A stretch of DNA of 64,000 nt from Caldicellulosiruptor acetigenus (lineage in GTDB: Bacteria > Bacillota > Thermoanaerobacteria > Caldicellulosiruptorales > Caldicellulosiruptoraceae), in the NCBI RefSeq assembly GCF_026914305.1, contig NZ_CP113866.1, positions 2,235,501 to 2,299,500 of the forward strand, in the 5' to 3' direction. Positions within the stretch are counted from its first letter, which is position 1, and each line of letters starts with the position of its first letter. Made by a program: the position numbers and the translations under genes. The notes beneath the pieces were generated by a model. That model worked only from the letters and a program-made list of their open reading frames with translations, was not told the origin of the DNA and made no database searches. Positions 1 to 64,000 of the stretch are shown one piece after another.

Positions 1-2
1 CT

Positions 3-752
3 GCCAATGAGTTTTATGGTAAAATAGTCTATGCTAAACCAAGCTCAAATTACACCTTGCAATCTTCAAAAAGTGGCAGTTCCATTCAAAATCAAAATAA
101 TAGCAGTAAAATTCTAAATTCAAGTAGCCCAGTTGGAAAAACTAAAACCAGTGAAACAAAAAAATCTGATCCAAGCAAAGAATTCTGGGAACAACGGATT
201 GAAAAGTGGATATTTCCTTTAGAATCTAAAAAATTAATTATAGCCAATCCTGCAACAGATAAAAGGCAATTTGGTGCAGAAAGAAAAGACTCAAATGGCA
301 AACCAAGAGCTCACGCTGGAGTTGATCTTTTAACCGGCTACTATGATGATAATAAGAAAAAATATGTGGGTGTAAAAGATGCAAAAGTGTTAGCAATGAC
401 TGATGGAACAGTAACTGCTGTTTATGATTTCTATGCGGGTACACAAGCAATAGAAATAAAAAACAGTGATGGTTCTGTCATCAGATATGGTGAAGTTGAA
501 TCGAAAGTCAAAGTTGGGGATAAAGTAAAGCAAGGACAAGTTATAGCTACAATTATACCTAATACGAAAACTCACGAGGCAATGCTTCACTTAGAAGTTT
601 ATAAAGGTGATAGCAGTGGTCCTCTTACTCAAAGAAATAACAAAACTTACAAATATGTTCCAGAGGCGAATTATGAGCGCAGAAGCGATTTAATAAATCC
701 AATGGATGTGCTAAGATTAAATACAAAGAGCGGAAAGGATGTTAAAAAGTGA
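3..752 (+). CDS. M23-like (LytM-fold) cell-wall protein, 5' end outside window
   Basis: The reading frame is open to the left edge, so the true start lies upstream. The first visible residues, ANEFYGKIVYAKPSSN, match a segment of the GH24 lysozyme at 2425 (ANELYGKIVYERPSSN), so the two proteins share a leader. A Ser/Asn/Lys-rich linker follows, then an M23-like beta-sheet domain: HAGVDLL supplies the HxxxD zinc pair, the hairpin contains VKVGDKVKQGQVIATI, and a final MLHLEV aligns with the usual HxHxE motif. Two catalytic histidines are absent: the first His of HxH is Met, and the His expected in YxHL is replaced in RYGEV. The protein may bind peptidoglycan without cutting it, or use altered chemistry. 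It overlaps the next gene by four bases (GTGA), implying translational coupling. Confidence 0.7.
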   Translation, partial: ANEFYGKIVYAKPSSNYTLQSSKSGSSIQNQNNSSKILNSSSPVGKTKTSETKKSDPSKEFWEQRIEKWIFPLESKKLIIANPATDKRQFGAERKDSNGKPRAHAGVDLLTGYYDDNKKKYVGVKDAKVLAMTDGTVTAVYDFYAGTQAIEIKNSDGSVIRYGEVESKVKVGDKVKQGQVIATIIPNTKTHEAMLHLEVYKGDSSGPLTQRNNKTYKYVPEANYERRSDLINPMDVLRLNTKSGKDVKK

Positions 753-1357
753 GAAAAAAGATATTACTGGTTCTATTAACTGTTATAGGAATCAATATTA
801 TTGCTGCTGGAGTATTTGTAACTTTTAAAGATGATTTCTTAGTTTTAAAGAACAATAAACCTGTTTTTACAAATGATGAACCGGTTTTAATAGGATTAAA
901 ATTTGGGAGTACAAAGGGAGAATTGATAAAAAAATTGGGAAACCCAAAAAAAATAAAGAGAGAGTGGTGGGGAGCTTATGGTGACTATGTAGAATACTGT
1001 TACTATGATTGGGGTTATGTGTTATTAGTACCGGGCGAAGGTGATAGGTATATAATAAACGTGGAAATTAGTAAAAAAGGAATTGAAGGACCAAGAGGAA
1101 TTGAGGTCGGAGATTGCTATAAAAGGGTGCTGAATAGATTTAGGTATAGTCCTATAAAAATTGATGACAGAGAATTTTTGTACTACCTTGAACAAAAAAC
1201 TGAAGACGGTGTGGTTGATAGATTTGGAAGTGTAGTTTATAACGAAAAAGGAGAAATTGAGAGTATTTATTATAGAGATAGTTCTTACTATTGGATTGAC
1301 TTTGAAATATCAAAAGGCAGAGTGAAGAAAATAGTAGCATATCATCATAATAATTAA
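749..1357 (+). CDS. Small exported membrane-anchored protein coupled to the M23-like gene
   Basis: The 202-residue protein starts at a GTG that overlaps the upstream stop, with no room for an independent leader. Residues 5-25 form a hydrophobic segment, so the protein is probably exported and anchored. The rest contains two similar stretches, IGLKFGSTKGELIKKLGNP and IEVGDCYKRVLNRF, resembling the repeated G-x-T/S-x-x-x-L/V-x-x-x-F/LG pattern of SmpA/BamE-like or DUF-type extracytoplasmic domains. I do not recognise a family with certainty. Position and coupling suggest it acts with the M23-like protein, for example as inhibitor or immunity partner; that is inference. Confidence 0.6.
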   Translation: MRKKILLVLLTVIGINIIAAGVFVTFKDDFLVLKNNKPVFTNDEPVLIGLKFGSTKGELIKKLGNPKKIKREWWGAYGDYVEYCYYDWGYVLLVPGEGDRYIINVEISKKGIEGPRGIEVGDCYKRVLNRFRYSPIKIDDREFLYYLEQKTEDGVVDRFGSVVYNEKGEIESIYYRDSSYYWIDFEISKGRVKKIVAYHHNN

Positions 1358-1482
1358 CGGTATACTTTAAGTTAAATTTAAAAGTTGTTAATTAATTGTT
1401 TATTGTTTAACTTAGCTAATATTAGGAAAAATATATTACAAAAATACAGAAAATTTAAAATAGAAAACCACGCGAAAGCTTC

Positions 1483-1768
1483 ATTAGTGGATTTGATACC
1501 AACTACCTGGAAGAACTTAAGGAATACGTAAAGAAGGTAGTCAAAAACCCATTTGTTAGGAATAGACAGCTCAAAGAGATAAATTGGACAATAAAGATTT
1601 TACAAGGCCCTAGGAGTAAGCCAAGGAGGTAAATATCAATATGCAACTGACATTGCGTGGGCTGCAAATTGAGTTTACTCTATTAAAAATATATTTGAAA
1701 GCTTCCCAAACGCTAAGCTAAGGTTTGATATCCCTGTTTATAAGGAGAAGAAAAAAGATGAAAAGTAA
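1483..1768 (+). pseudogene. 3' remnant of a glucosaminidase-like cell-wall hydrolase
   Basis: Coding sequence is visible in two frames. NYLEELKEYVKKVVKN runs in one frame from 1483, and after a frameshift near 1595 it continues in another as YKALGVSQGGKYQYATDIAW, then an in-frame TGA, then VYSIKNIFESFPN up to TAA at 1768. The YATDxxWAxxVxxI pattern resembles the C-terminal part of GH73 N-acetylglucosaminidases, but only this tail is left and the assignment is tentative. The ORF ends 11 bases inside the following decayed gene, the same overlap arrangement as the pair upstream. Confidence 0.45.
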
Positions 1769-2343
1769 AAAATTGCTTATATGCATAATAAGCGCATTGT
1801 GTTTGGTTGGAATAATTATTGTAGTTATTTTAGCAAAAAAAAGAAACTTTCCTTGTAAAACCCTTAAACGATAGGGACTTCGCTGTAACTGATGGAATTG
1901 GCTATGTTTATCTTGACTGCCCTGCTGATAAGTTTCTAAAACAATTTAAGGAAAAAGAAATCAATTTTTTTTCGTGCAAGTGATATATTTATTCAGGATA
2001 AAGGAGTAATTTACAAATATTTTTATCACGAATATAAAGATTTAATTGTTTATACTTCGAATGTATTTTATAATAAAAAGGGCTTGGACTTTGATAATTA
2101 CAGAATTGCCTAAATTAATGTAAAGACCTCAAAATTCTATACACTAAGAAAAATCAGAATTGGTTCTTCTTCGGAAGAGGTAATTAAAAAGTATGGGAAA
2201 AATGTACTTATGATAAAAAACATAACTTTTACAGATATAGTTATAACGAAAAGAATATAGAATTTGGAATTGATAATAATGGCAAAGTTAAGGAGATTAT
2301 TATATTTATCAATTCTTATTACGCACCTAACTCTAAAAGATAA
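1758..2343 (+). pseudogene. Decayed membrane-anchored partner protein
   Basis: It begins at ATG 1758 with a hydrophobic N-terminus (LLICIISALCLVGIIIVVIL), similar in plan to the 202-residue protein at 749. Frameshifts near 1855, 1970 and 2210 and an in-frame TAA near 2121 break it. Recognisable pieces include FAVTDGIGYVYLDCPADKF, KGVIYKYFYHEYKDL, IRIGSSSEEVIKKYG and NIEFGIDNNGKVKEIIIF. The IGSSSEEVIKKYG segment parallels the G-S-T-K-G-E-L-I-K-K-L-G motif of the 749 protein, supporting kinship. It is presumably the dead partner of the hydrolase remnant just upstream. Confidence 0.55.
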
Positions 2344-2424
2344 GAATTGACATTTACAATATATTAGTGTATTATAATTCCGTGATAAACAAAAAACAAG
2401 TGAAAATAGGGGGTTATGAGGAAA

Positions 2425-3294
2425 ATGAAAAGCTCTGTATTAACTTCTAACAATCTTAATTTAACTCTTAAAAATAACTCTTATCTTCAAAACCTGTCAG
2501 CCCAAAAAAGTACAGCAGAGCAAGTTTCAAAAAGCTATTTCTCACCTTCAAAACAAAACACAGCCCAAAACAACTCTAAAATTTCACCTGCCTATGTCTA
2601 TGAAAAAGGTTCTTCTGCTAATGAGTTGTACGGTAAAATAGTCTATGAAAGACCTAGTTCAAATTCTGAATCGTCTACAACAAAGATAAATGCTGTTTAT
2701 GAAAGCCAAAATACTTCAACTAAAATAAAAAGATTAGAACCAAGCAAAGCATTATTTGAATTTGTTAAATCCTATGAAGGATATTCCTCAATCGCCTATA
2801 GAGACAAAGACGGAGTTTGGACTATTGGAATTGGACATGTACTGAGAGGCAAAGAATTGGAGGAATATGTTGGTCTTAAAACTAATAGTCCCAAGAAAGC
2901 AATAACAGAAGAAAAAGCATATGAGTTTTTCAAAAGCGATATCAAAAATGCAACGGATGCAGTAAATAAATTTATGGAAAATAACAAAATTCAACTTCCA
3001 CAAAATCAATTTGATGCTTTAGTAAGTTTTACATTCAATGTTGGTCCAGCGTGGACAACTGATGAAAAATCTAAAATTCAAGCTGATATAGTCAAGGCTA
3101 TAAAAAGTGGTATTGATATTAAATTAGAAAAAGAACTTAGAGATGATTTTCTTGCTTGGTCCAAAGCTCAGGGAAAAGTATTAGAAGGATTACAACGTCG
3201 CAGATACGATGAATGGGAAATGTTTGTAAAAGGAGACTACAAAGTTACAGATATAAATACTTGGAAAAAGATAAAAAAAGAAATGGGTCTTTAG
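2425..3294 (+). CDS. GH24 (T4-type) lysozyme with low-complexity leader
   Basis: Muramidase cleaving the MurNAc-GlcNAc bond of peptidoglycan. Residues 1-105 are Ser/Asn/Lys/Thr-rich and lack a classical signal peptide; residues 64-80 repeat the leader motif of the M23-like protein at the left edge. Residues 108-289 form a T4-lysozyme-like domain. E118, D127 and T133 have exactly the 9- and 6-residue spacing of the T4 E11-D20-T26 triad, and LPQNQFDALVSFTFNVG is the conserved family core. ATG 2425 is preferred over ATG 2416 because the latter lies only two bases after the AGGGGG ribosome site. It could be a prophage endolysin remnant, but no other lysis gene adjoins it and the shared leader argues for a host or effector role. 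Confidence 0.85.
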   Translation: MKSSVLTSNNLNLTLKNNSYLQNLSAQKSTAEQVSKSYFSPSKQNTAQNNSKISPAYVYEKGSSANELYGKIVYERPSSNSESSTTKINAVYESQNTSTKIKRLEPSKALFEFVKSYEGYSSIAYRDKDGVWTIGIGHVLRGKELEEYVGLKTNSPKKAITEEKAYEFFKSDIKNATDAVNKFMENNKIQLPQNQFDALVSFTFNVGPAWTTDEKSKIQADIVKAIKSGIDIKLEKELRDDFLAWSKAQGKVLEGLQRRRYDEWEMFVKGDYKVTDINTWKKIKKEMGL

Positions 3295-3365
3295 AAAATT
3301 TTCATCTCTAAAATTGTTGTATCACATACTATATTTAAGCTAAACAAATTAGTGAGGTGAAATCT

Positions 3366-4115
3366 TTGAAAGCCGAAAAAAAAATTATAGTTTTAGTTTT
3401 AATCATGCTTTTAATTTTGCCTAACACATTTGTTTTGAGCAATGATAAAATCGAAAAAGGCTATTACGATTACAGCGGCAAAAAAGGAAGCAAAGACATA
3501 ATAATGAGCGTATATATTAACAACTCAAAAATTACAGGACTCTATGCTTTTAAAGGAGTTAAAGAACATATAAAAGTGGAAGGAAAATTGAAGGACGGAA
3601 AAATAACATTAAACGAATTTAGCCAAAAAGGCAAAATTACAGGTACTTTTTATGGCAACTTTAAAACAATAGATATAATCGAAGGAACTTGGAGTAATGG
3701 CAAAATTAAAATGCCTTTTAAACTGAAGCTTGTTGACATAATTTATGCAGATTATGGGAAAAGATATGACTTGGTTAGTTTTCCAGACGAAGAAGTAGTG
3801 AAATTTGCTACTAACATTCAAAAATATTTAATAAAAAACGAGAAAGAAAAACTTGCAAAACTAATAGTATATCCTATAAATGTTAAAATTGATGGTAAAA
3901 AGAAAACCATAAGAAATGAAAAAGAGTTTATCAATAATTTTGACAAGATATTTAATGTCAATTTAAAAAAAGCAGTTATCAATGCTGATCCTTTGTTTAT
4001 GCTTGCAAATCAATACGGAGTTATGTTAGGAGAAAATGAATATAATATCTGGTTTACAGGAGTACAAAAGAATGACAAAAAGTACTGCTTGCTGATTTAT
4101 ACTATTAATAACTGA
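3366..4115 (+). CDS. Secreted protein of unknown function downstream of the lysozyme
   Basis: A TTG start at 3366 has GAGGTG six bases upstream; the GTG at 3357 overlaps that ribosome site and is less likely. The N-terminus is a typical signal peptide (positive residues, then IIVLVLIMLLILPNTFVLS). The mature part of about 225 residues begins with beta-rich repeats of the type KGYYDYSGKKGSKDIIMSV and KITGTFYGNF, then an alpha/beta domain with KLAKLIVYPINVKIDGKK. I know no family name for it. It lies 71 bases after the lysozyme in the same direction, the position occupied by small exported proteins after the other two hydrolases, so a protective or inhibitory role is possible but unproven. Confidence 0.6.
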   Translation: MKAEKKIIVLVLIMLLILPNTFVLSNDKIEKGYYDYSGKKGSKDIIMSVYINNSKITGLYAFKGVKEHIKVEGKLKDGKITLNEFSQKGKITGTFYGNFKTIDIIEGTWSNGKIKMPFKLKLVDIIYADYGKRYDLVSFPDEEVVKFATNIQKYLIKNEKEKLAKLIVYPINVKIDGKKKTIRNEKEFINNFDKIFNVNLKKAVINADPLFMLANQYGVMLGENEYNIWFTGVQKNDKKYCLLIYTINN

Positions 4116-4249
4116 TTATATTTTTGATTTGGAAATGAGCTACATTGATTTTTATTAATTGAACCTCTTAAAATGTTGTTCTTTTTATTTGATTTATAAA
4201 ACCTACCTGTAAGAATTAACTGATTTTTGTTTTATCTTTACATGTTATT

Positions 4250-4830
4250 TTTGCCACTCTTGTTAGACAATATTAACAATTCTAAAAGCATAACTTTATT
4301 AAATCTGTCTATTGCGTTTTTTTTTTTGCTAATTTAAAAGTAAATAATTAACTCGAGAGGTGATTTCATTATCTAAAATTTTTACCTTCTAATTTAACAT
4401 TTTTATTCTTCCTATTCTATTTTTGAATATATCAAAGAGTCGGGGGGTGATTTACTAAGAATTTCTAGCAGATTTAAGATTTTGAAAACACAAAGTGCAA
4501 CTTTATAGCATTCTATATTGTTATGGTACTTATAGGTTATTTATTCTTCTAATTTATACAGACGTATGGAAGAAGGAAAGAAACATGAAGGGAAAACTCT
4601 TCCTGTAGGAGCGAAAAAGTATGTGGAGGAAGGACTAAAATTGGTTATTGTCTATGCTGGACAGTACTTTGGCACCTTCGGTTCTCAGAAGTTTATTCTG
4701 TTGTATATGTCATGCGGTGCAGAAGTGAAACAGCACTTATATCCGATTCTGAATAAAATATAATGTGAAAAAGGAATTGTTGTTTAAATTGTGAATTGCA
4801 GTTATATAAATAATTAATTTGAGTTGGAGG
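4250..4830 (+). repeat. Left copy of a ~0.56-kb imperfect inverted repeat
   Basis: The reverse complement of about 12265-12830 aligns along almost the whole stretch. Landmarks shared by both are AACTCGAGAGGTGATTTCAT, GGGGTGATTTACTAAG, CATTCTATATTG and TGCGGTGCAGAAGTG. The copies have diverged by many substitutions and small indels. A 65-codon frame at 4566-4763 is open here but broken in the other copy, so I do not call a gene. The stretch from 4116 to 4839 otherwise shows no coding sequence. It may be a degraded mobile element or a conserved leader, since each copy ends just upstream of a gene. Confidence 0.7.
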
Positions 4831-4839
4831 AGGAATATT

Positions 4840-6408
4840 ATGTTAGTTAGAAATAAAATGATTACAAAAATACTGGCAGTATTGATGATTATATCTTTTT
4901 CTCTTATTACGAGTGTCTTTAATATCAATGCATATGCTGAAAACAATGAATTGATTGTTGATAATGGTATTTAAAAGGGAATACAATATAAAGGTGGCAA
5001 TTTTGTTAAAGTTGATTCCGAAAATCAACTGGATTCTAAATTGATAATTAAAAAGATGAAAATAAAAAATGATGAGCTTACTTTAGAAGCTGTAATAGAA
5101 AATAAAAATATGCAAAACTTAATTCAAGCAACTGGAAAAATATATTATTCTCAAAACATGATGTTGAAGAAAACAAGATCTCTAACAGTATTATTTAACA
5201 ATGAAGGAGATTACAAAATATTATCATTTGTAATTGAAAATAACGCCAATGAAGAACTTCTTCTTCCTGTAAATAAAAAACTTAAAAATAAAACTGTGGT
5301 TAAAATAGCAGTATTGTGCACAAACACAAATGATATTTTCTACTTTGAAGATGTTTTCCCCAGTATAAATAAATTATCAAGCTTATATACTCTTGCTAAA
5401 GAGCCAGCTGAAACTTATAATAAAGATGAAATTGATAAATCAGGTATAGAAATTGGCAAAACAAACATTGACGAAGTTGACAAAGTAGGTTTTTCTGAAA
5501 ATTGGTTTATGCCTTTTATCGCAAACAGTAATACTTCCCAGCTTGAAGAAACCAAAGATGTTAGCCATAAGGAATCTCAAATTGTTAGTCTTACAACAAC
5601 GTCTCCAGTACCTGGTGTTTCCGTGAGTGACTTTATTACTCTTGGTAAGAAAGTATATAATGATAATGACAATTACGGTTACTTCAAAAATACTGTGGAA
5701 TGGCCAGTAGGAAGCGGAAATAGACTTACAACTTTATTAAAATGGGGATATACATGCAATTTATATACAACTCCCGCAAAAGTAGATAATGTAGATACCA
5801 CAATTGCAATTGGCACTATACAATTTAATATTCTAAATGAAGCCCAATATATTTACCTTGCATATAATGGTTCAATTCAGTTATTTGATAACAGTTCCTA
5901 TTTAAGAATAAGAAATCCTTATATAGAAGCTGGACTCGGATCAGGTAATAAAGATATATTTTTTGAAGTTCGAAGAAGTGCAGGAACTCAGTCAGGAACA
6001 TATAGTATTTCTTTGCCTACGTTAATTGGACTTTTGCCATTTGGAAACACTTATTCCAATGTTGTTGATTTCTTCTCTGAAATCAGTTATGTAACAGAGA
6101 GCCGTACTCTTGATACTCTTACCTATCCTACAAATAAAAAATCTCAAGAGTATCAATATGGAAAGGTCGTTAGAGATTGTAAGCTACCTTTAAATTCAAA
6201 CGAATATTTATCAAATGAATCACATGGTCTATTAATAAGTTTTAAAGCTGTTCCGCCACTTGATATCATCCCAAAAGCTGTAGGATATCGTGTAGTATAT
6301 AATAGATTTCATTTTGAAATATATTCACGCCATCCTTTTTGGTTAACATATAGTGTATTAGAAGCAACTGTAGACAAAACAATTACAAAAAATTACTATA
6401 TTCAATAA
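4840..6408 (+). pseudogene. Secreted protein gene interrupted by an in-frame TAA
   Basis: ATG 4840 follows a strong GGAGGAGG site and encodes a signal peptide ending AYA. The frame stops at TAA 4972-4974 after 44 codons and reopens at once in the same frame, running 455 further codons to 6408. Joined, the product would be about 522 residues. The mature part has an N-terminal beta-like region, an acidic linker and a C-terminal domain ending RFHFEIYSRHPFWLTYSVLE. A fragment of a second copy lies at 7326-7558. The family is unknown to me. One point mutation separates this from an intact gene, so it may be recently inactivated, a sequencing error, or read through. Confidence 0.65.
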
Positions 6409-6430
6409 TGCTAAAGCATAATCATCTAAA

Positions 6431-6473
6431 TATGAATGCACTGCATAAGTTTGAATTATGCAGTGCATTCATA
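6431..6473 (+). terminator. Strong hairpin after the secreted protein gene
   Basis: An 18-bp perfect stem (6431-6448 with 6456-6473) with a 7-base loop is followed by ACTTTTTTAT. The equivalent hairpin of the second unit at 7577-7614 carries paired compensating changes, so the stem is under selection. The membrane protein gene starts 45 bases downstream, so termination may be partial. Confidence 0.8.
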
Positions 6474-6518
6474 TACTTTTTTATTTATGTGAGGTATATT
6501 GAGAGAGGTGGAATATGC

Positions 6519-7133
6519 ATGAAGAGAAAAATCATTTATATCCATATTGTTTTCTTGATTATAATAGCGTTAATTTTATCTATTTTCTATAAAAATTACT
6601 CAATAAAAAAAACATATTTCGTTATAGCTTTGGAGAATATGAAATCGAAAGCCTTTTTGGAAATCCGAGAAATCACGTGGTCTACAAATTATATAATATC
6701 TGATTTTGATAAAGGTGGTTTTTCTATAGAAAATATATTGTTTCTAAAATCTAAAGTAGAATTTGTTTCTTATATTATAGATGCACTTAGGTCTATAGAC
6801 ATTAATTCATTTGAGATACGAGGTTATATAAATACATTAAATTCAATGTACAATACATTTTTTCGTTTAGATAGATTTTTGAGTAAAGTTAGTGAGTATA
6901 TTAAAAATGGAGGCAAGCCTTTCAATTTACTTGACGACAACGATAACAAATTTTTAATAAAAACTAAAAAAGATATATATAATGAACTCTTATTATATTA
7001 CGATCTTTTTTCAAAATTAGACTTTGAAATAACAACAAAGTTTCCTACAGGTACCGAGTTATTTAATAAGATTATTAAAACCTGGGATATTGAAAAGGCA
7101 AACAAAATATTATACCCTTCTGAAAGAAATTAA
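6519..7133 (+). CDS. One-pass membrane protein, unit 1
   Basis: ATG 6519 has GAGGTG eight bases upstream and gives a 204-residue protein aligning from its first residue with the 203-residue paralogue at 7661. Residues 5-22 form one transmembrane helix (IHIVFLIIIALILSIFY). The remaining 180 residues look helical and are predicted outside the membrane, with conserved segments KPFNLLDDNDNKFLIKTKKD and LFNKIIKTWDIEKANKI. I do not recognise a family. It follows the secreted protein gene, and the same pair recurs downstream, so the two products probably work together. Confidence 0.7.
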   Translation: MKRKIIYIHIVFLIIIALILSIFYKNYSIKKTYFVIALENMKSKAFLEIREITWSTNYIISDFDKGGFSIENILFLKSKVEFVSYIIDALRSIDINSFEIRGYINTLNSMYNTFFRLDRFLSKVSEYIKNGGKPFNLLDDNDNKFLIKTKKDIYNELLLYYDLFSKLDFEITTKFPTGTELFNKIIKTWDIEKANKILYPSERN

Positions 7134-7322
7134 AAATAAATCTTAGCTTATGATAGATTATGAGAAAATAGATTGACTACATTAGGGCTTCTATGTTTAT
7201 GAAATAACAGGTAGTCCCTATTTTTATGATTTATTTTAAGGTTTCTAATACGAGTTTTTGGGTATAAATATCATTGAGAACAAAATAAGGTAGATGCTCA
7301 AAAATAGCAATACGGAAAAGCA
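7134..7322 (+). other. Conserved 3' region with a terminator-like hairpin
   Basis: The first ~150 bases reappear after each copy of the membrane protein gene (8273-8425 and 17358-17515). They contain a bulged hairpin between AGGGCTTCTATG and CAGGTAGTCCCT followed by ATTTTTATG, likely a terminator. No gene is seen here. Confidence 0.55.
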
Positions 7323-7558
7323 TTAGAAGTCACAAAATTCAAACAAGCTCAAACGATTACTTATATACAGAAGACCAACGCTTACTTTTAATATATGGAG
7401 TTTGTGTGCCACTTGACAAGCCAAAAGTTTCAGGAAGTCGTGTATTTCATAATGGATTTCATTTTGAAATATATTCACGCCATCCTGTTTGGTTAACATA
7501 TAGTGTATTAGAAGCAACTGTAAATAAAACAGTTACAAACAATTATTATGTTCAATAA
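7323..7558 (+). pseudogene. 3' fragment of a second copy of the secreted protein gene
   Basis: Only the last ~77 codons remain. They read through PLDKPKVSGSRVFHNG and HFEIYSRHPVWLTYSVLEAT to NNYYVQ and TAA 7558, closely matching the end of the gene at 4840-6408. Upstream the sequence switches directly to the conserved 3' region of unit 1, so an unequal recombination or deletion removed the rest. Confidence 0.8.
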
Positions 7559-7576
7559 TGTTAAAGCATATAATAC

Positions 7577-7614
7577 GAACGTACTGCATAAGCCATGAAT
7601 TATGCAGTACGTTC
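7577..7614 (+). terminator. Hairpin of unit 2, covarying with unit 1
   Basis: A 15-bp perfect stem (7577-7591 with 7600-7614) has an 8-base loop and is followed by ATATATTTTTTT. Relative to the hairpin at 6431-6473, two bases in one arm changed together with their partners, so pairing is preserved. Confidence 0.8.
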
Positions 7615-7660
7615 ATATATTTTTTTATTTTTTTCGATATATTGAGAGAGGTGAAAATGC

Positions 7661-8272
7661 ATGAAGAGAAAATTAATTTATATCCATATAGCTTTCTTGA
7701 TTATAATCGCTTTGATTTTATCTATTTTCTATAAAAATTACTCAGTAATAAAGATGCGTTATATTAACGCTTTTAATGATATGAAAGTTACGGCTTTTAA
7801 TGAAATAGCTGAAGTCGCATATTGTACAAAGTATATAATAGATAATTTTGATAAAGACGGGTTTTCTATGGAAAATATATCGTATTTAAAACTTAAAGTA
7901 AAATTTGTTTTTTTAGCTATAGATGCACTTATGTTTGCACGTATTGATTCTTTTGAGATAGATAATTATGGTACTAAATTAATCTCAATGTACAATACAT
8001 TTTCTCTTTTTGATAGATTTTTGACAAAAGTTATTGAACATATCAAAGATGGAGGCAAGCCTTTTAATTTATTTGACAACAATGATAACAAGTTTTTAAT
8101 AAAAACTAAAAAAGATATATATAACGAGTTTTTATTATATCACGACCTTTTTTCAAAATTAGACTTACACGTAACAAAGTCTTCTACAGGTACTGAGTTA
8201 TTTAATAAGATTATTAAAACCTGGGATATTGAAAAGGCAAACAAAATAGTATACCCTTCTGAAAGAAATTAA
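7661..8272 (+). CDS. One-pass membrane protein, unit 2
   Basis: This 203-residue paralogue of the 6519 protein follows GAGGTG and starts MKRKLIYIHIAFLIIIALIL. The transmembrane helix and the C-terminal 90 residues are nearly unchanged, whereas the central region (about residues 30-110) has diverged strongly. That could reflect a changing surface or ligand contact. Only a stub of its secreted partner survives just upstream. Function unknown. Confidence 0.7.
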   Translation: MKRKLIYIHIAFLIIIALILSIFYKNYSVIKMRYINAFNDMKVTAFNEIAEVAYCTKYIIDNFDKDGFSMENISYLKLKVKFVFLAIDALMFARIDSFEIDNYGTKLISMYNTFSLFDRFLTKVIEHIKDGGKPFNLFDNNDNKFLIKTKKDIYNEFLLYHDLFSKLDLHVTKSSTGTELFNKIIKTWDIEKANKIVYPSERN

Positions 8273-8988
8273 AAATAAATCTTAGCTTATGATAGATTAT
8301 GAGAAAATAGATTGACTACATTAGGGCTGCTATGTTTATGAAATAATAGGCAGTCCCTATTTTTATGATTTATTTTATTAAAATAAACTTTCGGGGTATA
8401 AATACTTTTGAGAACAAAAATTTTATAAAAGAAGAGACCTTGTGATGAGCAAAAAGATTGAGAACATATTAAGGTTTGGAATGAAGATGGAGAAAAATGC
8501 GCAAGACTTTTATTCGTTCTATGCAAACAGCTTGCAAGATGAAGGGCTAAAAAAACTTTTTGAAGAGTTTGTAAAGATTGAGCAGGAACATTACAAGTAT
8601 CTTGAGAATATTCTTAAAAGTCTGGGTAGCCAAGAACCACCAATATCAATCTCATGGGTTGTAGACGACCATAACAAAATGGTAGACCCTCATATACTTG
8701 CCGAAAACTCAAAAATATTGGAGACAGATTTTTCAGACCTTACAATATTGCGGCTTGCATATCTGATTGAAAGCGACTTTGCCGCATTTTACAAACAAGC
8801 TGCTGAAAAGGTTGAAGATAGCAATGTAAAAGGTTTGCTTCTACATCTTGCAAAGTGGGAAGAGGAACATGAGAAGTTCTTCAAAGATAGATACCACAGT
8901 CTTATGAAAAAGGAATGGGAAGAACTTGACCTGTTCTAAAAAAGACCTATAAAAAGTAGCAAGGGAGCAGTCTGTATTCTATTTTGTT
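8150..8988 (+). repeat. Duplicated segment, copy 1 (with 17230-18080)
   Basis: The end of the membrane protein gene, its 3' region and the complete ferritin-like gene recur almost base for base at 17230-18080. Differences are a handful of substitutions and a small indel before the ferritin-like gene (TATTTTATTAAAATAAAC against TATTTTAAAGTTTTTAAAAT). The match ends at 8988, exactly where the IS256-family fragment begins. Confidence 0.9.
8445..8939 (+). CDS. Ferritin-like di-iron protein (rubrerythrin type), copy 1
   Basis: The 164-residue four-helix protein carries the expected carboxylate/histidine motifs: MEKNAQDFY, KIEQEHYKYLE, IESDFAAFYKQ and KWEEEHEKFFKD. It lacks the C-terminal rubredoxin domain of full rubrerythrin. 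Such proteins reduce peroxide or handle iron in anaerobes; the precise activity is not visible here. ATG 8445 is taken as start, though GTG 8442 is also possible. The protein is identical to the copy at 17536. Its ribosome site (AGAAGAG) is weaker than that of copy 2 (AGGAGAG), and its terminator has lost its 3' arm to the adjoining insertion sequence. Confidence 0.85.
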   Translation: MSKKIENILRFGMKMEKNAQDFYSFYANSLQDEGLKKLFEEFVKIEQEHYKYLENILKSLGSQEPPISISWVVDDHNKMVDPHILAENSKILETDFSDLTILRLAYLIESDFAAFYKQAAEKVEDSNVKGLLLHLAKWEEEHEKFFKDRYHSLMKKEWEELDLF

Positions 8989-9773
8989 GGGTCTGTAAAT
9001 AATTTTGTGTATTTAAATTAAACCAACCTTCTTGGTAAGAAATCATTCAAGGATAAGCTTGTCTACCTTCTATTTTTTAGTATTACCATTTTAAAAATTT
9101 TTATGCATAAATTTTTAAAATCCTGGACAAAATTTAATACTGGGTTATAATACTCTGTTTTTTATTTGCTGTTTTAAACTGCTTCCATGGAAGCAGTTTA
9201 AAATACGAACTGGTGATTGCTATCTACTTTATATACTCTCTCAAACGGTCAGGATACATTATCAAAAGCTGATTTAATATTATATCCCAATTTCTGTACC
9301 TCTGTGTCCACTTTCTTACAACATTTTTTGTTGCAAGATAAAGCATCTTCTCTAATGCTATATCATTTGGAAACACTGATTTTGTCTTTGTCACTTTCCT
9401 AAACTGTCTGTGAATTCCTTCTATGATGTTTGTGGTATAAATTATCTTCCTTATTCTGCGGGGAAACTTAAAAAACGATGTTAGTAGCTCCCAGTTGTTT
9501 TCCCAGCTTCTGAACGCATAAGGATACTGTTTCCCACACTTTTCTCTTACCTGATAAAAATTCTCCAGCGCTTCTTCTTCATTAGTTGCCTGATACACTT
9601 TCTTAAAATCCTTTGAAAATTCTTTTATATGCTTGTATGAAACATACTTGAATTAATTTCTTAGTTGATGAATAATACACCTTTGAACATCGCTTTTAGG
9701 GAACACTGCTTCTATTGCTTCCTTTAAACCTGTCAAGCCGTCAACACAAAATAGTAGTACCTCTTCTACTCCT
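8989..9773 (-). mobile_element. Truncated IS256-family element
   Basis: One end begins GGGTCTGTAAATAATTTTGT, identical to the right terminus of the full-length copy at 12947-14498, and the sequence matches that copy in inverted orientation for about 785 bases. It stops in mid-transposase at 9773, where the IS110-family left end starts. The promoter-proximal half is missing on the far side of that element, so an insertion was followed by a deletion. Confidence 0.9.
9224..9770 (-). pseudogene. IS256-family (Mutator) transposase, 3' half
   Basis: The frame from 9598 to 9224 encodes the C-terminal third with IYTTNIIEGIHRQFRKVTKT, diagnostic of IS256/MULE transposases. Upstream coding continues through an in-frame TAA near 9654 into VLLFCVDGLTGLKEAIEA, where the IS110 element cuts it. 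The same TAA is present in the full-length copy. Only Asp/Glu at MYPDRL versus MYPERL separates the two over the last 124 residues. Confidence 0.9.
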
Positions 9774-9972
9774 TGTATAATTATTTTCGTAATACACAAC
9801 AAAAAAATTCTAATAAAATAACAACCAAAGTTTCGGTTAACATAAGATTTTAAGTCTCATCATTAAAATAACATTTCCAATCATTCCTCTTTGAGAGGAA
9901 AGCAGCCTAAAATCACTTCCTGCTGCTTGTGGCTTCTCTTCTTCGGCCACACTCTGATTTATCGCTGGCCTC

Positions 9973-10000
9973 TTGCCAGCCTCATTAAATTTGATATAAT
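9973..10000 (+). promoter_or_regulatory. Promoter inside the IS110 left end
   Basis: TTGCCA (9973-9978) and TATAAT (9995-10000) are separated by 16 bases, placing a start near 10007. It would drive the non-coding RNA and possibly the recombinase. It is intact in the solo left end (TATAAT 15053-15058). Confidence 0.7.
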
Positions 10001-10006
10001 TCTTTC

Positions 10007-10234
10007 ATTTGGGCATGGAATTTATCTGTACATTCACTCCTGGGAATGGAAGTCACCTTCCATATACCCGCACAAGAGACTATTATTCCATTCCAGGTAA
10101 GTCTAAACTATTTGGCTGGTTGAGGCCAGCTTAAAACCTAATTAAAGCTGGTTCCTCGTATCACTCGCAAGGTTGTATACTTACCTTGGCTCGGAATGGA
10201 AAACTCATGCCCTAATTCAATTTTAAAATCACTT
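10007..10234 (+). ncRNA. Predicted IS110 bridge RNA
   Basis: IS110-group elements are known to carry, upstream of the recombinase, a structured RNA whose two loops guide target and donor recognition. Here a long hairpin pairs 10039-10051 with 10086-10097 (12 bp, one bulged G) around a 34-base loop. ACTCCT at 10036-10041 equals the target sequence left of the insertion including core CT. ACAAGAG at 10072-10078 is the reverse complement of CTCTTGT, the core plus right flank of the uninterrupted IS256 sequence. Further hairpins are GCTGG/CCAGC (10115-10130) and CAAGGT/ACCTTG (10168-10188). The loop of the last contains TTGTATA, which equals the first bases of the element after the core. GGAATGGAA recurs at 10193 and could compete for the first stem. 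RNA ends are inferred. Confidence 0.6.
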
Positions 10235-10252
10235 GCAAGGAGGTCTTATGCT

Positions 10253-11545
10253 ATGAACTTAAAACCTATTGCCGGGATTGATGTCTCTAAATATTTCAGC
10301 GAAATGGTGGTTATCTCTCCTGCAAATGAAATACTTTCACGCTTGACTATCCATCACAATAATCTCTCTGACTTTGATAGGGCTATCGAAATCCTTAAAA
10401 AAGTTGAAGAGGATTTCGCGGCTCGCCCTATCATCGTCATGGAAGCCACAGGGCATTACCACAAAATCCTCTCCCGCTTCTTTACTTCTAATGGCTGGGA
10501 TGTTGCAATTATCAATCCCATCCAATCTAATTCTATCAAAAATGCGGGAGTTAGAAAAGTAAAAAATGATAAAATTGATGCCCTGTGGATTGCCTTAACC
10601 TTCAGGCTTACTAACTCTGCTATAGCACAACCTTCATCTGAAACCCTCGATTGCTTGAAAAACCTATGCCGTCAGTACTACAACCTCAGCGATGAGTTGA
10701 CCTCTTACAAATATAGACTTACTTCTGTCGTCGACCAAATTATGCTCAATTTCAAAGAGGTCTTCCCTGACATTTGCTCTAAAACATCTTTGGCTATACT
10801 TGAAAACTACCCTACTCCAAACGATATCCTAAGCGCTGACAGCGAAAAACTTATTTCCATCATTCAGCAAACTTCTAAAAAAAGCTACCAATGGGCTAAA
10901 GAAAAATATGAACTACTTATCGCAAAAGCTAAACAGTTCAAACCTTTTTCTATCTCCAACTTGGCAAATGTTACTATGCTTAAAGTCTACATTAACATAG
11001 TCTTGACTTTGCAACAAAACATCAATAAAATCTCTGAATCCATAAATCAGCTTGTTCAGCAGTCTTCACAGACTCAGCCTTCAATATCCGAAAATATTAA
11101 CCTTCTTCAGTCTATCCCTGGCATAGGTTTTCTCACTGCTGCAACTATCCTTGCTGAAATAGGTGACTTCGAAAAATTTTCAAAACCTAATAAACTTGTT
11201 GCCTTCTTTGGTATTGATCCTTCCGTAAATCAGTCTGGGCAATTTGTTGGCACAAAAAACAAAATGTCTAAACGTGGCTCTAAAATCTTGCGAAGAATCT
11301 TATTTACAATTGCTCTTGCAAATATCAGAACTAAAAGAAACTCTGAGCCTTGTAATCCTGTGTTATTGGAATACTATCAGAAAAAGTGTCAACAAAAGCC
11401 CAAAAAAGTTGCATTAGGCGCTGTCATGAGAAAGCTCATATGCATTATCTTTGCTGTCATGCGCGATAGAAAACCTTTTGAACTTAGAACTCCTGAAAAA
11501 CATATTCAAAAATGTTTTAACAAGACTGCTGTTTATTGTGTATAA
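10253..11545 (+). CDS. IS110-family DEDD recombinase/transposase
   Basis: The 430-residue enzyme starts at ATG 10253 after AAGGAGG; an upstream in-frame ATG at 10196 has no ribosome site and lies in the RNA region. The N-terminal RuvC-like DEDD domain shows IAGIDVSK (first Asp), IIVMEATGHYH (Glu) and KNDKIDALWIA (Asp pair). The C-terminal IS116/IS110/IS902 domain shows LLQSIPGIGFLTAATILAEI and MSKRGSKILRRILFTIA, including the catalytic-serine region of the family. Its length matches active members, and no frameshift or internal stop is present, so the element may be competent. Confidence 0.93.
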   Translation: MNLKPIAGIDVSKYFSEMVVISPANEILSRLTIHHNNLSDFDRAIEILKKVEEDFAARPIIVMEATGHYHKILSRFFTSNGWDVAIINPIQSNSIKNAGVRKVKNDKIDALWIALTFRLTNSAIAQPSSETLDCLKNLCRQYYNLSDELTSYKYRLTSVVDQIMLNFKEVFPDICSKTSLAILENYPTPNDILSADSEKLISIIQQTSKKSYQWAKEKYELLIAKAKQFKPFSISNLANVTMLKVYINIVLTLQQNINKISESINQLVQQSSQTQPSISENINLLQSIPGIGFLTAATILAEIGDFEKFSKPNKLVAFFGIDPSVNQSGQFVGTKNKMSKRGSKILRRILFTIALANIRTKRNSEPCNPVLLEYYQKKCQQKPKKVALGAVMRKLICIIFAVMRDRKPFELRTPEKHIQKCFNKTAVYCV

Positions 11546-11754
11546 ATAATTGTTTTATTAATGAAACATTGGTTAACCATAATATGTGCCCAGCCTCCAT
11601 ATGTTATGTCAACCTCTAATGGATGGCTTACCGTCTTATGCCCTTTTAAAAGAATTTTCTACCATAAAATGTTATCAAAAATTTTTTAAAAAACTCTTGA
11701 CTTTAATTAGCTGGTCTTAACTTATTTTATAAACTAACTATAGACTAAAACATA

Positions 11755-12255
11755 TCATAATTTAATAGAATACCTTAGTTCTCTTAAATTTACCCCCGCA
11801 ATGTTAAGCATTCTTACTTTATTATCACTTCTGAACCCATACCTTTCATAAAAATTCAAAGCTCTCGTATTACCTTCCAAAACCCAAAGGTGACAATAAT
11901 CAAAATTTTGCTTTTTCAATCTATTTAAAGCAAAATTCATTAATTCATAACCTTGCCTAGTTGACCAATATGCTGGTAAAACATATATAGATATGATCTC
12001 TCCATATCCAGCTTCTCCATCACGCGATTTGCCAAAACAAACACATCCAGTATCAGTTTCTCCATTATTTATTATCGCCGCTTCATGCAATTTATTAGAT
12101 AACGCATCAGTAAATGGCTTGATCCATTTATCTTCCGAAATCCCATTTAGATATTCTTGCGGTATCAAACCTTTATAAGCTTCTTTCCACGTTAAAGCGT
12201 GTATTCTACTCATACTAGCTACATCTTCAATTTTAGCTAACCTTATATAACTCAA
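11755..12255 (-). CDS. GNAT-family N-acetyltransferase
   Basis: The 166-residue protein transfers an acetyl group from acetyl-CoA to an unknown amine. Motif A/B residues are visible in IISIYVLPAYWSTRQGYELM (the R/Q-x-x-G-x-G/A acetyl-CoA loop appears as STRQGY), and the C-terminal NTRALNFYERYGF is typical of RimI-like members. Translation probably starts at TTG 12255, seven bases after GAGGGGG. It is a lone intact gene between insertion sequences, immediately downstream, in its own direction, of the right copy of the 0.56-kb inverted repeat. Confidence 0.85.
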   Translation of the reverse strand: MSYIRLAKIEDVASMSRIHALTWKEAYKGLIPQEYLNGISEDKWIKPFTDALSNKLHEAAIINNGETDTGCVCFGKSRDGEAGYGEIISIYVLPAYWSTRQGYELMNFALNRLKKQNFDYCHLWVLEGNTRALNFYERYGFRSDNKVRMLNIAGVNLRELRYSIKL

Positions 12256-12264
12256 TTATTCCCC

Positions 12265-12830
12265 CTCACTATTCAAGTATTTATATAACTGCAATTCATA
12301 ATTTAAGCAGAAATCTTTTTTTACTTTATATTTTGTTCAGAATCTGATATAAATACTGTTCCACTTCTGCACCGCATGGCACATACAATTAAATAAACTT
12401 CAGAAAGCCGAAGACGCCAAAGAACTTTTCAGCAAAGACAGTAACCAATTTTTGTTTTTTCTGCACATGATTTTTTACTGCTACAGAAAAAGTTTTTCCC
12501 TTAATTTTTCTTTCTTCTGTACTTTTGTATAACTTAACCTATAAATGCCATAGCAATATAGAATGGTATAAAGTTATTCTTTGTGCTTTTATAGTTTTTA
12601 GTCTGTTAGAAATCCTTAGTAAATCACCCCTCGACTCTTTGGTATATTTGAAAATAGAATAAGAATAATAAAGTTGTTGAATTAGAAGTCGAAAGTTTTA
12701 AATGATGAAATCACCTCTCGAGTTAATTATTTACTTTAATATTAGCAAAAAAAAGAAAAAACGCAATAGTCAGATTATACAAAATTATGACTCTGATATT
12801 GTTAATATTGTTAGAGAAGAGTATCGGGAA
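12265..12830 (-). repeat. Right copy of the ~0.56-kb imperfect inverted repeat
   Basis: This is the reverse complement of 4250-4830, diverged by scattered substitutions and indels. Landmarks are AATCACCTCTCGAGTTAATT, TAAATCACCCCTCGACTC and CACTTCTGCACCGCATG. It contains no open frame of note. Its inner end lies just before the GNAT gene, as the left copy ends before the secreted protein gene. Confidence 0.7.
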
Positions 12831-12859
12831 AGGATAGGGGATGAAGGAAGATAAAGTAA

Positions 12860-12895
12860 AAGGCTATCCAATCAACTTTTGGACAGCCCTTGAGT
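12860..12895. terminator. Hairpin terminator
   Basis: GGCTATCCAA pairs with TTTTGGACAGCC around a short loop, with a T-rich or A-rich tail on either side. It lies after the 3' end of the disrupted minus-strand gene and resembles the terminator at 22680. Confidence 0.6.
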
Positions 12896-12946
12896 ATATT
12901 TGTAGTTTCTTTCAAACTGAAAGTCTATTCGATAATTCCATTTTCT

Positions 12947-14498
12947 GATACTATAAATAATTTTGTGTAAAGTATAATAGCCTCCTTCTTGGTAAGAATC
13001 AGAATATAAACAAAAATAACCAAGTGGGAGGCTTTTATTATGGAAAATGTTTTATCAAAAGAACAATTACTCGAATTCATAAGAAAAAATAACATCCAGA
13101 GTGTAAGCGACATTTATGAAAGCTTGAAGGATCTATTCAAAGACTTACTACAAAGCTTTTTAGAAGCAGAAATTGAAGAAAGTTTAGGTTACGAAAAATA
13201 TGATGGCAAAAACAAGCAGACAACAAATTCCTGAAATGGTTATAGTCAAAAGACTGTCAAAACTAAGTTTGGTGAAATGGAACTTGATATTCCAAGGGAT
13301 AGAGAAGGTAAATTTGAACCGAAGATAATTCCTAAGTATAAAAGAGACATTTCAGAGATTGAAGACAAAATTATAGCCCTGTATTCAAGAGGAATGACAA
13401 CACGAGACATTCATGAGCAAATTAAAGATATTTATGGTATTGAAATATCTAGCGAAATGGTTAGCAAAATTACAGAGAAAATTATTCCTGAGATAAGAGA
13501 ATGGCAAAATAGACCATTGGAAAAAATATATCCATTTATTTTCATGGACGCAATTCATTACAAGATAAAGGATGAGGGTAAAATTGTAAATAAAGCTGCC
13601 TATGTTGTTTTGGGTATTAACATTGAAGGATATAAGGATGTTTTAGGGATATGGATTGGAGAGAGTGAAAGCTCTAAATTCTGGTTGGGTGTTTTGAATG
13701 ACTTGAAAACAAGAGGAGTAGAAGAGGTACTACTGTTTTGTGTTGACGGCTTGACAGGTTTAAAGGAAGCAATAGAAGCAGTGTTCCCTAAAAGCGATGT
13801 TCAAAGGTGTATTATTCATCAACTAAGAAATTAATTCAAGTATGTTTCATACAAGCATATAAAAGAATTTTCAAAGGATTTTAAGAAAGTGTATCAGGCA
13901 ACTAATGAAGAAGAAGCGCTGGAGAATTTTTATCAGGTAAGAGAAAAGTGTGGGAAACAGTATCCTTATGCGTTCAGAAGCTGGGAAAACAACTGGGAGC
14001 TACTAACATCGTTTTTTAAGTTTCCCCGCAGAATAAGGAAGATAATTTATACCACAAACATCATAGAAGGAATTCACAGACAGTTTAGGAAAGTGACAAA
14101 GACAAAATCAGTGTTTCCAAATGATATAGCATTAGAGAAGATGCTTTATCTTGCGACAAAAAATGTTGTAAGAAAGTGGACACAGAGGTACAGAAATTGG
14201 GATATAATATTAAATCAGCTTTTGATAATGTATCCTGAGCGTTTGAGAGAGTATATAAAGTAGATAGCGATTACCAGTTCGCATTTTAAACTGCTTCCAT
14301 GGAAGCAGTTTAAAACAACAAATAAAAAACAGAGTATTATAACCCAGTATTAAATTTTGTCCAGGATTTTAAAAATTTATGCATAAAAATTTTTAAAATG
14401 GTAATACTAAAAAATAGAAGGTAGACAAGCTTATCCTTGAATGATTTCTTACCAAGAAGGTTGGTTTAATTTAAATACACAAAATTATTTACAGACCC
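12947..14498 (+). mobile_element. Full-length IS256-family element with 8-bp target duplications
   Basis: Its ends are imperfect inverted repeats (GATACTATAAATAATTTTGTG against GGGTCTGTAAATAATTTTGTG). It is flanked by CATTTTCT at 12939-12946 and again at 14499-14506, the 8-bp duplication typical of IS256. The 1552-bp length fits the family. A palindrome around CTGCTTCCATGGAAGCAG near 14300 lies in the 3' non-coding end. The transposase is interrupted by two stops, so the copy is probably non-autonomous. Confidence 0.93.
13040..14263 (+). pseudogene. IS256-family transposase with two in-frame stops
   Basis: One frame runs from ATG 13040 to TAG/TAA 14263, broken by TGA at 13232-13234 (TTNS-stop-NGYSQ) and TAA at 13832-13834 (QLRN-stop-FKYVS). 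Without the stops it would be about 407 residues, full length for a Mutator-type DDE transposase. The first catalytic Asp lies in PFIFMDAIHYK, the second in LLFCVDGL, and the final Glu in TTNIIEGIHR. Both stops are single-base changes from sense codons. Confidence 0.93.
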
Positions 14499-14831
14499 CA
14501 TTTTCTTTTGCCCATTTATCAAGCTCTTGTGCCACTTCTTTTTTCTTTTCTTCTAATATCTTTTGGTATTCTTCTCTCTCTTTCTCTATATCTTCTTCTG
14601 TTAAATTGTTTTGTTTGGCTAATGCTTTACCTACAGGAGTTGAGAAAAACATGTTCTTTTTAAAATCTGGTTCAAACTTAACAAGTGAACTTCTTGCTTT
14701 ATGTTCAATGGCTATTGTTCGAAATTCTTTCCAAATATTTTGCCAATCATAAGGTTTTTTAATTAAATCTTTAAGGAATTTTTCGTAATAGTAAATAGCA
14801 ACTTTATCAATTTTATATTGAGTATACTCCT

Positions 14832-15292
14832 TGTATAATTATTTTCGTAATACACATCAAAAAAATTCTAATAAAATAACAACCAAAGTTTCGGTTAACA
14901 TAAGATTTTAAGTCTCATCATTAAAATAACATTTCCAATCATTCCTCTTTGAGAGGAAAGCAGCCTAAAATCACTTCCTGCTGCTTGTGGCTTCTCTTCT
15001 TCGGCCACACTCTGATTTATCGCTGGCCTCTTGCCAGCCTCATTAAATTTGATATAATTCTTTCATTTGGGCATGGAATTTATCTGTACATTCACTCCTG
15101 GGAATGGAAGTCACCTTCCATATACCCGCACAAGAGACTATTATTCCATTCCAGGTAAGTCTAAACTATTTGGCTGGTTGAGGCCAGCTTAAAACCTAAT
15201 TAAAGCTGGTTCCTCGTATCACTCGCAAGGTTGTATACTTACCTTGGCTCGGAATGGAAAACTCATGCCCTAATTCAATTTTAAAATCACTT
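14832..15292 (+). mobile_element. Solo IS110 left end lacking the recombinase
   Basis: The sequence is almost identical to 9774-10234 and also follows ACTCCT. It stops at AAAATCACTT, just before the ribosome site of the recombinase, where the DDE-type element begins. Promoter and RNA region are intact. Confidence 0.9.
15065..15292 (+). ncRNA. Predicted stand-alone bridge RNA
   Basis: It corresponds base for base to the RNA predicted at 10007-10234, with the same target-like segments (ACTCCT, ACAAGAG) and hairpins, and its own TTGCCA/TATAAT promoter. No recombinase gene follows, so it could act only with the enzyme from the complete element. Confidence 0.5.
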
Positions 15293-17125
15293 AGCCGTTT
15301 GCAAAAAGGGTGATGTTTGCAGGTAATAGGTGGGAAAACAGAAATTAAGTACAAATAAGAAGTAGGAAGACAAAGGAAAAGCTAATACAATTAATACCAA
15401 TACAAACAACAATAGCTAAATCAAATTGATGGAAATTATTAACAGCGTTTAAAAAGACAATACTATCCCATACCCTCTAAAAAAGCTTCTTTAGAGGGTT
15501 TAAGACAGGTAACTATGATATTGAGTAAAGGGTTGAAAGATTTAACCAAGAAAAAACTTAAAGTTTTAAGCAATAAGTTTTTTGAGTTTATTAAGTTTTT
15601 TAATAGTAAGCTTAGAGCAATGAAGCTTAATATTATGAGCGAGAATAAATAGCAAGAGGAAAGACACAGCAGACAAAAGGAAATCAGAAAACAGAGAAAT
15701 ATGGTCGCGTGTTGGCAGGATGTCAGAGCCCATGTAGGATTTAAGGTGAGCGATGGTTTGTTCAATGACGACACGTTTTTTGTAGAGGTTTAAGAATTTT
15801 TGAGAGTTTCTGTTGATGCCAGGGAAAGAACGAAGGTTATCAGGGTATGTATAAAACATTCTGCCTGATTTAGAGGAAGTACAGGGCTGAGGGCAAGAGC
15901 AGACACGTTTGCCATCTTTGTATGAAGACAAAGGGCAGACCCATTTAAAACGCTCTGAACGATTTTTACCCTGGCAAATGCCTTCTGGTTTAAAAGGCAG
16001 ATTGAATTTTTGACATATGGGGATACCATCTTCTGAGATAATGATATTGGGGTCAGAGGTAGTAGAGTTTTTGTTAGCTCTTTTGTTTAGAGGGATAACG
16101 ATTTTAGAGAAATTGAAAGAGTTTTTTAAAGTGGAATAAATGTTAGCAGAATCCAAGGCACTATCAGCGCTAAAAGTAGAGAAGTTATTAGGGATGTATG
16201 AAAAAAGTTTTTCAAGGCAAGGTAGCAAAGCTTTTGAATCAGAGACAGCTTTATCTTCAATAGGGTCAGAGTTTGATGAATCTATATTGAACAGAGGATG
16301 GATAGCCAGAGGAAGACCGAGAGCATTTGTAATGACAGCGAATTTGAGTGCATAACAAAAATGACCGTTTATGAACATAAGGCGGATATTAGAATTAGCG
16401 GCGGATGTTTTGGACAAAGAAGAATAAACAAGAGAGTACACCTGGTTAGTTTCGAGGTCAGGGTTAGCCTTAGAAGTTTTACGCAGTAGAGATTGAAAGA
16501 ATTTAGGGTTATTTTCCCGGACTTTAGGTTCAAGGCCTGTAGTATCGAATATTAGGGTAGAAGCTAAATCTGGGCAATGCTCAAAAGCTATGTTATGAGC
16601 GAAAAGAGCGATGTTATTGAACAATTTTTCGATTTCAAGTGCAAAGAGTTTTCTAAACCTTGAGAAGGTAGAAATAGAGGGCACATTTTCAAAGTTGCAG
16701 AAGGTGCGGAGTTCGTATGATTTAAATAGAACAGCACGAGGCTGGGTGATAGTATTAAGTTTGAGGATTTTTTGGATGAAGAAAGCGCAGAGCATGGATT
16801 CTAAAGAGAAACTTCTGTGTTTGCCGAAATATTTGTAGTAGGCTTTGTAGAATGAGTCAGGGATGAATTGAGACAGGTCGATGAATTTATTGAACAAGCC
16901 CAAAAGGCTTTCTGGCGAATAAAGAGCCGAGGCCTTTATATGGGAGTGAAGTTCCAAAAAGGAAAGTTGTTTAGGTTTGTTTTTGAACATTTTAGGACCC
17001 TCCTCACAGTAACATATTTGTTTTATATACTCATATTTTACTACAACTATGAGGAGGGTGACCAGACTTTTTTGAATCTTTCTAAAGCTTAATAACGCTC
17101 ATATTGAGCGTTTCTGCAAAAAGCT
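15293..17125 (-). mobile_element. DDE-transposase insertion sequence, 1.83 kb
   Basis: The left end AGCCGTTTGCAAAAA and the right end (read inward AGCTTTTTGCAGAAA) are imperfect terminal inverted repeats. A second, perfect 10-bp inverted repeat, ACCCTCCTCA (16997-17006) with TGAGGAGGGT (17050-17059), lies upstream of the transposase and may bind it or regulate it. No clear target duplication is present, so one flank may be rearranged. The interval 15293-15565 is otherwise non-coding. Confidence 0.75.
15566..16990 (-). CDS. DDE transposase (IS4/IS1182-like superfamily)
   Basis: The 474-residue protein has an N-terminal region of the DUF772 kind (SLESMLCAFFIQKILKL), then a DDE domain. TLIFDTTGLEPKVRENNP holds the first Asp, STFSADSALDSANIYSTL the second, and KKRVVIEQTIAHLKSY the Glu of the YREK-like signature. 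Cys-rich residues around CPLSSYKDGKRVCSCPQPC may bind a metal. The frame is intact, so this copy may be active. Exact subgroup not assigned. Confidence 0.85.
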   Translation of the reverse strand: MFKNKPKQLSFLELHSHIKASALYSPESLLGLFNKFIDLSQFIPDSFYKAYYKYFGKHRSFSLESMLCAFFIQKILKLNTITQPRAVLFKSYELRTFCNFENVPSISTFSRFRKLFALEIEKLFNNIALFAHNIAFEHCPDLASTLIFDTTGLEPKVRENNPKFFQSLLRKTSKANPDLETNQVYSLVYSSLSKTSAANSNIRLMFINGHFCYALKFAVITNALGLPLAIHPLFNIDSSNSDPIEDKAVSDSKALLPCLEKLFSYIPNNFSTFSADSALDSANIYSTLKNSFNFSKIVIPLNKRANKNSTTSDPNIIISEDGIPICQKFNLPFKPEGICQGKNRSERFKWVCPLSSYKDGKRVCSCPQPCTSSKSGRMFYTYPDNLRSFPGINRNSQKFLNLYKKRVVIEQTIAHLKSYMGSDILPTRDHISLFSDFLLSAVSFLLLFILAHNIKLHCSKLTIKKLNKLKKLIA

Positions 17126-17357
17126 ATATTACATTAAAGATGGGAGTAAGCCTATTGATTTGTTTGGAGATGGTAAATTCTTGATAAAAACAAAAAAAGA
17201 TATTTATAATGAGCTTTTATTATATTACGATCTTTTTTCAAAATTAGACTTAGAAGTGACAAAGTCATCTACAGGTACCGAGCTATTTAATAAGATTATT
17301 AAAACCTGGGATATTGAAAAGGCAAACAAAATAGTATACCCTTCTGAAAGAAATTAA
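17126..17357 (+). pseudogene. 3' fragment of a third membrane protein copy
   Basis: The insertion sequence removed the 5' part. The remaining ~75 codons (starting near IKDGSKPIDLFGDGKFLIKT) match the end of the proteins at 6519 and 7661, including FNKIIKTWDIEKANKIVYPS and the stop at 17357. The LFGDGKF region differs from both upstream copies, so this was a separate paralogue, not a copy of unit 2. Confidence 0.85.
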
Positions 17358-18080
17358 AAATAAATCTTAGCTTATGATAGATTATGAGAAAATAGATTGA
17401 CTACATTAGGGCTGCTATGTTTATGAAATAATAGGCAGTCCCTATTTTTATGATTTATTTTAAAGTTTTTAAAATAAACTTTCGGGGTATAAATACTTTT
17501 GAGAACAAAAATTTTATAAAAGGAGAGACCTTGTGATGAGCAAAAAGATTGAGAACATATTAAGGTTTGGAATGAAGATGGAGAAAAATGCGCAAGACTT
17601 TTATTCGTTCTATGCAAACAGCTTGCAAGATGAAGGGCTAAAAAAACTTTTTGAAGAGTTTGTAAAGATTGAGCAGGAACATTACAAGTATCTTGAGAAT
17701 ATTCTTAAAAGTCTGGGTAGCCAAGAACCACCAATATCAATCTCATGGGTTGTAGACGACCATAACAAAATGGTAGACCCTCATATACTTGCCGAAAACT
17801 CAAAAATATTGGAGACAGATTTTTCAGACCTTACAATATTGCGGCTTGCATATCTGATTGAAAGCGACTTTGCCGCATTTTACAAACAAGCTGCTGAAAA
17901 GGTTGAAGATAGCAATGTAAAAGGTTTGCTTCTACATCTTGCAAAGTGGGAAGAGGAACATGAGAAGTTCTTCAAAGATAGATACCACAGTCTTATGAAA
18001 AAGGAATGGGAAGAACTTGACCTGTTCTAAAAAAGACCTATAAAAAAGTAGCAAGGGAGCAGTCTGTATTCTATTTTGTT
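17230..18080 (+). repeat. Duplicated segment, copy 2 (with 8150-8988)
   Basis: Near-identical to copy 1, including the identical ferritin-like protein. This copy keeps the complete terminator that copy 1 lost. Confidence 0.9.
17536..18030 (+). CDS. Ferritin-like di-iron protein (rubrerythrin type), copy 2
   Basis: The protein is identical in all 164 residues to the one at 8445, with the same four iron-ligand motifs. The leader has the better ribosome site AGGAGAG, one base different from copy 1, and the gene ends in an intact terminator. This is probably the ancestral or better-expressed copy. Confidence 0.85.
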   Translation: MSKKIENILRFGMKMEKNAQDFYSFYANSLQDEGLKKLFEEFVKIEQEHYKYLENILKSLGSQEPPISISWVVDDHNKMVDPHILAENSKILETDFSDLTILRLAYLIESDFAAFYKQAAEKVEDSNVKGLLLHLAKWEEEHEKFFKDRYHSLMKKEWEELDLF

Positions 18081-18100
18081 AGACAGCTCCCTTTTAATTT
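18055..18100 (+). terminator. Terminator of ferritin-like copy 2
   Basis: GGGAGCAGTCT pairs with AGACAGCTCCC around a 15-base loop and is followed by TTTTAATTTTTATTT. In copy 1 the 3' arm is replaced by the IS256-family terminus. Confidence 0.85.
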
Positions 18101-18127
18101 TTATTTAAATCGTTCTCGAACATAGTT

Positions 18128-19108
18128 TTACTTTTGTGTATTTTTAATATGTTTGCGGAATTGATACTGGTAAGAAAATTTCCACTTTGAGCATATAACA
18201 ACAATAGCAGTAAGGATCAGTAAGAATATAGCAATCATGGCATTCTGAGTTCTTTCTTTTTTGGCAGCAGCAAAGTATAATGTCTTTGAAGGGTCTTCCC
18301 CACCCATCATTATCTTTTCAGGAGCTTCTCTCATCAATCTACTTCTTTCTTCTATGGCTTTTAAAATTTGCATTGGTTTTTCATTTAATGCATCTTTTAT
18401 TATGCCAAAATCCCATATATGATTTTCATAACCTTTTGCACCAGCACACCACCAATTTCCATCACCTGATACAGCGTATAATCTCATCTCTTCAATATTG
18501 ACAATTTTTACATCACTCTTCATGCCCCGTCGTGCCAAATACCTTTCCAAATTTTCTACTGCATTACCCAATGAATCATCACCAAACACTCCAGTATTCA
18601 CTATATAATTGTTCATTTTACTATCCCACTCGATAAGAAGATATCCAACAGGTATATTATCGTAATATACAATTCTCGCCCATCCCTTGTCTACAAATTC
18701 AGTATTAAGAACATCTCTCCAAGAGTTAAATCTCAAATTTTTAATTTTATCTTTTACCTCATCTCTCACAATATGATATGGGCGCCCATTCTCAGCTATC
18801 TTAACTTCAGTTGGAATATGAAATACCCTGTAATATTCGTATTCTTTACTCAACTTGAATTTTTCAGTGTCATACGATCCATTGATATTTGTTATTTTAT
18901 TCAACGACTGCAGCGCAGTTGAATCTTTATTAATAGTAAGATTATTAATATAAAGATTTAGCCATGAGTTAGCTAAACATTGTCTTTGGAGTATATTAAT
19001 TTCACTATTGTGCTCATTAGAAAGGTTTGTTCCAATACATGTAAATGTTGAAATATATAATAGTAAAAAAACTATTACAAGACTAAGAAATACCTTATCT
19101 TTTTTCAT
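18128..19108 (-). CDS. Bitopic or double-anchored extracytoplasmic protein, partner of the cysteine peptidase
   Basis: The 326-residue protein has an N-terminal hydrophobic segment (LSLVIVFLLLYISTFTCIG) and a C-terminal transmembrane helix (residues about 290-310, AIFLLILTAIVVICSKW) followed by a basic tail. The 270 residues between should face outside. They include VKDKIKNLRFNSWRDVLNTE and GWARIVYYDNIPVGYLLIEW, an alpha/beta pattern I cannot assign. GAGAGGTG precedes ATG 19108, which lies 24 bases after the peptidase gene, so both form one transcript. It may activate, anchor or restrain the peptidase. Confidence 0.65.
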   Translation of the reverse strand: MKKDKVFLSLVIVFLLLYISTFTCIGTNLSNEHNSEINILQRQCLANSWLNLYINNLTINKDSTALQSLNKITNINGSYDTEKFKLSKEYEYYRVFHIPTEVKIAENGRPYHIVRDEVKDKIKNLRFNSWRDVLNTEFVDKGWARIVYYDNIPVGYLLIEWDSKMNNYIVNTGVFGDDSLGNAVENLERYLARRGMKSDVKIVNIEEMRLYAVSGDGNWWCAGAKGYENHIWDFGIIKDALNEKPMQILKAIEERSRLMREAPEKIMMGGEDPSKTLYFAAAKKERTQNAMIAIFLLILTAIVVICSKWKFSYQYQFRKHIKNTQK

Positions 19109-19132
19109 TTTGTTTCACCTCTCGCTAAACTA

Positions 19133-19705
19133 TTATGGCTTAAATACTCTTATTGCATCTAAATAATCTCTGTAATTATCGTTATCTCTCAGCTCAGAAT
19201 CAGGAATAGTAATTACTCCGCCAATGGCTGGATCCATAATTGTTATATAATTTTGCAGAAACCCATTTGAGTCAAAATATTGCCATATACCGTTTAAAAC
19301 AACAAAATGATTTTGACTTACTGTTACTGTAATTTCTAATCCTATTGGACTTCTATAATTTACAATTTGTTCTGCAATTTGCCCATATGAAATTACAAAA
19401 CCACTTACTGGTATCATGCGTGAAGAGCCAACACCATAATAGCTCAGTGCTCTTTGTATATCATAAAGAGATGCAGATTTATTTACATAGCTTCCATAAA
19501 TATATTTCACTATATCCCATTGTGTTGCCTCTCTTCCAAAACCTAAATAGTTTTTACAATAGTAAAGTATTGACTTACTTCCTGCTGCCCAGCACCAGTT
19601 TGAGTATGCTTGCTGCACTTCTTTAACCGGAAGACTAACATACGTAACTGTGTTTTCTGCACGTACACTAAAAATGCTTAGAAAAAATAAATTCAGGAGT
19701 ACCAC
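19133..19705 (-). CDS. Secreted papain-like cysteine peptidase (C39/C70 type), N-terminus frameshifted
   Basis: The mature protein shows QQAYSNWCWAAGSKSILYY (catalytic Cys in the NWCWAA motif), NHFVVLNGI (His) and a following MDPAIGG (Asp), the order and spacing of C39-like/AvrRpt2-type papain folds. The frame as written starts at GTG 19705 without a ribosome site. A proper start lies upstream: GTG 19758 with AAGGAGTG encodes a signal peptide that rejoins this frame only if one base is added to the run of seven A at about 19718-19724. The gene is therefore frameshifted at a homopolymer by mutation, sequencing error or phase variation. Confidence 0.75.
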   Translation of the reverse strand: MVLLNLFFLSIFSVRAENTVTYVSLPVKEVQQAYSNWCWAAGSKSILYYCKNYLGFGREATQWDIVKYIYGSYVNKSASLYDIQRALSYYGVGSSRMIPVSGFVISYGQIAEQIVNYRSPIGLEITVTVSQNHFVVLNGIWQYFDSNGFLQNYITIMDPAIGGVITIPDSELRDNDNYRDYLDAIRVFKP

Positions 19706-19959
19706 AATTGAAATTGCTATTTTTTTCTCTTTTCTATTTTAAAAAGTTTTGTTACCACACTTTTCACTCCTTCCTATTTTCCAATATAATTACTACATTA
19801 TAACTTTAAATTCATCATTTCTGATTTTCAATGTACAAAATTGTCTTTTTTTTCATTTTTTAAACCTCAATTTGGATAATTTTATTTGTTGAAAACATCA
19901 AAAAAATGCACATAACATAAATTTTATTAAGGAAATGCTTTTAAAAATGTGTCTTTTTC

Positions 19960-19987
19960 ACCGGAATTCTTACCGGTATGATATAAT
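19960..19987 (+). promoter_or_regulatory. aspA-hydF promoter with overlapping inverted repeat
   Basis: TATAAT at 19982-19987 is preceded by TGA, an extended -10 element. ACCGG (19960-19964) and CCGGT (19973-19977) form an inverted repeat in the -35 region and could be an operator. The transcript would start about 55 bases before aspA. Confidence 0.5.
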
Positions 19988-20048
19988 ATTTGATGTTGAT
20001 TAATATAAAACAATTTTAAAATATACCTAATCAGGAGAGATAAAAGCA

Positions 20049-21434
20049 ATGTCAAGAATAGAAAAAGATTTCTTGGGTAGCATAGAGCTTTCTGACTCTG
20101 AACTTTATGGAATTCATACAAAGCGTGCACAGGAAAATTTCAACGTTTCAAAAGAGCCAGTTGATTCAGACTTGATAAAAGCTATGGTAATGGTCAAAAA
20201 AGCTTGTGCAATTGCAAACTTTGAAGTTGGCCTTCTTGACAAAACAAGAAAGGACGCAATTGTATACGCATGCGACCAAATACTGGAAGGAAAATACCTT
20301 GACCAGTTTGTGGTTGATAAGTTCCAAGGCGGTGCTGGAACATCAACCAATATGAATGTAAATGAGGTCATAGCAAATATTGCACTAATTTCTATGGGAA
20401 GAAAACCCGGTGAGTATGAAGTCATCCACCCTATTGACCATGTAAATATGTCACAGTCAACAAATGATGTGTATCCCACTGCCCTTCGGATTGCTACAAT
20501 CTGGAATGTAAGAGAACTTTCTGAGGAAATAGCAGAGCTTCAGAAAAGTCTTCAGAAAAAAGAACATGAATTTGAAGATGTAATCAAGGCAGGAAGAACT
20601 CAGCTGCAGGATGCTCTTCCTGTCACTTTAGGTCAGGAGTTTGGCGCATACGCTCAGGCAATATCGCGCGACAGATGGCGACTTTACAAAGTTGAAGAGC
20701 GCCTGAGAGTAATAAACATCGGGGCAACTGCAGTGGGAAATGCAACTAACGCTCCTTTGAAGTATATTTTTAAAGTGACAGAGATTCTGCGCGACCTTAC
20801 AAAGATTGGCCTTGCACGGTCAGACTATCTCATGGATGCAACACAAAACGCAGATGTTTTTGTTGAATGTTCTGGCCTTTTGAAAGCCTTGGCAGTAAAC
20901 CTTACCAAGATTGCAAATGACCTCAGGCTTTTATCCTCTGGTCCAAACACAGGATTTAATGAAATAAATCTGCTACCTGTTCAGGCAGGGTCAAGCATAA
21001 TGCCAGGAAAGGTGAATCCTGTTATACCAGAGCTTATAAACACAATAGCTTTTCAAGTGATGGCAAACGACTTTGCAATAACCTTGGCAGCACAGGCTGG
21101 TCAGCTTGAACTGAACGCTTTTTTGCCTCTAATTAGCAAAAACATATTAGAAAGCCTCAAAATTCTTAAAAATGGAATAAGAATTTTTAGAAAACAATGC
21201 ATAGATGGAATTACAGCAAATAGAGAAAAGTGTTTAGAATATGCTAAAAAGACACCAGCAATTGCCGCAGCTTTGATTGACAAAATTGGCTATGACAAAG
21301 CAGCAGAGGTTGCCAAAAAAGCTATTTTGGAAGGAAAGCAGGTAATTGAGGTAGTAAAAGAACAAAATATTATGGATGAAAATCAAGCTGAAAAGATTTT
21401 GGACCCATTTGAGTTTGTAAAGTTCAAAGAATAA
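20049..21434 (+). CDS. aspA: Aspartate ammonia-lyase
   Basis: This cytoplasmic enzyme deaminates L-aspartate to fumarate plus ammonia. The 461 residues fit the family. The fumarase/aspartase signature GSSIMPGKVNPVIPE contains the catalytic serine loop, and further family blocks are MSQSTNDVYPTALRI (substrate binding) and GRTQLQDALPVTLGQEF. AGGAGAG precedes the ATG by ten bases. It sits 26 bases before hydF in the same direction. AspA-HydF linkage is known from other fermentative Firmicutes, where the lyase is thought to support hydrogenase maturation or nitrogen supply; the link is not explained by the sequence. Fumarase is the alternative, but the neighbourhood favours aspartase. Confidence 0.9.
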   Translation: MSRIEKDFLGSIELSDSELYGIHTKRAQENFNVSKEPVDSDLIKAMVMVKKACAIANFEVGLLDKTRKDAIVYACDQILEGKYLDQFVVDKFQGGAGTSTNMNVNEVIANIALISMGRKPGEYEVIHPIDHVNMSQSTNDVYPTALRIATIWNVRELSEEIAELQKSLQKKEHEFEDVIKAGRTQLQDALPVTLGQEFGAYAQAISRDRWRLYKVEERLRVINIGATAVGNATNAPLKYIFKVTEILRDLTKIGLARSDYLMDATQNADVFVECSGLLKALAVNLTKIANDLRLLSSGPNTGFNEINLLPVQAGSSIMPGKVNPVIPELINTIAFQVMANDFAITLAAQAGQLELNAFLPLISKNILESLKILKNGIRIFRKQCIDGITANREKCLEYAKKTPAIAAALIDKIGYDKAAEVAKKAILEGKQVIEVVKEQNIMDENQAEKILDPFEFVKFKE

Positions 21435-21460
21435 ATCTTTTTGAAGGGACTGACTTTAAG

Positions 21461-22672
21461 ATGAACACAACACCACGAAGCGAAAGAATCCATATAGCCA
21501 TATTTGGCAAGCGAAATGCTGGAAAGTCAAGTTTAATTAATGCCATTACAAACCAGCCAATTGCAATCGTGTCTGACATGCCAGGTACTACCACCGACCC
21601 TGTGTACAAAGCAATGGAGATTTTGCCGCTTGGTCCTGTTGTTTTGATTGACACAGCAGGAATTGACGATGAAGGCGCACTTGGCAAGCTCAGGGTTGAA
21701 AAGACCTTAGAGGTTTTGGACAAAACAGACATTGCCATCTTAGTTGTCTCAGACCTTGATGACCTGACATATGAAAAATGGCTTGTAAAGCTCTTTGAAC
21801 AGAAAAAAGTTGCCAGGATTGGTGTATTGAACAAGATTGATAAAGACCAGAATTACAAGGAAAAACTTTCGTTTTTGCAATCAACCCTTGGGATGCCATT
21901 TTTGCCTGTATCGTGCGCGCAGCAAAAAGGAATTGATGATTTGAAAAATACTTTATCCAAACTCATTCCAGATGTTGGTGAGGATTTGCGAATAGTTGGA
22001 GATTTAATAAACCCAAGTGACTTTGCAGTTTTGGTTGTACCAATTGACAAAGCCGCCCCAAAAGGAAGATTGATTTTGCCCCAGCAGCAGACAATAAGAG
22101 ATATTCTGGACTCTGACGCAATTGCAATTGTGACAAAAGAGTATGAACTTAAAGAAACCATAGAAAATCTTGGGAAAAAGCCAGCAATTGTTATAACAGA
22201 CTCACAGGCGTTTTTGAAGGTTGATGCAGACACCCCGCCAGACATTCCTCTTACTTCATTTTCCATTTTGTTTGCAAGATACAAAGGAGATTTGGTAGAA
22301 TTTGTTGAGGGTGTAAAAAAGATTAAAGAATTAAAGCCAGGTGATAAAGTATTGATTGCAGAGGCATGTACTCATCACAGACAGTCTGACGACATTGGCA
22401 CAGTAAAAATTCCAAGATGGCTCCGCCAGATAGCTGGATTTGACATAAACTTTGAATGGGTATCAGGCTACAATTACCCAAAAGACCTTACAAAGTACAA
22501 GCTTATAATCCACTGCGGCGGGTGCATGATAACAAGACGAGAAATGCTATTTAGAATTGAGCTTGCAAAACAGCAAGGTGTGCCAATCACAAACTATGGT
22601 ATCATGATTGCGTATGTCCACGGGATTTTGCCAAGAGCATTAAAACCATTTGGTATTGAGTTTGAATATTGA
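21461..22672 (+). CDS. hydF: [FeFe]-hydrogenase maturation GTPase HydF
   Basis: HydF is the scaffold on which the 2Fe subcluster of the H-cluster is assembled before transfer to the hydrogenase. Residues 1-170 form an Era-like GTPase: GKRNAGKSSLINAI (P-loop), PGTTTDPVY (switch I), DTAGIDDEG (G3) and LNKIDK (G4). The C-terminal part carries the conserved metal site ACTHHRQSDD and HCGGCM, matching the family CxHH...HCxxC pattern. Length 403 is typical. HydE and HydG are not in the window. Confidence 0.96.
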   Translation: MNTTPRSERIHIAIFGKRNAGKSSLINAITNQPIAIVSDMPGTTTDPVYKAMEILPLGPVVLIDTAGIDDEGALGKLRVEKTLEVLDKTDIAILVVSDLDDLTYEKWLVKLFEQKKVARIGVLNKIDKDQNYKEKLSFLQSTLGMPFLPVSCAQQKGIDDLKNTLSKLIPDVGEDLRIVGDLINPSDFAVLVVPIDKAAPKGRLILPQQQTIRDILDSDAIAIVTKEYELKETIENLGKKPAIVITDSQAFLKVDADTPPDIPLTSFSILFARYKGDLVEFVEGVKKIKELKPGDKVLIAEACTHHRQSDDIGTVKIPRWLRQIAGFDINFEWVSGYNYPKDLTKYKLIIHCGGCMITRREMLFRIELAKQQGVPITNYGIMIAYVHGILPRALKPFGIEFEY

Positions 22673-22679
22673 AAAAATT

Positions 22680-22714
22680 GGGCTGTCCAAAAAGTTAATT
22701 GGATAGCCCCTTTT
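22680..22714 (+). terminator. aspA-hydF terminator
   Basis: GGGCTGTCCAA pairs with TTGGATAGCCC (one G-T pair) around a 10-base loop, followed by CTTTTATC. It may also serve the convergent SIMPL gene. Confidence 0.85.
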
Positions 22715-22730
22715 ATCTTGAAACAAAAAT

Positions 22731-23474
22731 TTATTTTATAGAAAACTCACAGTTTACAATAGCTGTTATTTCTTTGTCAACAGAAGATGTATCGTTTATG
22801 CCATAGTCGCTAACCTCTGTTGAATAAGGCGGTGTTATTTGGAAAACACCCATTGACGCAGACCTGAGCCTCTCTACCTTTATCCCAGTGCTTTCTGCAA
22901 TTTGCTGAGCTCTTTTCACCGCATCCTTGGTTGCCAAAGACAGCATCTCAATTTTGAGGTCTGCAAGTTTTGTATAGTAATACTGCGGTGGCATTGATTC
23001 GAACTGAACACCGAGGTTTATAAGCTCTGTTGATTTCCTTGACAGGTCTGTAATCTTATCAACATCCTTTGAAGTAATTTGAACATTCTGAACAAGCCTG
23101 TAACTGTCAATTTTTGTTGATGTGACACCATTGGGAAGCATTTCGTAAATGGTTGTTGTAGAAATTGATGAAAAAATCAAATCTTTTTCAAAAATTCCTT
23201 TAGATAAAAAATAATTTTTCACAATTTTCTGGCTGTTTTGGAGCTGCTTGTACGCCTCTTTTAAGTCTTTTGCCTGAACTGAATATGTTCCTGTCCATTT
23301 TACCAAATCCGACCTTATCTGCTTCTTAGCAGACCCTGTAACTCGGATTATCTTTTGTTCTGACCTGAGATTAATAAGACCATTTGAAATAAAGTAAGAT
23401 GAGACTGTAAAGGAAACCCCTAAAATCAGAGCAATAATAATGTAAGTGATATTTTTGTTATTCGTTTTATCCAC
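22731..23474 (-). CDS. SIMPL-domain (DUF541) protein, membrane-anchored
   Basis: The 247-residue protein has a hydrophobic N-terminus (ITYIIIALILGVSFTVSSYF) and a SIMPL fold: IIRVTGSAKKQIRSDLVKWT, a region with alternating helices and strands, and DAVKRAQQIAESTGIKVERL near the C-terminus. Family members are periplasmic or extracellular and linked to oxidative or membrane stress, but no enzymatic activity is established. The GTG start overlaps its own GGGG ribosome site, so a slightly later start is possible. Confidence 0.85.
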   Translation of the reverse strand: MDKTNNKNITYIIIALILGVSFTVSSYFISNGLINLRSEQKIIRVTGSAKKQIRSDLVKWTGTYSVQAKDLKEAYKQLQNSQKIVKNYFLSKGIFEKDLIFSSISTTTIYEMLPNGVTSTKIDSYRLVQNVQITSKDVDKITDLSRKSTELINLGVQFESMPPQYYYTKLADLKIEMLSLATKDAVKRAQQIAESTGIKVERLRSASMGVFQITPPYSTEVSDYGINDTSSVDKEITAIVNCEFSIK

Positions 23475-23558
23475 CCCCTATTTTTTACTTGACAATATTT
23501 TATCACTATGGGCAAACAAATTCAATATAAAAAATTTTTACTTGGAAAGCTAAAAATA

Positions 23559-23609
23559 AACCTCTGCCTCTTATCTTTTATGGATAAGAAAGCAGAGGTT
23601 GTTTTTTTT
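23559..23609 (-). terminator. Terminator of the GNAT gene
   Basis: AACCTCTGC pairs with GCAGAGGTT, with an inner CTTATC/GATAAG stem. On the minus strand TTTATTTTT follows. Confidence 0.8.
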
Positions 23610-23617
23610 GGCATCTT

Positions 23618-24445
23618 CTATACAGTAAATGTTACCCACTTGCCAAGCTCTTCAAACCCAAGTTTTTTATAAATCCTTCCTGCAGCAGGGTTTTCGTAAA
23701 ACAGGCAAAGTGACTTTCCTTCACTCAAAAGATCTGAGCAGAGCTTTTTCATGCACATTGTGGCATACCCTTTACCTCTGTATTCGTGCATTGTACACAC
23801 GCTTATTACCATCGCCATATCCTGAATCTCTGCACCTGTTCTTGCAGATGATACTATCATACCATCATCTTCAATGTAATATATTCTGCTTCTTCCAAGA
23901 CTTACATCTTGTTTTATTTGGTCAAAAGTTGCAGGGTTCAAAAATTTTTCAATTGACTGATATAAGTAAACAAGCATCTCTATCTTGTCAAGGTTTTCTT
24001 CTAAATTGTCTTTGGTGATAATTTTAACCATGTTCTCTTCTTCAGGCTTAAGATTAAACCTGCTGAAATCCTGCGGCTGTGAAAGTTTGGAAAAAGCTTG
24101 TTCTCTTTTTTGCGAAAATTTTATCTTCTTTGCAAAAGGCAAGATTGCAGATCTTTTTCCAGAAAAAGTTTTAAATTTAAGATTTAAAATGATATTGCTA
24201 AAGCCCTCTATATCATAGTCAAGAGTATCTGAATAAAAAATCAAATCCTTTCTGTACTGCAAAAGAACAGCTTTTATGCTATCAGTTTTTAAATCAAACT
24301 CACCCCAAACCTGAACAATGGGCGAATCAAAACCATAACTCAAAACATCGCCAATGATAAAGATATTCCATTCTTTTTCTTTTCTGACAAATTCCATAAG
24401 TTTGTCAAAGTGTTGTGCAGAAAGTTTTGTAATCATATTGACCAA
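23618..24445 (-). CDS. GNAT-family acetyltransferase
   Basis: The C-terminal half holds the GNAT fold: MAMVISVCTMHEYRGKGYAT with the acetyl-CoA loop YRGKGY, then YENPAAGRIYKKLGF. The N-terminal half (KLSAQHFDKLMEFVRKEKEW) resembles the FR47/two-domain GNAT type. The substrate is unknown. TTG 24445 is chosen because AGGAAAG lies seven bases upstream; the longer frame to 24499 would start inside what looks like the -35 box of this gene's own promoter. Confidence 0.75.
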   Translation of the reverse strand: MVNMITKLSAQHFDKLMEFVRKEKEWNIFIIGDVLSYGFDSPIVQVWGEFDLKTDSIKAVLLQYRKDLIFYSDTLDYDIEGFSNIILNLKFKTFSGKRSAILPFAKKIKFSQKREQAFSKLSQPQDFSRFNLKPEEENMVKIITKDNLEENLDKIEMLVYLYQSIEKFLNPATFDQIKQDVSLGRSRIYYIEDDGMIVSSARTGAEIQDMAMVISVCTMHEYRGKGYATMCMKKLCSDLLSEGKSLCLFYENPAAGRIYKKLGFEELGKWVTFTV

Positions 24446-24470
24446 AACCACACTTTCCTGCTTTTTTAAA

Positions 24471-24499
24471 ATTATACTACCAAAATGGCGTTTATTCAA
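24471..24499 (-). promoter_or_regulatory. Promoter within the end of the alpha-galactosidase gene
   Basis: Read on the minus strand, TTGAAT (24499-24494) and TATAAT (24476-24471) are 17 bases apart. It would transcribe the GNAT gene independently of the galactosidase operon. Confidence 0.55.
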
Positions 24500-26681
24500 C
24501 AGCTTTCAAAACCCACATAAACGAATTAAAATCGCCCCAGGTCTGAGGAATAAGAATACCAATATTCATAAGCTCATCACCGTATTTTGTTGTTGCTTCA
24601 CTTTCTATAAGATATTTTTTGTCAGGGTCAAGCCCGTCAAGTTTTAAGTACCTCACCGGTGGATTTGGACTTCTTAAGACCTCTACGTAGAACACAACAG
24701 CTTCTTTTTTGTCCTCTGTTACAAACATCCACGCAGCAGCACTTTCTTCAAACGGAGAAATTAGCCTGTACAAATCTCCTTCAAATACTATATGCCAAAT
24801 TTTTTTGTAGGTTTCTATCTGTTTTTTAATCTCTTCTTTATCTTCTTTAGAAAGCTTTGTAAGGTCAAGCTCATATCCAAAACAGCCTGAAAGTGCCACG
24901 ATCCCTCTTGTTTTCATGGGAGTTATCCTGCCAACCTGATGGTTTGGCACGATTGATACATGCGCACCCATAGTTGACGCTGGATACACTATGCTTGTTC
25001 CAAACTGGATTTTAAGCCTTTCGATTGCGTCTGTGTCATCACTTGTCCAAATTTGAGGCATGTAATACAAAATTCCCGGGTCGAACCTTCCACCACCGCC
25101 AGAACATCCTTCAAATAGAATGTGGGGAAATTCTGTTGTCAGCTCCTCCATCATCTGATAAAGCCCCAAAACATATCTGTGAAATACCTCTTTTTGTCTC
25201 TCTGGTGGAAGCTCAAGCGAACCTACCTCTGTTAAGGGCCTGTTCATGTCCCACTTAATATATTCAATTGGAGCTGTTCTTAAAATCTCTTTCATCATCC
25301 TTAAAATCTCTTTTCTCACATCTTCTCTGGTAATGTCCAAAACATACTGGTTCCTGCACTGCGTCAAAGTCCTTCCCCGAACCTGTATGCACCAGTCAGG
25401 ATGCTTTCTGTAAAGTTCGCTATCTGGGGAGACCATCTCAGGCTCAAACCAAAGTCCAAATTTGAGCCCCATCTCATTTAGCTTTTTACCAAGCCCGTCC
25501 AAACCATTTGGAAGTTTTCTCCTGTCAACAAACCAGTCGCCAAGTGAGCTTGTATCATCATCTCTTTTGCCAAACCATCCATCATCAAGAACAAACAGCT
25601 CAATCCCAAGATCTTTTGCCTCTTTCGCCAATGCCAAAAGCTTTTCCTCATTGAAATTGAAATATGCTGCTTCCCAGCTGTTTATAAGAATTGGTCTTCT
25701 CTTGTCTCGATATGCTCCTCTGCAAAGTCTTTTTCTGTAAAGCTTATGGTATGTGCGAGACATTCCTCCTAAGCCCTCTTGTGAATAAACCATTACAACC
25801 TCGGGTGTCTGAAAACTGCTATGCGGCTCTAAAACCCATGTAAACTCAAATGGATTTATTCCCATAGTGACTCTTACAAGATTGTACTGGTCTTTTTCAA
25901 CAATTGCAGCAAAGTTTCCACTATAGACAAGCGAAAAGCCATACACATCACCATGTTTTTCGGTTGCATCCTTTGACAAAAGTGCTATAAATGGATTGTG
26001 CTGATGAGAACTTTCTCCTCTTGTGCTGTCAATTACCTGAATTCCGTGGATAAGGGAAGTTCTCTCTACATACCTCTCCCTTGCCCATGAACCCCAAAGA
26101 TGCAAAAGTTCAAAATCCCCTTCTGGAAAGTCAACACACGCGCTCATTGCACGAAGGATTTTTAGTCTTTGTTTTCCTAAGTTCTCAAATCTTACGCTTC
26201 TTGTTATTGCATCATAATCTTTGTAGGCTGTATAAATCAATGTGACTTTCAAATCAATCAAATCATCATAAAGGTCTATCTCCAGTGTCTGGGCTTCATC
26301 AGGTGACTCTACATATGTTGCTGGAAGACCTTCAAGTTTTGGCTTTCCATCATAGATTCTGTGGGTCTTGTAAACAAGGTTTGTGATACGAGAACCATCT
26401 TCCTGTTCTACTTGAAATGCAGGATGTCTGAAATCTGAATTTCCATATGCAGGGTATTCTAAAAGCATTGTATCAAATGTATAGGATTTGTCATTTGGGT
26501 CAGGTGTTGCACCAAATGCTCTTCCGCCTGTCACATCAAAGTCTGTCCACTCAAACTCTTTAATCTTTTTGCCCCAGTAAACATGGGACAAAAACTTTCC
26601 TTTGAAAAGCTTTATCACATAGCTTGTGTTCTTTGCTTCTATAAAAAACATGCCTGTTTGTGGGTTAAAGGTTATTGGCAT
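24492..26681 (-). CDS. Alpha-galactosidase, GH36
   Basis: This retaining enzyme removes terminal alpha-1,6-galactose from melibiose, raffinose and galactomannan side chains. Length 729 fits the bacterial GH36 group. Domains run as N-terminal beta-sandwich (1-300), catalytic TIM barrel (about 320-640) and C-terminal sheet. Visible motifs are FVLDDGWFGKRDDD, GLKFGLWFEPEMVSPDS, EYIKWDMNRP with the nucleophile Asp, and QIWTSDDTDA with the acid/base Asp; FEGCSGGGGRFDPG shapes the active site. No signal peptide is present, so it acts in the cytoplasm on imported sugars. AGGAGG precedes the ATG. The three ABC importer genes lie upstream in the same direction, and 144 bases of non-coding DNA separate them. 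Confidence 0.95.
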   Translation of the reverse strand: MPITFNPQTGMFFIEAKNTSYVIKLFKGKFLSHVYWGKKIKEFEWTDFDVTGGRAFGATPDPNDKSYTFDTMLLEYPAYGNSDFRHPAFQVEQEDGSRITNLVYKTHRIYDGKPKLEGLPATYVESPDEAQTLEIDLYDDLIDLKVTLIYTAYKDYDAITRSVRFENLGKQRLKILRAMSACVDFPEGDFELLHLWGSWARERYVERTSLIHGIQVIDSTRGESSHQHNPFIALLSKDATEKHGDVYGFSLVYSGNFAAIVEKDQYNLVRVTMGINPFEFTWVLEPHSSFQTPEVVMVYSQEGLGGMSRTYHKLYRKRLCRGAYRDKRRPILINSWEAAYFNFNEEKLLALAKEAKDLGIELFVLDDGWFGKRDDDTSSLGDWFVDRRKLPNGLDGLGKKLNEMGLKFGLWFEPEMVSPDSELYRKHPDWCIQVRGRTLTQCRNQYVLDITREDVRKEILRMMKEILRTAPIEYIKWDMNRPLTEVGSLELPPERQKEVFHRYVLGLYQMMEELTTEFPHILFEGCSGGGGRFDPGILYYMPQIWTSDDTDAIERLKIQFGTSIVYPASTMGAHVSIVPNHQVGRITPMKTRGIVALSGCFGYELDLTKLSKEDKEEIKKQIETYKKIWHIVFEGDLYRLISPFEESAAAWMFVTEDKKEAVVFYVEVLRSPNPPVRYLKLDGLDPDKKYLIESEATTKYGDELMNIGILIPQTWGDFNSFMWVLKAVE

Positions 26682-26825
26682 TACTGGAAATCCTCCTTTT
26701 TAAAATTTAGGTTTCAAAATTAATAATAGCACTGGTAAAATATTTTCACCATACCTAATTAAAATTCTTAAATATTTTTTAAAAATTTGATATTTACTTT
26801 TCATTCACAAATCCTCATTAACTTT

Positions 26826-27668
26826 TTAACTTTTAATTCCCGTAAGCGCAATACTCTCTATGATATATCTTTGACCTAATAAATACACTATTAAAACTGG
26901 TACTATTGCTATTGTCGAAGCAGCCATCAGAAGTGTCCAATCTGTAATATAGATTCCTTTGAACTGAGCAAGTAAAAGTGGTACAGTATATTTTTCTGGA
27001 CTATTTAGATAAATCAGGGGTCCCAAAAAATTGTTCCAAGAAGACATAAAAGTGAATATTGCTAAAGTTGCCAATACAGGCACAATCAAAGGTAGTATTA
27101 TTCTTGTGTAGATTACAAAATGGTTTGCACCATCAATAATTGCTGCTTCATCCAATTCTTTGGGAAGTGTTAGTATAAACTGTCTTATTAAAAACACTCC
27201 AAATGCACTAAATAAAACCCATGGCACTGTCAAAGGTAAATGAGTATCTATCCATCCTATGTATTTGTAGAGGATAAATGTAGGAATCATGGTTACTTGA
27301 CTTGGTACCATCATCGTTGCTAAAAAAGCTATAAAAATTATATTCTTTCCTCGAAAATTGATTTTTGCAAGAGCATAAGCAGCCATTGAACAAGTTATAA
27401 GTTGCCCTATCACACAAATAAGAGCAATCTTCAAACTATTTAAATAAGCATTTCCAAAAGGTAACGCGTTCCACGCATTGAGATAGTTTTCCCATTGTAG
27501 GGGTTTAGGTATCCAAATAGGCGGAATTAAAAATACCTGGTCAAGAGACTTCAGAGAAGTTGATATCATCCATAAAAAAGGAAATATCATTGAAATACTA
27601 ACAAGAATGAGAATCAGGTGAAGAAATAATTTAGTTACCATCTTCTTCCTATTTATACTGCTCATCAT
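26826..27668 (-). CDS. CUT1 sugar ABC importer, permease (MalG type)
   Basis: Six predicted membrane helices. The inner-membrane EAA loop reads ELDEAAIIDGANHFVIYTRI ILPLIVP, which contacts the ATPase. ATG 27668 is preferred because GGGAGG lies seven bases upstream; the longer frame starts within that site. It is the last importer gene before the alpha-galactosidase, suggesting alpha-galactoside uptake. No ATPase gene is present here, so a shared MsiK-like subunit encoded elsewhere is probable. Confidence 0.92.
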   Translation of the reverse strand: MMSSINRKKMVTKLFLHLILILVSISMIFPFLWMISTSLKSLDQVFLIPPIWIPKPLQWENYLNAWNALPFGNAYLNSLKIALICVIGQLITCSMAAYALAKINFRGKNIIFIAFLATMMVPSQVTMIPTFILYKYIGWIDTHLPLTVPWVLFSAFGVFLIRQFILTLPKELDEAAIIDGANHFVIYTRIILPLIVPVLATLAIFTFMSSWNNFLGPLIYLNSPEKYTVPLLLAQFKGIYITDWTLLMAASTIAIVPVLIVYLLGQRYIIESIALTGIKS

Positions 27669-27695
27669 CTTTTTTCCTCCCGTTTTCAAAGTGAT

Positions 27696-28580
27696 TTATC
27701 GTTCATAATAAACCCATCTGTTTGAAAACTTAAACTGAACAAGAGTAATTGTTAAAATTATAGCAAACATAACCATAGAAACTGCTGCTGCCCAGCCCAT
27801 TTTAAAATCTTTAAATCCATATTGGTAAATTAAAAATACTAAACTCATACTTGCCTTGGCAGGTCCGCCATTGGTCATTATATATATCTGATCAAAAACC
27901 TGAAAACCGTTAATCAAACTCATAATAAGTACAAAAAACGTAGTAGGTGAAACCATGGGTAATGTAATTTTAAAAAATTTCTGGACTGCATTTGCACCAT
28001 CGATAGTAGCCGCTTCATAGTACACATTAGGTATACTCTGCAGTCCAGCTAAAAATATAGTGGTGTAGTAACCCACTCCCCACCATATCGACATCAACGA
28101 AATAGATAGCATTACAAGATTAGGATCTGTAAGCCATTGTGGTCCTTCAATACCCAAGCTTTTAAGTAAAGTATTTATAATTCCAAAATCGCCATTTAAA
28201 AGCCAAGTCCAGACAAAACTTATTGCAATAGAATTTGTTATAGTAGGTAAGAAGAATATAGCTCTGTACAACATTTTCAAACCCACATTATTCAAAATTA
28301 CTGCAAAGACTAATGCTAAAAACAACTGGGCAGGGACTGTATAGAGAATATAAAGCACAGTATTCTTTAGAGCAAGCGGGAAATCACTCTCACCGGAAAA
28401 AAATATATATTTAAAATTAGAAATCCCTACCCATTTTGGTTTGCTTACCAAATCCCATTCAAAACAACTCAAAATAATAGCCGCAACTGTGGGAAATAAC
28501 GAAAATAGCAAAAAACCTATTAATTGTGGAGCTATGAATCCAAATCCCCATAAATTTTCCTTTAACTCTTTTTTAGACAT
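27696..28580 (-). CDS. CUT1 sugar ABC importer, permease (MalF type)
   Basis: The 294-residue membrane protein has six helices and the EAA loop VYYEAATIDGANAVQKFFKI followed by TLPMVSPTTFFV. It pairs with the permease encoded 27 bases downstream. The motif LTDPNLVMLSISLMSIWWGV is typical of this half. AGGAGG lies 13 bases before ATG. Confidence 0.92.
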   Translation of the reverse strand: MSKKELKENLWGFGFIAPQLIGFLLFSLFPTVAAIILSCFEWDLVSKPKWVGISNFKYIFFSGESDFPLALKNTVLYILYTVPAQLFLALVFAVILNNVGLKMLYRAIFFLPTITNSIAISFVWTWLLNGDFGIINTLLKSLGIEGPQWLTDPNLVMLSISLMSIWWGVGYYTTIFLAGLQSIPNVYYEAATIDGANAVQKFFKITLPMVSPTTFFVLIMSLINGFQVFDQIYIMTNGGPAKASMSLVFLIYQYGFKDFKMGWAAAVSMVMFAIILTITLVQFKFSNRWVYYER

Positions 28581-28616
28581 CGCTCAAAATTTACCTCCTT
28601 TATGTTCTTAAATTAG

Positions 28617-28662
28617 GGGGTATCCTCAGAAAGCTGTTTATATAATTTTCTGAAGATACCCC
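28617..28662 (-). terminator. Intercistronic stem-loop after the binding protein gene
   Basis: A long stem pairs GGGGTATCCTCAGAAA with TTTTCTGAAGATACCCC. It lies between the binding-protein gene and the permease genes. On the coding strand no strong T-run follows, so it may protect mRNA or terminate only partly, giving excess binding protein. Confidence 0.7.
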
Positions 28663-28670
28663 TTTTTTCA

Positions 28671-29987
28671 TTAATATCCTTTAAGATTTTTTTGATACTG
28701 CTGTGTTATATATCCTGCAATCTTTTTCATTTGCTGTTCAGGATCAGCCTTTAATACAAAAATCTTTTCAAGCTCTTGCAATGCTGTAGAATTTGCTCCA
28801 GCTTCTTGGATGTAAAAGTCTACAGGGAATCCGTTTTCTCTACCTCTCACATAGTATTCTGCATGAGCAGGAACTTTATCTTGCGTAACAAGATAATCAA
28901 TACCTTTTATTGCAGGAACAGCATTTCCTTGACCTTCAAGTCTGAACTTTTGTCCATCTTGGTTAGTAAATGAAGCAATAAATCTCCAAGCTTGATCTTT
29001 ATATTTAGAGGTGGAAGACATAGAAATTACTGCTTGAGCTATATATGTTTTTGCATTTTTATTACCGTACTTGGTTGGATAAGGCACTATGTCCCAACTA
29101 AATTTTGCTTTCTTGAAATTTGGTACTTGCCAGCGTCCCCACGCACCAAATACTAATCTACCGCTTAGAAACATGCCATCTGAAGTCTGACCTTGCGGCA
29201 ATGATCCTGCATAAGTAAATGCTTTATCTTTTATTCCTTTCACGAGGAATTTAATAACTTCAATGTATTCTGGCTTATCTAACAACGATTTTTTGTTTTT
29301 TAAATCTGTCAACACAGGCTCCCTTCCATCTTTATAGACGCTTGCAAACCAAGGCATAATAGGTCCCCACCAACCACTATCAAGTACATACCCATAATAT
29401 CCTTTTTCTCTTGCCTTTTTAGCAATTTTATAAAATTCATCCCATGTCCACTTACCAGCATCGTACAATTTTTGAGGTAATTCTAAACCTAATTTAGAAA
29501 TAATACTCATGTTATAATGGATGACCATGGGGTTACAGTCGACAGGAATACCGTAAATTTTCCCTTTATACTCAGCAATTCTAAAAAGTATGTTGTCAAA
29601 ATCCTCTTTCTTAAGAATTACTTTTCCCTTCCCAAAATAACTATTTAAGGGTTCTAATTTCCCACTTTGAATAGTTTTTCGAATTGCATTGTCACCAACA
29701 TAAAACACGTCAGGTGCGCTATTGCCGGCAAGCATTGTAAGAAGCTTGTAATCATAATCTGAGCTTACTGTAATATATTTGATCTGAATATCCGGATTCT
29801 TTTTCATGAAATATTCATTGAACTTAATAAATCTTTCTCTTTCGCCTGGGTTTGCCCAGTTCATAAACGTAAGAGTAATTTTTTGTGAAGCAGCCTGTGA
29901 CTGAAAAATGAAAATGTTTTGAAAGAGTAGTAAATTTAATAAAAACATGGACATTATTATAATTGCAGCAACATTAAATTTTTTCAT
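28671..29987 (-). CDS. Extracellular sugar-binding protein (family 1) of ABC importer
   Basis: About 438 residues. The start at 29987 (MKKFNVAA) has GGAGGA upstream; an earlier ATG overlaps that site. The signal peptide ends near FQSQAAS and lacks a lipobox cysteine, unusual for a Gram-positive binding protein, so retention at the cell surface is unclear. The mature protein has the SBP family-1 features ITLTFMNWANPGERERFIKF, NSAPDVFYVGDNA and AWRFIASFTNQDGQKF. It probably captures oligosaccharides cleaved by the adjoining alpha-galactosidase. Confidence 0.9.
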   Translation of the reverse strand: MKKFNVAAIIIMSMFLLNLLLFQNIFIFQSQAASQKITLTFMNWANPGERERFIKFNEYFMKKNPDIQIKYITVSSDYDYKLLTMLAGNSAPDVFYVGDNAIRKTIQSGKLEPLNSYFGKGKVILKKEDFDNILFRIAEYKGKIYGIPVDCNPMVIHYNMSIISKLGLELPQKLYDAGKWTWDEFYKIAKKAREKGYYGYVLDSGWWGPIMPWFASVYKDGREPVLTDLKNKKSLLDKPEYIEVIKFLVKGIKDKAFTYAGSLPQGQTSDGMFLSGRLVFGAWGRWQVPNFKKAKFSWDIVPYPTKYGNKNAKTYIAQAVISMSSTSKYKDQAWRFIASFTNQDGQKFRLEGQGNAVPAIKGIDYLVTQDKVPAHAEYYVRGRENGFPVDFYIQEAGANSTALQELEKIFVLKADPEQQMKKIAGYITQQYQKNLKGY

Positions 29988-30049
29988 TTTTTCCTCCTCC
30001 ATTTTTGATAATATTTAGAAAGTAAATGATTTGGCTCTTTTTACTTCTT

Positions 30050-30075
30050 TTACATACAGGACCCCCTCCTTTCAT
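30050..30075 (-). promoter_or_regulatory. Start-stop element behind a strong ribosome site
   Basis: In the leader of the binding protein transcript, AAAGGAGGGGG is followed seven bases later by ATG TAA (30055-30050). A ribosome could load there and terminate at once, some 60 bases before the real start. It may be a regulatory minimal ORF or a decayed leader gene. Confidence 0.35.
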
Positions 30076-30079
30076 TGAT

Positions 30080-30114
30080 ATTATAACGCTATAACGATAA
30101 TTTGTCAACGTTAT
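30080..30114 (-). promoter_or_regulatory. Promoter of the alpha-galactoside operon with operator-like repeats
   Basis: On the minus strand TTGACA (30108-30103) and TATAAT (30085-30080) are 17 bases apart, a consensus sigma-A promoter. ATAACG occurs at 30083 and 30091, with its inverse CGTTAT at 30109, and GCGATTA occurs at 30117 and 30157. The repeats cover the promoter and face the divergent XRE gene, which probably binds them. Confidence 0.7.
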
Positions 30115-30181
30115 TGCGATTACTTTATAAACATTTTTTATGCTATCATAGCAATAGCGATTAAACAGGAGTGATGAGAAT

Positions 30182-30478
30182 ATGGATGTAGGAAAAAGAA
30201 TCAGGGAATTGAGAGAAAGATACAAAATTAGTCAATGTGAATTAGCAAGATTAGCAAATATCGGACAATCAACATTATCAGACATCGAAAGGGGAATAAA
30301 ACAGCCAACAATCACTACAATTGAAAATATTTGTAGAGCTTTTAATATGAGCTTATCAGAATTTTTTTCTGAGGAAAAACCAGAATTTCCTCCTGAAATC
30401 CAAGACTTATTGAAACAGACATCAAAACTTACCCCAGAACAAATAAAGAAACTTAGTGATTTTTTAAGCTCGTTATAA
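30182..30478 (+). CDS. XRE-family repressor (Cro/cI HTH)
   Basis: The 98-residue protein has an N-terminal helix-turn-helix (KISQCELARLANIGQSTLSD with IERGIKQPTITTIENICRAF) followed by a short tail TPEQIKKLSDFLSSL that may dimerise. It is divergent from the sugar operon and separated only by repeats that overlap that operon's promoter, so it is the likely regulator. It is followed 30 bases on by a second XRE gene. Confidence 0.88.
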   Translation: MDVGKRIRELRERYKISQCELARLANIGQSTLSDIERGIKQPTITTIENICRAFNMSLSEFFSEEKPEFPPEIQDLLKQTSKLTPEQIKKLSDFLSSL

Positions 30479-30508
30479 AATAGCAAATATATGAGGTGCA
30501 GATATTCC

Positions 30509-30901
30509 ATGCTTTCAGAGAAGTTAAGAGAACTAAGAAAAAAGTGCAGACTTACTCAAGCCCAATTAGCTGAAAAGCTAAGTCTCAGTCCTTCTACCAT
30601 CGGAATGTATGAACAAGGAAGAAGGTTGCCAGATATTGAAACTCTTCAAAAAATAGCTGAATTCTTTGGAGTCTCATTAGAATTTTTCCTTACCAAAGAA
30701 GACAATAACAAAAACAATCAAAAATATTTTGAAAAGCAAAAAGATGTTGCAAGAATTATGGAAGACTTACTTGTTGAACTTGAAAATTCTAAAGAAATAA
30801 TTGTTTTTAATGGCGAAATATTGAATGATCATACAAAGAATTATCTTAAAGAGCTCCTTACAATCGCACTTCAATATGGAAAGATAATTAATGAAAAATA
30901 G
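30509..30901 (+). CDS. XRE-family regulator, second gene of the pair
   Basis: The 130-residue protein has an N-terminal HTH (CRLTQAQLAEKLSLSPSTIG, YEQGRRLPDIETLQKIAEFF) and a helical C-terminal domain of about 65 residues that may sense a ligand or partner. GAGGTG lies ten bases before ATG 30509; the ATG at 30491 overlaps it. It is cotranscribed with the gene at 30182 but is not a close paralogue of it. Confidence 0.85.
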   Translation: MLSEKLRELRKKCRLTQAQLAEKLSLSPSTIGMYEQGRRLPDIETLQKIAEFFGVSLEFFLTKEDNNKNNQKYFEKQKDVARIMEDLLVELENSKEIIVFNGEILNDHTKNYLKELLTIALQYGKIINEK

Positions 30902-30989
30902 CAAATTGTGCAGCTAACATTCTTTTGTTATTCATTTCATAAATTTTTTACTATTATTGAAGTAACAATGAAACAGAAGTAATGAGGAT

Positions 30990-31285
30990 ATGGATGTAAG
31001 AAAAAGAATCAGGGAATTGAGAAAAAGATACAAAATTGGCCAATATAAATTAGCAAGATTAGCAGATATCGGACAATCAAACTTATAGGACATCGAAAGG
31101 GGTATAAAAGAACCTGCTATTTTAACAATTGGTATTTGTGTAAAGTTTTTAGTACAAGTTTGTCAGAATTTTTTAAAGAAGACATTGTTGAAATATCTCC
31201 AGAAGTCAGAGAACTTTTGAAACATACATCTAAACTTTCACCTGAACAAATTAAAAAGCTTAGTGAATTTTTGAGTTCTCTTTGA
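30990..31285 (+). pseudogene. Decayed third XRE gene
   Basis: The nucleotide sequence parallels 30182-30478 including its leader. An in-frame TAG follows IGQSNL, and a frameshift near 31140 moves the end into another frame (SPEQIKKLSEFLSSL before TGA 31285). It is a tandem duplicate of the first XRE gene that has been lost. Confidence 0.85.
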
Positions 31286-31324
31286 AAGAAATAAGAATAT
31301 TTATGAATGAAAAATAAAAGGAAT

Positions 31325-31360
31325 CCCCCTTGTTATATAAAATTTTTTAAAACAAGGGGG
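31325..31360. terminator. Bidirectional terminator
   Basis: CCCCCTTGTT pairs with AACAAGGGGG around a 16-base loop; on the minus strand ATTCCTTTTATTTTT follows. It ends the GH32 operon. Confidence 0.8.
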
Positions 31361-31366
31361 CATAAA

Positions 31367-32821
31367 TCAAATTTTTATTTCATATATTTTTGCGGATATC
31401 TTGCTTTGGCCGTATATTTGCACCTTAACAAAATCCATTTTTTCAGCTAGATAAATTCTATAAGTAAAAACTATTTCTCCCTCATTAAGAAAAATCTCAA
31501 CTGACGAAGTGTCTACTAATAATTTTATCTTCAATAAATCACTTATAACTTTTAAAGGAATATACTCTTGTTGTATTTCCTCACATTCAGCAATTTCTAC
31601 TTCAAATTTTTTTAATATCGAATTATAGCTCATCATAAAGAAAGGTTTTTTATTATTTGCTTTGTCATAAAATTCTATATCTATGTTCTTCAATTCATTA
31701 AAACTCATACTAAAGTCTAATTCAAATGTATCTAAATTAGAACAATCTAATTTTATTTCATCATTATTAATATTCTTTTCCACGGCAATCTTTACCTTTT
31801 TGTATCTTTCAATCTCATAAATAGGTTTTGTAATTAATTTATTATTTACATACTCCAATTGTCGAGGTAAAGTCAAAGCCCCAGCCCAGTTATGTCCGTT
31901 CTGGGTGGGAATTTTTACATTCCAATTATCCATCCATGCTATCATCAGTCTTCTACCATCAGGTGCAACTGTTGTTTGTGGTGCATAAAAATGCCTGCCA
32001 TAATCTAATTTACTGTAATAATCAATCTTAAAATTTCCTCTTTCATAATCCATTTTACCAACAAAATATATACTTTCACTTTTAAGAACTTTTTCCCCTT
32101 CTTTTTTTTGATACGATAGAATCAAAATATCACGACCACATAGAGAAAATAAATCGGGGCACTCCCAAACATCTCCATCAATTATATTTTCATTTTTCAA
32201 AATCGTATTAACATAATTCCATTTTATTAGGTCTTGCGATTTATAAAGTAAAATTTGACCTCTACCTTTTTTATCTTGAGAAGCAATCACCATATAATAA
32301 TAATCATCCATCTTAAAAACCTTAGGATCTCTAAAATCTTTTTTGTTTGAATCATCTGGTAAATCATTTAAATCAATAATAGGATTATTAGTATATTTCT
32401 GGAACGTTATACCATCTTCTGAAAATGCAAGACATTGAGTTTGAATATAATTATTGTGATTCTTATTTATGTGACCAGTATATACTAAATATAGTTTTCC
32501 ATCCTTTTCAATTGCACTTCCTGAAAAACAACCATCTTTATCATAATCCATATCAGGAGCTAAAGCAATTGGCAAATATTTCCATTTAATCATATCATTG
32601 CTTATTGCGTGTCCCCAATAAGTTGAATGCCAAAAAGGTTTAAATGGATTGTACTGAAAAAAGCAGTGATAGACTCCATTATAATAGACAAAACCATTCG
32701 GATCATTTATCCATCCGCATTCGCCCATTAAATGAAATTTTAAGCGATATTTTTTATTAACTTTACTCTTATACGTTTGTACATAGTCATTAGCCTTTTT
32801 TAGCAGATCTAATTTTTCCAT
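31367..32821 (-). CDS. GH32 sucrase / beta-fructofuranosidase
   Basis: The enzyme hydrolyses sucrose, sucrose-6-phosphate or fructo-oligosaccharides. The five-bladed propeller motifs are present: GWINDPNGF with the nucleophile Asp, KDFRDPKVF with the transition-state Asp, and DVWECPDLF with the acid/base Glu. The C-terminal 130 residues form the usual beta-sandwich. No signal peptide is present, so it is cytoplasmic. ATG 32821 is preferred, with GGAGTG six bases upstream. It is the last gene of an operon encoding a CUT1 importer, so imported unphosphorylated sucrose or a fructan oligomer is the likelier substrate. Confidence 0.93.
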   Translation of the reverse strand: MEKLDLLKKANDYVQTYKSKVNKKYRLKFHLMGECGWINDPNGFVYYNGVYHCFFQYNPFKPFWHSTYWGHAISNDMIKWKYLPIALAPDMDYDKDGCFSGSAIEKDGKLYLVYTGHINKNHNNYIQTQCLAFSEDGITFQKYTNNPIIDLNDLPDDSNKKDFRDPKVFKMDDYYYMVIASQDKKGRGQILLYKSQDLIKWNYVNTILKNENIIDGDVWECPDLFSLCGRDILILSYQKKEGEKVLKSESIYFVGKMDYERGNFKIDYYSKLDYGRHFYAPQTTVAPDGRRLMIAWMDNWNVKIPTQNGHNWAGALTLPRQLEYVNNKLITKPIYEIERYKKVKIAVEKNINNDEIKLDCSNLDTFELDFSMSFNELKNIDIEFYDKANNKKPFFMMSYNSILKKFEVEIAECEEIQQEYIPLKVISDLLKIKLLVDTSSVEIFLNEGEIVFTYRIYLAEKMDFVKVQIYGQSKISAKIYEIKI

Positions 32822-32844
32822 ATTTGACACTCCAATTTTGTTAT

Positions 32845-33669
32845 TTATTTTATTGCTCCTTTTAAGATACCGTTTATAATATTTTTCTGTAAAATAAGGT
32901 ATACAACAATTATAGGTGTTATCGTTAAAATCAATGCTGCCATGGCTAATCCATAATCAGCAGTATAGGTACCATAAAAATAAAATGTTGAAAGCTGTAA
33001 AGTTCTTTTTTCAGCTGAAATCAGTATGAGACTCGGTAATAAAAAGTCATTCCATATCCAAAGTCCATCTAATATCACAATTGTAGTAGTCACTGGTTTT
33101 AAAAGAGGAAATACTACTTTCCAAAAAGTTTGAAATTCCGTTGCACCTTCAACATAAGCTGCTTCTTCCAATTCATAAGGAATACCTTTTATAAACCCAT
33201 GATACATAAAAACAGCAAAGGCTGCTCCAAATCCCCAATACATGTAAATTAATGTCCACATATTATTAAGTAAATTGAGAGTTCCATAGATTTTTACCAA
33301 GGGAATCATGATAGCTTGAAAAGGTATAATCATAGAAGCTATCATAAGACTAAATACCAATCTATTTAATTTCCATTTCTTTCTTACAAATAAATATGCA
33401 GTCATTGCAGAAAACACTACAATACCACCAATACTAAAAAAAGTAATTATTAATGTATTCAAAAATCCTCTTAAATAGGTCATTTTTTCTGCTGCTTTGA
33501 TATAATTTGATACACTAAACTTTGTCGGTAAACTTAATGGATTTGCCATTATATCATTTGTGGTTTTAAATGAATTAATAATAACAGCAATAAATGGTAA
33601 TATATATAAAAGAGAAATAAGAAAGACAATAAAAAATTTAATATAATCTTTGTAAACCTTCTTAGACAT
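32845..33669 (-). CDS. CUT1 sugar ABC importer, permease (MalG type), sucrose operon
   Basis: The 274-residue, six-helix permease has the EAA loop ELEEAAYVEGATEFQTFWKV and VFPLLKPVTTT. Its ATG directly abuts the stop codon of the preceding permease gene (TAAATG), implying coupled translation. It delivers substrate to the GH32 enzyme encoded next. Confidence 0.92.
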   Translation of the reverse strand: MSKKVYKDYIKFFIVFLISLLYILPFIAVIINSFKTTNDIMANPLSLPTKFSVSNYIKAAEKMTYLRGFLNTLIITFFSIGGIVVFSAMTAYLFVRKKWKLNRLVFSLMIASMIIPFQAIMIPLVKIYGTLNLLNNMWTLIYMYWGFGAAFAVFMYHGFIKGIPYELEEAAYVEGATEFQTFWKVVFPLLKPVTTTIVILDGLWIWNDFLLPSLILISAEKRTLQLSTFYFYGTYTADYGLAMAALILTITPIIVVYLILQKNIINGILKGAIK

Positions 33670-34545
33670 TTAAGCTTCCACCTCTGCTTTTTTACTAAGG
33701 TATACCTGAATCGAAGTTATAATGGCAACTGTAATAAACAATATTATAGCTTTTGCCTGACCAATTCCATAATTTTGGGATAGAAATGCTTCGCTATAAA
33801 CGTGCATTGATACGAGTTCAGTACTTCTAAACGGACCTCCTTTTGTAAGAGCAAGATTCAAATCATAAACCATGAAACTTCTTTGTAAAGACAAAAATAC
33901 AGATACTGTAAAAGAAGGTGCTAATAAGGGCAATATTATTCTAGTAATCCTTGTTAATTGACCTGCTCCATCTATAGTTGATGCCTCAATTATGTCTTGA
34001 GGTATTCCAACAAGCCCAGCTATATAAATCATCATCATATAACCAGAATATTGCCACACTGTTACAATCACTAACGCCCAAAAAGCCTTCTGAGGACTTG
34101 CTAACCATGAATTACTTATCAATCCAAGTCCTATTTTTTGACCAATATAAGGTAAGGTATTATTAAAAATAAATTGCCATATAAACCCTAATACAATACC
34201 ACCTATTAAATTTGGAGTGAAAAGTGCAATTCTGAAGACATTTTGTCCCTTTATCCCGCTTGTTAATAAATAAGCTAATAAAAAAGCTATAAGATTAATA
34301 AACAAAACACTAAAAAAAACATATTTTAGAGTTAATGTGAAGGAATATAAAAAAGTAGAATCATTTAAAATCGAAATATAATTCCTAATACCTATATACT
34401 TTTTTGTAGCTTCAATACCATTCCAATCAGTTAAAGTTAAATAAACCCCGTATAAAAAAGGAATAATTACAACTGTTAAAAATACCATAGTCGTTATACC
34501 AGCGAAAATTATATAATTAACTACATTTTTTGCCTTACTTTTCAT
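33670..34545 (-). CDS. CUT1 sugar ABC importer, permease (MalF type), sucrose operon
   Basis: The 291-residue, six-helix permease has the EAA loop DIIEASTIDGAGQLTRITRI ILPLLAP and WLASPQKAFWALVIVTVWQY, typical of the MalF half. No ATPase gene is nearby, as in the other importer, so both may share one. Confidence 0.92.
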   Translation of the reverse strand: MKSKAKNVVNYIIFAGITTMVFLTVVIIPFLYGVYLTLTDWNGIEATKKYIGIRNYISILNDSTFLYSFTLTLKYVFFSVLFINLIAFLLAYLLTSGIKGQNVFRIALFTPNLIGGIVLGFIWQFIFNNTLPYIGQKIGLGLISNSWLASPQKAFWALVIVTVWQYSGYMMMIYIAGLVGIPQDIIEASTIDGAGQLTRITRIILPLLAPSFTVSVFLSLQRSFMVYDLNLALTKGGPFRSTELVSMHVYSEAFLSQNYGIGQAKAIILFITVAIITSIQVYLSKKAEVEA

Positions 34546-34575
34546 TATCTATCCTCCTCATACCAAAGAAGAATT

Positions 34576-34613
34576 AAAGAAGGACAGCAGACTTTAATCT
34601 ACTATCCTTCTTT
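34576..34613 (-). terminator. Intercistronic stem-loop after the binding protein gene
   Basis: AAAGAAGGACAG pairs with CTATCCTTCTTT around AGACTTTAATCT. Its location between binding protein and permease genes matches the stem-loop of the other importer operon, suggesting the same partial termination or mRNA stabilisation. Confidence 0.65.
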
Positions 34614-34624
34614 TTGTTTTTTAA

Positions 34625-35926
34625 TTATTTTACTGTTAACCAATAATTTTTTATTTCTGTATATAATTGTGAGCGCTTAATTATACCTGCTAAATATTTT
34701 TGCATAGAAGCACCTACTTTAGGCCAATGATCAGAAGGTAAAATAGGAGTTCTAAAAGTTCTACCTTCTTTTAAGTAACTAATAATTGATTTTGCAAGAG
34801 GATCATTTGGAGTTAAATTAATATTTTTAAAAGGTGGAATTATGCTTAAAGTATAAACCCATGCTTTTTGTCCATCAGAATTATACACAAGCCAATTCAA
34901 AAATTGCTTTGCGGCTAACTGCTGAGCTTTACTATTATTCTTAGCATCAATACAAAGGATTTTAGATGGACCAGCAACAATTGCTTTGTTATAAAAGTCA
35001 TTTGGATCATTGCTTATTGGTACTGGTAAAAATCCATATTCACTATTCTGTGGATTTGCATCTTTTATTTGTGGCCATGCCCAGTTACCCATGAACCAAA
35101 AAGCAACTTTTCCATTTGCTAATAATTGTGGTCCTTGCTCGTATGTTCCAGCCAAAGGCGAATTCTTTAGATAATTGTACTTTCTAAGCATATCAAATGT
35201 ATCTAACAAACCGTTAAATACCTTGTTTGTTTGCAAATTTACTTTTCCAGTTTTCAATTTTTTAATAAATTCATAATTCTTTTGCATATCTTTTGACTGA
35301 GCACCATAAGCTATGCCAAGATAATGGGCCCCCAAAGACCAATCCAAAGGCGATATTAAAATAGGTGTAACTTTCTTTTGTTGAAGTTTTTTAAATAGGT
35401 TCTCTAAATCATTTCTTGTTTTTATTGTTGAAGGATTAAATTTCCCTATTGTTTTTTCAATTACTTGTTTATTGTAAATAAGCCCATAGCCTTCAATAGC
35501 AAAAGGAAAACCCATAACTTGCCCATTAAATGTAATATCATCTAAAGTGCCATTTATTGCGTCTTTTACCCATTTTTCTTTTGTAAGATTTAAAAAGTAA
35601 CTTTTAAATTTTGCTACATCTGAAGAATCAATCATAGAAATAGTTGGTGCATTACCAGATGCATACATTGTCGAGAGTTTTTCAAAAGGTGACTGACCTG
35701 CGCCAACAGGAATAATCTCTAAATTTACATTAGGATAAGTTTTGGAAAAACTTTTTGCTACGTCTTCTAACTGAGAATTAATTTCACCCTTTGTACTCAT
35801 CAAAGTTATTTTTACCTTTTTAGATCCTGCTTTTGAAACAGTAATGTTCAATGAATAAATACCAAAAACTAAAACGAAAACTAACACAACACCTATCATC
35901 GTTGATAAAAATTTTTTTAAACTCAT
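34625..35926 (-). CDS. Extracellular sugar-binding protein (family 1), sucrose operon
   Basis: About 433 residues from ATG 35926, with GGAGGGTGG upstream (a longer frame starts within that site). The signal peptide (STMIGVVLVFVLVFGIYSL) ends near VSKAG, again without a lipobox Cys. Mature features are VKITLMSTKGEINSQLEDVA, APTISMIDSSDVAKF and AFWFMGNWAWPQI, characteristic of CUT1 binding proteins. Expression is probably controlled by LacI at the operator upstream. Confidence 0.9.
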   Translation of the reverse strand: MSLKKFLSTMIGVVLVFVLVFGIYSLNITVSKAGSKKVKITLMSTKGEINSQLEDVAKSFSKTYPNVNLEIIPVGAGQSPFEKLSTMYASGNAPTISMIDSSDVAKFKSYFLNLTKEKWVKDAINGTLDDITFNGQVMGFPFAIEGYGLIYNKQVIEKTIGKFNPSTIKTRNDLENLFKKLQQKKVTPILISPLDWSLGAHYLGIAYGAQSKDMQKNYEFIKKLKTGKVNLQTNKVFNGLLDTFDMLRKYNYLKNSPLAGTYEQGPQLLANGKVAFWFMGNWAWPQIKDANPQNSEYGFLPVPISNDPNDFYNKAIVAGPSKILCIDAKNNSKAQQLAAKQFLNWLVYNSDGQKAWVYTLSIIPPFKNINLTPNDPLAKSIISYLKEGRTFRTPILPSDHWPKVGASMQKYLAGIIKRSQLYTEIKNYWLTVK

Positions 35927-35969
35927 CAAAAAACCACCCTCCATTGAAATTAAAATTTAATTTAGTTTA

Positions 35970-36011
35970 AGTATATATTACTTTTAGTCATATGTCAAGC
36001 GGTTGACATAT
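35970..36011 (-). promoter_or_regulatory. Promoter and LacI-type operator of the sucrose operon
   Basis: On the minus strand TTGACA (35998-35993) and TATACT (35975-35970) are 17 bases apart. A 22-bp palindrome, ATATGTCAA-GCGG-TTGACATAT (35990-36011), overlaps the -35 box, as expected for repression by the divergent LacI-family regulator. Confidence 0.8.
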
Positions 36012-36163
36012 AAAAATTTTAGTGATATTTGCATAAACCAGATTTGGTTAATATTGATGAGGTAATTGCTATGCTAACACCGCTGAGCTAACAAAAATTT
36101 GATAATAAATTTAAAATTAATGCGAATTAATGATAAAATAAGATATGGAGGTAGATAATAAAA

Positions 36164-37141
36164 ATGGCAAGTTTAAAGGATGTAGCAAAGAGGGCAGGAG
36201 TTACTGTAACAACTGTTTCTCGAGTTCTAAATAACAGAGGATATATCAGTGAAGAGACTCGTAAAAAGGTTTACAAAGCCATGGAAGAGCTTAACTATCA
36301 ACCAAATGAAATTGCAAGAGCTCTATATAAGAAAAGATCTTATTTTATTGGACTTATTATTCCTGATGTCTCCCACCCTTTTTTTGCTGAAGTTACTAAA
36401 TATATTGAATATTATGCTTCTTTAAACGGCTACAAAATTCTACTTTGTAATTCATATTTAAATCCAGAAAAAGAGAAAGAATATATAAACATGTTAAAAA
36501 GACATCAAGTTGATGGGATAATCATGGGAAGTCACACATTAGATATAGAAGATTATAAAAATCTGAATCTTCCAGTTGTAGCCTTAGATAGATATCTTTC
36601 TGATGATATACCTTATATAACTTCAGATAACTTTACAGGAGCAGTTTTAGCAACTAATTTATTAATCCAAAAAGGATGTAAATGCTTAGCACATATTAGT
36701 GGCCCATTGGAATTAAATACACCTGCCAATGATAGATATTATGGTTTTTTAAAAGTTGTATCTGAAAATAAAATTGAGCATGTTGTTGTCGAAACCAAAT
36801 TAAATAAATTTGATATGGAGGAGTATCAAATAATAATCAATGATCTGTTCGAAAATAATCCATTTATCGATGGTATTTTTGCAAGTAGTGATATGATAGC
36901 AATTACAGCCATCAAAGTTGCAGAGGCTTTTAAAAAACGCGTCCCTGATGATTTAAAAATAATAGGATTTGACGACATTAACATAGCTTCATGGTATAAA
37001 CCTTCCATAACAACAATAAGGCAAGATAAAGAGGAAATTGCAAAAAAATCTGTTGAAATTCTGATAAATTTGATAGAAGGTAAAAAAGTAGAAAATAAAA
37101 ACATTTTGCCTATTTCTCTTATTGAAAGAGAAACAACATAA
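36164..37141 (+). CDS. LacI-family transcriptional regulator
   Basis: The 325-residue protein has the LacI HTH and hinge at residues 1-55 (VTVTTVSRVLNNRGYISEET, LNYQPNEIARAL) and a periplasmic-binding-protein-like sugar domain ending with DDLKIIGFDDINIASWYKPS and TTIRQDKEEIAKKSVEIL. It is divergent from the GH32/CUT1 operon and faces a palindrome overlapping that promoter. The likely inducer is sucrose, fructose or a derivative. Confidence 0.92.
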   Translation: MASLKDVAKRAGVTVTTVSRVLNNRGYISEETRKKVYKAMEELNYQPNEIARALYKKRSYFIGLIIPDVSHPFFAEVTKYIEYYASLNGYKILLCNSYLNPEKEKEYINMLKRHQVDGIIMGSHTLDIEDYKNLNLPVVALDRYLSDDIPYITSDNFTGAVLATNLLIQKGCKCLAHISGPLELNTPANDRYYGFLKVVSENKIEHVVVETKLNKFDMEEYQIIINDLFENNPFIDGIFASSDMIAITAIKVAEAFKKRVPDDLKIIGFDDINIASWYKPSITTIRQDKEEIAKKSVEILINLIEGKKVENKNILPISLIERETT

Positions 37142-37158
37142 GAAAGGGGATTGTTACG

Positions 37159-37911
37159 TTGCGTCTTAAAGTAGAATTTGAATCACAAAAGCCAATAGAA
37201 CTTCCTATTCATTACAACTACTTTGTCCAGTCAATGATATACAATACTATTGAGGATAAAATCTATGCAACATTTTTACATGACAAGGGATATGAGGTTG
37301 ATTTGAAAAACTTTAAACTTTTTTCATTTTCACGCTTAGAAGGACCATTTAAAATTGTGGAGGATGGTTCAAATAAAAAAATAGTCTTTGACAAAAAGGT
37401 TTCACTTATAATCTCCTCACCTGTTGAGGATTTTATTACAAAGTTTTCAACCGGGCTCTTAAAAAAAGACCAAATCTATCTAAAAGATAATATACTATAT
37501 GTGACATCTGCAAACATGCTTAGAAAGCCAAAATTTTCAAGTTTCCATAAAATAAAAATGTTATCTCCTATGTGTGCGTATAAAACAATTAGAAATGAAA
37601 ATTCAGAATACAAGCATTTTTTTACTCCCTTTGAGGATGAGTTTTATAACCTCATTTCTCAAAACCTGATGAAAAAATGCAAGCTTTTAATAAAAGACTT
37701 TGACGAAAAAAGTTTCAGATTCGAGCTAAAACCACTAAAGATTGAAGAAAAAATACACTTTAAACCCATGCTTTTCAAAAAGACGCCTATAAAAGGCTGG
37801 CTCGGTTTTTATACAATTGAAACTGACCCAAGAATAATGGAAGTTGCATATTATTGCGGTCTTGGCTCCAAAAACTCTCAGGGGTTTGGACTTTTTGAAA
37901 TCATTGAGTAA
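37159..37911 (+). CDS. cas6: CRISPR-associated endoribonuclease Cas6, orphan
   Basis: The 250-residue RAMP-fold protein cuts CRISPR precursor RNA within its repeats. The ferredoxin-like start (LKVEFESQKPIELPIHYNYF) leads to the C-terminal glycine-rich loop GLGSKNSQGFGLFEII, diagnostic of Cas6. TTG 37159 follows AAAGGGGA by nine bases. No other cas gene or repeat array is in this window. It lies 17 bases after lacI and 21 before an ABC transporter gene in the same direction, so it may be cotranscribed with both. Confidence 0.88.
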   Translation: MRLKVEFESQKPIELPIHYNYFVQSMIYNTIEDKIYATFLHDKGYEVDLKNFKLFSFSRLEGPFKIVEDGSNKKIVFDKKVSLIISSPVEDFITKFSTGLLKKDQIYLKDNILYVTSANMLRKPKFSSFHKIKMLSPMCAYKTIRNENSEYKHFFTPFEDEFYNLISQNLMKKCKLLIKDFDEKSFRFELKPLKIEEKIHFKPMLFKKTPIKGWLGFYTIETDPRIMEVAYYCGLGSKNSQGFGLFEIIE

Positions 37912-37932
37912 AATTTTAAAGGAGATGATTGG

Positions 37933-40719
37933 ATGGGGTATTTGATAAAGCTTGTCAAAATGGCAAGACCGTACTGGAAATATCTTATCATAGCTGCTTT
38001 CTCCATGCTTGCAATCACAGCACTAAACCTTCTTGGTCCGTGGCTTGTGAGAGATTTGACAGGAATAATTACATCTATTGGCAAGTACCCAAACGCAAAA
38101 AGAATGATAATCAACATCTCTCTTATATTGATTCTATCTTACATTCTAAGGATTGTATTTCAGTTTTTAAATAGCTATCTTTCACACTATGCAGCATGGC
38201 ACTTAGTAGCAGATGTCAGAACTATGGTATATGACAAACTCCAACAGCTTTCTTTCAAATATTTTGTTGATAAGCAGACAGGTCAGCTTATGTCAAGAAT
38301 TGTAAACGATACTGCAAACTTCGAAGTTTTGATTGCCCATGCTGTTCCAGACCTATTTACAAATGCTCTCATTATCCTCGGCGTAGCATGTATCCTTTTT
38401 ATTATAAATCCTGTTCTTGCTGCGCTATCTCTAATTCCTATACCATTTTTGGTCCTAAGCGGCACGGTCTTTGCCAAAAAGATTTTGCCAAATTTCAGAG
38501 AAGCTCAAAAAGCTTTAGCAGATTTAAATGCCGACTTGCAAGACAATCTCTCAGGTATCCGTGAAATACAGATTTTTAACAAGCAGGAAAAAGAACTTTT
38601 AAAAATAAAAGAAAAAATCTACAGGCACATTCATGCACTTTTGAGCGCACTCAAGCTCTCAGCACTGTTTCATCCAACTGTAAGTTTTTTAAGCTCTGTT
38701 GGAACAGTGATAGTAGTTTCTGTTGGCGGACTTATGGCCTTGAAAGGAAAAGTGCCTGTCCAAGATATTGTGGGATTCATTTTGTATCTTAGCATGTTCT
38801 ATCAACCAGTGACTGCGCTATCACAGGTTATTGAAAATGTTCAGCAGGCTTTAGCAGGTGCTGAAAGAGTTTTTGAAATTCTTCAAACAGAGTCTGAGAT
38901 AAAAGAAAAAGAAAATGCGATAGAACTTAAAAACGTCCAAGGTAAAATCACATTCGAAAATGTTTCTTTTTCTTACAATCCTGAGGTTCAGGTTTTAAAA
39001 AATATATCGTTTGAGATTCAGCCAGGACAAATGGTTGCATTTGTTGGCCCAACAGGTGTTGGAAAGACAACAATTATGTATCTTTTAAATCGCTTTTATG
39101 ACCCAGACTCGGGTACAATCAAGATTGATGATATTGATATAAGGGATGTTACCTTGAAATCCCTGCACGACAATATCAGTATGGTAATGCAAGATGTTTT
39201 TTTGTTCAACGGAACAGTTGCTCAAAATATTGCATATGGAAAAGAAAATGCCACCATGGATGAGATAATACAGGCAGCAAAAATTGCCTGTGCACACGAC
39301 TTTATTCAAAATCTGCCACAGGGTTACGACACAGTAATCGGTGAAAGAGGTGTAAAGCTTTCTGGAGGGCAGAAGCAGCGCTTGGCAATTGCAAGAGCTG
39401 TTTTGAAAAATGCGCCTATTTTGATTTTAGATGAAGCAACATCTTCTGTTGACACAGAGACTGAAAATGAGATTCAAAAAGCAATAAACAACCTGGCTGG
39501 TACAAGGACAATTTTAATTATTGCCCACAGGTTATCTACTGTAAAAAAGGCAGACAAGATTATAGTTTTGAAAGATGGTGAAATTGTGGAAGTTGGAACA
39601 CATGAACAGCTGCTTGCTAGAAAAGGACTTTATTATCATTTGTGTTCTGTGCAGTTAATTGATGAAAACAATAGCTATATAAGGGGGGAATATATTATGA
39701 AGTACAGGAGACTTGGAAGAACAAATATAGAAGTATTCCCAATAGCATTTGGGGGAATTCCTATTCAAAGAATTGATGAGGAATCTGCTATAAAGGTAAT
39801 TCAACGAGCTGTGGAGCTTGGAATTAATTTAATTGATACTGCAAGAGGTTATACTGATAGTGAGATAAAAATTGGTAAAGCATTAAAGGGAATTAATCAA
39901 AAAGTATATTTAGCTTCAAAATCTCAAAATAGAACAAAGGACGGTATTCTCAAAGATATCGAAATAAGTTTGAAAAATCTTGGAGTAGAGCAGATTGATA
40001 TATATCAATTACATGGCGTTAATGATTTGGATACATTTAATAAGGTATTTTCTGAAGATGGCGCATACTGGGGATTAGTTGAGGCAAAAGAAAAAGGACT
40101 TATACGCCATATAGCAGTTTCGAGTCATAGCGTTGACATTCTTGAAAAGCTAATAAAAACAGATAAATTTGATGTAATCCAGCTTTGCTATAACATTATT
40201 GAGACAGAAGTCGAAGAGAAAATTTTCCCATTAGCATTAGAAAAGGACATTGGAATAATTGCCATGAAACCAATGGGTGGTGGAGTAATACCAAATCCTA
40301 CCTTGTCATTAAAATATGTTCTTCAAAAAGAATTTGTTGTACCTGACCCTGGTATAGAAACCATTGAAGAATTAGAAGAAAACGTAAAAGTCGCTATGCA
40401 CATAGAACCTTTAACTGAAAGCGAGATAAGAGAAATAGAAAGAATCAGAAAAGAAATGGGAAAAGAATTTTGTAGAAGATGCAACTATTGTCAACCATGT
40501 CCCCAAGAGATACCGATATGGGTTATATTACATGCTGATTCAGCTACAAAACGATTACCTTATCAAACCTTAAAAACAGGATGGTTTTATGAAGCTTATC
40601 AAAAAGCCAAAAATTGTATAAAATGTGGAGTATGCATTACAAGGTGTCCATACAATCTTCCTATTCCTGAGCTAATTGAGAAAAATGTTGAGCTTGTGAG
40701 ACAGGTATTAGGTGAATAA
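37933..40719 (+). CDS. ABC exporter (MsbA/LmrA type) fused in frame to an aldo/keto reductase
   Basis: Residues 1-310 form a six-helix exporter domain. Residues 335-575 are the ATPase, with VGPTGVGKTT (Walker A), KLSGGQKQRLAIARA (signature) and ILILDEATSSVD (Walker B). The exporter would normally end near residue 585. Here the frame runs through a short spacer that still contains a ribosome site (AAGGGGGG) into a complete aldo/keto reductase from residue 589. A one-base shift just upstream would bring TAA (at the AAGGGGGG site) into frame, so the fusion probably arose from an indel. Both parts have all key residues. Substrate unknown; such homodimeric exporters handle drugs, lipids or peptides. 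Confidence 0.8.
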   Translation: MGYLIKLVKMARPYWKYLIIAAFSMLAITALNLLGPWLVRDLTGIITSIGKYPNAKRMIINISLILILSYILRIVFQFLNSYLSHYAAWHLVADVRTMVYDKLQQLSFKYFVDKQTGQLMSRIVNDTANFEVLIAHAVPDLFTNALIILGVACILFIINPVLAALSLIPIPFLVLSGTVFAKKILPNFREAQKALADLNADLQDNLSGIREIQIFNKQEKELLKIKEKIYRHIHALLSALKLSALFHPTVSFLSSVGTVIVVSVGGLMALKGKVPVQDIVGFILYLSMFYQPVTALSQVIENVQQALAGAERVFEILQTESEIKEKENAIELKNVQGKITFENVSFSYNPEVQVLKNISFEIQPGQMVAFVGPTGVGKTTIMYLLNRFYDPDSGTIKIDDIDIRDVTLKSLHDNISMVMQDVFLFNGTVAQNIAYGKENATMDEIIQAAKIACAHDFIQNLPQGYDTVIGERGVKLSGGQKQRLAIARAVLKNAPILILDEATSSVDTETENEIQKAINNLAGTRTILIIAHRLSTVKKADKIIVLKDGEIVEVGTHEQLLARKGLYYHLCSVQLIDENNSYIRGEYIMKYRRLGRTNIEVFPIAFGGIPIQRIDEESAIKVIQRAVELGINLIDTARGYTDSEIKIGKALKGINQKVYLASKSQNRTKDGILKDIEISLKNLGVEQIDIYQLHGVNDLDTFNKVFSEDGAYWGLVEAKEKGLIRHIAVSSHSVDILEKLIKTDKFDVIQLCYNIIETEVEEKIFPLALEKDIGIIAMKPMGGGVIPNPTLSLKYVLQKEFVVPDPGIETIEELEENVKVAMHIEPLTESEIREIERIRKEMGKEFCRRCNYCQPCPQEIPIWVILHADSATKRLPYQTLKTGWFYEAYQKAKNCIKCGVCITRCPYNLPIPELIEKNVELVRQVLGE
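39697..40719 (+). CDS. Aldo/keto reductase with two [4Fe-4S] clusters (internal start)
   Basis: From ATG 39697, with AAGGGGGG eight bases upstream, a 340-residue protein could be made separately. The TIM barrel shows the tetrad Asp and Tyr in LIDTARGYTDSE, Lys in LASKSQ and His in QLHGVND. The C-terminal ferredoxin-like part has CRRCNYCQPCPQ and CIKCGVCITRCPYNLP, eight cysteines for two clusters. This architecture is common in anaerobes, where electrons may pass from ferredoxin rather than only NADPH. Independent translation is likelier than obligatory fusion, but this is inference. Confidence 0.8.
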   Translation: MKYRRLGRTNIEVFPIAFGGIPIQRIDEESAIKVIQRAVELGINLIDTARGYTDSEIKIGKALKGINQKVYLASKSQNRTKDGILKDIEISLKNLGVEQIDIYQLHGVNDLDTFNKVFSEDGAYWGLVEAKEKGLIRHIAVSSHSVDILEKLIKTDKFDVIQLCYNIIETEVEEKIFPLALEKDIGIIAMKPMGGGVIPNPTLSLKYVLQKEFVVPDPGIETIEELEENVKVAMHIEPLTESEIREIERIRKEMGKEFCRRCNYCQPCPQEIPIWVILHADSATKRLPYQTLKTGWFYEAYQKAKNCIKCGVCITRCPYNLPIPELIEKNVELVRQVLGE

Positions 40720-40740
40720 AATGTTCTAAATAAAATAGAA

Positions 40741-40827
40741 AGCGCCTTCCTGAAAATTATTATAAGATATTTGGAAAAATATTTTTCTTTTTCATTGGGG
40801 CAAAGAAGAAGGGAAGGCGCTTTTTTT
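40741..40827 (+). terminator. Terminator after the aldo/keto reductase
   Basis: AGCGCCTTCC (40741-40750) pairs with GGAAGGCGCT (40812-40821), followed by seven T. The loop is long (~60 bases). Confidence 0.8.
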
Positions 40828-40914
40828 ATTTTTCTGCTCTTTTAGTATTTTCGCACATCTTTTCACTATGGTAAATATCTTTACACCTATTCGAGGGAGG
40901 ACATAATATACCTC

Positions 40915-40943
40915 TTGACAAACTCCGCGAAAATTCATATAAT
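40915..40943 (+). promoter_or_regulatory. Consensus promoter of smpB-ssrA
   Basis: TTGACA (40915-40920), a 17-base spacer and TATAAT (40938-40943). Confidence 0.88.
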
Positions 40944-40991
40944 AGAATTTTGCAAAATAAATTAAAAGGCAGATTTTAGGAGTTGAAATCT

Positions 40992-41468
40992 ATGCCAGAG
41001 GTAAAAAAACAAGACGATATAAAAGTCATAGCAACAAACCGCAAAGCTTATCACGACTATTTTATTGAAGAGACAATCGAAGCAGGAATTGAACTCAAAG
41101 GCACTGAAGTAAAGTCTGTGCGACTTGGTCATGTTAACCTGAAAGACAGTTTTGCCAGGGTTGAAAACGGTGAAGTTTTTCTTTACAACATGCATATAAG
41201 CCCATATGAAAAAGGCAACATTTTTAACGTTGACCCGATGAGAGATAGGAAACTACTTTTGCACAAACATGAAATCAACAGACTTGCAGGTTATGTTCAG
41301 CAAAAAGGTTACACTTTAATCCCATTGAAGATTTACTTGAAAAGAGGTAAAATAAAAGTAGAGCTTGCAGTTGCAAAAGGTAAAAAACTTTACGACAAGC
41401 GTGAGGCAATAGCAAAAAGAGATGCTGAGCTTGAGATAAGAAAGAAAATGAAGGAGTATTTAAGATGA
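40992..41468 (+). CDS. smpB: SsrA-binding protein SmpB
   Basis: SmpB binds tmRNA and delivers it to stalled ribosomes for trans-translation. Length 158 is typical. Core motifs are [40 protein letters not shown] and [13 protein letters not shown], with the basic tail [20 protein letters not shown] that mimics an mRNA/anticodon contact. The start at 40992 follows TTAGGAG by nine bases. The tmRNA gene begins at the base after its stop codon. Confidence 0.97.
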
Positions 41469-41831
41469 GGGGGCGTGTTTTGGAATTCGACGGGGGCAGT
41501 CGGATTCCAAATAGCGGGTAGTGGTTTTCTCGGAACCACTATAAAAAACCGAGAAGAAAAATAACTGCAGACAGAACAGAACTCGCTTTAGCTGCCTAAA
41601 GCGCAGCTAACGTCCGCCGGGGGTGCCCACAGCCTCCGAGCCGGGCGCCAACCCATGTGGGGCACTGAAGTAAGGTAGCCTGAGCCTTACTTCGGAACAA
41701 ATCTCAGGCTGGGGAGGAAAAAGCCTGTCAGTGGGCGTTTTCTTCCCGAGAACTTAATACACTGACTGCACCCGGAGAAGTTTGGGGTTCGATGCCTTCG
41801 GACGGGGGTTCGACTCCCCCCGCCTCCACCA
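41469..41831 (+). ncRNA. ssrA: tmRNA (SsrA)
   Basis: The tRNA-like ends pair GGGGGCG (41469-41475) with CGCCTCC (41821-41827), followed by encoded ACCA. The T arm reads GGGGGTTCGACTCCCCC, and GGAATTCGACGGGGG near the 5' end is family-typical. The tag frame starts at GCA 41567 and encodes ADRTELALAA before TAA 41597-41599, so the added degradation tag is Ala plus this sequence. The pseudoknot-rich GC region between 41600 and 41790 is as expected. Confidence 0.97.
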
Positions 41832-41944
41832 AAATAAACAATTCAACAATGTTTCAGGATTATGAGACTACACTTCTAAGAAGAACTCCCATTAGAAAAA
41901 TAATAAGGTATAGATAAGTGAATATTAATTTAGAGGTGAAATTA

Positions 41945-42142
41945 GTGAGAGCAAATAAGAATTTTTTATTAAAGCTAATTGAGGAAATCCCGGAAAGTCA
42001 AATTGAAGAAGTTATAGATTTTATTTTGTTTTTAAAACACAAGCAAGATAAAAAATTATTAAGTGATTTGGTGTCCGCCAGTGAGAGTAGTATAGATTTT
42101 TGGAATAATGATATTGACGATGAGGTATGGAACAATGTATAG
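41945..42142 (+). CDS. Small antitoxin-like protein (DUF2281-like)
   Basis: The 65-residue protein starts at GTG 41945 after GAGGTG. KLIEEIPESQIEEVIDFILF is the helical motif of DUF2281/antitoxin-type proteins, followed by a charged linker and acidic tail NDIDDEVWNNV that would wrap a toxin. The following frame overlaps its end by 16 bases, a toxin-antitoxin arrangement. Confidence 0.55.
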   Translation: MRANKNFLLKLIEEIPESQIEEVIDFILFLKHKQDKKLLSDLVSASESSIDFWNNDIDDEVWNNV

Positions 42143-42270
42143 ATGTAATTTTTAAGCCTATAAAAAATGTCGGACAAAAAATTAGTAAAAACAAAACCCG
42201 ACGCAGTCGGCAGTGCATTACCCAATTGGTAGTGCCAAATATGCCGATTGCTCATTTTTATTGGGATTTT
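42127..42270 (+). pseudogene. Possible MazF-like toxin remnant
   Basis: ATG 42127 overlaps the antitoxin-like gene and reads IDVIFKPIKNVGQKISKNKT, reminiscent of the MazF/PemK start (GDVxxxxxxPxxGxExxKxRP). The conserved KxRPxVV becomes KTRRSRQ and similarity fades afterwards; the frame then runs into the next terminator. Probably a decayed toxin; weakly supported. Confidence 0.3.
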
Positions 42271-42283
42271 ACTATAAAGAACA

Positions 42284-42320
42284 GGGCTGCCTCACAAAAT
42301 AGAAAAGCAGCCCCTATTCT
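42284..42320. terminator. Bidirectional terminator
   Basis: GGGCTGC (42284-42290) pairs with GCAGCCC (42307-42313), followed by TATTCTTTTT. It lies at the end of the convergent sugar transferase gene. Confidence 0.75.
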
Positions 42321-43660
42321 TTTTGGGTTTTTACCCCCTCAGCAGCCTCTTTTGTAAAGATTGTTTTGAGTGTTAAAAGAAGTATTTTAATATCCAAAAA
42401 TACAGAATAGTTCTTTATATATATCAAATCAAGCCTGAGCTTGTCTTCTGGGCTTGTTGCGTACTTGCCATAAACCTGAGCAAGACCTGTAAGTCCTGCC
42501 TTTACATTGTGGCGTAGAGAATATTCAGGATAGAGCTTTTTAAACTGCTCAACAAAGTATGGTCGCTCTGGTCTTGGACCTATAAAGCTCATCTCACCTT
42601 TTAAAATATTTATCAGCTGCGGAAGCTCATCAAGCCGGGTTGCGCGCAAGAACCTTCCAACCCTTGTTATCCTCGGGTCGTTTTCAGTTGCCAAAACAGG
42701 CCCTGTCATCTTTTCGGCGTCTTTTACCATTGTTCTGAACTTTAAAACATAAAACTCTCTTTCTCCTTCTGTGACCCTTTTTTGCCTGTAAATCACTGGC
42801 CCTTCAGAGTCAAATTTTATAGCAATTGCAATTATCAGCATTATCGGAAAAGCAATAACCAGCGCAAGTGATGCAAGAAGAATATCGCACACTCTTTTTA
42901 TGAGCTTTTGCTCGGAAGTCAGCTCTGGCTGTTCAATTGAAAGTGTTGCAACATCGTCAAACTGAATCACTCTCGCTCTTGAAACCAATATATCTCTAAA
43001 GTCTGGTGCTATGAAAATGTGTTTTTTGAATTCTATTGCCTTTCTTACAATCTCACTTTTCAAGTTCTCATCCATTTTAGAATAAAGATAAATTGTATCC
43101 ACTACTTTTATATATGGTATCAACTCTTCAATAGTTGTTGGTTCAAGAACATATTTTACATCAATCCACCCTTTTGAAATATTCTGAAGCTTTTGAGCAA
43201 ACTCCTGCGCCTTTGGCATCTCACCAACCACAAGCACATGCTTGACACCTTGAACTCTTTTGAAAACATATAAAACAAGCCCTCTCCATCCCAAAAGCAA
43301 TAAAAACTGTACAAAAAATGCAATTATAAATATACTTCGTGGGAAAGCAAAGTGTCTGTAGAAAAATGTTGATACAACAGTTAAAAATTGCAGAAGCATT
43401 AGAGCCAGACCAAGCGAAAATGCTATTTCGCTAATTGTCTTCATGGTAATAGTATAAAGTCCGTAGATGTTCAAAAGCACAAGAGCAAAAAGAGTTATCT
43501 GAGGAATCAATGTATAATAAGGCATAAAATTTCGCTCAGGGAATGTAAAGTTGAATTTTATTATATATGCAAGAATGTAACCTGCGTGTATAAGTAAAAT
43601 GTCCATAAGAACAACAAAGAATTTGCTCAGCTTGTGATAGCTTTTAATATACGACTTCAT
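42314..43660 (-). CDS. Polyprenyl-phosphate sugar-1-phosphate transferase (WcaJ/PssY type)
   Basis: It starts repeat-unit assembly of an extracellular or capsular polysaccharide by linking a sugar-1-phosphate to undecaprenyl phosphate. Residues 1-125 hold four or five membrane helices, residues 130-240 a nucleotide-binding-like domain, and residues 255-448 the bacterial sugar transferase domain. That domain has GPVIYRQKRVTEGEREFYVL, KFRTMVKDAEK, TRLDELPQLINILKGEMS and FIGPRPERP. Length 448 fits. It follows a glycosyltransferase gene by 16 bases, forming one operon. Confidence 0.92.
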   Translation of the reverse strand: MKSYIKSYHKLSKFFVVLMDILLIHAGYILAYIIKFNFTFPERNFMPYYTLIPQITLFALVLLNIYGLYTITMKTISEIAFSLGLALMLLQFLTVVSTFFYRHFAFPRSIFIIAFFVQFLLLLGWRGLVLYVFKRVQGVKHVLVVGEMPKAQEFAQKLQNISKGWIDVKYVLEPTTIEELIPYIKVVDTIYLYSKMDENLKSEIVRKAIEFKKHIFIAPDFRDILVSRARVIQFDDVATLSIEQPELTSEQKLIKRVCDILLASLALVIAFPIMLIIAIAIKFDSEGPVIYRQKRVTEGEREFYVLKFRTMVKDAEKMTGPVLATENDPRITRVGRFLRATRLDELPQLINILKGEMSFIGPRPERPYFVEQFKKLYPEYSLRHNVKAGLTGLAQVYGKYATSPEDKLRLDLIYIKNYSVFLDIKILLLTLKTIFTKEAAEGVKTQKE

Positions 43661-43676
43661 CTCCTACCATCTCCAC

Positions 43677-44900
43677 TTATAATATTTTTTCTAACCTGTC
43701 TGCAAGCATCTTTATATCATGGTGCTTTTGGGCATACTCTCTTCCCTTTTGTCCAATTCTCTCTCTTTCTTCTTTTGACATAGCATACAAGCTCAAAATA
43801 GCCTCAGCAAAAGCTTTGCTGTCATAACTGCTACAGGAAATTCCTGCACCCGACTCTTTGACAATATCATTTGCTACATTTCCTGCAAAAACAATTGGCT
43901 TTGCAGCACAAAGATAATCAAACAGTTTGTTTAAAGATATTCCAAACCTATACACTTTTAGATTATGCATAGCCACAAGTGTTATGTCTACACCTTTGAG
44001 TAAGCTTGGCACAGAAAGCTTTGAAATGGGAGAATAAAAAAATACATTTCTAAGTCCAAGCTCTTTTGCCATATTCTCAAGCTTTTCTTTTTCTGGACCG
44101 TCACCTATTATCAAAAAATGTATGCCATCTCCTCCATTTTCCTGAACAATTTTTGCAGCCTCTATTATGGTCTCCATTGCATTTGCTTGTCCAAGCGCAC
44201 CAAGATAACAAGCTTTGAAATATCCTTCATGTTCATCTAAAATCTTTTTTGCTTCTTCTGAAAAAACATTTTTAAGACTATCAAATCTATCTATATCACA
44301 TCCATTTGGAATATGAACAATCTTCTTTTTATCAATACCCAAACTTTCTATGTACTGGTCTGCCTTTGGCAATACTGTCACAACATAATCTGCTTTTGTG
44401 TAAATAAACTTTTCAAGACTTCTTAAAAGTTTTACAATTACACTTCCTTCCTTCAAAGCGCCAAGGTCAATGCCGCTTTGTGGCCAAAGGTCCCTTACTT
44501 CTGCAATGAATCTGCATTTAAATTTTTTTGACAGCAGATACCCTACAATCCAGGCAAGAGGATGAAATGAGGATGCCAATATTACATCAGGTCTTTCAAA
44601 CTTTCTGGCAATGAAATAAAGGTTTTTGGCATATGAAAATATATTAAAAAGCCTTTTTATGTCATTCTTTTTATAAGGAAACGTCTTTATCCACACAAAC
44701 TTTACTTTTTCATATTCCTCTATTTTAAACTTCTTGCCTTTTTCTAACATCTCAACCCTCTGTTTGTGGTCAAAACTTGAAGCAAAGATGGTAACGCTAT
44801 AGCCTCTTTCTGCAAGCTGCTTAGCAAAATCAAAATGCCTTGTAATTCCTCCAACTTTTGGCGGGATTGCATAGTGATTAAATATCCAAACCTTCTTCAA
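43677..44900 (-). CDS. Glycosyltransferase family 4
   Basis: The 407-residue GT-B protein is probably involved in exopolysaccharide or cell-envelope glycan synthesis. The N-terminal domain has AIPPKVGGITRHFDFAKQLA, the acceptor-side glycine loop. The C-terminal domain has CYLGALGQANAMETIIEAAK, FLIIGDGPEKEKLENMAKEL and FGISLNKLFDYLCAAKPIVF, the donor-binding EX7E-like region. It is WbuB-like in plan. It is first gene of a two-gene operon with the sugar transferase downstream. Confidence 0.9.
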   Translation of the reverse strand: MKKVWIFNHYAIPPKVGGITRHFDFAKQLAERGYSVTIFASSFDHKQRVEMLEKGKKFKIEEYEKVKFVWIKTFPYKKNDIKRLFNIFSYAKNLYFIARKFERPDVILASSFHPLAWIVGYLLSKKFKCRFIAEVRDLWPQSGIDLGALKEGSVIVKLLRSLEKFIYTKADYVVTVLPKADQYIESLGIDKKKIVHIPNGCDIDRFDSLKNVFSEEAKKILDEHEGYFKACYLGALGQANAMETIIEAAKIVQENGGDGIHFLIIGDGPEKEKLENMAKELGLRNVFFYSPISKLSVPSLLKGVDITLVAMHNLKVYRFGISLNKLFDYLCAAKPIVFAGNVANDIVKESGAGISCSSYDSKAFAEAILSLYAMSKEERERIGQKGREYAQKHHDIKMLADRLEKIL

Positions 44901-45079
44901 TCTTCTTCTCCCTCTCCAAAGAACTACTCTAGATATTCTTGGTTATTTGAGAATCGGCAAAATTTTGTCCATATTGAGTATATCACAATTTTGACTGATT
45001 ATTAATATCTAAAAATAAAGTGCTTAAACCTTAAAGCTTCAAGACAAAATAGTGCAAAATAAAAGCAAAATAATTAAAG

Positions 45080-45106
45080 TTGGCAGTTTGGCAAAAAAGG
45101 TATAAT
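45080..45106 (+). promoter_or_regulatory. Promoter of the GH94 operon
   Basis: TTGGCA (45080-45085) and TATAAT (45101-45106) are 15 bases apart. The leader to the first gene is about 45 bases. The 200 bases upstream back to the divergent glycosyltransferase show nothing else clear. Confidence 0.5.
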
Positions 45107-45159
45107 TAAGATAGGCATGCTGTCTGATTAAATATGTTCTGAGAAAGGGGTTTTCAAAA

Positions 45160-47595
45160 ATGAAGTTTGGCTATTTTGACGATGCCAAAAGAGAGTATGT
45201 AATCACAACACCTCTCACTCCATATCCATGGATAAATTATCTTGGAATGAAAGACTTTTTATCATTGATTTCAAACCACGCTGGAGGTTATTGTTTTTAT
45301 AAAGACGCAAGGCTCAGAAGAATAACAAGATTTCGTTACAACAACGTTCCGCTTGATATGGGTGGAAGATATTTCTACATAAAAGATGGGGATGATGTCT
45401 GGTCGCCATCATGGATGCCAACAAGAAAAGACCTTGAATTTTATGAATGCAGACACGGTCTTGGGTATACAATTATCACAGGCAGAAGAAATGGCATTGA
45501 GGTTGAGCAAAGGTTTTTTGTCCCTGTTGATGAAAACTGTGAGATACATCATCTGAAAATTACCAACAAGACAATCGATAAAAAAGAAATTAAACTTTTC
45601 TCTCTAATCGAATTTTGTTTGTGGAACGCACTTGATGACATGACAAACTTCCAGAGAAACTTTTCAACAGGTGAGGTTGAAATTGAAGGTTCTGTAATCT
45701 ACCATAAGACTGAGTACAGAGAAAGAAGAAATCATTTTGCTTTTTACTCAGTAAACACTTCAATTTCCGGCTTTGATACAGACAGAGACACATTTTTAGG
45801 GCTTTACAGAGGGTTTGAAAACCCTGCTGCTGTTGAAAGAGGAAGAAGCTTTAACTCCGAAGCACACGGCTGGTCGCCAATTGCTTCTCACATGATTGAA
45901 ATAAGTCTTTTGCCAAATGAAACAAAAGAGCTTGTATTTGTTCTTGGGTATGTTGAAAATGAACCTGAAAAGAAGTGGTTTAAAAAAGGCGTCATTAACA
46001 AAGAAAAGGCATATAAGATGATTGAAAAGTTCTCAAAACCAGAGGATGTAAACGCTGCATTTGAAAAATTGAAAGAATTCTGGGATAAGCTTTTGGACAA
46101 GTTCAATGTGTCAACAGGCATTGACAAAGTAGATAGAATAGTGAATATATGGAATCAATATCAGTGCATGGTTACATTTAACCTCTCCAGAAGTGCATCA
46201 TATTTTGAGTCTGGAATTGGAAGAGGAATGGGATTTAGAGACTCAAACCAGGACATACTTGGTTTTGTACATCAGATACCAGAACGTGCAAGAGAAAGAA
46301 TCTTAGACTTAGCTGCAACCCAGTTAGAAGATGGTGGGGCATACCATCAGTATCAGCCACTTACAAAGAGAGGTAACAATGAAATCGGTGGAAACTTCAA
46401 TGATGACCCTCTGTGGCTGATACTTTCGACAGTCCACTATATAAAAGAGACAGGAGACTGGTCAATTCTTGATGAGGTAGTCCCATTTGAAAATAATCCT
46501 GAAAAGATGGGAACACTGTTTGAACATTTAAAAAGGGCATTTTATCATGTAGTCAACAACTTAGGACCACATGGACTTCCTCTTATCGGCAGGGCTGACT
46601 GGAATGACTGTTTGAACCTCAATGCTTTTTCAACAAACCCTGACGAGTCGTTCCAGACATGTGACAACAAGGATGGCAAGACTGCTGAATCTGTCATGAT
46701 TGCAGGGATGTTTGTATATGTAGGAAAAGAATTTGTAAAGCTGTGTGAAAAGATAGGAAATTTTGAACTGGCCAAAGATGCTCAAAAACACATTGATAAC
46801 ATGAAAGAGGCTATTTTAAAGTATGGCTATGATGGTGAATGGTTTTTAAGAGCATACGACTATTTTGGCAACAAGGTTGGTAGCAAAGAAAACGATGAAG
46901 GAAAAATCTTTATTGAAACACAAGGTTTTTGTGTGATGGCACAAATAGGACTTGATGATGGAAAAGCTATCTCTGCTCTTGATTCTGTTAAAAAATATCT
47001 TGACACAGAACATGGAATAGTTTTAGTTCAGCCAGCTTTTACAGAGTACAAAATTCATCTTGGTGAGATTACAAGCTATCCGCCGGGCTACAAAGAAAAT
47101 GCAGCGGTGTTCTGTCACAACAACCCATGGATTATAATTGCAGAGTGTATTGTCGGAAGAGGAGACAGAGCATTTGAGTACTGGTCAAAGATTGCACCAT
47201 CGTACAGGGAAGAGATTAGTGATGTGCACAAGATTGAACCATATGTATACTGTCAGATGATTGCAGGAAAAGATGCATACAAACCAGGAGAAGCAAAAAA
47301 TTCGTGGCTGACAGGTTCTGCTGCCTGGAACTTTGTAGCAATGACCCAGTGGATTTTAGGAATAAGACCTGATTTTGATGGGCTTTTGATAGACCCTTGC
47401 ATACCAACATCATGGGAAGGTTTTAAAGTAAAAAGAGTTTTCAGAAATGCTATATATCACATTGAAGTCAAAAACCCAAATAGAGTATCAAAGGGTGTCA
47501 AGAAGGTTATTGTTGATGGCAAAGAAATGTCTTCCAATCTAATACCTGCTTTTTCAGACGGCAAAGAGCATTTTGTAGAAGTCATCATGGGCTAA
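45160..47595 (+). CDS. Cellobiose phosphorylase, GH94
   Basis: This cytoplasmic enzyme splits cellobiose with phosphate into glucose-1-phosphate and glucose, saving ATP. The 811-residue length and domain order (N-terminal beta-sandwich, linker, (alpha/alpha)6 barrel, C-terminal sheet) fit the family. Motifs include [45 protein letters not shown] and [10 protein letters not shown] at about 478-486 with the general-acid Asp; phosphate would bind near the following conserved glycines. AAAGGGG lies about ten bases before ATG. It is followed 37 bases on by a second GH94 gene. Confidence 0.92.
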
Positions 47596-47632
47596 GCTAA
47601 GAAATTTAAAAATGCACAAGGGGGAAAATTCT

Positions 47633-50005
47633 ATGAAGTTTGGTTATTTTGATCCTAAAAACAAGGAGTATGTTATAACTAACCCAAAAACACCTACTTC
47701 TTGGGTAAACTATCTCGGTACAGCAGATTACTGTCTTATAATCTCCAACAATGCTTCTGGTTATTCGTTTTATAAATCTCCCAAGCTTGGAAGGGTTACT
47801 CGTTTTAGATTCAATAGTATTCCAATGGACAGACCTGGCAGGTATGTATATATAAAAGATGAAAAAACCAAAGATTTTTGGTCAATAAGCTGGCAGCCTG
47901 TAGCTAAATCTCTTGAAAGCTTTAAGAGCATTTGCCGCCACGGTCTTGGTTATTCTATTTTTGAAAGTAGTTATGACTCAATAACATCTTCTCTTAAAAT
48001 ATTTGTTCCAATTGATAAGCCTATAGAAATATGGGAAGTAAGAGTCAAAAATGAATCAAATGAAGTAAAAGAACTTTCGCTTTTTACCTATACAGAGTTT
48101 TGTCTTTGGAATTCAATGCTGGATATGATGGACTTTCAATACATTCTTTATACCTGTAGAATGGGCTATAATCACGAAGATGAGATAATAGACTATTCAA
48201 TAAAACTGTGGAGTCCTTATGAACCAAAAGCATTTTTCACATGCACAAACAAGAAAATAGAAAGTTTTGATACAGACAGAGATGTTTTTATAGGTGCTTA
48301 CAACGATGAAAGCAGACCCGAAGCCATAGTGCAAGGCAAATGTTTTGGATCAATTGCAATAGGTGGAAATCCATGTGCAGCAACACAGGTTAAGTTTTCA
48401 CTACTTCCTGGTCAAGAAGAGTATATTGTATTTATTTTAGGAATTGGTAATGCTTACAAAGAGGGCAAAGAATACAAAAAGCTTTTTGCAGATAAAGAAA
48501 ACATTCAAAAAGAATTTGAAAAAGTACAAAATTACTGGGCTGAAAGACTATCAAAACTTTCTTGCTCAACTCCAAATGAGAATATGAATCTTATGATAAA
48601 TATTTGGAATCAGTATCAATGCCACACAACATTTAACTGGTCAAGGTCTGCTTCATTTATTGAAGCTGGTGGAAGAGACGGGCTTGGCTTTAGAGACTCT
48701 TGCCAAGACATTCTCGGTGTTGTTCATTCTATCCCTCAGGAAGTCAGAAAAAGATTAATAGAGCTTTTAAAAGCGCAGCTTTCTGAAGGATATGCTATGC
48801 ATCATTTTCAACCTCTAACATGGACACAAGGTGAACACAATATTCCTCCACGTGATAGAATCTATTCAGATGATCATCTGTGGCTTTTGATTTCTGTGCC
48901 TCATTACATTAAAGAAACGGGCGATTTTTCTATACTGGATGAGGTTGTTGAATACGCTGACGAAGGAAGCGCAACTGTTTTTGAACATCTCAAAGCGGCA
49001 CTTGAGTTTTCCTGGAACCATAGAGGAAAACATGGGCTGTTGCTTGGTCTTGCAGCCGATTGGAACGACTGTATAAATCTTCGCAACGGTGGAGAAAGCA
49101 CATGGTCAACTCAGCTTTATTTTAAAGCTCTTACAGAGTTTATTGAACTTTGTGAGTATCTTGGAAAAACTGAGGATGCTGAAAAGTATAAACAATATCG
49201 AGATGAAATAAGAAAAGCTCTTGAAGAATACACATGGGACGGAGAATGGTTTGTACGAGGGTATCTTGCAAGCGGTAAAAAGCTTGGTTCAAAAGAAAGT
49301 GAGCAAACTAAGATATTCTTAAACTCCCAGTCTTGGTCAGTATTCTCGGGTGCTTTCGTTGATGAAAAAGGAAAAACCGCAATGGACAGTGTTAAAAAGT
49401 ATCTTGCAACAGAGCATGGTTGTGTCAAAAACTGGCCAGCATATGTAGACTATATCATTGAAGTTGGTGCTGTAACATCATTCCCACCGGGCTTAAAAGA
49501 AAATGCTGCAATCTTTTGCCATGCAAACACATGGGTAATTATTGCTGAGGCAATCTTGGGTCGAGGAGAGTATGCTTTTGAATATTACATGTCCTTTTTG
49601 CCCGCAAACAAAAACGACATAGCTGAAATCTACACAGCAGAACCCTATGTTTACTCTCAGTTCATCACTGGGAAAGAACATCCATATTATTTTGGTCGAG
49701 CACGAAACCCATGGCTGACAGGTACTGCAACCTGGGCATTTACTGCAGCAACACAGTATATCCTGGGGGTTCGCCCACACTACAAAGGTCTTATAATTGA
49801 CCCATGTATACCATCATGGTGGGACGGTTTTGAATTCGAGAGAGTTTTCAGAGGAAGAAAACTTTCCATTAAGGTTTCAAATCCAGATCATATTTCAAAA
49901 GGTGTTAAAAAGATATTGGTAAATGGAAAAGAAATTGTGGGTAATCTGATTCCAGTAGAATTGCTTGATGAGGAAAATGTAGTTGAAGTTGTGATGGGAA
50001 AATAG
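47633..50005 (+). CDS. Second GH94 phosphorylase (chitobiose- or cellodextrin-type paralogue)
   Basis: About 790 residues from ATG 47633, after AAGGGGG; the ATG at 47612 overlaps that site. It shares the GH94 architecture with its neighbour but differs clearly. DRPGRYVYIKDEKTKDFWSI SWQPVAKSLES closely resembles chitobiose phosphorylases as I remember them. The catalytic block LGLAADWNDCINL and GLGFRDSCQDILGVVHSIP are conserved. In related genomes the second gene has been called a cellodextrin phosphorylase. The substrate (cellobiose, longer cellodextrin or chitobiose) cannot be settled from sequence alone. Confidence 0.8.
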   Translation: MKFGYFDPKNKEYVITNPKTPTSWVNYLGTADYCLIISNNASGYSFYKSPKLGRVTRFRFNSIPMDRPGRYVYIKDEKTKDFWSISWQPVAKSLESFKSICRHGLGYSIFESSYDSITSSLKIFVPIDKPIEIWEVRVKNESNEVKELSLFTYTEFCLWNSMLDMMDFQYILYTCRMGYNHEDEIIDYSIKLWSPYEPKAFFTCTNKKIESFDTDRDVFIGAYNDESRPEAIVQGKCFGSIAIGGNPCAATQVKFSLLPGQEEYIVFILGIGNAYKEGKEYKKLFADKENIQKEFEKVQNYWAERLSKLSCSTPNENMNLMINIWNQYQCHTTFNWSRSASFIEAGGRDGLGFRDSCQDILGVVHSIPQEVRKRLIELLKAQLSEGYAMHHFQPLTWTQGEHNIPPRDRIYSDDHLWLLISVPHYIKETGDFSILDEVVEYADEGSATVFEHLKAALEFSWNHRGKHGLLLGLAADWNDCINLRNGGESTWSTQLYFKALTEFIELCEYLGKTEDAEKYKQYRDEIRKALEEYTWDGEWFVRGYLASGKKLGSKESEQTKIFLNSQSWSVFSGAFVDEKGKTAMDSVKKYLATEHGCVKNWPAYVDYIIEVGAVTSFPPGLKENAAIFCHANTWVIIAEAILGRGEYAFEYYMSFLPANKNDIAEIYTAEPYVYSQFITGKEHPYYFGRARNPWLTGTATWAFTAATQYILGVRPHYKGLIIDPCIPSWWDGFEFERVFRGRKLSIKVSNPDHISKGVKKILVNGKEIVGNLIPVELLDEENVVEVVMGK

Positions 50006-50026
50006 CCCTTTAAAGTAGGAAAATAA

Positions 50027-51604
<1,578 letters not shown>

Positions 51605-51617
51605 ATATAAACAAAAG

Positions 51618-51657
51618 CGGGCTTTTGGAGAAATCACTTTCTCAAAAGCCCGTTTTC
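51618..51657. terminator. bglA terminator, shared with ogt
   Basis: CGGGCTTTTGGAGAAA pairs with TTTCTCAAAAGCCCG around TCAC, followed by TTTTC. The convergent ogt gene ends inside it. Confidence 0.88.
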
Positions 51658-52116
51658 TATTTTCCATCCCTCATGTGAAAGTAGCCAAATCTTTTTCTCA
51701 ATCCCTCCGCTAAAACCACCCAAGTCTAAATCCGATTTGACAACTCTGTGACACGGAACAATTATCACAGCTGGATTTTTGCCGACGGCATTTCCAACAG
51801 CTCTTGCGCCCTGTGGTTTTCCAACTTTTTCCGCAAGCTCTCTATAAGAAATTACACTTCCAAAAGGAACATCAATAAGCTTGCTCCAAACCCTTTTTTG
51901 AAACTCTGTCCCATCTAAACGAAGTTTTAGCTCAAAAGCAGTCCTCTTCCCTTCAAAATACTCTTTAAGTTGCAAAATAGCTTCCTTTACAACAGGGCTT
52001 ATTACCTCTTCCTCATCTTTGTGTGAAACAAACTCTACTGATACTATGCTGTCGTCTTGTCCTACAATTTTTATGAGCCCAAGTGGAGATAGAAGATAGC
52101 CAATTGATACTTTCAA
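51634..52116 (-). CDS. ogt: Methylated-DNA-protein-cysteine methyltransferase
   Basis: This suicide repair enzyme moves the alkyl group from O6-alkylguanine to its own cysteine. The 160-residue protein has the active site IIVPCHRVVKSD, the recognition helix SYRELAEKVGKPQGARAVGN AVG and the preceding wedge GTEFQKRVWSKLIDVPFGSV. TTG 52116 follows TAGGTGA by eight bases. It lies 11 bases after the rlmD-like gene, so both are one transcript. Confidence 0.94.
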   Translation of the reverse strand: MKVSIGYLLSPLGLIKIVGQDDSIVSVEFVSHKDEEEVISPVVKEAILQLKEYFEGKRTAFELKLRLDGTEFQKRVWSKLIDVPFGSVISYRELAEKVGKPQGARAVGNAVGKNPAVIIVPCHRVVKSDLDLGGFSGGIEKKIWLLSHEGWKIENGLLRK

Positions 52117-52127
52117 TTTAAATTCAC

Positions 52128-53483
52128 CTACTCTTCTCTCTTTTTAAACAAAGCCACACACTCAACATGAAATGTCTGCGGAAACATATCAACAGGCTGA
52201 ACTTCCACAACTTCATAGCCATTTGAACAAAGAATATTGCTATCTCTTGCAAGTGTTGAAGGATTGCAGGATACATAAATTATGTTTGGTATCTTGTGCT
52301 CTATTAAGCTTTCTAAGAGCTCTTTTTCACATCCACTTCGCGGAGGGTCAAGAATCACAGCCTGGGGTATAATTCCGCTTTTCATCAGCCTTGGAATTTC
52401 AATCTCAGCACTACCGCATATAAATTCAATGTTAGAAATATTATTATTCTTGCTGCTTTTTTTAGCATCTTCAACTGCATCTTCAACAATTTCTATAGCG
52501 TAAACCTTTTTGCAAAAAGGAGCGACGAACATGGAAATGGTGCCTATTCCAGAGTATACATCAAACACAATTTCTGCATCAATATTCCTTAGATATTTTA
52601 CTACCTGACTGTAGAGCACCTCTGTTTGCATAGAATTTACCTGAAAAAATGATTTTGAAGAAATTTCAAATGTTAAATTCCCTATCTTATCTTTTATTGT
52701 GCTACTGCCCCAAATCAATATATTTTCCTCACCCAATATTACATTTGTCCTTTTAGGATTCAAGTTGACGAAGAAGGACTTAATCTTGGTAAACCTATCT
52801 AAAATGTCATTTTTGATGGCCTCTAAATTCTCAGGTACTTTGGTACAAACAAGAATGAGCATCATTTCATCAAATGCAAATGAATTTCTAACAACAATGT
52901 GCCTTAAAACACCTTGATGTTTTCTTTCGTCATAAACTTCTATCTTGTGCTTTTTTATCAGCTCTTTCATACCTTTTATCACATCATCGCAAAACTTATG
53001 CTGAATAAGACAGTAATCTATAGGGACAACATCATGTGTCATCTTTTTATAAAATCCTATTTGGGGATTTTTATAATCTCCACCTACTGGAAGTGCAGTT
53101 TTGTTTCTGTATCTAAATGGGTTTTCCATTCCAATAACATCATTTATTTTAGGACTGAGCTTACCTATTCGCCTAAAAGCATCTTCAACAAGAAGTTTTT
53201 TTAGCTTCAGCTGATGCTGGTATTTTGCATGCATTAAGTGACATCCACCACAAAAGTCATAATAAGGGCATTCCGGGTCTTTTCTATATGGGCTTTTTTC
53301 TAAAATTTCAACCAGTTTTGCTTTGGCATATTCCTTTTTTGCCTCTTCTATTTTGATTTTTACAACCTCATCAATAAGAACATTGTCAACAAACACTACA
53401 AACCCATCAATTCTTGCAATGCCCTGTGCCTGGTGATTAAGCGTGTCAATCTTGACAATATACTCTTGCGACTTTTTTACCAC
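52128..53483 (-). CDS. rlmD: 23S rRNA (uracil-C5) methyltransferase, RlmD/RlmCD type
   Basis: The 451-residue SAM-dependent enzyme of the TrmA/RumA family forms m5U in 23S rRNA. It has an N-terminal TRAM domain (about 1-60) and a [4Fe-4S] cysteine cluster DPECPYYDFCGGCHLMHA. The Rossmann domain has VFDVYSGIGTISMFVAPFC, ILDPPRSGCEKELLES and the catalytic YVSCNPSTLARD. GTG 53483 follows AGGGGG. Gram-positive RlmCD handles two sites; which positions are modified here is not decidable. Confidence 0.92.
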   Translation of the reverse strand: MVKKSQEYIVKIDTLNHQAQGIARIDGFVVFVDNVLIDEVVKIKIEEAKKEYAKAKLVEILEKSPYRKDPECPYYDFCGGCHLMHAKYQHQLKLKKLLVEDAFRRIGKLSPKINDVIGMENPFRYRNKTALPVGGDYKNPQIGFYKKMTHDVVPIDYCLIQHKFCDDVIKGMKELIKKHKIEVYDERKHQGVLRHIVVRNSFAFDEMMLILVCTKVPENLEAIKNDILDRFTKIKSFFVNLNPKRTNVILGEENILIWGSSTIKDKIGNLTFEISSKSFFQVNSMQTEVLYSQVVKYLRNIDAEIVFDVYSGIGTISMFVAPFCKKVYAIEIVEDAVEDAKKSSKNNNISNIEFICGSAEIEIPRLMKSGIIPQAVILDPPRSGCEKELLESLIEHKIPNIIYVSCNPSTLARDSNILCSNGYEVVEVQPVDMFPQTFHVECVALFKKREE

Positions 53484-53646
53484 ATCTTTTCCCCCTGATA
53501 CTTCTTTGTTTTTTTCGCTTTAATATTTTACACTATTTTTTTATAGCAAGAAAATAATAATTTCATAAAGTCTTAGAGAAAATATATATTGAAAATCCAA
53601 AAGCTGCTGTTCATACGACATTCAATCAAAAGGAGGTTTGAAAAAA

Positions 53647-54912
53647 GTGTTCAACCCATTTGAAGAAAAGCCAAAGCCAATTGAAAATTTTCTCGTGGAC
53701 TGGAAAACAATATACCCCAAGTCGTACTGCAAAAACGAAGTTGACCCTTACACAAAGACAAGAATAATCCTCATGAACGGAATTGAAGCTGAAGCCTCGA
53801 TGTTTTCTCATCAGCTCCATCGTCACTGCACTGACAATCAAACAAGAAAAGACTTAGCAATGATGAGAAGAATTGAGCAGATGCAGCAAAAACAAATCAA
53901 CTGGTTAAAGCCAATCGACGAGACACCTCTTGAAACTACAATTGGATATGAACATGTTGCTGTAGACCTTACCGCCTGGCTTGCTCAAAATGAACCTGAC
54001 CCTTATGTAAAACAAACACTTGATTTTATTCTGCTTGAGGACTTTGACCATCTTTACCGTTATGCAAACCTTCTTGACATGGACTCAAATATCCCAGCAA
54101 ACAATTTGGTAAAAAACTATGTTGAAATAACACCAGGCAGACCGACAATTGCCCATCACAGACATCCTCATGACACCGTCAGCAGATATGTTGATTTCAA
54201 AAAGGCAGATATTAGAACAAAGTTAAACATCTTCATTATAACAGCCGGTGAGCAGCAGACAATGAATTTTTATAACAACATTGGTAACACTTATTACAAC
54301 GACCTTGGAAGACAGCTCTACCTGGAAATAGCCTTAGTGGAAGAAGAACACGTAACCCAGTATGGTTCATTGATTGACCCGAGACTCACATGGTTTGAAA
54401 GTCTTCTTTTGCATGAATACACAGAATGTTACCTGTATTACTCATTCTATGAATCTGAGGTTGACTCAAATGTAAAATCAATCTGGGAGATGCATCTTGA
54501 TGCTGAAATTGCACATCTTCATAAAGCAGCTGAGCTTTTGCAAAAACATGAGAACAAATCTTGGTGCGAGGTCATCCCTGGCGGACAGTTCCCAAATCTT
54601 CTGATGTTCCACGACACACGCGAATATGTCCGCAAAGTTCTTTCCCAGATGGTTGAAATCACAGCTGACAAAGAAGACCTGAGAAACGTAAATGACCTGC
54701 CAGAAAATCACACATTTTTCTGGTTCCAGAACAAAGTAAATCACGATATAAATTTAGTTGCAAGCCATGTAGTAATTGATAAGCACAAAATGGTAAAAGG
54801 TGAAGATTACAGGTGGGAGATGGCTCCACACCCTGTTGAAAGCTTGAGAAATAGAAAAGAAGACAATAGCTCAATTGGAAGAACAAAGCAGAAAAAGCTT
54901 GTTAGCATATAA
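53647..54912 (+). CDS. Double ferritin-like domain protein of unknown function
   Basis: The 421-residue helical protein contains two sets of ferritin-like carboxylate/histidine motifs: IEAEASMFSHQLHRH, IGYEHVAVDLTAWLA and LLEDFDHLYRY in the first half, and AGEQQTMNFYNN, VEEEHVTQYG, LHEYTECYLYY and DAEIAHLHKA in the second. It may bind two metal centres and handle iron, O2 or peroxide. GTG 53647 lies ten bases after AGGAGG; the TTG at 53638 is too close to it. It is convergent with a bacteriohemerythrin gene, which supports a role in oxygen or iron metabolism. No specific family name is claimed. Confidence 0.75.
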   Translation: MFNPFEEKPKPIENFLVDWKTIYPKSYCKNEVDPYTKTRIILMNGIEAEASMFSHQLHRHCTDNQTRKDLAMMRRIEQMQQKQINWLKPIDETPLETTIGYEHVAVDLTAWLAQNEPDPYVKQTLDFILLEDFDHLYRYANLLDMDSNIPANNLVKNYVEITPGRPTIAHHRHPHDTVSRYVDFKKADIRTKLNIFIITAGEQQTMNFYNNIGNTYYNDLGRQLYLEIALVEEEHVTQYGSLIDPRLTWFESLLLHEYTECYLYYSFYESEVDSNVKSIWEMHLDAEIAHLHKAAELLQKHENKSWCEVIPGGQFPNLLMFHDTREYVRKVLSQMVEITADKEDLRNVNDLPENHTFFWFQNKVNHDINLVASHVVIDKHKMVKGEDYRWEMAPHPVESLRNRKEDNSSIGRTKQKKLVSI

Positions 54913-54916
54913 ACAA

Positions 54917-54948
54917 AAAGCTGTCTACCCTTGCGGTGGACAGCTTTT
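54917..54948. terminator. Terminator between convergent genes
   Basis: AAAAGCTGTC pairs with GACAGCTTTT, with an inner CC/GG pair; T-runs lie on both sides. Confidence 0.82.
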
Positions 54949-54967
54949 TCCTAAAAGAATCATTCAT

Positions 54968-55384
54968 CTATTTAGATGGCATCTTTTCTTTCAAGAAGGC
55001 TCCAAGTTTTCTATCTGTTCCAAGGATATGATTTTTGAGCCAGTCGACAACAAGTCTGTTTGTCTTTATAACTGCTGCAACTCCTGCTCCTTCTTTCTCT
55101 ATCTCCTCTCGAAATTTTTTGTAGGTTTCAACAAAGCTGTCGTGTTCTTTCTTGTGAGACAAATACTCAGGATACAGATACTCTTTCATGTACTTTTCCT
55201 CGGTTGAAAAATGAAAAACCACATAATCGCCCAAAAAGTCCAAAACTTCTGGCAAAACTTTCTTCCCTTCACCCTGAGCACAGGCATCCAAAAGCCTGTT
55301 TATTCTCTCAAAAAGCTCTTTGTGCTGATTGTCTATTGACTCAACACCTACAGAGTACTGGTCAAGCCATTCAATTTGCGGCAT
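54968..55384 (-). CDS. Bacteriohemerythrin
   Basis: This four-helix O2-binding di-iron protein has 138 residues, the usual single-domain length. Ligands are visible in order: IDNQHKELF (His), HFSTEEKYM (HxxxE), HKKEHDSF (HxxxH) and HILGTDRKL (HxxxxD). The start at 55384 (MPQIEW) follows AAAGGAG by about nine bases. It could store or scavenge oxygen in an anaerobe. The gene stands alone between two terminators. Confidence 0.93.
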   Translation of the reverse strand: MPQIEWLDQYSVGVESIDNQHKELFERINRLLDACAQGEGKKVLPEVLDFLGDYVVFHFSTEEKYMKEYLYPEYLSHKKEHDSFVETYKKFREEIEKEGAGVAAVIKTNRLVVDWLKNHILGTDRKLGAFLKEKMPSK

Positions 55385-55630
55385 TTTCTCACTCCTTTCC
55401 ACTTCAAATGATTTTTTCAAAATAATTTATACCCTTTTGATTAGTACTCTTAACACATCTTCTTGCAATCTTTTTTCTTCCTATCTTTGTCCAATATTTT
55501 GCATAATTTGGTTATAAATAAATCAATGAACTTTAAAATTTGAATATTATGTTAACTCTCATGAATTTACATTCAATTTAAGCATCATCCTAATTTTCTA
55601 TTATCATCTACTTTTAACTCCAAAAAGCAA

Positions 55631-55678
55631 AAATAAAAAACCCCCTTCTCAAACCCTTACAGGTTTAAAAAAGGGGTT
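55631..55678 (-). terminator. Terminator of tRNA-Leu
   Basis: On the minus strand AACCCCTT pairs with AAGGGGGTT, with an inner AAACC/GGTTT stem, followed by TTTTATTTTTG. Confidence 0.85.
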
Positions 55679-55693
55679 ATGTGCGAATAATTA

Positions 55694-55781
55694 TGGTGCC
55701 GAAGGCGGGAGTCGAACCCGCACGGCCTCAGCGGCCACTGGATTTTGAGTCCAGCGCGTCTGCCAGTTCCACCACTTCGGC
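55694..55781 (-). tRNA. tRNA-Leu (anticodon CAA)
   Basis: The 88-base gene includes the encoded CCA. The acceptor pairs GCCGAAG with CTTCGGC, the anticodon loop is CTCAAAA, the long variable arm (TGGCCGCTGAGGCCG) marks a class II tRNA, and the T arm reads GCGGGTTCGACTCCCGC. Confidence 0.97.
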
Positions 55782-55799
55782 ACATTTTCCTTTTGAATT

Positions 55800-58200
55800 T
55801 TCAAGCAAGATTGATTATATCATAAATTTTTGAGGTTGTCACACAAGGGACACCAACCAAGATTTGGCTACATATTCACATTTACCGTGCTGGACTTTCA
55901 AAGTTTCTAAATCAAGACATTTAAAAATCCAGCACGCTTTGTTCGTTATTAGTTTAACCTCAAATTCAGGATTATACAATACAGAAATTTTGTTTGTCGT
56001 GAGTGGTCTTTAATTATAAATACCCTATCATAACTTTTGATTTTGTGCTTTAAAATATCGGCTAAAGGCAGCACGCAACAATGAACCTTCTTTAAATTCT
56101 TGCCCCCTACCCCTTGCTTTTGGCTGCTTCATGGCTTTGCTTTCCTTCTTAATTGCTGCCAGAAATCAATTCTATTTTGCAAGCAAAGACCAAAGAAAAA
56201 GTAGTTTGACATATCCAAACATTATTGACGACCTCGCAACTTTCGAACCCCATAACACAACCATTGAATAGACTTTCCTAAAACCAAAAGCTTTTGTCTC
56301 TAAACAGCGCCATAATTTAACATTGCACAAAATTATATTTTTGTGCAAACATAAATTTACATTACCACCTTATTTGTTTTGCTATACCATGGTTTTGACT
56401 ATTCAAATGCCGATAATCGTCTTTGATGTAATTTAATTTCTGTTCTGTAAACTGCCCTATCCCCTTCTTTACCAGTTACAAAATGACACACTTTGACCCT
56501 GTTTTTCTAATTGAAAATCATTCTCAATTAGCCATTTCTCAAGGCTTTGATGTGTAAACCTAACACCCTATCAAGGGTTACTCATTTTGTGCAAAAATGT
56601 CGCATTTTTACACCCATAAAATAATCAAATCTTTAGCTTTACTTTTCACAAACACCTTTCCTAAGGTATCGACATATTATCGACCCCTTACAATCCACTA
56701 ACAAAACTTAGATTTGCGTACATAATATTTAAAACACTTAGAATGCTGCGGCAACTTACCGCCCCATCTCAATGTTGAATAACTCATATACAATTTACCA
56801 ACCAAAAGGAATAGTCAAATCAACTATCCCTTATAACTTCAATTTCATTTTCCAAAAACCACTTTTAAACAAAACCTGAAAAGTCTTGATATTGCTTGAT
56901 TAGAATTAAATTGCTTTCTATTCCTTGATACTTCTAATCTAAAAGACAATTTTTCAAAACAAAATTCTTTGAAATCGGTTTCTTTAGATTTAAAATTCAA
57001 TGGGTAATATTTTTATACCACCCTTAACTTTGTTCGCTATATGTTCGCTATGGTTTTTGAAATTTCAAAAATGTTTTAAGGTCTCAATAAGTTAGGGATA
57101 GCTTTATAAGATAGCTAAAAACAAAAATAAAAAATCCTGTCAAAGCCTTGATACTGCTTAATTTAAAATGATTTGCTGCAAAACCTTGATACACCTATGA
57201 TAAAAGCCATTTTCACAATAAGATTTGTATATAAAGCCTTTATAAGCTTCAAAAAATAGCTGGGTAATATCTTTATATCACCTTTCAAATTTTCGCTTCT
57301 CTATAAGGCTGTATTTTAAAATCTTGACAATCACAAATACACTTTAGATTTTCAGCCTGAAAATCGGGAGTATACTTTGTAAAATCAATGAGAATTGCCA
57401 CAAACATAGAAATGACAAGCCTTTGGACTTTTTTCGTACTTTTTTCGTACTTTTTTCGTAAAAAAGCTGTGTCTTAAAAGCCTTGATATATCTAACATCA
57501 ACCGACTTTTTACCCTTTTTTCGTAAGACATTTTTTAAAAATCTCATGACTAATTTGTCAAGTTAAAACCAGCAGCCAAAGAACAGATTTGACGTGTAAA
57601 CTGCGGACAGGATAAAATAAGACACAACCACATTTTGACCACAAGGAACAATGTAAAATAAAGTCCAGGATTTAAAATTTTAACTGAAATTCTGTAAATC
57701 TTATTTTCTGTTTAGAAGAAGAAATATTTGTATTAAGCTGTATTAATTCTTAATTAAAGTTTAATTTCTTACAGTTTTCAACTTACTTAATTTAAGTCTT
57801 TTATGCTAAAATTATCTTTGGCAATTGATTTTCATAATTATTCTAAATTAATGCATATTTATTCTTTGCAGTGGACAATTTATTTATGCCTTTAATTGCC
57901 ATCATTCAAATTTCAAGCCATTTAGCACAATTAACAGTAAACCAATCAAAAAGATTAACATTCAAAATATGAATAAATTCTTGAATTCCATTATTTTACT
58001 TTTGCTTGATTTAGAATATAATTGCTGCTTAAATATTTATAGTTTTAAAACTTAATTTGTGCTATAATTTACTTTTAAATTTTTATTTGATTATTTCTGA
58101 TAACTTTTGATTTTGCTTTTGTTACTACCTTTATTTCCCTTACCACATTCAGTTTTTAAGCACATTTCAAGCTGATAGGGTATGCAATTCTACAAAGTGG
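55800..58200. repeat. Non-coding AT-rich field with diverged direct repeats
   Basis: No supportable gene in 2.4 kb. A ~165-base unit beginning around CTTGATA-n-GCTT, with a second CCTTGATAC and ending TGGGTAATAT-TTTATA-CACC, occurs at about 56880-57040 and again at 57125-57300; a partial third begins near 57478. Three tandem 11-base repeats of ACTTTTTTCGT lie at 57428-57462. A hairpin CGTGCTGGA/TCCAGCACG spans 55886-55936, and AAAAATG-TCG-CATTTTT lies near 56594. The field adjoins a replication-type helicase gene and could be an origin or partition region. Confidence 0.5.
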
Positions 58201-58213
58201 CTATAAAAAAGAA

Positions 58214-58240
58214 AAGAGACCACAACTAAGGTGGTCTCTT
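58214..58240 (-). terminator. Terminator of the minus-strand element operon
   Basis: A perfect 10-bp stem (AAGAGACCAC with GTGGTCTCTT, loop 7) is followed on the minus strand by TTCTTTTTTATAG. Confidence 0.85.
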
Positions 58241-58330
58241 ATTCTCATTTTATGGATGTTCCATGTTAGAACACCCTGAAATGTGTTTAAAACAATGCTT
58301 TTTTTTATGCTGCCTTTCCAATTTAGAAAG

Positions 58331-58492
58331 TCATTTTTCCATGTATTTTGGACAATGAATTTCCTTCACTCTAAAACTCTGTTTGCAATTCTTCTGGCAT
58401 TTCTCACAAAGAGCATGGTATTGAATTTTACCCTTGTCGTTCTTGAAAAAATACCACTCATCAATATAATTTCTCTTTGTTTTTGTCCTCAT
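58331..58492 (-). CDS. Small Cys-rich (zinc-finger-like) protein, 53 residues
   Basis: The ATG overlaps the stop of the preceding gene (ATGA), indicating coupled translation. The protein (MRTKTKRNYIDEWYFFKNDK at the start) contains CEKCQKNC and a later C in EIHCPKY, a possible zinc knuckle, on a basic background. It is the last gene before the terminator at 58214. Function unknown; DNA or RNA binding is plausible. Confidence 0.6.
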   Translation of the reverse strand: MRTKTKRNYIDEWYFFKNDKGKIQYHALCEKCQKNCKQSFRVKEIHCPKYMEK

Positions 58493-58725
58493 GACAAAGA
58501 CCCCCTTTGTTTTCTGGTTACTGTTAAATACCTGATTAAAAACAACACCAATAGAATGGCTATGTTTATTATCGCTGCAATCAAAAAGATTGTATTAGTC
58601 ATAGCAGCTAAAGATAAAAACAAACTGTGCTGGATTGAGAGTATAAAGCCTTTGTCGTTTGTAAAATAATAAACTGGTAGAAAAGCTAAAAGAACAAAGA
58701 TATAAACTAACAACGCTTCAAGCAT
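58489..58725 (-). CDS. Small two-helix membrane protein
   Basis: About 78 residues from ATG 58725, six bases after GAGGTG. Two hydrophobic helices (LEALLVYIFVLLAFLPVYYF and FLIAAIINIAILLVLFLIRY) are followed by a basic tail. It lies between the helicase terminator and the small Cys-rich gene. No family recognised; holin-like size and topology, but nothing else supports that. Confidence 0.6.
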   Translation of the reverse strand: MLEALLVYIFVLLAFLPVYYFTNDKGFILSIQHSLFLSLAAMTNTIFLIAAIINIAILLVLFLIRYLTVTRKQRGSLS

Positions 58726-58749
58726 GTTGTTCACCTCTTTTCAAAAATA

Positions 58750-58773
58750 GAGGCAGCCTTTTTAGACTGCCTC
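58750..58773. terminator. Terminator after the helicase gene
   Basis: GAGGCAG pairs with CTGCCTC around a 10-base loop; TATTTTTG follows on the minus strand. Confidence 0.75.
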
Positions 58774-60762
58774 TTTATCTAATTTTTTGAGCTCAATAAA
58801 TAGTTTGCCTCCTTCAATATCAGATGTTCTGCCTGGTATTAAACGATATATCTGTCTGCAAACTTTACAAACAAAACAGTCTATAGCCTCGCCATATTCC
58901 AGAATATTACCACATTCACATTTATAATGCTTTGCAGCTTCCCTATAATCTTCTGTCGTTAATAGACTGAAGTTTAATACATAAAATCTTTGGATATCAA
59001 AACCGATAATATGTTTAATATTCTGTTTTTCATTCTGTTTATCAAAACTTAAATTCTTATAAACACAAACAGTTTTCTTAATATCATCTTTCACCTCTGT
59101 AATGTTTGAAACACTTGAAACGTTTGAAACGGTATTGCTTTTATTTACCTCTAAGCCTTGATTTTTGTCTACTTCTGAGCGTTTCAAACTTCTTGAAACA
59201 TTTTGAAACACTTTATTTGACGTTTCATATGTTTCAACTGTTTCAAATGTTTCATGTTTTTCATTTCTTTCGTGAGTGTCAATTTTGTTTATATTTTTTG
59301 TCTCATTATTTGAATTTGAAATAAGCAATGAATAACCATTGTCAGATTTTGTAATTAAACCTCTTTGGGTTAATCGGTATAATATAGTTCTAACAGTATC
59401 AAAATTTATTCCTGTTTCTTTTGCAATTTCATGTGGTTTAGCTATTGGAACTTTTTTAAGATATTCATAAATTTTTCTTTGATTTTCTGATAGTTTAATA
59501 CTGCTGGTTTCGTTTTCATAATCACCAAGCTCTATGTAGCCCTGTTCTTCGTCATAGTCTAAAAGATAATCAAGATAAACTCCACGACCTATAGCCATTA
59601 TACGACGTTGAGTGTCTTTTTCTGTATTAGGTGGCAATCCAAAACCTATTATTGCATCTGCGGCAGATGGATAAGCTGTGCTTCCCATAGGACTATCTAT
59701 AACATCATCCATGTTATAAAGAACACCAGTCCCTTTTTTGCTATGTCTTACACCTATAAGGCTTAAATTTTCTTTTATTAGCTTTTGTCTTATTCTAATT
59801 AAGGTTCCATAAACCTGGTCAAAGTTAGCATTCTTTTTGCTCTCTGCTTGCATTACTTCATTTAAAAGTGTTAAAGGTTCTATTATGATAAGATTGCAAC
59901 TGTGATATTTAGCTGTGTTAACAATCGTGTCAATGTTAAACAAAGAAATTGCTTCTAATTTTTCTATATCAATAATTCGGATATATTTATCTGTATCAAT
60001 ATCTCCATAAAGTTTGATTGAGTTTCTTAATTCTTCTGCTGTATTCTCATTGGTTATCCACAAAATTTTTGGTTCGCTTTCTTGATACACATTTCTTTGA
60101 AAACAATTTTTGCCTAATATTAAACCAGCTATAATTTTGCATAATATTGCTGTTTTGCCCTTTTTGGGTCTACCACATAATAATATCAATCCCTTTGCTG
60201 GTAAAAGTCTGTGTATTCTCCATTTATTCATTCCTAAACTTAGTTCTTTTTCATAGGCTTTTTCTAATGATATTGTTGGTAAGAGATTGTCAAATTGTCC
60301 TGACTCTATAACGGTTTTGATTTTCAATAAATCATCTAATAACTGTTGAATGCGTGTAATGTTACCCTCTTGATAGGCTTTTGTTAACTCTTCACATTTG
60401 TTTAACCCCTGTCTTAAAAGTGATTTCTCTTTAATTATCTTTGCATAATATGTTGCATTTGCTGTTGTTGGAGTATTTATCACAAGGCTTGTCAGATACT
60501 CACTTCCTCCAACTGCATCAAATGTTCCTCTCTCTCTCAATCTTTCAGCCACAGTTATGACATCCACCGGTTTGCCCTCTTCAAAAAGGTCCATTATAGC
60601 AGAAAAAATCTCTTTAAGCTGTGGCATTGCAAAATCTTCTTCTGTTAAAATCTCGGTAACATCAGAAATTACTTCTCTGCTAAGAAGCATAGCACCTATA
60701 ACTGCTTCTTCTGCTTCAAATGACTGTAGGTTGCTTGTATCAGCTTTTAATATAGTTTCCAT
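58762..60762 (-). CDS. Chimeric replication helicase: DnaB N-domain plus RepA-like ATPase
   Basis: Residues 1-150 are a DnaB N-terminal domain (SFEAEEAVIGAMLLSREVIS, GKPVDVITVAERLRERG, GGSEYLTSLV). Instead of the DnaB motor, residues 185-410 form a RepA-like AAA_25/RecA ATPase with Walker A GRPKKGKT at 197-204 and Walker B CNLIIIEPLTLL near 280. A winged-helix region follows (about 415-475, AKPHEIAKETGINFDTVRTI), then a long Glu/Asn-rich linker. A C-terminal zinc ribbon (CECGNIL and CFVCKVC, about 615-635) ends the chain. AAAGGAGG precedes ATG. It suggests a plasmid or phage replication protein that combines helicase, loader-binding and origin-recognition parts. Function is inferred. Confidence 0.75.
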   Translation of the reverse strand: METILKADTSNLQSFEAEEAVIGAMLLSREVISDVTEILTEEDFAMPQLKEIFSAIMDLFEEGKPVDVITVAERLRERGTFDAVGGSEYLTSLVINTPTTANATYYAKIIKEKSLLRQGLNKCEELTKAYQEGNITRIQQLLDDLLKIKTVIESGQFDNLLPTISLEKAYEKELSLGMNKWRIHRLLPAKGLILLCGRPKKGKTAILCKIIAGLILGKNCFQRNVYQESEPKILWITNENTAEELRNSIKLYGDIDTDKYIRIIDIEKLEAISLFNIDTIVNTAKYHSCNLIIIEPLTLLNEVMQAESKKNANFDQVYGTLIRIRQKLIKENLSLIGVRHSKKGTGVLYNMDDVIDSPMGSTAYPSAADAIIGFGLPPNTEKDTQRRIMAIGRGVYLDYLLDYDEEQGYIELGDYENETSSIKLSENQRKIYEYLKKVPIAKPHEIAKETGINFDTVRTILYRLTQRGLITKSDNGYSLLISNSNNETKNINKIDTHERNEKHETFETVETYETSNKVFQNVSRSLKRSEVDKNQGLEVNKSNTVSNVSSVSNITEVKDDIKKTVCVYKNLSFDKQNEKQNIKHIIGFDIQRFYVLNFSLLTTEDYREAAKHYKCECGNILEYGEAIDCFVCKVCRQIYRLIPGRTSDIEGGKLFIELKKLDKEAV

Positions 60763-60922
60763 TTAATGTTCCTCCTTTAGTATTTTTTAAAGAGAAAACA
60801 AAAGTAAATGCTAATTCTTTTAATTTTGATTAAATTCATATTGATTTTTTAAAAAACATAAAGTAAAATTAAAATTAATAGAGGATAATAAAGTTTAATG
60901 ATAAAACGTGAAAAATAGAGTT

Positions 60923-60957
60923 AATCTGTTTTGTTTTTTGCAAAACAGATTTTTTTT
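60923..60957 (+). terminator. Hairpin with T-run
   Basis: AATCTGTTTTG pairs with CAAAACAGATT around a 7-base loop, followed by eight T on the plus strand. The surrounding genes run on the minus strand, so its role is unclear; the rest of 60780-60985 is empty. Confidence 0.5.
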
Positions 60958-60985
60958 ACCCGCCCCGCTCCACCCACAAATTAAA

Positions 60986-61168
60986 CTATTGTGCCACTTT
61001 ATCAATCCAGTCTTTTAATTTAGCTTTTGGAATTAAAACTTTCCTGCCTATTCTGATAACTGGTATCTTTTTTTGCTTAATTAACTTAAAAACAGTAGTA
61101 AGACTAATCCCCAAAACCTGTGCTGCCTCTTTTGGAGTGTAAGTCATTTTTTCAAATTCGTTTATCAT
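60986..61168 (-). CDS. Excisionase-like DNA-binding protein (HTH_17/MerR type)
   Basis: The 60-residue protein has the family pattern YTPKEAAQVLGISLTTVFKL IKQKKIPVIRIGRKVLIPKA, a winged helix that binds and bends DNA. GGAGGG lies about nine bases before ATG 61168. Such proteins act as excisionases or as replication/copy-control factors in mobile elements; no integrase is in the window. It lies upstream of the helicase gene in the same direction. Confidence 0.85.
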   Translation of the reverse strand: MINEFEKMTYTPKEAAQVLGISLTTVFKLIKQKKIPVIRIGRKVLIPKAKLKDWIDKVAQ

Positions 61169-61239
61169 TTTTATATCCCTCCAAATTTTTGTTTTTCTAA
61201 TTCAATTATAAAAGATTTCCTTGTAAGTTGTTAATACTC

Positions 61240-61385
61240 CACACTATATATTGTGTTGTTTCTTTTTCTTTCCATAATATATTATATTCCAACCAAATTT
61301 TCAAAGCAACAGGGAACAAAATTGTTTTAAAAAATATGTTAAAACAATATGTCTTGTTTCCTTGTTGTCTCTCACACTATATATT
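61240..61385. repeat. Palindromic control region
   Basis: Direct repeats CACACTATATATT at 61240-61252 and 61373-61385 flank a nested palindrome. CAACAGGGAACAA (61307-61319) faces TTGTTTCCTTGTTG (61354-61367), and inside it ATTGTTTTAA (61321-61330) faces TTAAAACAAT (61339-61348). The region lies before the excisionase-like gene and may be an operator, promoter cluster or origin. Nothing else is seen in 61169-61541. Confidence 0.6.
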
Positions 61386-61541
61386 ATATCTTTAGAATTC
61401 CTTAAAGCCAAATGTGGATAATGTTTAAGTTTTGTTATAAATAATTTTCATTTTTGCTGCAAATCTTGTCGAATTATGAAGTTTCAGAAAGTAACGATAA
61501 TGCTTCTGTATACTCGTCCCTTTGGAATTCCTCAATTATGG

Positions 61542-63680
61542 TTACTCTAAAGACATAATCTTAATTTTCTCTATATCACTTAACCCTGAATTGTATTGCT
61601 GTATAAAGCTTATAAATCCTTGTAATAAACCTGCCTGAGCTAACACTTCACCATTTGTAACTGGTTTCTTAGTTTTAGAGTCTATTATATTTCTGCCTTG
61701 GCTGTCTTTAGCGGGTTGATAAAGCCATTCCCATGGTGTTACTGCTAAATCTGGTTGAGTAGCATTTTTATTTTTCTTGTTTTTTGCTTGTTCCTGTAAT
61801 TTCTTTTGATTAGTGGTTATGTCTTTTAAACATTGAGTTATGGCAGCACCTAAAGCTTTATCCATAATCCCTTTGTTCATTTCTGCTTCCAAATCTTTTT
61901 GTGCCTTTTGTAATTGAACACCTTTCAATGACAATTCAACCTTAAATAACTCATTATTTCTGAAATTCTCATCATTCATAATTGCTCTTCTAACTGCTTC
62001 TGTTAATAACTGACTCTCAATAGCTTGCAATTCTAATGGGAATTTCTTATTATTCTGCTGATATTGCTGTTTCAATAACTGCACATCCCAGTAAGCCTTT
62101 TCTATCTGATAAGGAGACATCTTCTGCAATGTATCTGTGTTTATCTTCTGCTGTTTTAATTCCTGTTCCAATATACCGTTTTGCAATTTAGCTTTATCAA
62201 CTTCCAATGCAGCCTGTTTGACTTCATATGGAATTATCTGTTTATTCTTCTCATAGTTTTGAGCTAACAATTTTATCTGATAATCCAATTGCTGCAATTC
62301 TAATGGTGTCATCTTTGCTAACTTATCATTGGTCAACTGCATATTCCTTAACTGCTCTGTTGCCTGCTTTATTTCAATTGGTGCCATCTGTTCTTTGACA
62401 TTTAATTCAAATTTCTTTGTCGCTAACTCTGTTTGTGCAGCTTCCTTCTGGATTGGGAATAATTCCTTGGATTGCTGCAAAGCTGTTTGTTTTGTCGCTA
62501 ATTCTGTCTGTGCCGTCTCTTTCTGAATTGGGAATAATTGTGCTGACTGTTTCTGTTGCTGTTGTGCACCTAATACATTAGACAATGCAGCTGCTATCTG
62601 TGCGTTTCTGTATGGCAATTCAGCATTGTATTGCTGAGCTTGCATTGCCCTTTCAATTGCTTTCTCTCTTTGCTGTGCTATATAATTAGCTATTTGTGCT
62701 CTTCTTTCTTCATCAAGCTGTTCTAATTGTTTTTGTCCCTGAGCTTCCACTTCTGCTATTTTGTCAACCGCATAGCTTGACCTTGCCAGTCCTCTTGATA
62801 ACATTTGATTTGATACATTTGACTTTGCTTGCTCAATAGCCTGTTTTATCTCTTGTGCCCTTTGATTATAAATCGGATTGTATATCGCTTCTGCTTCCTT
62901 CTGTAATTCTTCTGTTGATGGTATTTTAGCAAATTCTTGAGACAATCCCTGTGTCGGTGTTATTGCTTGCAATAAGCTTTCTAAATTAGAAGGTGTCTTA
63001 TATGGCACAATGCCAATATACATTTTGCCTGTCTGTGGGTCTCTATTCCATGTCCAATCAGCATTTGGGTATAAGTCTCTTACCCATATCCATTGACCGT
63101 TTACATTGACATAAGTCTTGTTATCAGGACCAATATAACCCTCACCTAATGCTTTTGGTGTACCGCTTGAAAAATCATAGATGGTTACTTTTCTTGATGG
63201 GTCTTGATACCACAAAGGTTTTGTTGTCGGTGTTGCAACTGATGTTGTTTTTGCAGTTGCCTGTGTTGACTGCGCTGATGGTGTTTGTTTGCTAAGCTGT
63301 GCGTCTAAAACTTTAAAACTTCCCCATGATGGGTTTGTTGTCGCCGTATAACTCAAATTCTGTGGACTTGTCGGTTGATTTAATTGTGCATCCAAAACTT
63401 TAAACTGTCCCCATGATGGTGTTGTCGGTGTTGTTGTCTTTGTCGTCGGTGTAGTTGTTGGTTTAACACTCTGTGCTAAAGATAATTGCTGGTCTAAAAG
63501 TTTGAACTGTCCCCAGCTTGGGTTAGATTGATTTTGCTTAAAATTTTGAATAGCTGTTTTTATTTGTTGCTGTCTTGGTGCAAGAAATTGATTTTGCTTA
63601 AAGTCTTGAATAATGCTTTGAATTTGATTTTTTCTGCTGGTTTGAGTTTGATTGCCTAACCAATCTATTAAGTATGCCAT
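61542..63680 (-). CDS. Large Gln-rich repeat protein, virion-like
   Basis: The 712-residue protein (start MAYLIDWLGN, after AAAGGGTG) has no signal peptide. N-terminal repeats PSWGQFKLLDQQL, PSWGQFKVLDAQL and PSWGSFKVLDAQL (about residues 54-66, 88-100 and 117-129) are joined by Thr/Pro-rich linkers, preceded by a duplicated IxxxIQxFKQNQ. A small globular part (YVNVNGQWIWVRDLYPN) follows. From about 235 on it is a Gln/Ala/Glu-rich coiled coil with repeated ELFPIQKEAAQTELATK units. QMLSRGLARSSYAVDKIAEV recalls internal or tail-associated phage structural proteins. Assignment to a phage particle is tentative. Confidence 0.6.
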   Translation of the reverse strand: MAYLIDWLGNQTQTSRKNQIQSIIQDFKQNQFLAPRQQQIKTAIQNFKQNQSNPSWGQFKLLDQQLSLAQSVKPTTTPTTKTTTPTTPSWGQFKVLDAQLNQPTSPQNLSYTATTNPSWGSFKVLDAQLSKQTPSAQSTQATAKTTSVATPTTKPLWYQDPSRKVTIYDFSSGTPKALGEGYIGPDNKTYVNVNGQWIWVRDLYPNADWTWNRDPQTGKMYIGIVPYKTPSNLESLLQAITPTQGLSQEFAKIPSTEELQKEAEAIYNPIYNQRAQEIKQAIEQAKSNVSNQMLSRGLARSSYAVDKIAEVEAQGQKQLEQLDEERRAQIANYIAQQREKAIERAMQAQQYNAELPYRNAQIAAALSNVLGAQQQQKQSAQLFPIQKETAQTELATKQTALQQSKELFPIQKEAAQTELATKKFELNVKEQMAPIEIKQATEQLRNMQLTNDKLAKMTPLELQQLDYQIKLLAQNYEKNKQIIPYEVKQAALEVDKAKLQNGILEQELKQQKINTDTLQKMSPYQIEKAYWDVQLLKQQYQQNNKKFPLELQAIESQLLTEAVRRAIMNDENFRNNELFKVELSLKGVQLQKAQKDLEAEMNKGIMDKALGAAITQCLKDITTNQKKLQEQAKNKKNKNATQPDLAVTPWEWLYQPAKDSQGRNIIDSKTKKPVTNGEVLAQAGLLQGFISFIQQYNSGLSDIEKIKIMSLE

Positions 63681-63697
63681 GATTAACACACCCTTTC

Positions 63698-63919
63698 TTA
63701 TGCAATTTTGTTTTCAATCTCTTTCAAGGAACCATCTTCATTAAATAGCTCATCTTCTGGCACATTGAAAAACTCTGCCAGTCTCTTTTTAACCTTTGGA
63801 TATGCTTTCCTTTCGCCTCTTTCAATCGCTGTTAACAAAGTGTAATTAATACCCGCTGCCAAAGATAGTTTAGCTGATGATAAGTTAAGCTGTTTTTTCA
63901 AATATTCTAACTTTGTCAT
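63698..63919 (-). CDS. Small XRE-type DNA-binding protein
   Basis: The 73-residue single HTH protein reads LNLSSAKLSLAAGINYTLLT and AIERGERKAYPKVKKRLAEF, with an acidic tail. GGAG precedes ATG 63919. It lies 17 bases upstream of the Gln-rich gene in the same direction and may control the element. Confidence 0.82.
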   Translation of the reverse strand: MTKLEYLKKQLNLSSAKLSLAAGINYTLLTAIERGERKAYPKVKKRLAEFFNVPEDELFNEDGSLKEIENKIA

Positions 63920-63957
63920 TTTAAATCAACTCCTTTCATGTGTTTTTCAAAAATAAA

Positions 63958-63998
63958 AGCTGCCCAAAGAAGTTATAAAACCTCTTTGAGGCAGCTTA
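63958..63998 (-). terminator. Terminator of a gene beyond the right edge
   Basis: On the minus strand AAGCTGCC pairs with GGCAGCTT, with an inner CAAAGAGG/CTTCTTTG stem, followed by TTATTTTTG. Confidence 0.75.
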
Positions 63999-64000
63999 AT

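Follow-up and report, generated by a model that had tools for sequence, protein, structure and literature searches.

Bridge RNAs, described recently as a class, guide DNA recombination and are programmable. The papers that describe them, as far as their accessible text goes, are centred mainly on E. coli elements (PMC11208160, PMC11208158). There, the RNA of IS621, 177 nt long, is encoded in the left end of the element with its target loop before its donor loop and works with a DEDD plus serine recombinase at a CT core (PMC11208160, PMC11208158), and it is driven by a circle-junction promoter (PMC11208160). The catalytic residues of IS621 are D11, E60, D102, D105 and S241, and the base pairs listed for it imply that the donor CT-TGTAT is read by A-U, two flipped-out bases and G-C-A-A-G (PMC11208158). 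ISEc21 and the seekRNA elements of the IS1111 group are likewise RNA-guided DEDD recombinases with a target-setting non-coding region, the RNA of IS1111 lying downstream of the gene and that of ISEc21 upstream in the description given there (PMC11187229).

The window analysed here, a stretch of 64,000 nucleotides from Caldicellulosiruptor acetigenus whose genome is a single contig of 2.74 Mb, holds at 9774–11715 what is very probably an IS110-group insertion sequence moving by bridge-RNA-guided recombination (Table 1). It resembles IS621 in the left-end RNA, the order of the two loops, the CT core and the DEDD plus serine recombinase (PMC11208160, PMC11208158), in how linker, 7-nt right target guide and handshake position are ordered and spaced, and in a donor CT-TGTAT read by GCAAG (PMC11208158); its RNA stands upstream of the gene, which by description likens it to ISEc21 and sets it apart from IS1111 (PMC11187229). 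Compared with IS621 as described in the accessible text, the predicted RNA is longer, at about 205 nt, has a long-range closing stem and contains no 5′ stem-loop (PMC11208160, PMC11208158), a promoter-like sequence adjoins it and its targets are different (PMC11208160), and the right donor guide would have five unpaired bases in place of two if the A-U at 10160–10161 pairs alike (PMC11208158). Read from sequence comparison, this is an intact IS110-group member with a predicted bridge RNA, for which the original prediction, made from the window's letters, had placed the target guides correctly and the donor guide wrongly.

Table 1 Positions of the element, its predicted RNA parts and a second left end in the window
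Feature	Position	Strand	Basis
IS110-group element, first to last base	9774–11715	+	Identity between copies ends at both borders
Left CT core copy	9772–9773	+	Common to genus copies with an uncut left end
Right CT core copy	11716–11717	+	Copy comparison and sequence reading
IS110 transposase, 430 aa, DEDD plus serine domain	10253–11545	+	Domain and family matches (see text)
TATAAT, putative circle-junction promoter, -10 half	9776–9781	+	Joined ends give TTGACT-17-TATAAT
TTGACT, putative circle-junction promoter, -35 half	11697–11702	+	Sequence reading
Promoter-like TTGCCA (9973–9978)-16 bp-TATAAT (9995–10000)	9973–10000	+	Read directly
Predicted bridge RNA	about 10007–10214	+	Start from promoter, end from closing stem
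Closing stem, 5′ arm, pairs with 10206–10212	10011–10017	+	Double changes in 7 of 7 pairs
Left target guide TTCACTCCT, final CT = core	10033–10041	+	Genus site matches; IS621 geometry (PMC11208158)
Target-binding loop, stem-loop	10042–10069	+	Double changes in 7 of 9 pairs
Right target guide ACAAGAG, pairs with CT-CTTGT	10072–10078	+	Site matches in and outside the genus
AC at putative handshake-guide position, complementary to the GT ending the left donor	10079–10080	+	Analogy to IS621 nucleotides 81–82 (PMC11208158)
Donor-loop basal stem, pairs with 10179–10186	10095–10102	+	Double changes in 7 of 8 pairs
Left donor guide GGCUGGUU, pairs with (A)GCTGGT-C	10114–10121	+	Conserved in most relatives, like the right end TAGCTGGT-CT
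Donor-binding loop, stem-loop	10122–10157	+	Covariation; RNAalifold redraws part
Right donor guide GCAAG, pairs with CT-TGT	10167–10171	+	Third base complementary to first element base
Second left end, without transposase or right end; identical bridge RNA at 15067–15272	14832–15292	+	About 100% identity, one base differs near the left end

Element, transposase and predicted RNA

All 12 genomes searched in the genus match the element, some by fragments only. The 17 genus copies with both ends have the CT core on each side and read CT-TGTATAAT...TTAGCTGGT-CT; the left CT-TGTATAATT and the right TTAATTAGCTGGT-CT are common to all 17, the flanks are mostly unrelated, and a copy in genome G005 splits an IS256 sequence at CT. 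The first base of the element is 9774, which corrects the original prediction. Comparison among sequences demonstrates the element ends, the predicted fold and the agreement of the putative guides with target and donor. The transposase belongs to the IS110 group, with a DEDD RuvC-like N-terminal domain (PF01548, DEDD_Tnp_IS110, 1.2e-29) and a Transposase_20 domain with serine (PF02371, 1.3e-26), both above the cut-offs, and NCBIfam NF033542 names the product an IS110 family RNA-guided transposase. Sequence comparison relates it to the solved ISCro4 and IS621 enzymes; its GIDVSK, MEATG, KNDKIDA and KMSKRG align with ISCro4, and the catalytic residues of IS621 plausibly have counterparts in that alignment. 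A weak C-terminal likeness to a TIGR-Tas endonuclease (NF052498, E 1.5e-06) scores 28 bits, far under the curated cut-off of 100. The non-coding ends measure 479 bp on the left (9774–10252) and 170 bp on the right (11546–11715), an IS110-group layout in which the longer left end holds the RNA.

The segment 10007–10222 folds at −67.1 kcal/mol (z −4.0 against shuffles), and two internal loops, with a stem-loop between each pair of guides, are seen in both fold and covariation. When 398 phylum genomes were searched with a covariance model built from 11 distinct aligned genus sequences, 14 gave matches, and 9 of these lie outside the genus (G192 by a partial match only); in the class, 17 of 37 genomes matched. 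Within the window's genome the model matches two left ends only. A protein search gave 11 loci, six of which (L116–L121) have a match to the RNA model directly 5′ of the transposase gene. In 22 representatives pairing is kept in 92.2% of cells, compared with 75.3% after shuffling and 49% after sliding by one column, and 30 of 45 pairs have changed on both sides, counts that come from an alignment (A4) fitted to the covariance model and lean towards that model. The genus alone lends thinner support, with both-side changes in 3 of 45 pairs. RNAalifold, run on the same alignment, retains most helices but draws two parts differently, the target loop's basal stem and a portion of the donor stem-loop, which makes these two details tentative; the basal stem (10018–10021 with 10085–10088) is paired in 85% of cells and competes with the alternative pairing. 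Two other alignments were excluded from the conclusions, A1 with two miscut loci and A3, in which 10 of 41 rows are weak opposite-strand matches to a partly palindromic RNA. Rfam 15 has no match above cut-off at 9774–10252, nor at the RNA in nine loci scanned, and a look for a 5′ stem-loop of the IS621 type found predicted hairpins at about 9880–9990, upstream of the predicted RNA start.

That the left end encodes a folded bridge RNA is thus supported, and the original prediction of a probable bridge RNA is borne out by 20 genus insertions, by 19 loci outside the genus together with the diverged genus copy L045, and by covariation: the stem changes whose absence would have spoken against it are present, as double changes in those 30 pairs. 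The single 12-bp stem that it drew between the target guides gives way to 3 + 6 bp with an internal loop.

Direct reading confirms the promoter sequence TTGCCA-16-TATAAT that the original prediction put before the RNA, and the start near 10007 is read from this promoter sequence, which ends 6 bases before it. It is unlikely that the RNA is made only from a circle-junction promoter, as in IS621, and that 9973–10000 is a chance promoter-like match. The joined ends of the window copy do yield TTGACT-17-TATAAT, TTGACT and TAT(A/G)AT occur in 10 of 10 elements displayed with both ends, and such a junction promoter works in IS621 (PMC11208160). Against this, a -10-like box ends 0–11 nt before the RNA model in 17 of the 18 elements displayed, judged by eye and with none clear in L139, despite a distance from element start to RNA that varies from 99 to 257 nt. 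We prefer a promoter of the RNA's own, which may let the integrated element and the orphan left end produce the RNA as well; guides could then be supplied, with no excision needed, by integrated copies and orphan left ends. Left-end-only copies, the one at 14832–15292 and L031 in genome G001, keep promoter and bridge RNA, and both stop just after the RNA, at almost the same position. A transposase-like gene, named by look, lies right after the window's orphan on the minus strand (15566–16990); this gene or a neighbour may have cut off the orphan left end.

The steps of the enzyme, the circle and transcription are taken by analogy from IS621. Transcription of the left end would give an RNA of about 205 nt; its own promoter is the likeliest source, the circle-junction promoter a possible second one. 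The target loop of this RNA would carry TTCACTCCT and ACAAGAG as guides, and its donor loop GGCUGGUU and GCAAG. Held by the recombinase, this RNA would pair with the chromosome around CT and with the joined element ends around CT, and strand exchange at CT would leave one CT at each element end.

Target guides and insertion sites

Guides were placed by the geometry of IS621, the left as the 9 letters that stop just short of the target stem-loop's GGG and the right as the 7 letters after the linker, a rule that yields guides in 21 genus copies. In the window copy the ACTCCT (10036–10041) and ACAAGAG (10072–10078) singled out by the original prediction are both read directly in the sequence. A left register one base earlier was tried and rejected, with a worse fit to the window copy. 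At the handshake position, AC fits the GT of the left donor in the window copy; the CT found there in CT-AGTAT relatives does not fit.

The window copy is flanked on its left by half of an IS256-type element and on its right by resident DNA. For the IS256 target reconstructed in the original prediction, the left half and the sequence CTACTC-CT-CTTGT stand, the latter contained in the full-length IS256 copy at 13709–13721 on the minus strand, whereas the present right flank, CT-TAACTTATT, is not IS256. That full-length element (13040–14263) has a transposase frame broken by stop codons. Among the 7456 CT sites on both strands of the window, 122 fit the left guide at 5/7 or better and 14 fit the right guide at 5/5; one site satisfies both, and it is the IS256 site (5/7 and 5/5). 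The present right flank fits the right guide at 1/5 against 5/5 for IS256, from which we infer that the right IS256 half, with CT-CTTGTTTTC expected right of the element, was lost or moved after insertion. An improbable alternative is that the window copy never inserted in IS256, its right flank being original and the IS256 half having been joined on the left by a later rearrangement. In its favour, the right flank is resident DNA beside an acetyltransferase gene retained in six relatives, and the only other right end in this genome is also without IS256 after it; but no CT site of the window other than that in IS256 fits both guides, and the G005 copy, which has a different guide, lies in the homologous IS256 gene, 2 bases off and flanked by IS256 left and right. 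The six relatives that retain the flanking acetyltransferase gene yielded no empty site. Insertion into IS256 remains our reading, and rearrangement may explain the lost half: a ferritin-like gene (8442–8939) by the acetyltransferase gene is inverted with respect to three relatives (L142, L143, L145), and the region has therefore been rearranged. IS256 and IS110 copies lie close to this inversion. The orphan left end has the left flank TATACTC-CT, which fits the same guide at 5/7.

Scoring of guides against their own sites excluded the core, leaving 7 positions per site on the left and 5 on the right. In the genus, left guides match at 80 of 126 positions (18 sites), compared with 26.5 at random CT sites and 65.9 (sd 3.5) for shuffled guides, the observed value being reached in 0 of 20000 by either control; right guides match at 56 of 95 positions (19 sites), compared with 29.5 at random (reached in 0 of 20000) and 44.1, sd 3.8, when shuffled (28 of 20000). 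A second set comprises 19 loci outside the genus and, for the right side only, the diverged genus copy L045. Its left guides match at 70 of 105 positions at 15 sites, all outside the genus (random 26.4, 0 of 20000; shuffled 58.9, sd 3.2, 10 of 20000), and its right guides at 36 of 70 positions at 14 sites, 13 outside the genus plus L045 (random 20.5, 1 of 20000; shuffled 23.0, sd 4.1, 23 of 20000), a count that still includes 0/5 from L137, whose assigned right end lies in a 16S gene and is false. L045 itself (G005, 752300–757000) is decayed, with 44–59% protein identity in pieces, several stops and an RNA scoring 110 bits. By this comparison, both predicted target guides match their own sites above random CT sites and above shuffled guides, in and outside the genus. 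The left and right target guides thus hold with the polarity originally given to them, supported by 20 genus insertions, the second set and covariation; as for the targets of homologues, the sites on the whole resemble their own guides, but there is no single fixed ACTC-CT-CTTGT target.

The fit varies among sites. The right guide is perfect over the 5 non-core bases in L042, L044 and L022 in the genus and in L128 outside it. Poor genus sites number 3 of 18 on the left (3/7 or less: L020, L029, L044) and 7 of 19 on the right (2/5 or less: L001 in its present state, L040, L020, L021, L037, L041, L043); in the second set they number 4 of 15 on the left (3 or less: L135, L134, L130, L131) and 7 of 14 on the right (2 or less: L127, L129, L130, L133, L134, L139 and the false end of L137). 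Unscored genus rows are L031, the fragment L013, which has no RNA, the missing right side of L002, and the left sides of L040 and L042, where another sequence cuts the element end; unscored partial matches without guides include L003, L004, L008, L023–L026, L032–L035, L038 and L039. Eight fresh loci were also taken, and the rules found both ends in four (L165–L168), which score 4, 6, 5 and 7 of 7 on the left and 4, 4, 2 and 4 of 5 on the right. For L163 and L164 the rules gave the right end only and no right guide, and by eye the guide AATAGAG fits at 5/5 and 3/5; for L169 and L170 the rules found neither end.

These comparisons bear on whether the left end is instead a structured leader that regulates the transposase, with matches due to chance or to a recombinase preferring C-rich sites next to CT. 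The RNA does directly precede the transposase start (10253), and with C-rich targets part of the left match is common to all guides, as the distance between the shuffled (65.9 of 126) and random (26.5) controls indicates. Yet shuffling guides among sites lowers the match in 4 of 4 tests, right guide and right target change together through predicted CGTTT, TTTTC, TTTGT, TTTCT and ATTTC, and GCNAG in the donor loop keeps step with the first base of the element in three states, or in four if a third element of genome G002 is counted, all of which leaves the leader very improbable beside a guide RNA.

The left flank ACAGGAATG-CT of L028, L029 and L031 fits no guide and is the end of another IS110-type element at a CT core. 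Beyond this second element, L028 has ACTCCTC-CT, which fits its own guide at 5/7, and L029, whose transposase gene has several stops, fits at 2/7; the far side was not found for L031. The second element (L077 at 1337–3330, L078, L079 and about ten loci; 442 aa) has a short left and a long right non-coding end and is IS1111-like by layout. Its insertions are at CT, with YGTA or YGTATAAT often following. In G009, G003 and G001 it occupies the left CT core of the window-type element, and G002 has it twice (L086, L089) ahead of CTCGTATAAT, which belongs to a third IS110-type element. It may prefer the -10 box that other IS110 elements carry in their left ends. L019 in G001 is a window-type copy lying inside the right end of the second element, at TACCCAG-CT, and the two kinds of element thus insert into each other.

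Donor guides

For the left donor guide, a first candidate was AGCTGGT at 10146–10152, on the 3′ side of the donor stem-loop; it gave way to 10114–10121, which follows the IS621 order of guide, stem-loop, guide and leaves the stem-loop intact. On the right side, left ends were located in 19 loci outside the genus by a pattern that leaves the first element base free, and in 19 of 19 the third base of GCNAG is the complement of that first base (4 T, 12 A and 3 G); the count omits L136, L137, L138, L163, L164, L169 and L170, whose left ends were placed by eye after a search for CT-TG. Elements beginning CT-AGTAT outside the genus carry GCTAG (GCTAA in L134), those beginning CT-GGTAT carry GCCAG, and the donor base is correct in 4 of the 4 fresh loci L165–L168.

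It is scarcely credible that the TTGTATA loop recognises the first bases of the element, as the original prediction had it. The sequence is present at 10173–10179 and is identical to the start of the element preceded by the core T, but in the predicted fold it forms no hairpin loop and extends from the last part of the donor loop into the basal stem. Its polarity is wrong: it reads as the top strand does, and it is with the top strand that the right donor guide of IS621 pairs (PMC11208158). In CT-AGTAT elements (L127–L134, L165–L168) the RNA keeps GTTGTTT while GCAAG became GCTAG, or GCTAA in L134; in these and in CT-GGTAT relatives it is GC-N-AG that tracks the change of first base, and not the trailing GGTTGT/GGTAGT.

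The third IS110-type element (G002, L086, reverse strand, about 2962 onward) has the left end CT-CGTATAAT; by eye, its RNA region contains ACACCTCCT, followed at some distance by GCGAG, the letters expected from the donor rule. CCAAG replaces GCAAG in five genus types (L019, L020, L022, L028, L031), with the left donor guide also changed in L020, L022 and L028 and the element ends the same as far as present; four of the five have interrupted transposase genes and one has none.

Relatives in predicted ribosome-binding sites

Outside the genus, left flanks read on the opposite strand often show AGGAGG, 5–9 bases and ATG. The left guide TCACCTCCT, found in seven outside-genus loci of the second set and in two fresh loci, recurs unchanged within the 16S tail GGATCACCTCCTTT, as read in L137; a search of the window's own genome for the 16S tail and gene found none. 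A start codon at Shine-Dalgarno distance with at least 40 open codons accompanies 20 of 26 sites outside the genus, 16 of them ATG, compared with 96, 69 of them ATG, among 364 C[CT]C-CT motif-matched sites in the same loci, which include the insertion sites themselves (p 3.5e-7 for a start, 6e-6 for ATG). The test covers one arrangement, a gene to the left on the other strand, and 7 of the 26 left ends (L136, L137, L138, L163, L164, L169, L170) were placed by eye; L165 and L168 share a site sequence and L169 and L170 the same start, and removal of one of each leaves 18 of 24. The window's genus, where left guides are C-rich or TTCACTC, has no enrichment (5 of 18 sites against 31 of 116 motif-matched window sites, p = 0.56). 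A first, pooled test of 33 sites had given 15 with start and reading frame and 11 with ATG, against 10.6% and 4.9% of 13924 CT sites, and p = 0.039 for ATG against 250 motif-matched sites. As judged from these sequences, most relatives outside the genus sit in predicted ribosome-binding sites, and those of the window's genus do not do so to a measurable degree. The occupied gene, to the left on the other strand, would keep its AGGAGG and its start codon.

IS900 of mycobacteria, an IS110-family element, reportedly targets translation initiation signals, going by the title of Doran et al. 1997 as listed among the references of PMC8141618, which would liken it to most of these relatives; the host group is different, and we found no RNA-guide explanation for IS900. 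In the literature on IS110/IS900 and translation starts we found none that ties start-site targeting to a bridge-RNA guide, and the accessible part of PMC7823733 contains nothing on guides.

We judge it probable that this is a Bacillota clade with an anti-Shine-Dalgarno left guide, landing pads in ribosome-binding sites and an RNA with its own promoter, and that the guides have drifted in the window's genus, by which drift the clade would show natural retargeting through guide change. Three features go beyond the routine: a donor rule that holds over three to four states of its base, a promoter-like sequence separate from that of the circle junction, and relatives whose guides are anti-Shine-Dalgarno. 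The donor rule is a simple one, GC-N-AG with N complementary to the first base of the element, and the family offers natural covariation of guide with target and of guide with donor over some 40 insertions. Since the hosts are probably heat-loving, the enzymes may serve where heat-stable recombinases are wanted. The anti-Shine-Dalgarno guides, for their part, would provide a reason at the level of RNA why some IS110 elements enter translation start sites.

Follow-up and report, generated by a model that had tools for sequence, protein, structure and literature searches.

In phage lambda, the iterons of the origin are located inside the coding sequence of the initiator O, an arrangement that the rep gene described here appears to share; O itself has no motor, and P brings the host DnaB. 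The Rep protein of SaPI is an initiator helicase whose C-terminal part reads iterons located just downstream of its own gene (PMC7581432). The Rep of the present study is similarly a predicted initiator helicase with iterons tied to its own gene, but its putative origin lies inside the gene instead of downstream, and its motor is of the RecA/RepA type, with a fused DnaB collar. RSF1010 RepA and the AAA_25 phage helicases, such as GP46 of F13 (PMC8965321), possess the same RepA-type RecA-fold ring-helicase motor; the N-terminus of RSF1010 RepA is short, however, and its primase and initiator are proteins apart from it, whereas in our Rep the collar and a presumed DNA reader are fused. Bacterial DnaB has a similar N-domain and hairpin (Z 23), but the motor of our Rep is of another lineage and is followed by an extra winged helix and a Cys4 end. 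pRN1 ORF904 and the Prim-Pol helicase initiators likewise combine a primase or its stand-in, a helicase and a winged helix in one chain (PMC4234260, PMC5862659). A candidate origin is again associated with the 3' end of the gene, but that of pRN1 is a stem-loop, essential and located just downstream of the gene (PMC4234260), the motor of ORF904 belongs to SF3, and all these proteins carry a primase of their own. Finally, the Rep of Caldicellulosiruptor bescii pATHE01/pBAL (WP_012660750, annotated as 'AAA family ATPase') has a motor, winged helix, iteron-coding linker and Cys4 end that are 46% identical to those of the chimera of genome G002, and the same direct-then-inverted iteron layout, but its N-terminal slot is occupied by a Prim-Pol where the chimeras have the DnaB collar, and it is encoded by a free plasmid devoid of integrase. 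The 8.3-kb plasmid pBAL (PMC3643907) fits pATHE01 (8291 bp), which is 100% identical to the second contig of a same-genus genome.

The window analysed here is a stretch of 64,000 nucleotides from Caldicellulosiruptor acetigenus, in which an open reading frame preceded by the ribosome site AAAGGAGG encodes a 666-amino-acid Rep (Table 1). The original prediction, made from the sequence, had read this protein as a DnaB N-domain joined to a RepA-type ATPase, a winged helix and a zinc ribbon. We found the order to be DnaB N-domain, RepA-like AAA_25 motor, winged helix, disordered linker (residues 482–600 between the winged helix and the Cys4 end, according to AF2) and C4 zinc-ribbon-like end. The four-part reading is confirmed by Pfam for the first two domains, which clear their cut-offs: the domain search matched both PF00772 (E 9.3e-35, 119 bits for a cut-off of 23), so that the N-terminal match holds, and PF13481 (AAA_25, residues 180–345, E 4.6e-13, 49.7 bits for a cut-off of 27). 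For the winged helix, several families each scored slightly below their own cut-off, in a region modeled with a pLDDT of about 94. The last module had no Pfam match in the window Rep, and a paralogue gave weak zinc-ribbon matches under the cut-off; the cysteines (C615-x-C617 ... C632-x2-C635) and a small beta domain of modest AF2 confidence (residues 603–643, pLDDT 76–86) suggest a zinc ribbon. No catalytic primase domain, be it Prim-Pol or Toprim, was detected by Pfam in the chain, and the DnaB collar stands there instead. The AF2 model of the whole protein is moderate (mean pLDDT 67), with an excellent collar and a middling motor. Structure comparison of residues 10–147, comprising the N-domain and the helical hairpin, with the N-domain of Mycobacterium tuberculosis DnaB (2r5u) gave a Z-score of 23.2 and an rmsd of 1.4 over 138 residues.

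The motor belongs to a lineage other than that of DnaB. The best PDB match to the motor profile of the lineage comprising pBAL and the chimera of genome G002 was RSF1010 RepA (1g8y, E 1.3e-8), and PF03796, the DnaB_C motor, gave no match in Rep up to a listing threshold of E 1 and 16–19 bits in its paralogues, below the cut-off of 27. These data bear on the idea that Rep is a diverged prophage DnaB with tail additions, which we consider highly improbable: although DnaB tops the structural matches of the whole model and the best PHROG is PHROG_19 'DnaB-like replicative helicase', it is AAA_25 that is matched and not PF03796, the motor sequence is closest to primase-helicase motors and RSF1010 RepA, and at one point of the alignment with host DnaB the identity goes abruptly from 90% down to about 26%. 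The motor residues K203, E239, E295, H340 and R393 are intact, which supports the helicase function originally proposed and, together with the kinship to RSF1010 RepA, suggests a ring helicase, for which ATP-driven 5'-3' unwinding as a hexamer would be expected; the Walker B acid is Glu295 in Rep and Asp in viral relatives. By its predicted domains, Rep is thus of the kind of SaPI Rep and the primase-helicase initiators, with an AAA_25 motor followed by a winged helix (phrog_239-like). A further, phage-type DnaB frame of the same genome, L143 (G000:C1:438800-442200), encodes 405 amino acids compared with 436 in the sister copy of G008, and has a different C-terminus.

The collar is close to the DnaB of the host. 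Over Rep residues 16–118, 93 of the 103 amino acids are identical, and beyond this point the identity drops to 21–26%, the motor being at about 26%. The helical hairpin has diverged in sequence and kept the DnaB fold, as judged from AF2 and structure comparison. At the nucleotide level the collar is 89–91% identical to dnaB of the same species and of the nearest sisters, with a dN/dS of about 0.15 (89% to host dnaB over Rep residues 16–118), and these comparisons point to its capture from dnaB of the host lineage. Nucleotide identity to host dnaB is 74% at the ends of the collar and 91–98% in its middle; gene conversion by host dnaB is only a suggestion, the runs test on diagnostic sites giving P 0.13, short of significance. 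Other chimeric collars are older (those of loci L034 and L035, about 50% identical to DnaB of the genus) or intermediate (G002, 74–79%). Clade tests, made on a poorly supported tree of the approximately 100-residue N-domain, were compatible with a common ancestry of the chimeric collars (p-AU 0.28); there may have been several captures, or dnaB may have been captured once and the collars later exchanged with that of the host.

The same architecture is found elsewhere in the genus. A second chimera in the same genome (L034) is intact and 42% identical to the window Rep over its full length; it belongs to a different element, which has the 3' end of tRNA-Arg(TCT) repeated at its ends. Further copies are intact in G002, interrupted by one in-frame stop in G003 and broken in G009 and G006, so that DnaB-N with AAA_25, intact or broken, occurs in 5 of 12 Caldicellulosiruptor species. 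Since there are intact paralogues in the same genome and in a sister species, the chimera is not the product of chance or of an assembly accident. Among 398 genomes of the phylum, for each of which the top three candidates were scored, a procedure that could miss a weak chimera, matches spanning collar and motor were restricted to Caldicellulosiruptor. Outside the genus, no DnaB N-domain was found in the 30 best AAA_25 loci of those genomes, scanned on both strands with a few loci giving no scorable frame, or in 34 viral motor relatives. Phage and plasmid collections held no full-length match to Rep, and pattern searches of genome contigs with the protein or the motor alignment gave no matches; the prevalence figures rest on the genome-set search. 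Some candidates proved to be other proteins: a C. difficile 'DnaB-like N-terminal' protein has a DnaB_C motor, a weak PF00772 match in G009 is in the DnaG frame, and those in G000 and G008 are phage-type DnaB. A further weak match, in G007, lies in a frame exactly as long as that of DnaG. The architecture had been presented as one not known to be described. This stands insofar as none was found outside Caldicellulosiruptor in the sets searched, nor in the openly accessible papers searched; it does not for the motor and winged helix, which are well known behind a primase, and the novel part is the N-terminal module.

Rep is encoded by an integrated element of about 10 kb, delimited by 99-bp perfect repeats overlapping tRNA-Leu(CAA), and in two sister species (G006 and G001) the site is unoccupied and contains a single repeat copy. 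Among the features by which phage-inducible chromosomal islands (PICIs) are recognized, the element possesses a site-specific integrase, att repeats, XRE and excisionase regulators and Rep. No packaging or capsid family was matched among the element proteins scanned in the window, and a TerS-like gene of the G003 element, which has a homologue in pBAL, was not seen here. No primase family was found among the element genes examined. The 715-aa protein is without Pfam, PHROG or NCBIfam match and displays three PSWGxFKxLDxQL repeats close to its start. Over about 2.6 kb (55842-58488) the element is almost devoid of open frames above 60 aa. An 11-bp tandem array is a possible second candidate cis-site; it is present as four copies of TACGAAAAAAG in the G002 element (L036 12588-12632), downstream of rep as in the window element. 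Among accessory genes, a sigma-70-like gene is common to the L034 and L035 elements and pATHE01 (80% identity between L034 and the plasmid), and another gene is common to the L035 element and pATHE01 (77% identity), its L035 copy weakly matching the phage terminase small subunit. Rep is very probably the replication initiator of this small tRNA-integrated mobile element.

Table 1. Features of the rep locus, its mobile element and related loci (window positions unless a locus or contig is given).
Feature	Position	Strand	Basis or remark
attL, 99-bp perfect direct repeat over tRNA-Leu(CAA)	55743..55841		repeat comparison
11-bp tandem array, TACGAAAAAAG x3	57428..57461	-	repeat scan
Small membrane-like ORF immediately after Rep; similar ORF in G002 element	58489..58734	-	open frame
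Chimeric Rep gene, 666 aa	58762..60762	-	open frame, ATG start, Pfam, AF2
Zinc-ribbon-like C-terminal region (residues 606-650), C615/C617/C632/C635	58813..58947	-	sequence, AF2
Putative in-gene origin, codes part of disordered linker	59107..59254	-	repeat scan, nulls, AF2
Winged helix (residues 424-479), presumed iteron reader	59326..59493	-	near-threshold Pfam, AF2
RepA-like RecA-fold motor (about residues 178-420)	59503..60231	-	Pfam, residues, motor profile
Helical hairpin (residues 113-155), predicted fold DnaB-like, ~21% identity to host DnaB	60298..60426	-	AF2, structure comparison
DnaB N-domain (residues 12-112)	60427..60729	-	Pfam, host dnaB alignment, structure comparison
Excisionase-family helix-turn-helix protein, 60 aa	60986..61168	-	family match
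715-aa glutamine-rich coiled protein	61542..63689	-	no family match
XRE-type repressor-like protein, 73 aa	63698..63919	-	family match
Tyrosine recombinase gene, XerC/D-like	L033 11073-12032		just past right end of window
attR	G000:C1:2301208-2301306		just past right end of window
Gene content common to elements and pATHE01	L034 12200-13135; L035 12744-14191; L057 3117-4658		

Comparison with related loci revealed what else can occupy the N-terminal slot. In the motor lineage of the window Rep, G021 has PriCT_1 and Toprim ahead of the motor, in an element located between two tRNA-Gly genes and with a 40% identical recombinase, and G348, from another family of the phylum, has a Prim-Pol in front (36% identity to the window Rep over 317 aa). 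In the second lineage, a DnaB collar is found in G002 and a Prim-Pol in pATHE01, the two proteins sharing 46% identity from the motor through the winged helix and linker to the Cys4 end. The recombinase of the G002 element is 92% identical to that of the window element, and their Rep motors come from different lineages. Modules are swapped, and the collar replaces the primase in both motor lineages. Judged from their genes, the chromosomal elements and pATHE01 are kin, and helper packaging may be possible.

Because the N-domain occupies the slot held by a primase in the relatives, these exchanges point to a primase-docking role for the collar. DnaG is known to dock on the N-domain of DnaB, and in Bacillus stearothermophilus the hydrophobic residues I119 and I125 of the DnaB hairpin anchor it (PMC2761005). 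Alignment places L120 and L126 of the chimera at these positions, and since the paralogues have I, T or A at the first, the hydrophobicity of the anchor is only partly kept. As a DnaB N-domain docks DnaG and the host encodes DnaG, which in a sister species bears a DnaB-N-like helicase-binding end, recruitment of the host primase would be the simplest function, and we consider it reasonably probable that the collar docks host DnaG in place of a primase of the element's own. The suggestion that the protein is a loader target found no specific support, the occupancy of the relatives' primase slot favoring primase docking. Two other roles can be envisaged. The collar could only build or hold the ring, as a hexamer-assembly hook, with priming left to transcripts or another primase, for example; RepA-type helicases do require a short N-terminal hook to form hexamers, DnaB N-domains aid oligomerisation (PMC4523182), and the fold of collar and hairpin is intact. 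Yet the relatives' slots hold unrelated primase domains with which their motors manage, so a DnaB collar is not needed for assembly, and near-identity to the host DnaB surface under purifying selection exceeds what a hook needs, making this role unlikely. Even less probable is a hijack of the host helicase, in which mixed collars would bring DnaB or its loader to the element origin or poison DnaB: the dimerisation of DnaB N-domains around the ring and the 90% identity to host DnaB would allow mixed dimers, but a full motor with all catalytic residues would be needless if DnaB were borrowed, and the primase swap would be left unexplained.

The linker-coding part of rep contains ten exact TGAAAC copies, namely four direct at a 9-bp pitch, a pair of inverted copies at 10 bp, a further direct copy and, after a gap of about 56 bp, three inverted at 9 bp. 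The direct-then-inverted layout is kept in the paralogues and in pATHE01 with different iterons (TGCAACA, GTGAACTC and AGAGTGAA). No dinucleotide shuffle of the window reproduced the four-copy array, and five occurrences of a two-copy paired motif were found for 0.02 expected. In a second null the protein was fixed and codons were resampled according to the usage of the gene itself, the statistic being the two-strand count; the observed value was reached in 0.05% of the draws for the window (P 0.0005) and in 0 of 2000 for each of four paralogues. The repeats might still reflect a repetitive, low-complexity linker peptide and not an origin, given that the linker peptides repeat as well (HETFETVET, IHSIHSIHS, ATLATFATF). 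We regard this as very unlikely: besides its rejection by the synonymous-codon null, the inverted copies code for peptides different from those of the direct copies, the geometry is constant while both peptide and iteron sequence vary, and the linker is disordered in the AF2 model. The array is thus a good candidate for an in-gene origin, and the originally predicted role of Rep as an origin binder, itself putative, gains support from the position of the arrays in DNA adjoining that of the winged helix. In all six focal loci the strongest inverted array is at the 3' end of rep, as it is in 18 of the 21 other AAA_25 loci, viral and cellular, that have one. Iteron arrays at the 3' end may possibly be a general origin rule for AAA_25-winged helix genes. 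Strong inverted arrays at this place were noted in the viral or cellular loci L112, L117, L122, L127, L128, L131, L134, L062 and L097.

We thus propose that the winged helix would bind the 9-bp iterons within its own gene, that the RepA-like motor, given its intact residues and its kinship to RSF1010 RepA, would then form a ring helicase on the opened DNA, and that the host-derived DnaB collar would recruit host DnaG, the element needing no primase of its own. This whole model, the initiator of a tRNA-integrated element with in-gene iterons, a RepA-like ring and a DnaG-recruiting collar, is in our opinion fairly plausible. More tentatively, one gene might amount to a nearly complete replicon, with origin, initiator, helicase and a primase-substituting collar renewed by recombination with host dnaB, which would therefore keep fitting host DnaG.

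If true, this would be a mobile element that has given up a primase of its own in exchange for part of the host helicase, a part able to summon the host primase. An exchange of primase for collar has long been proposed for the divide between fused primase-helicases and the DnaB plus DnaG split (PMC4523182), and here it would be seen in closely related elements. The model also yields a testable rule, namely that the genes of AAA_25-winged helix Reps have an iteron origin within or at their 3' end, and it offers a candidate replicon for pBAL, which may be of use in vectors for extreme thermophiles.
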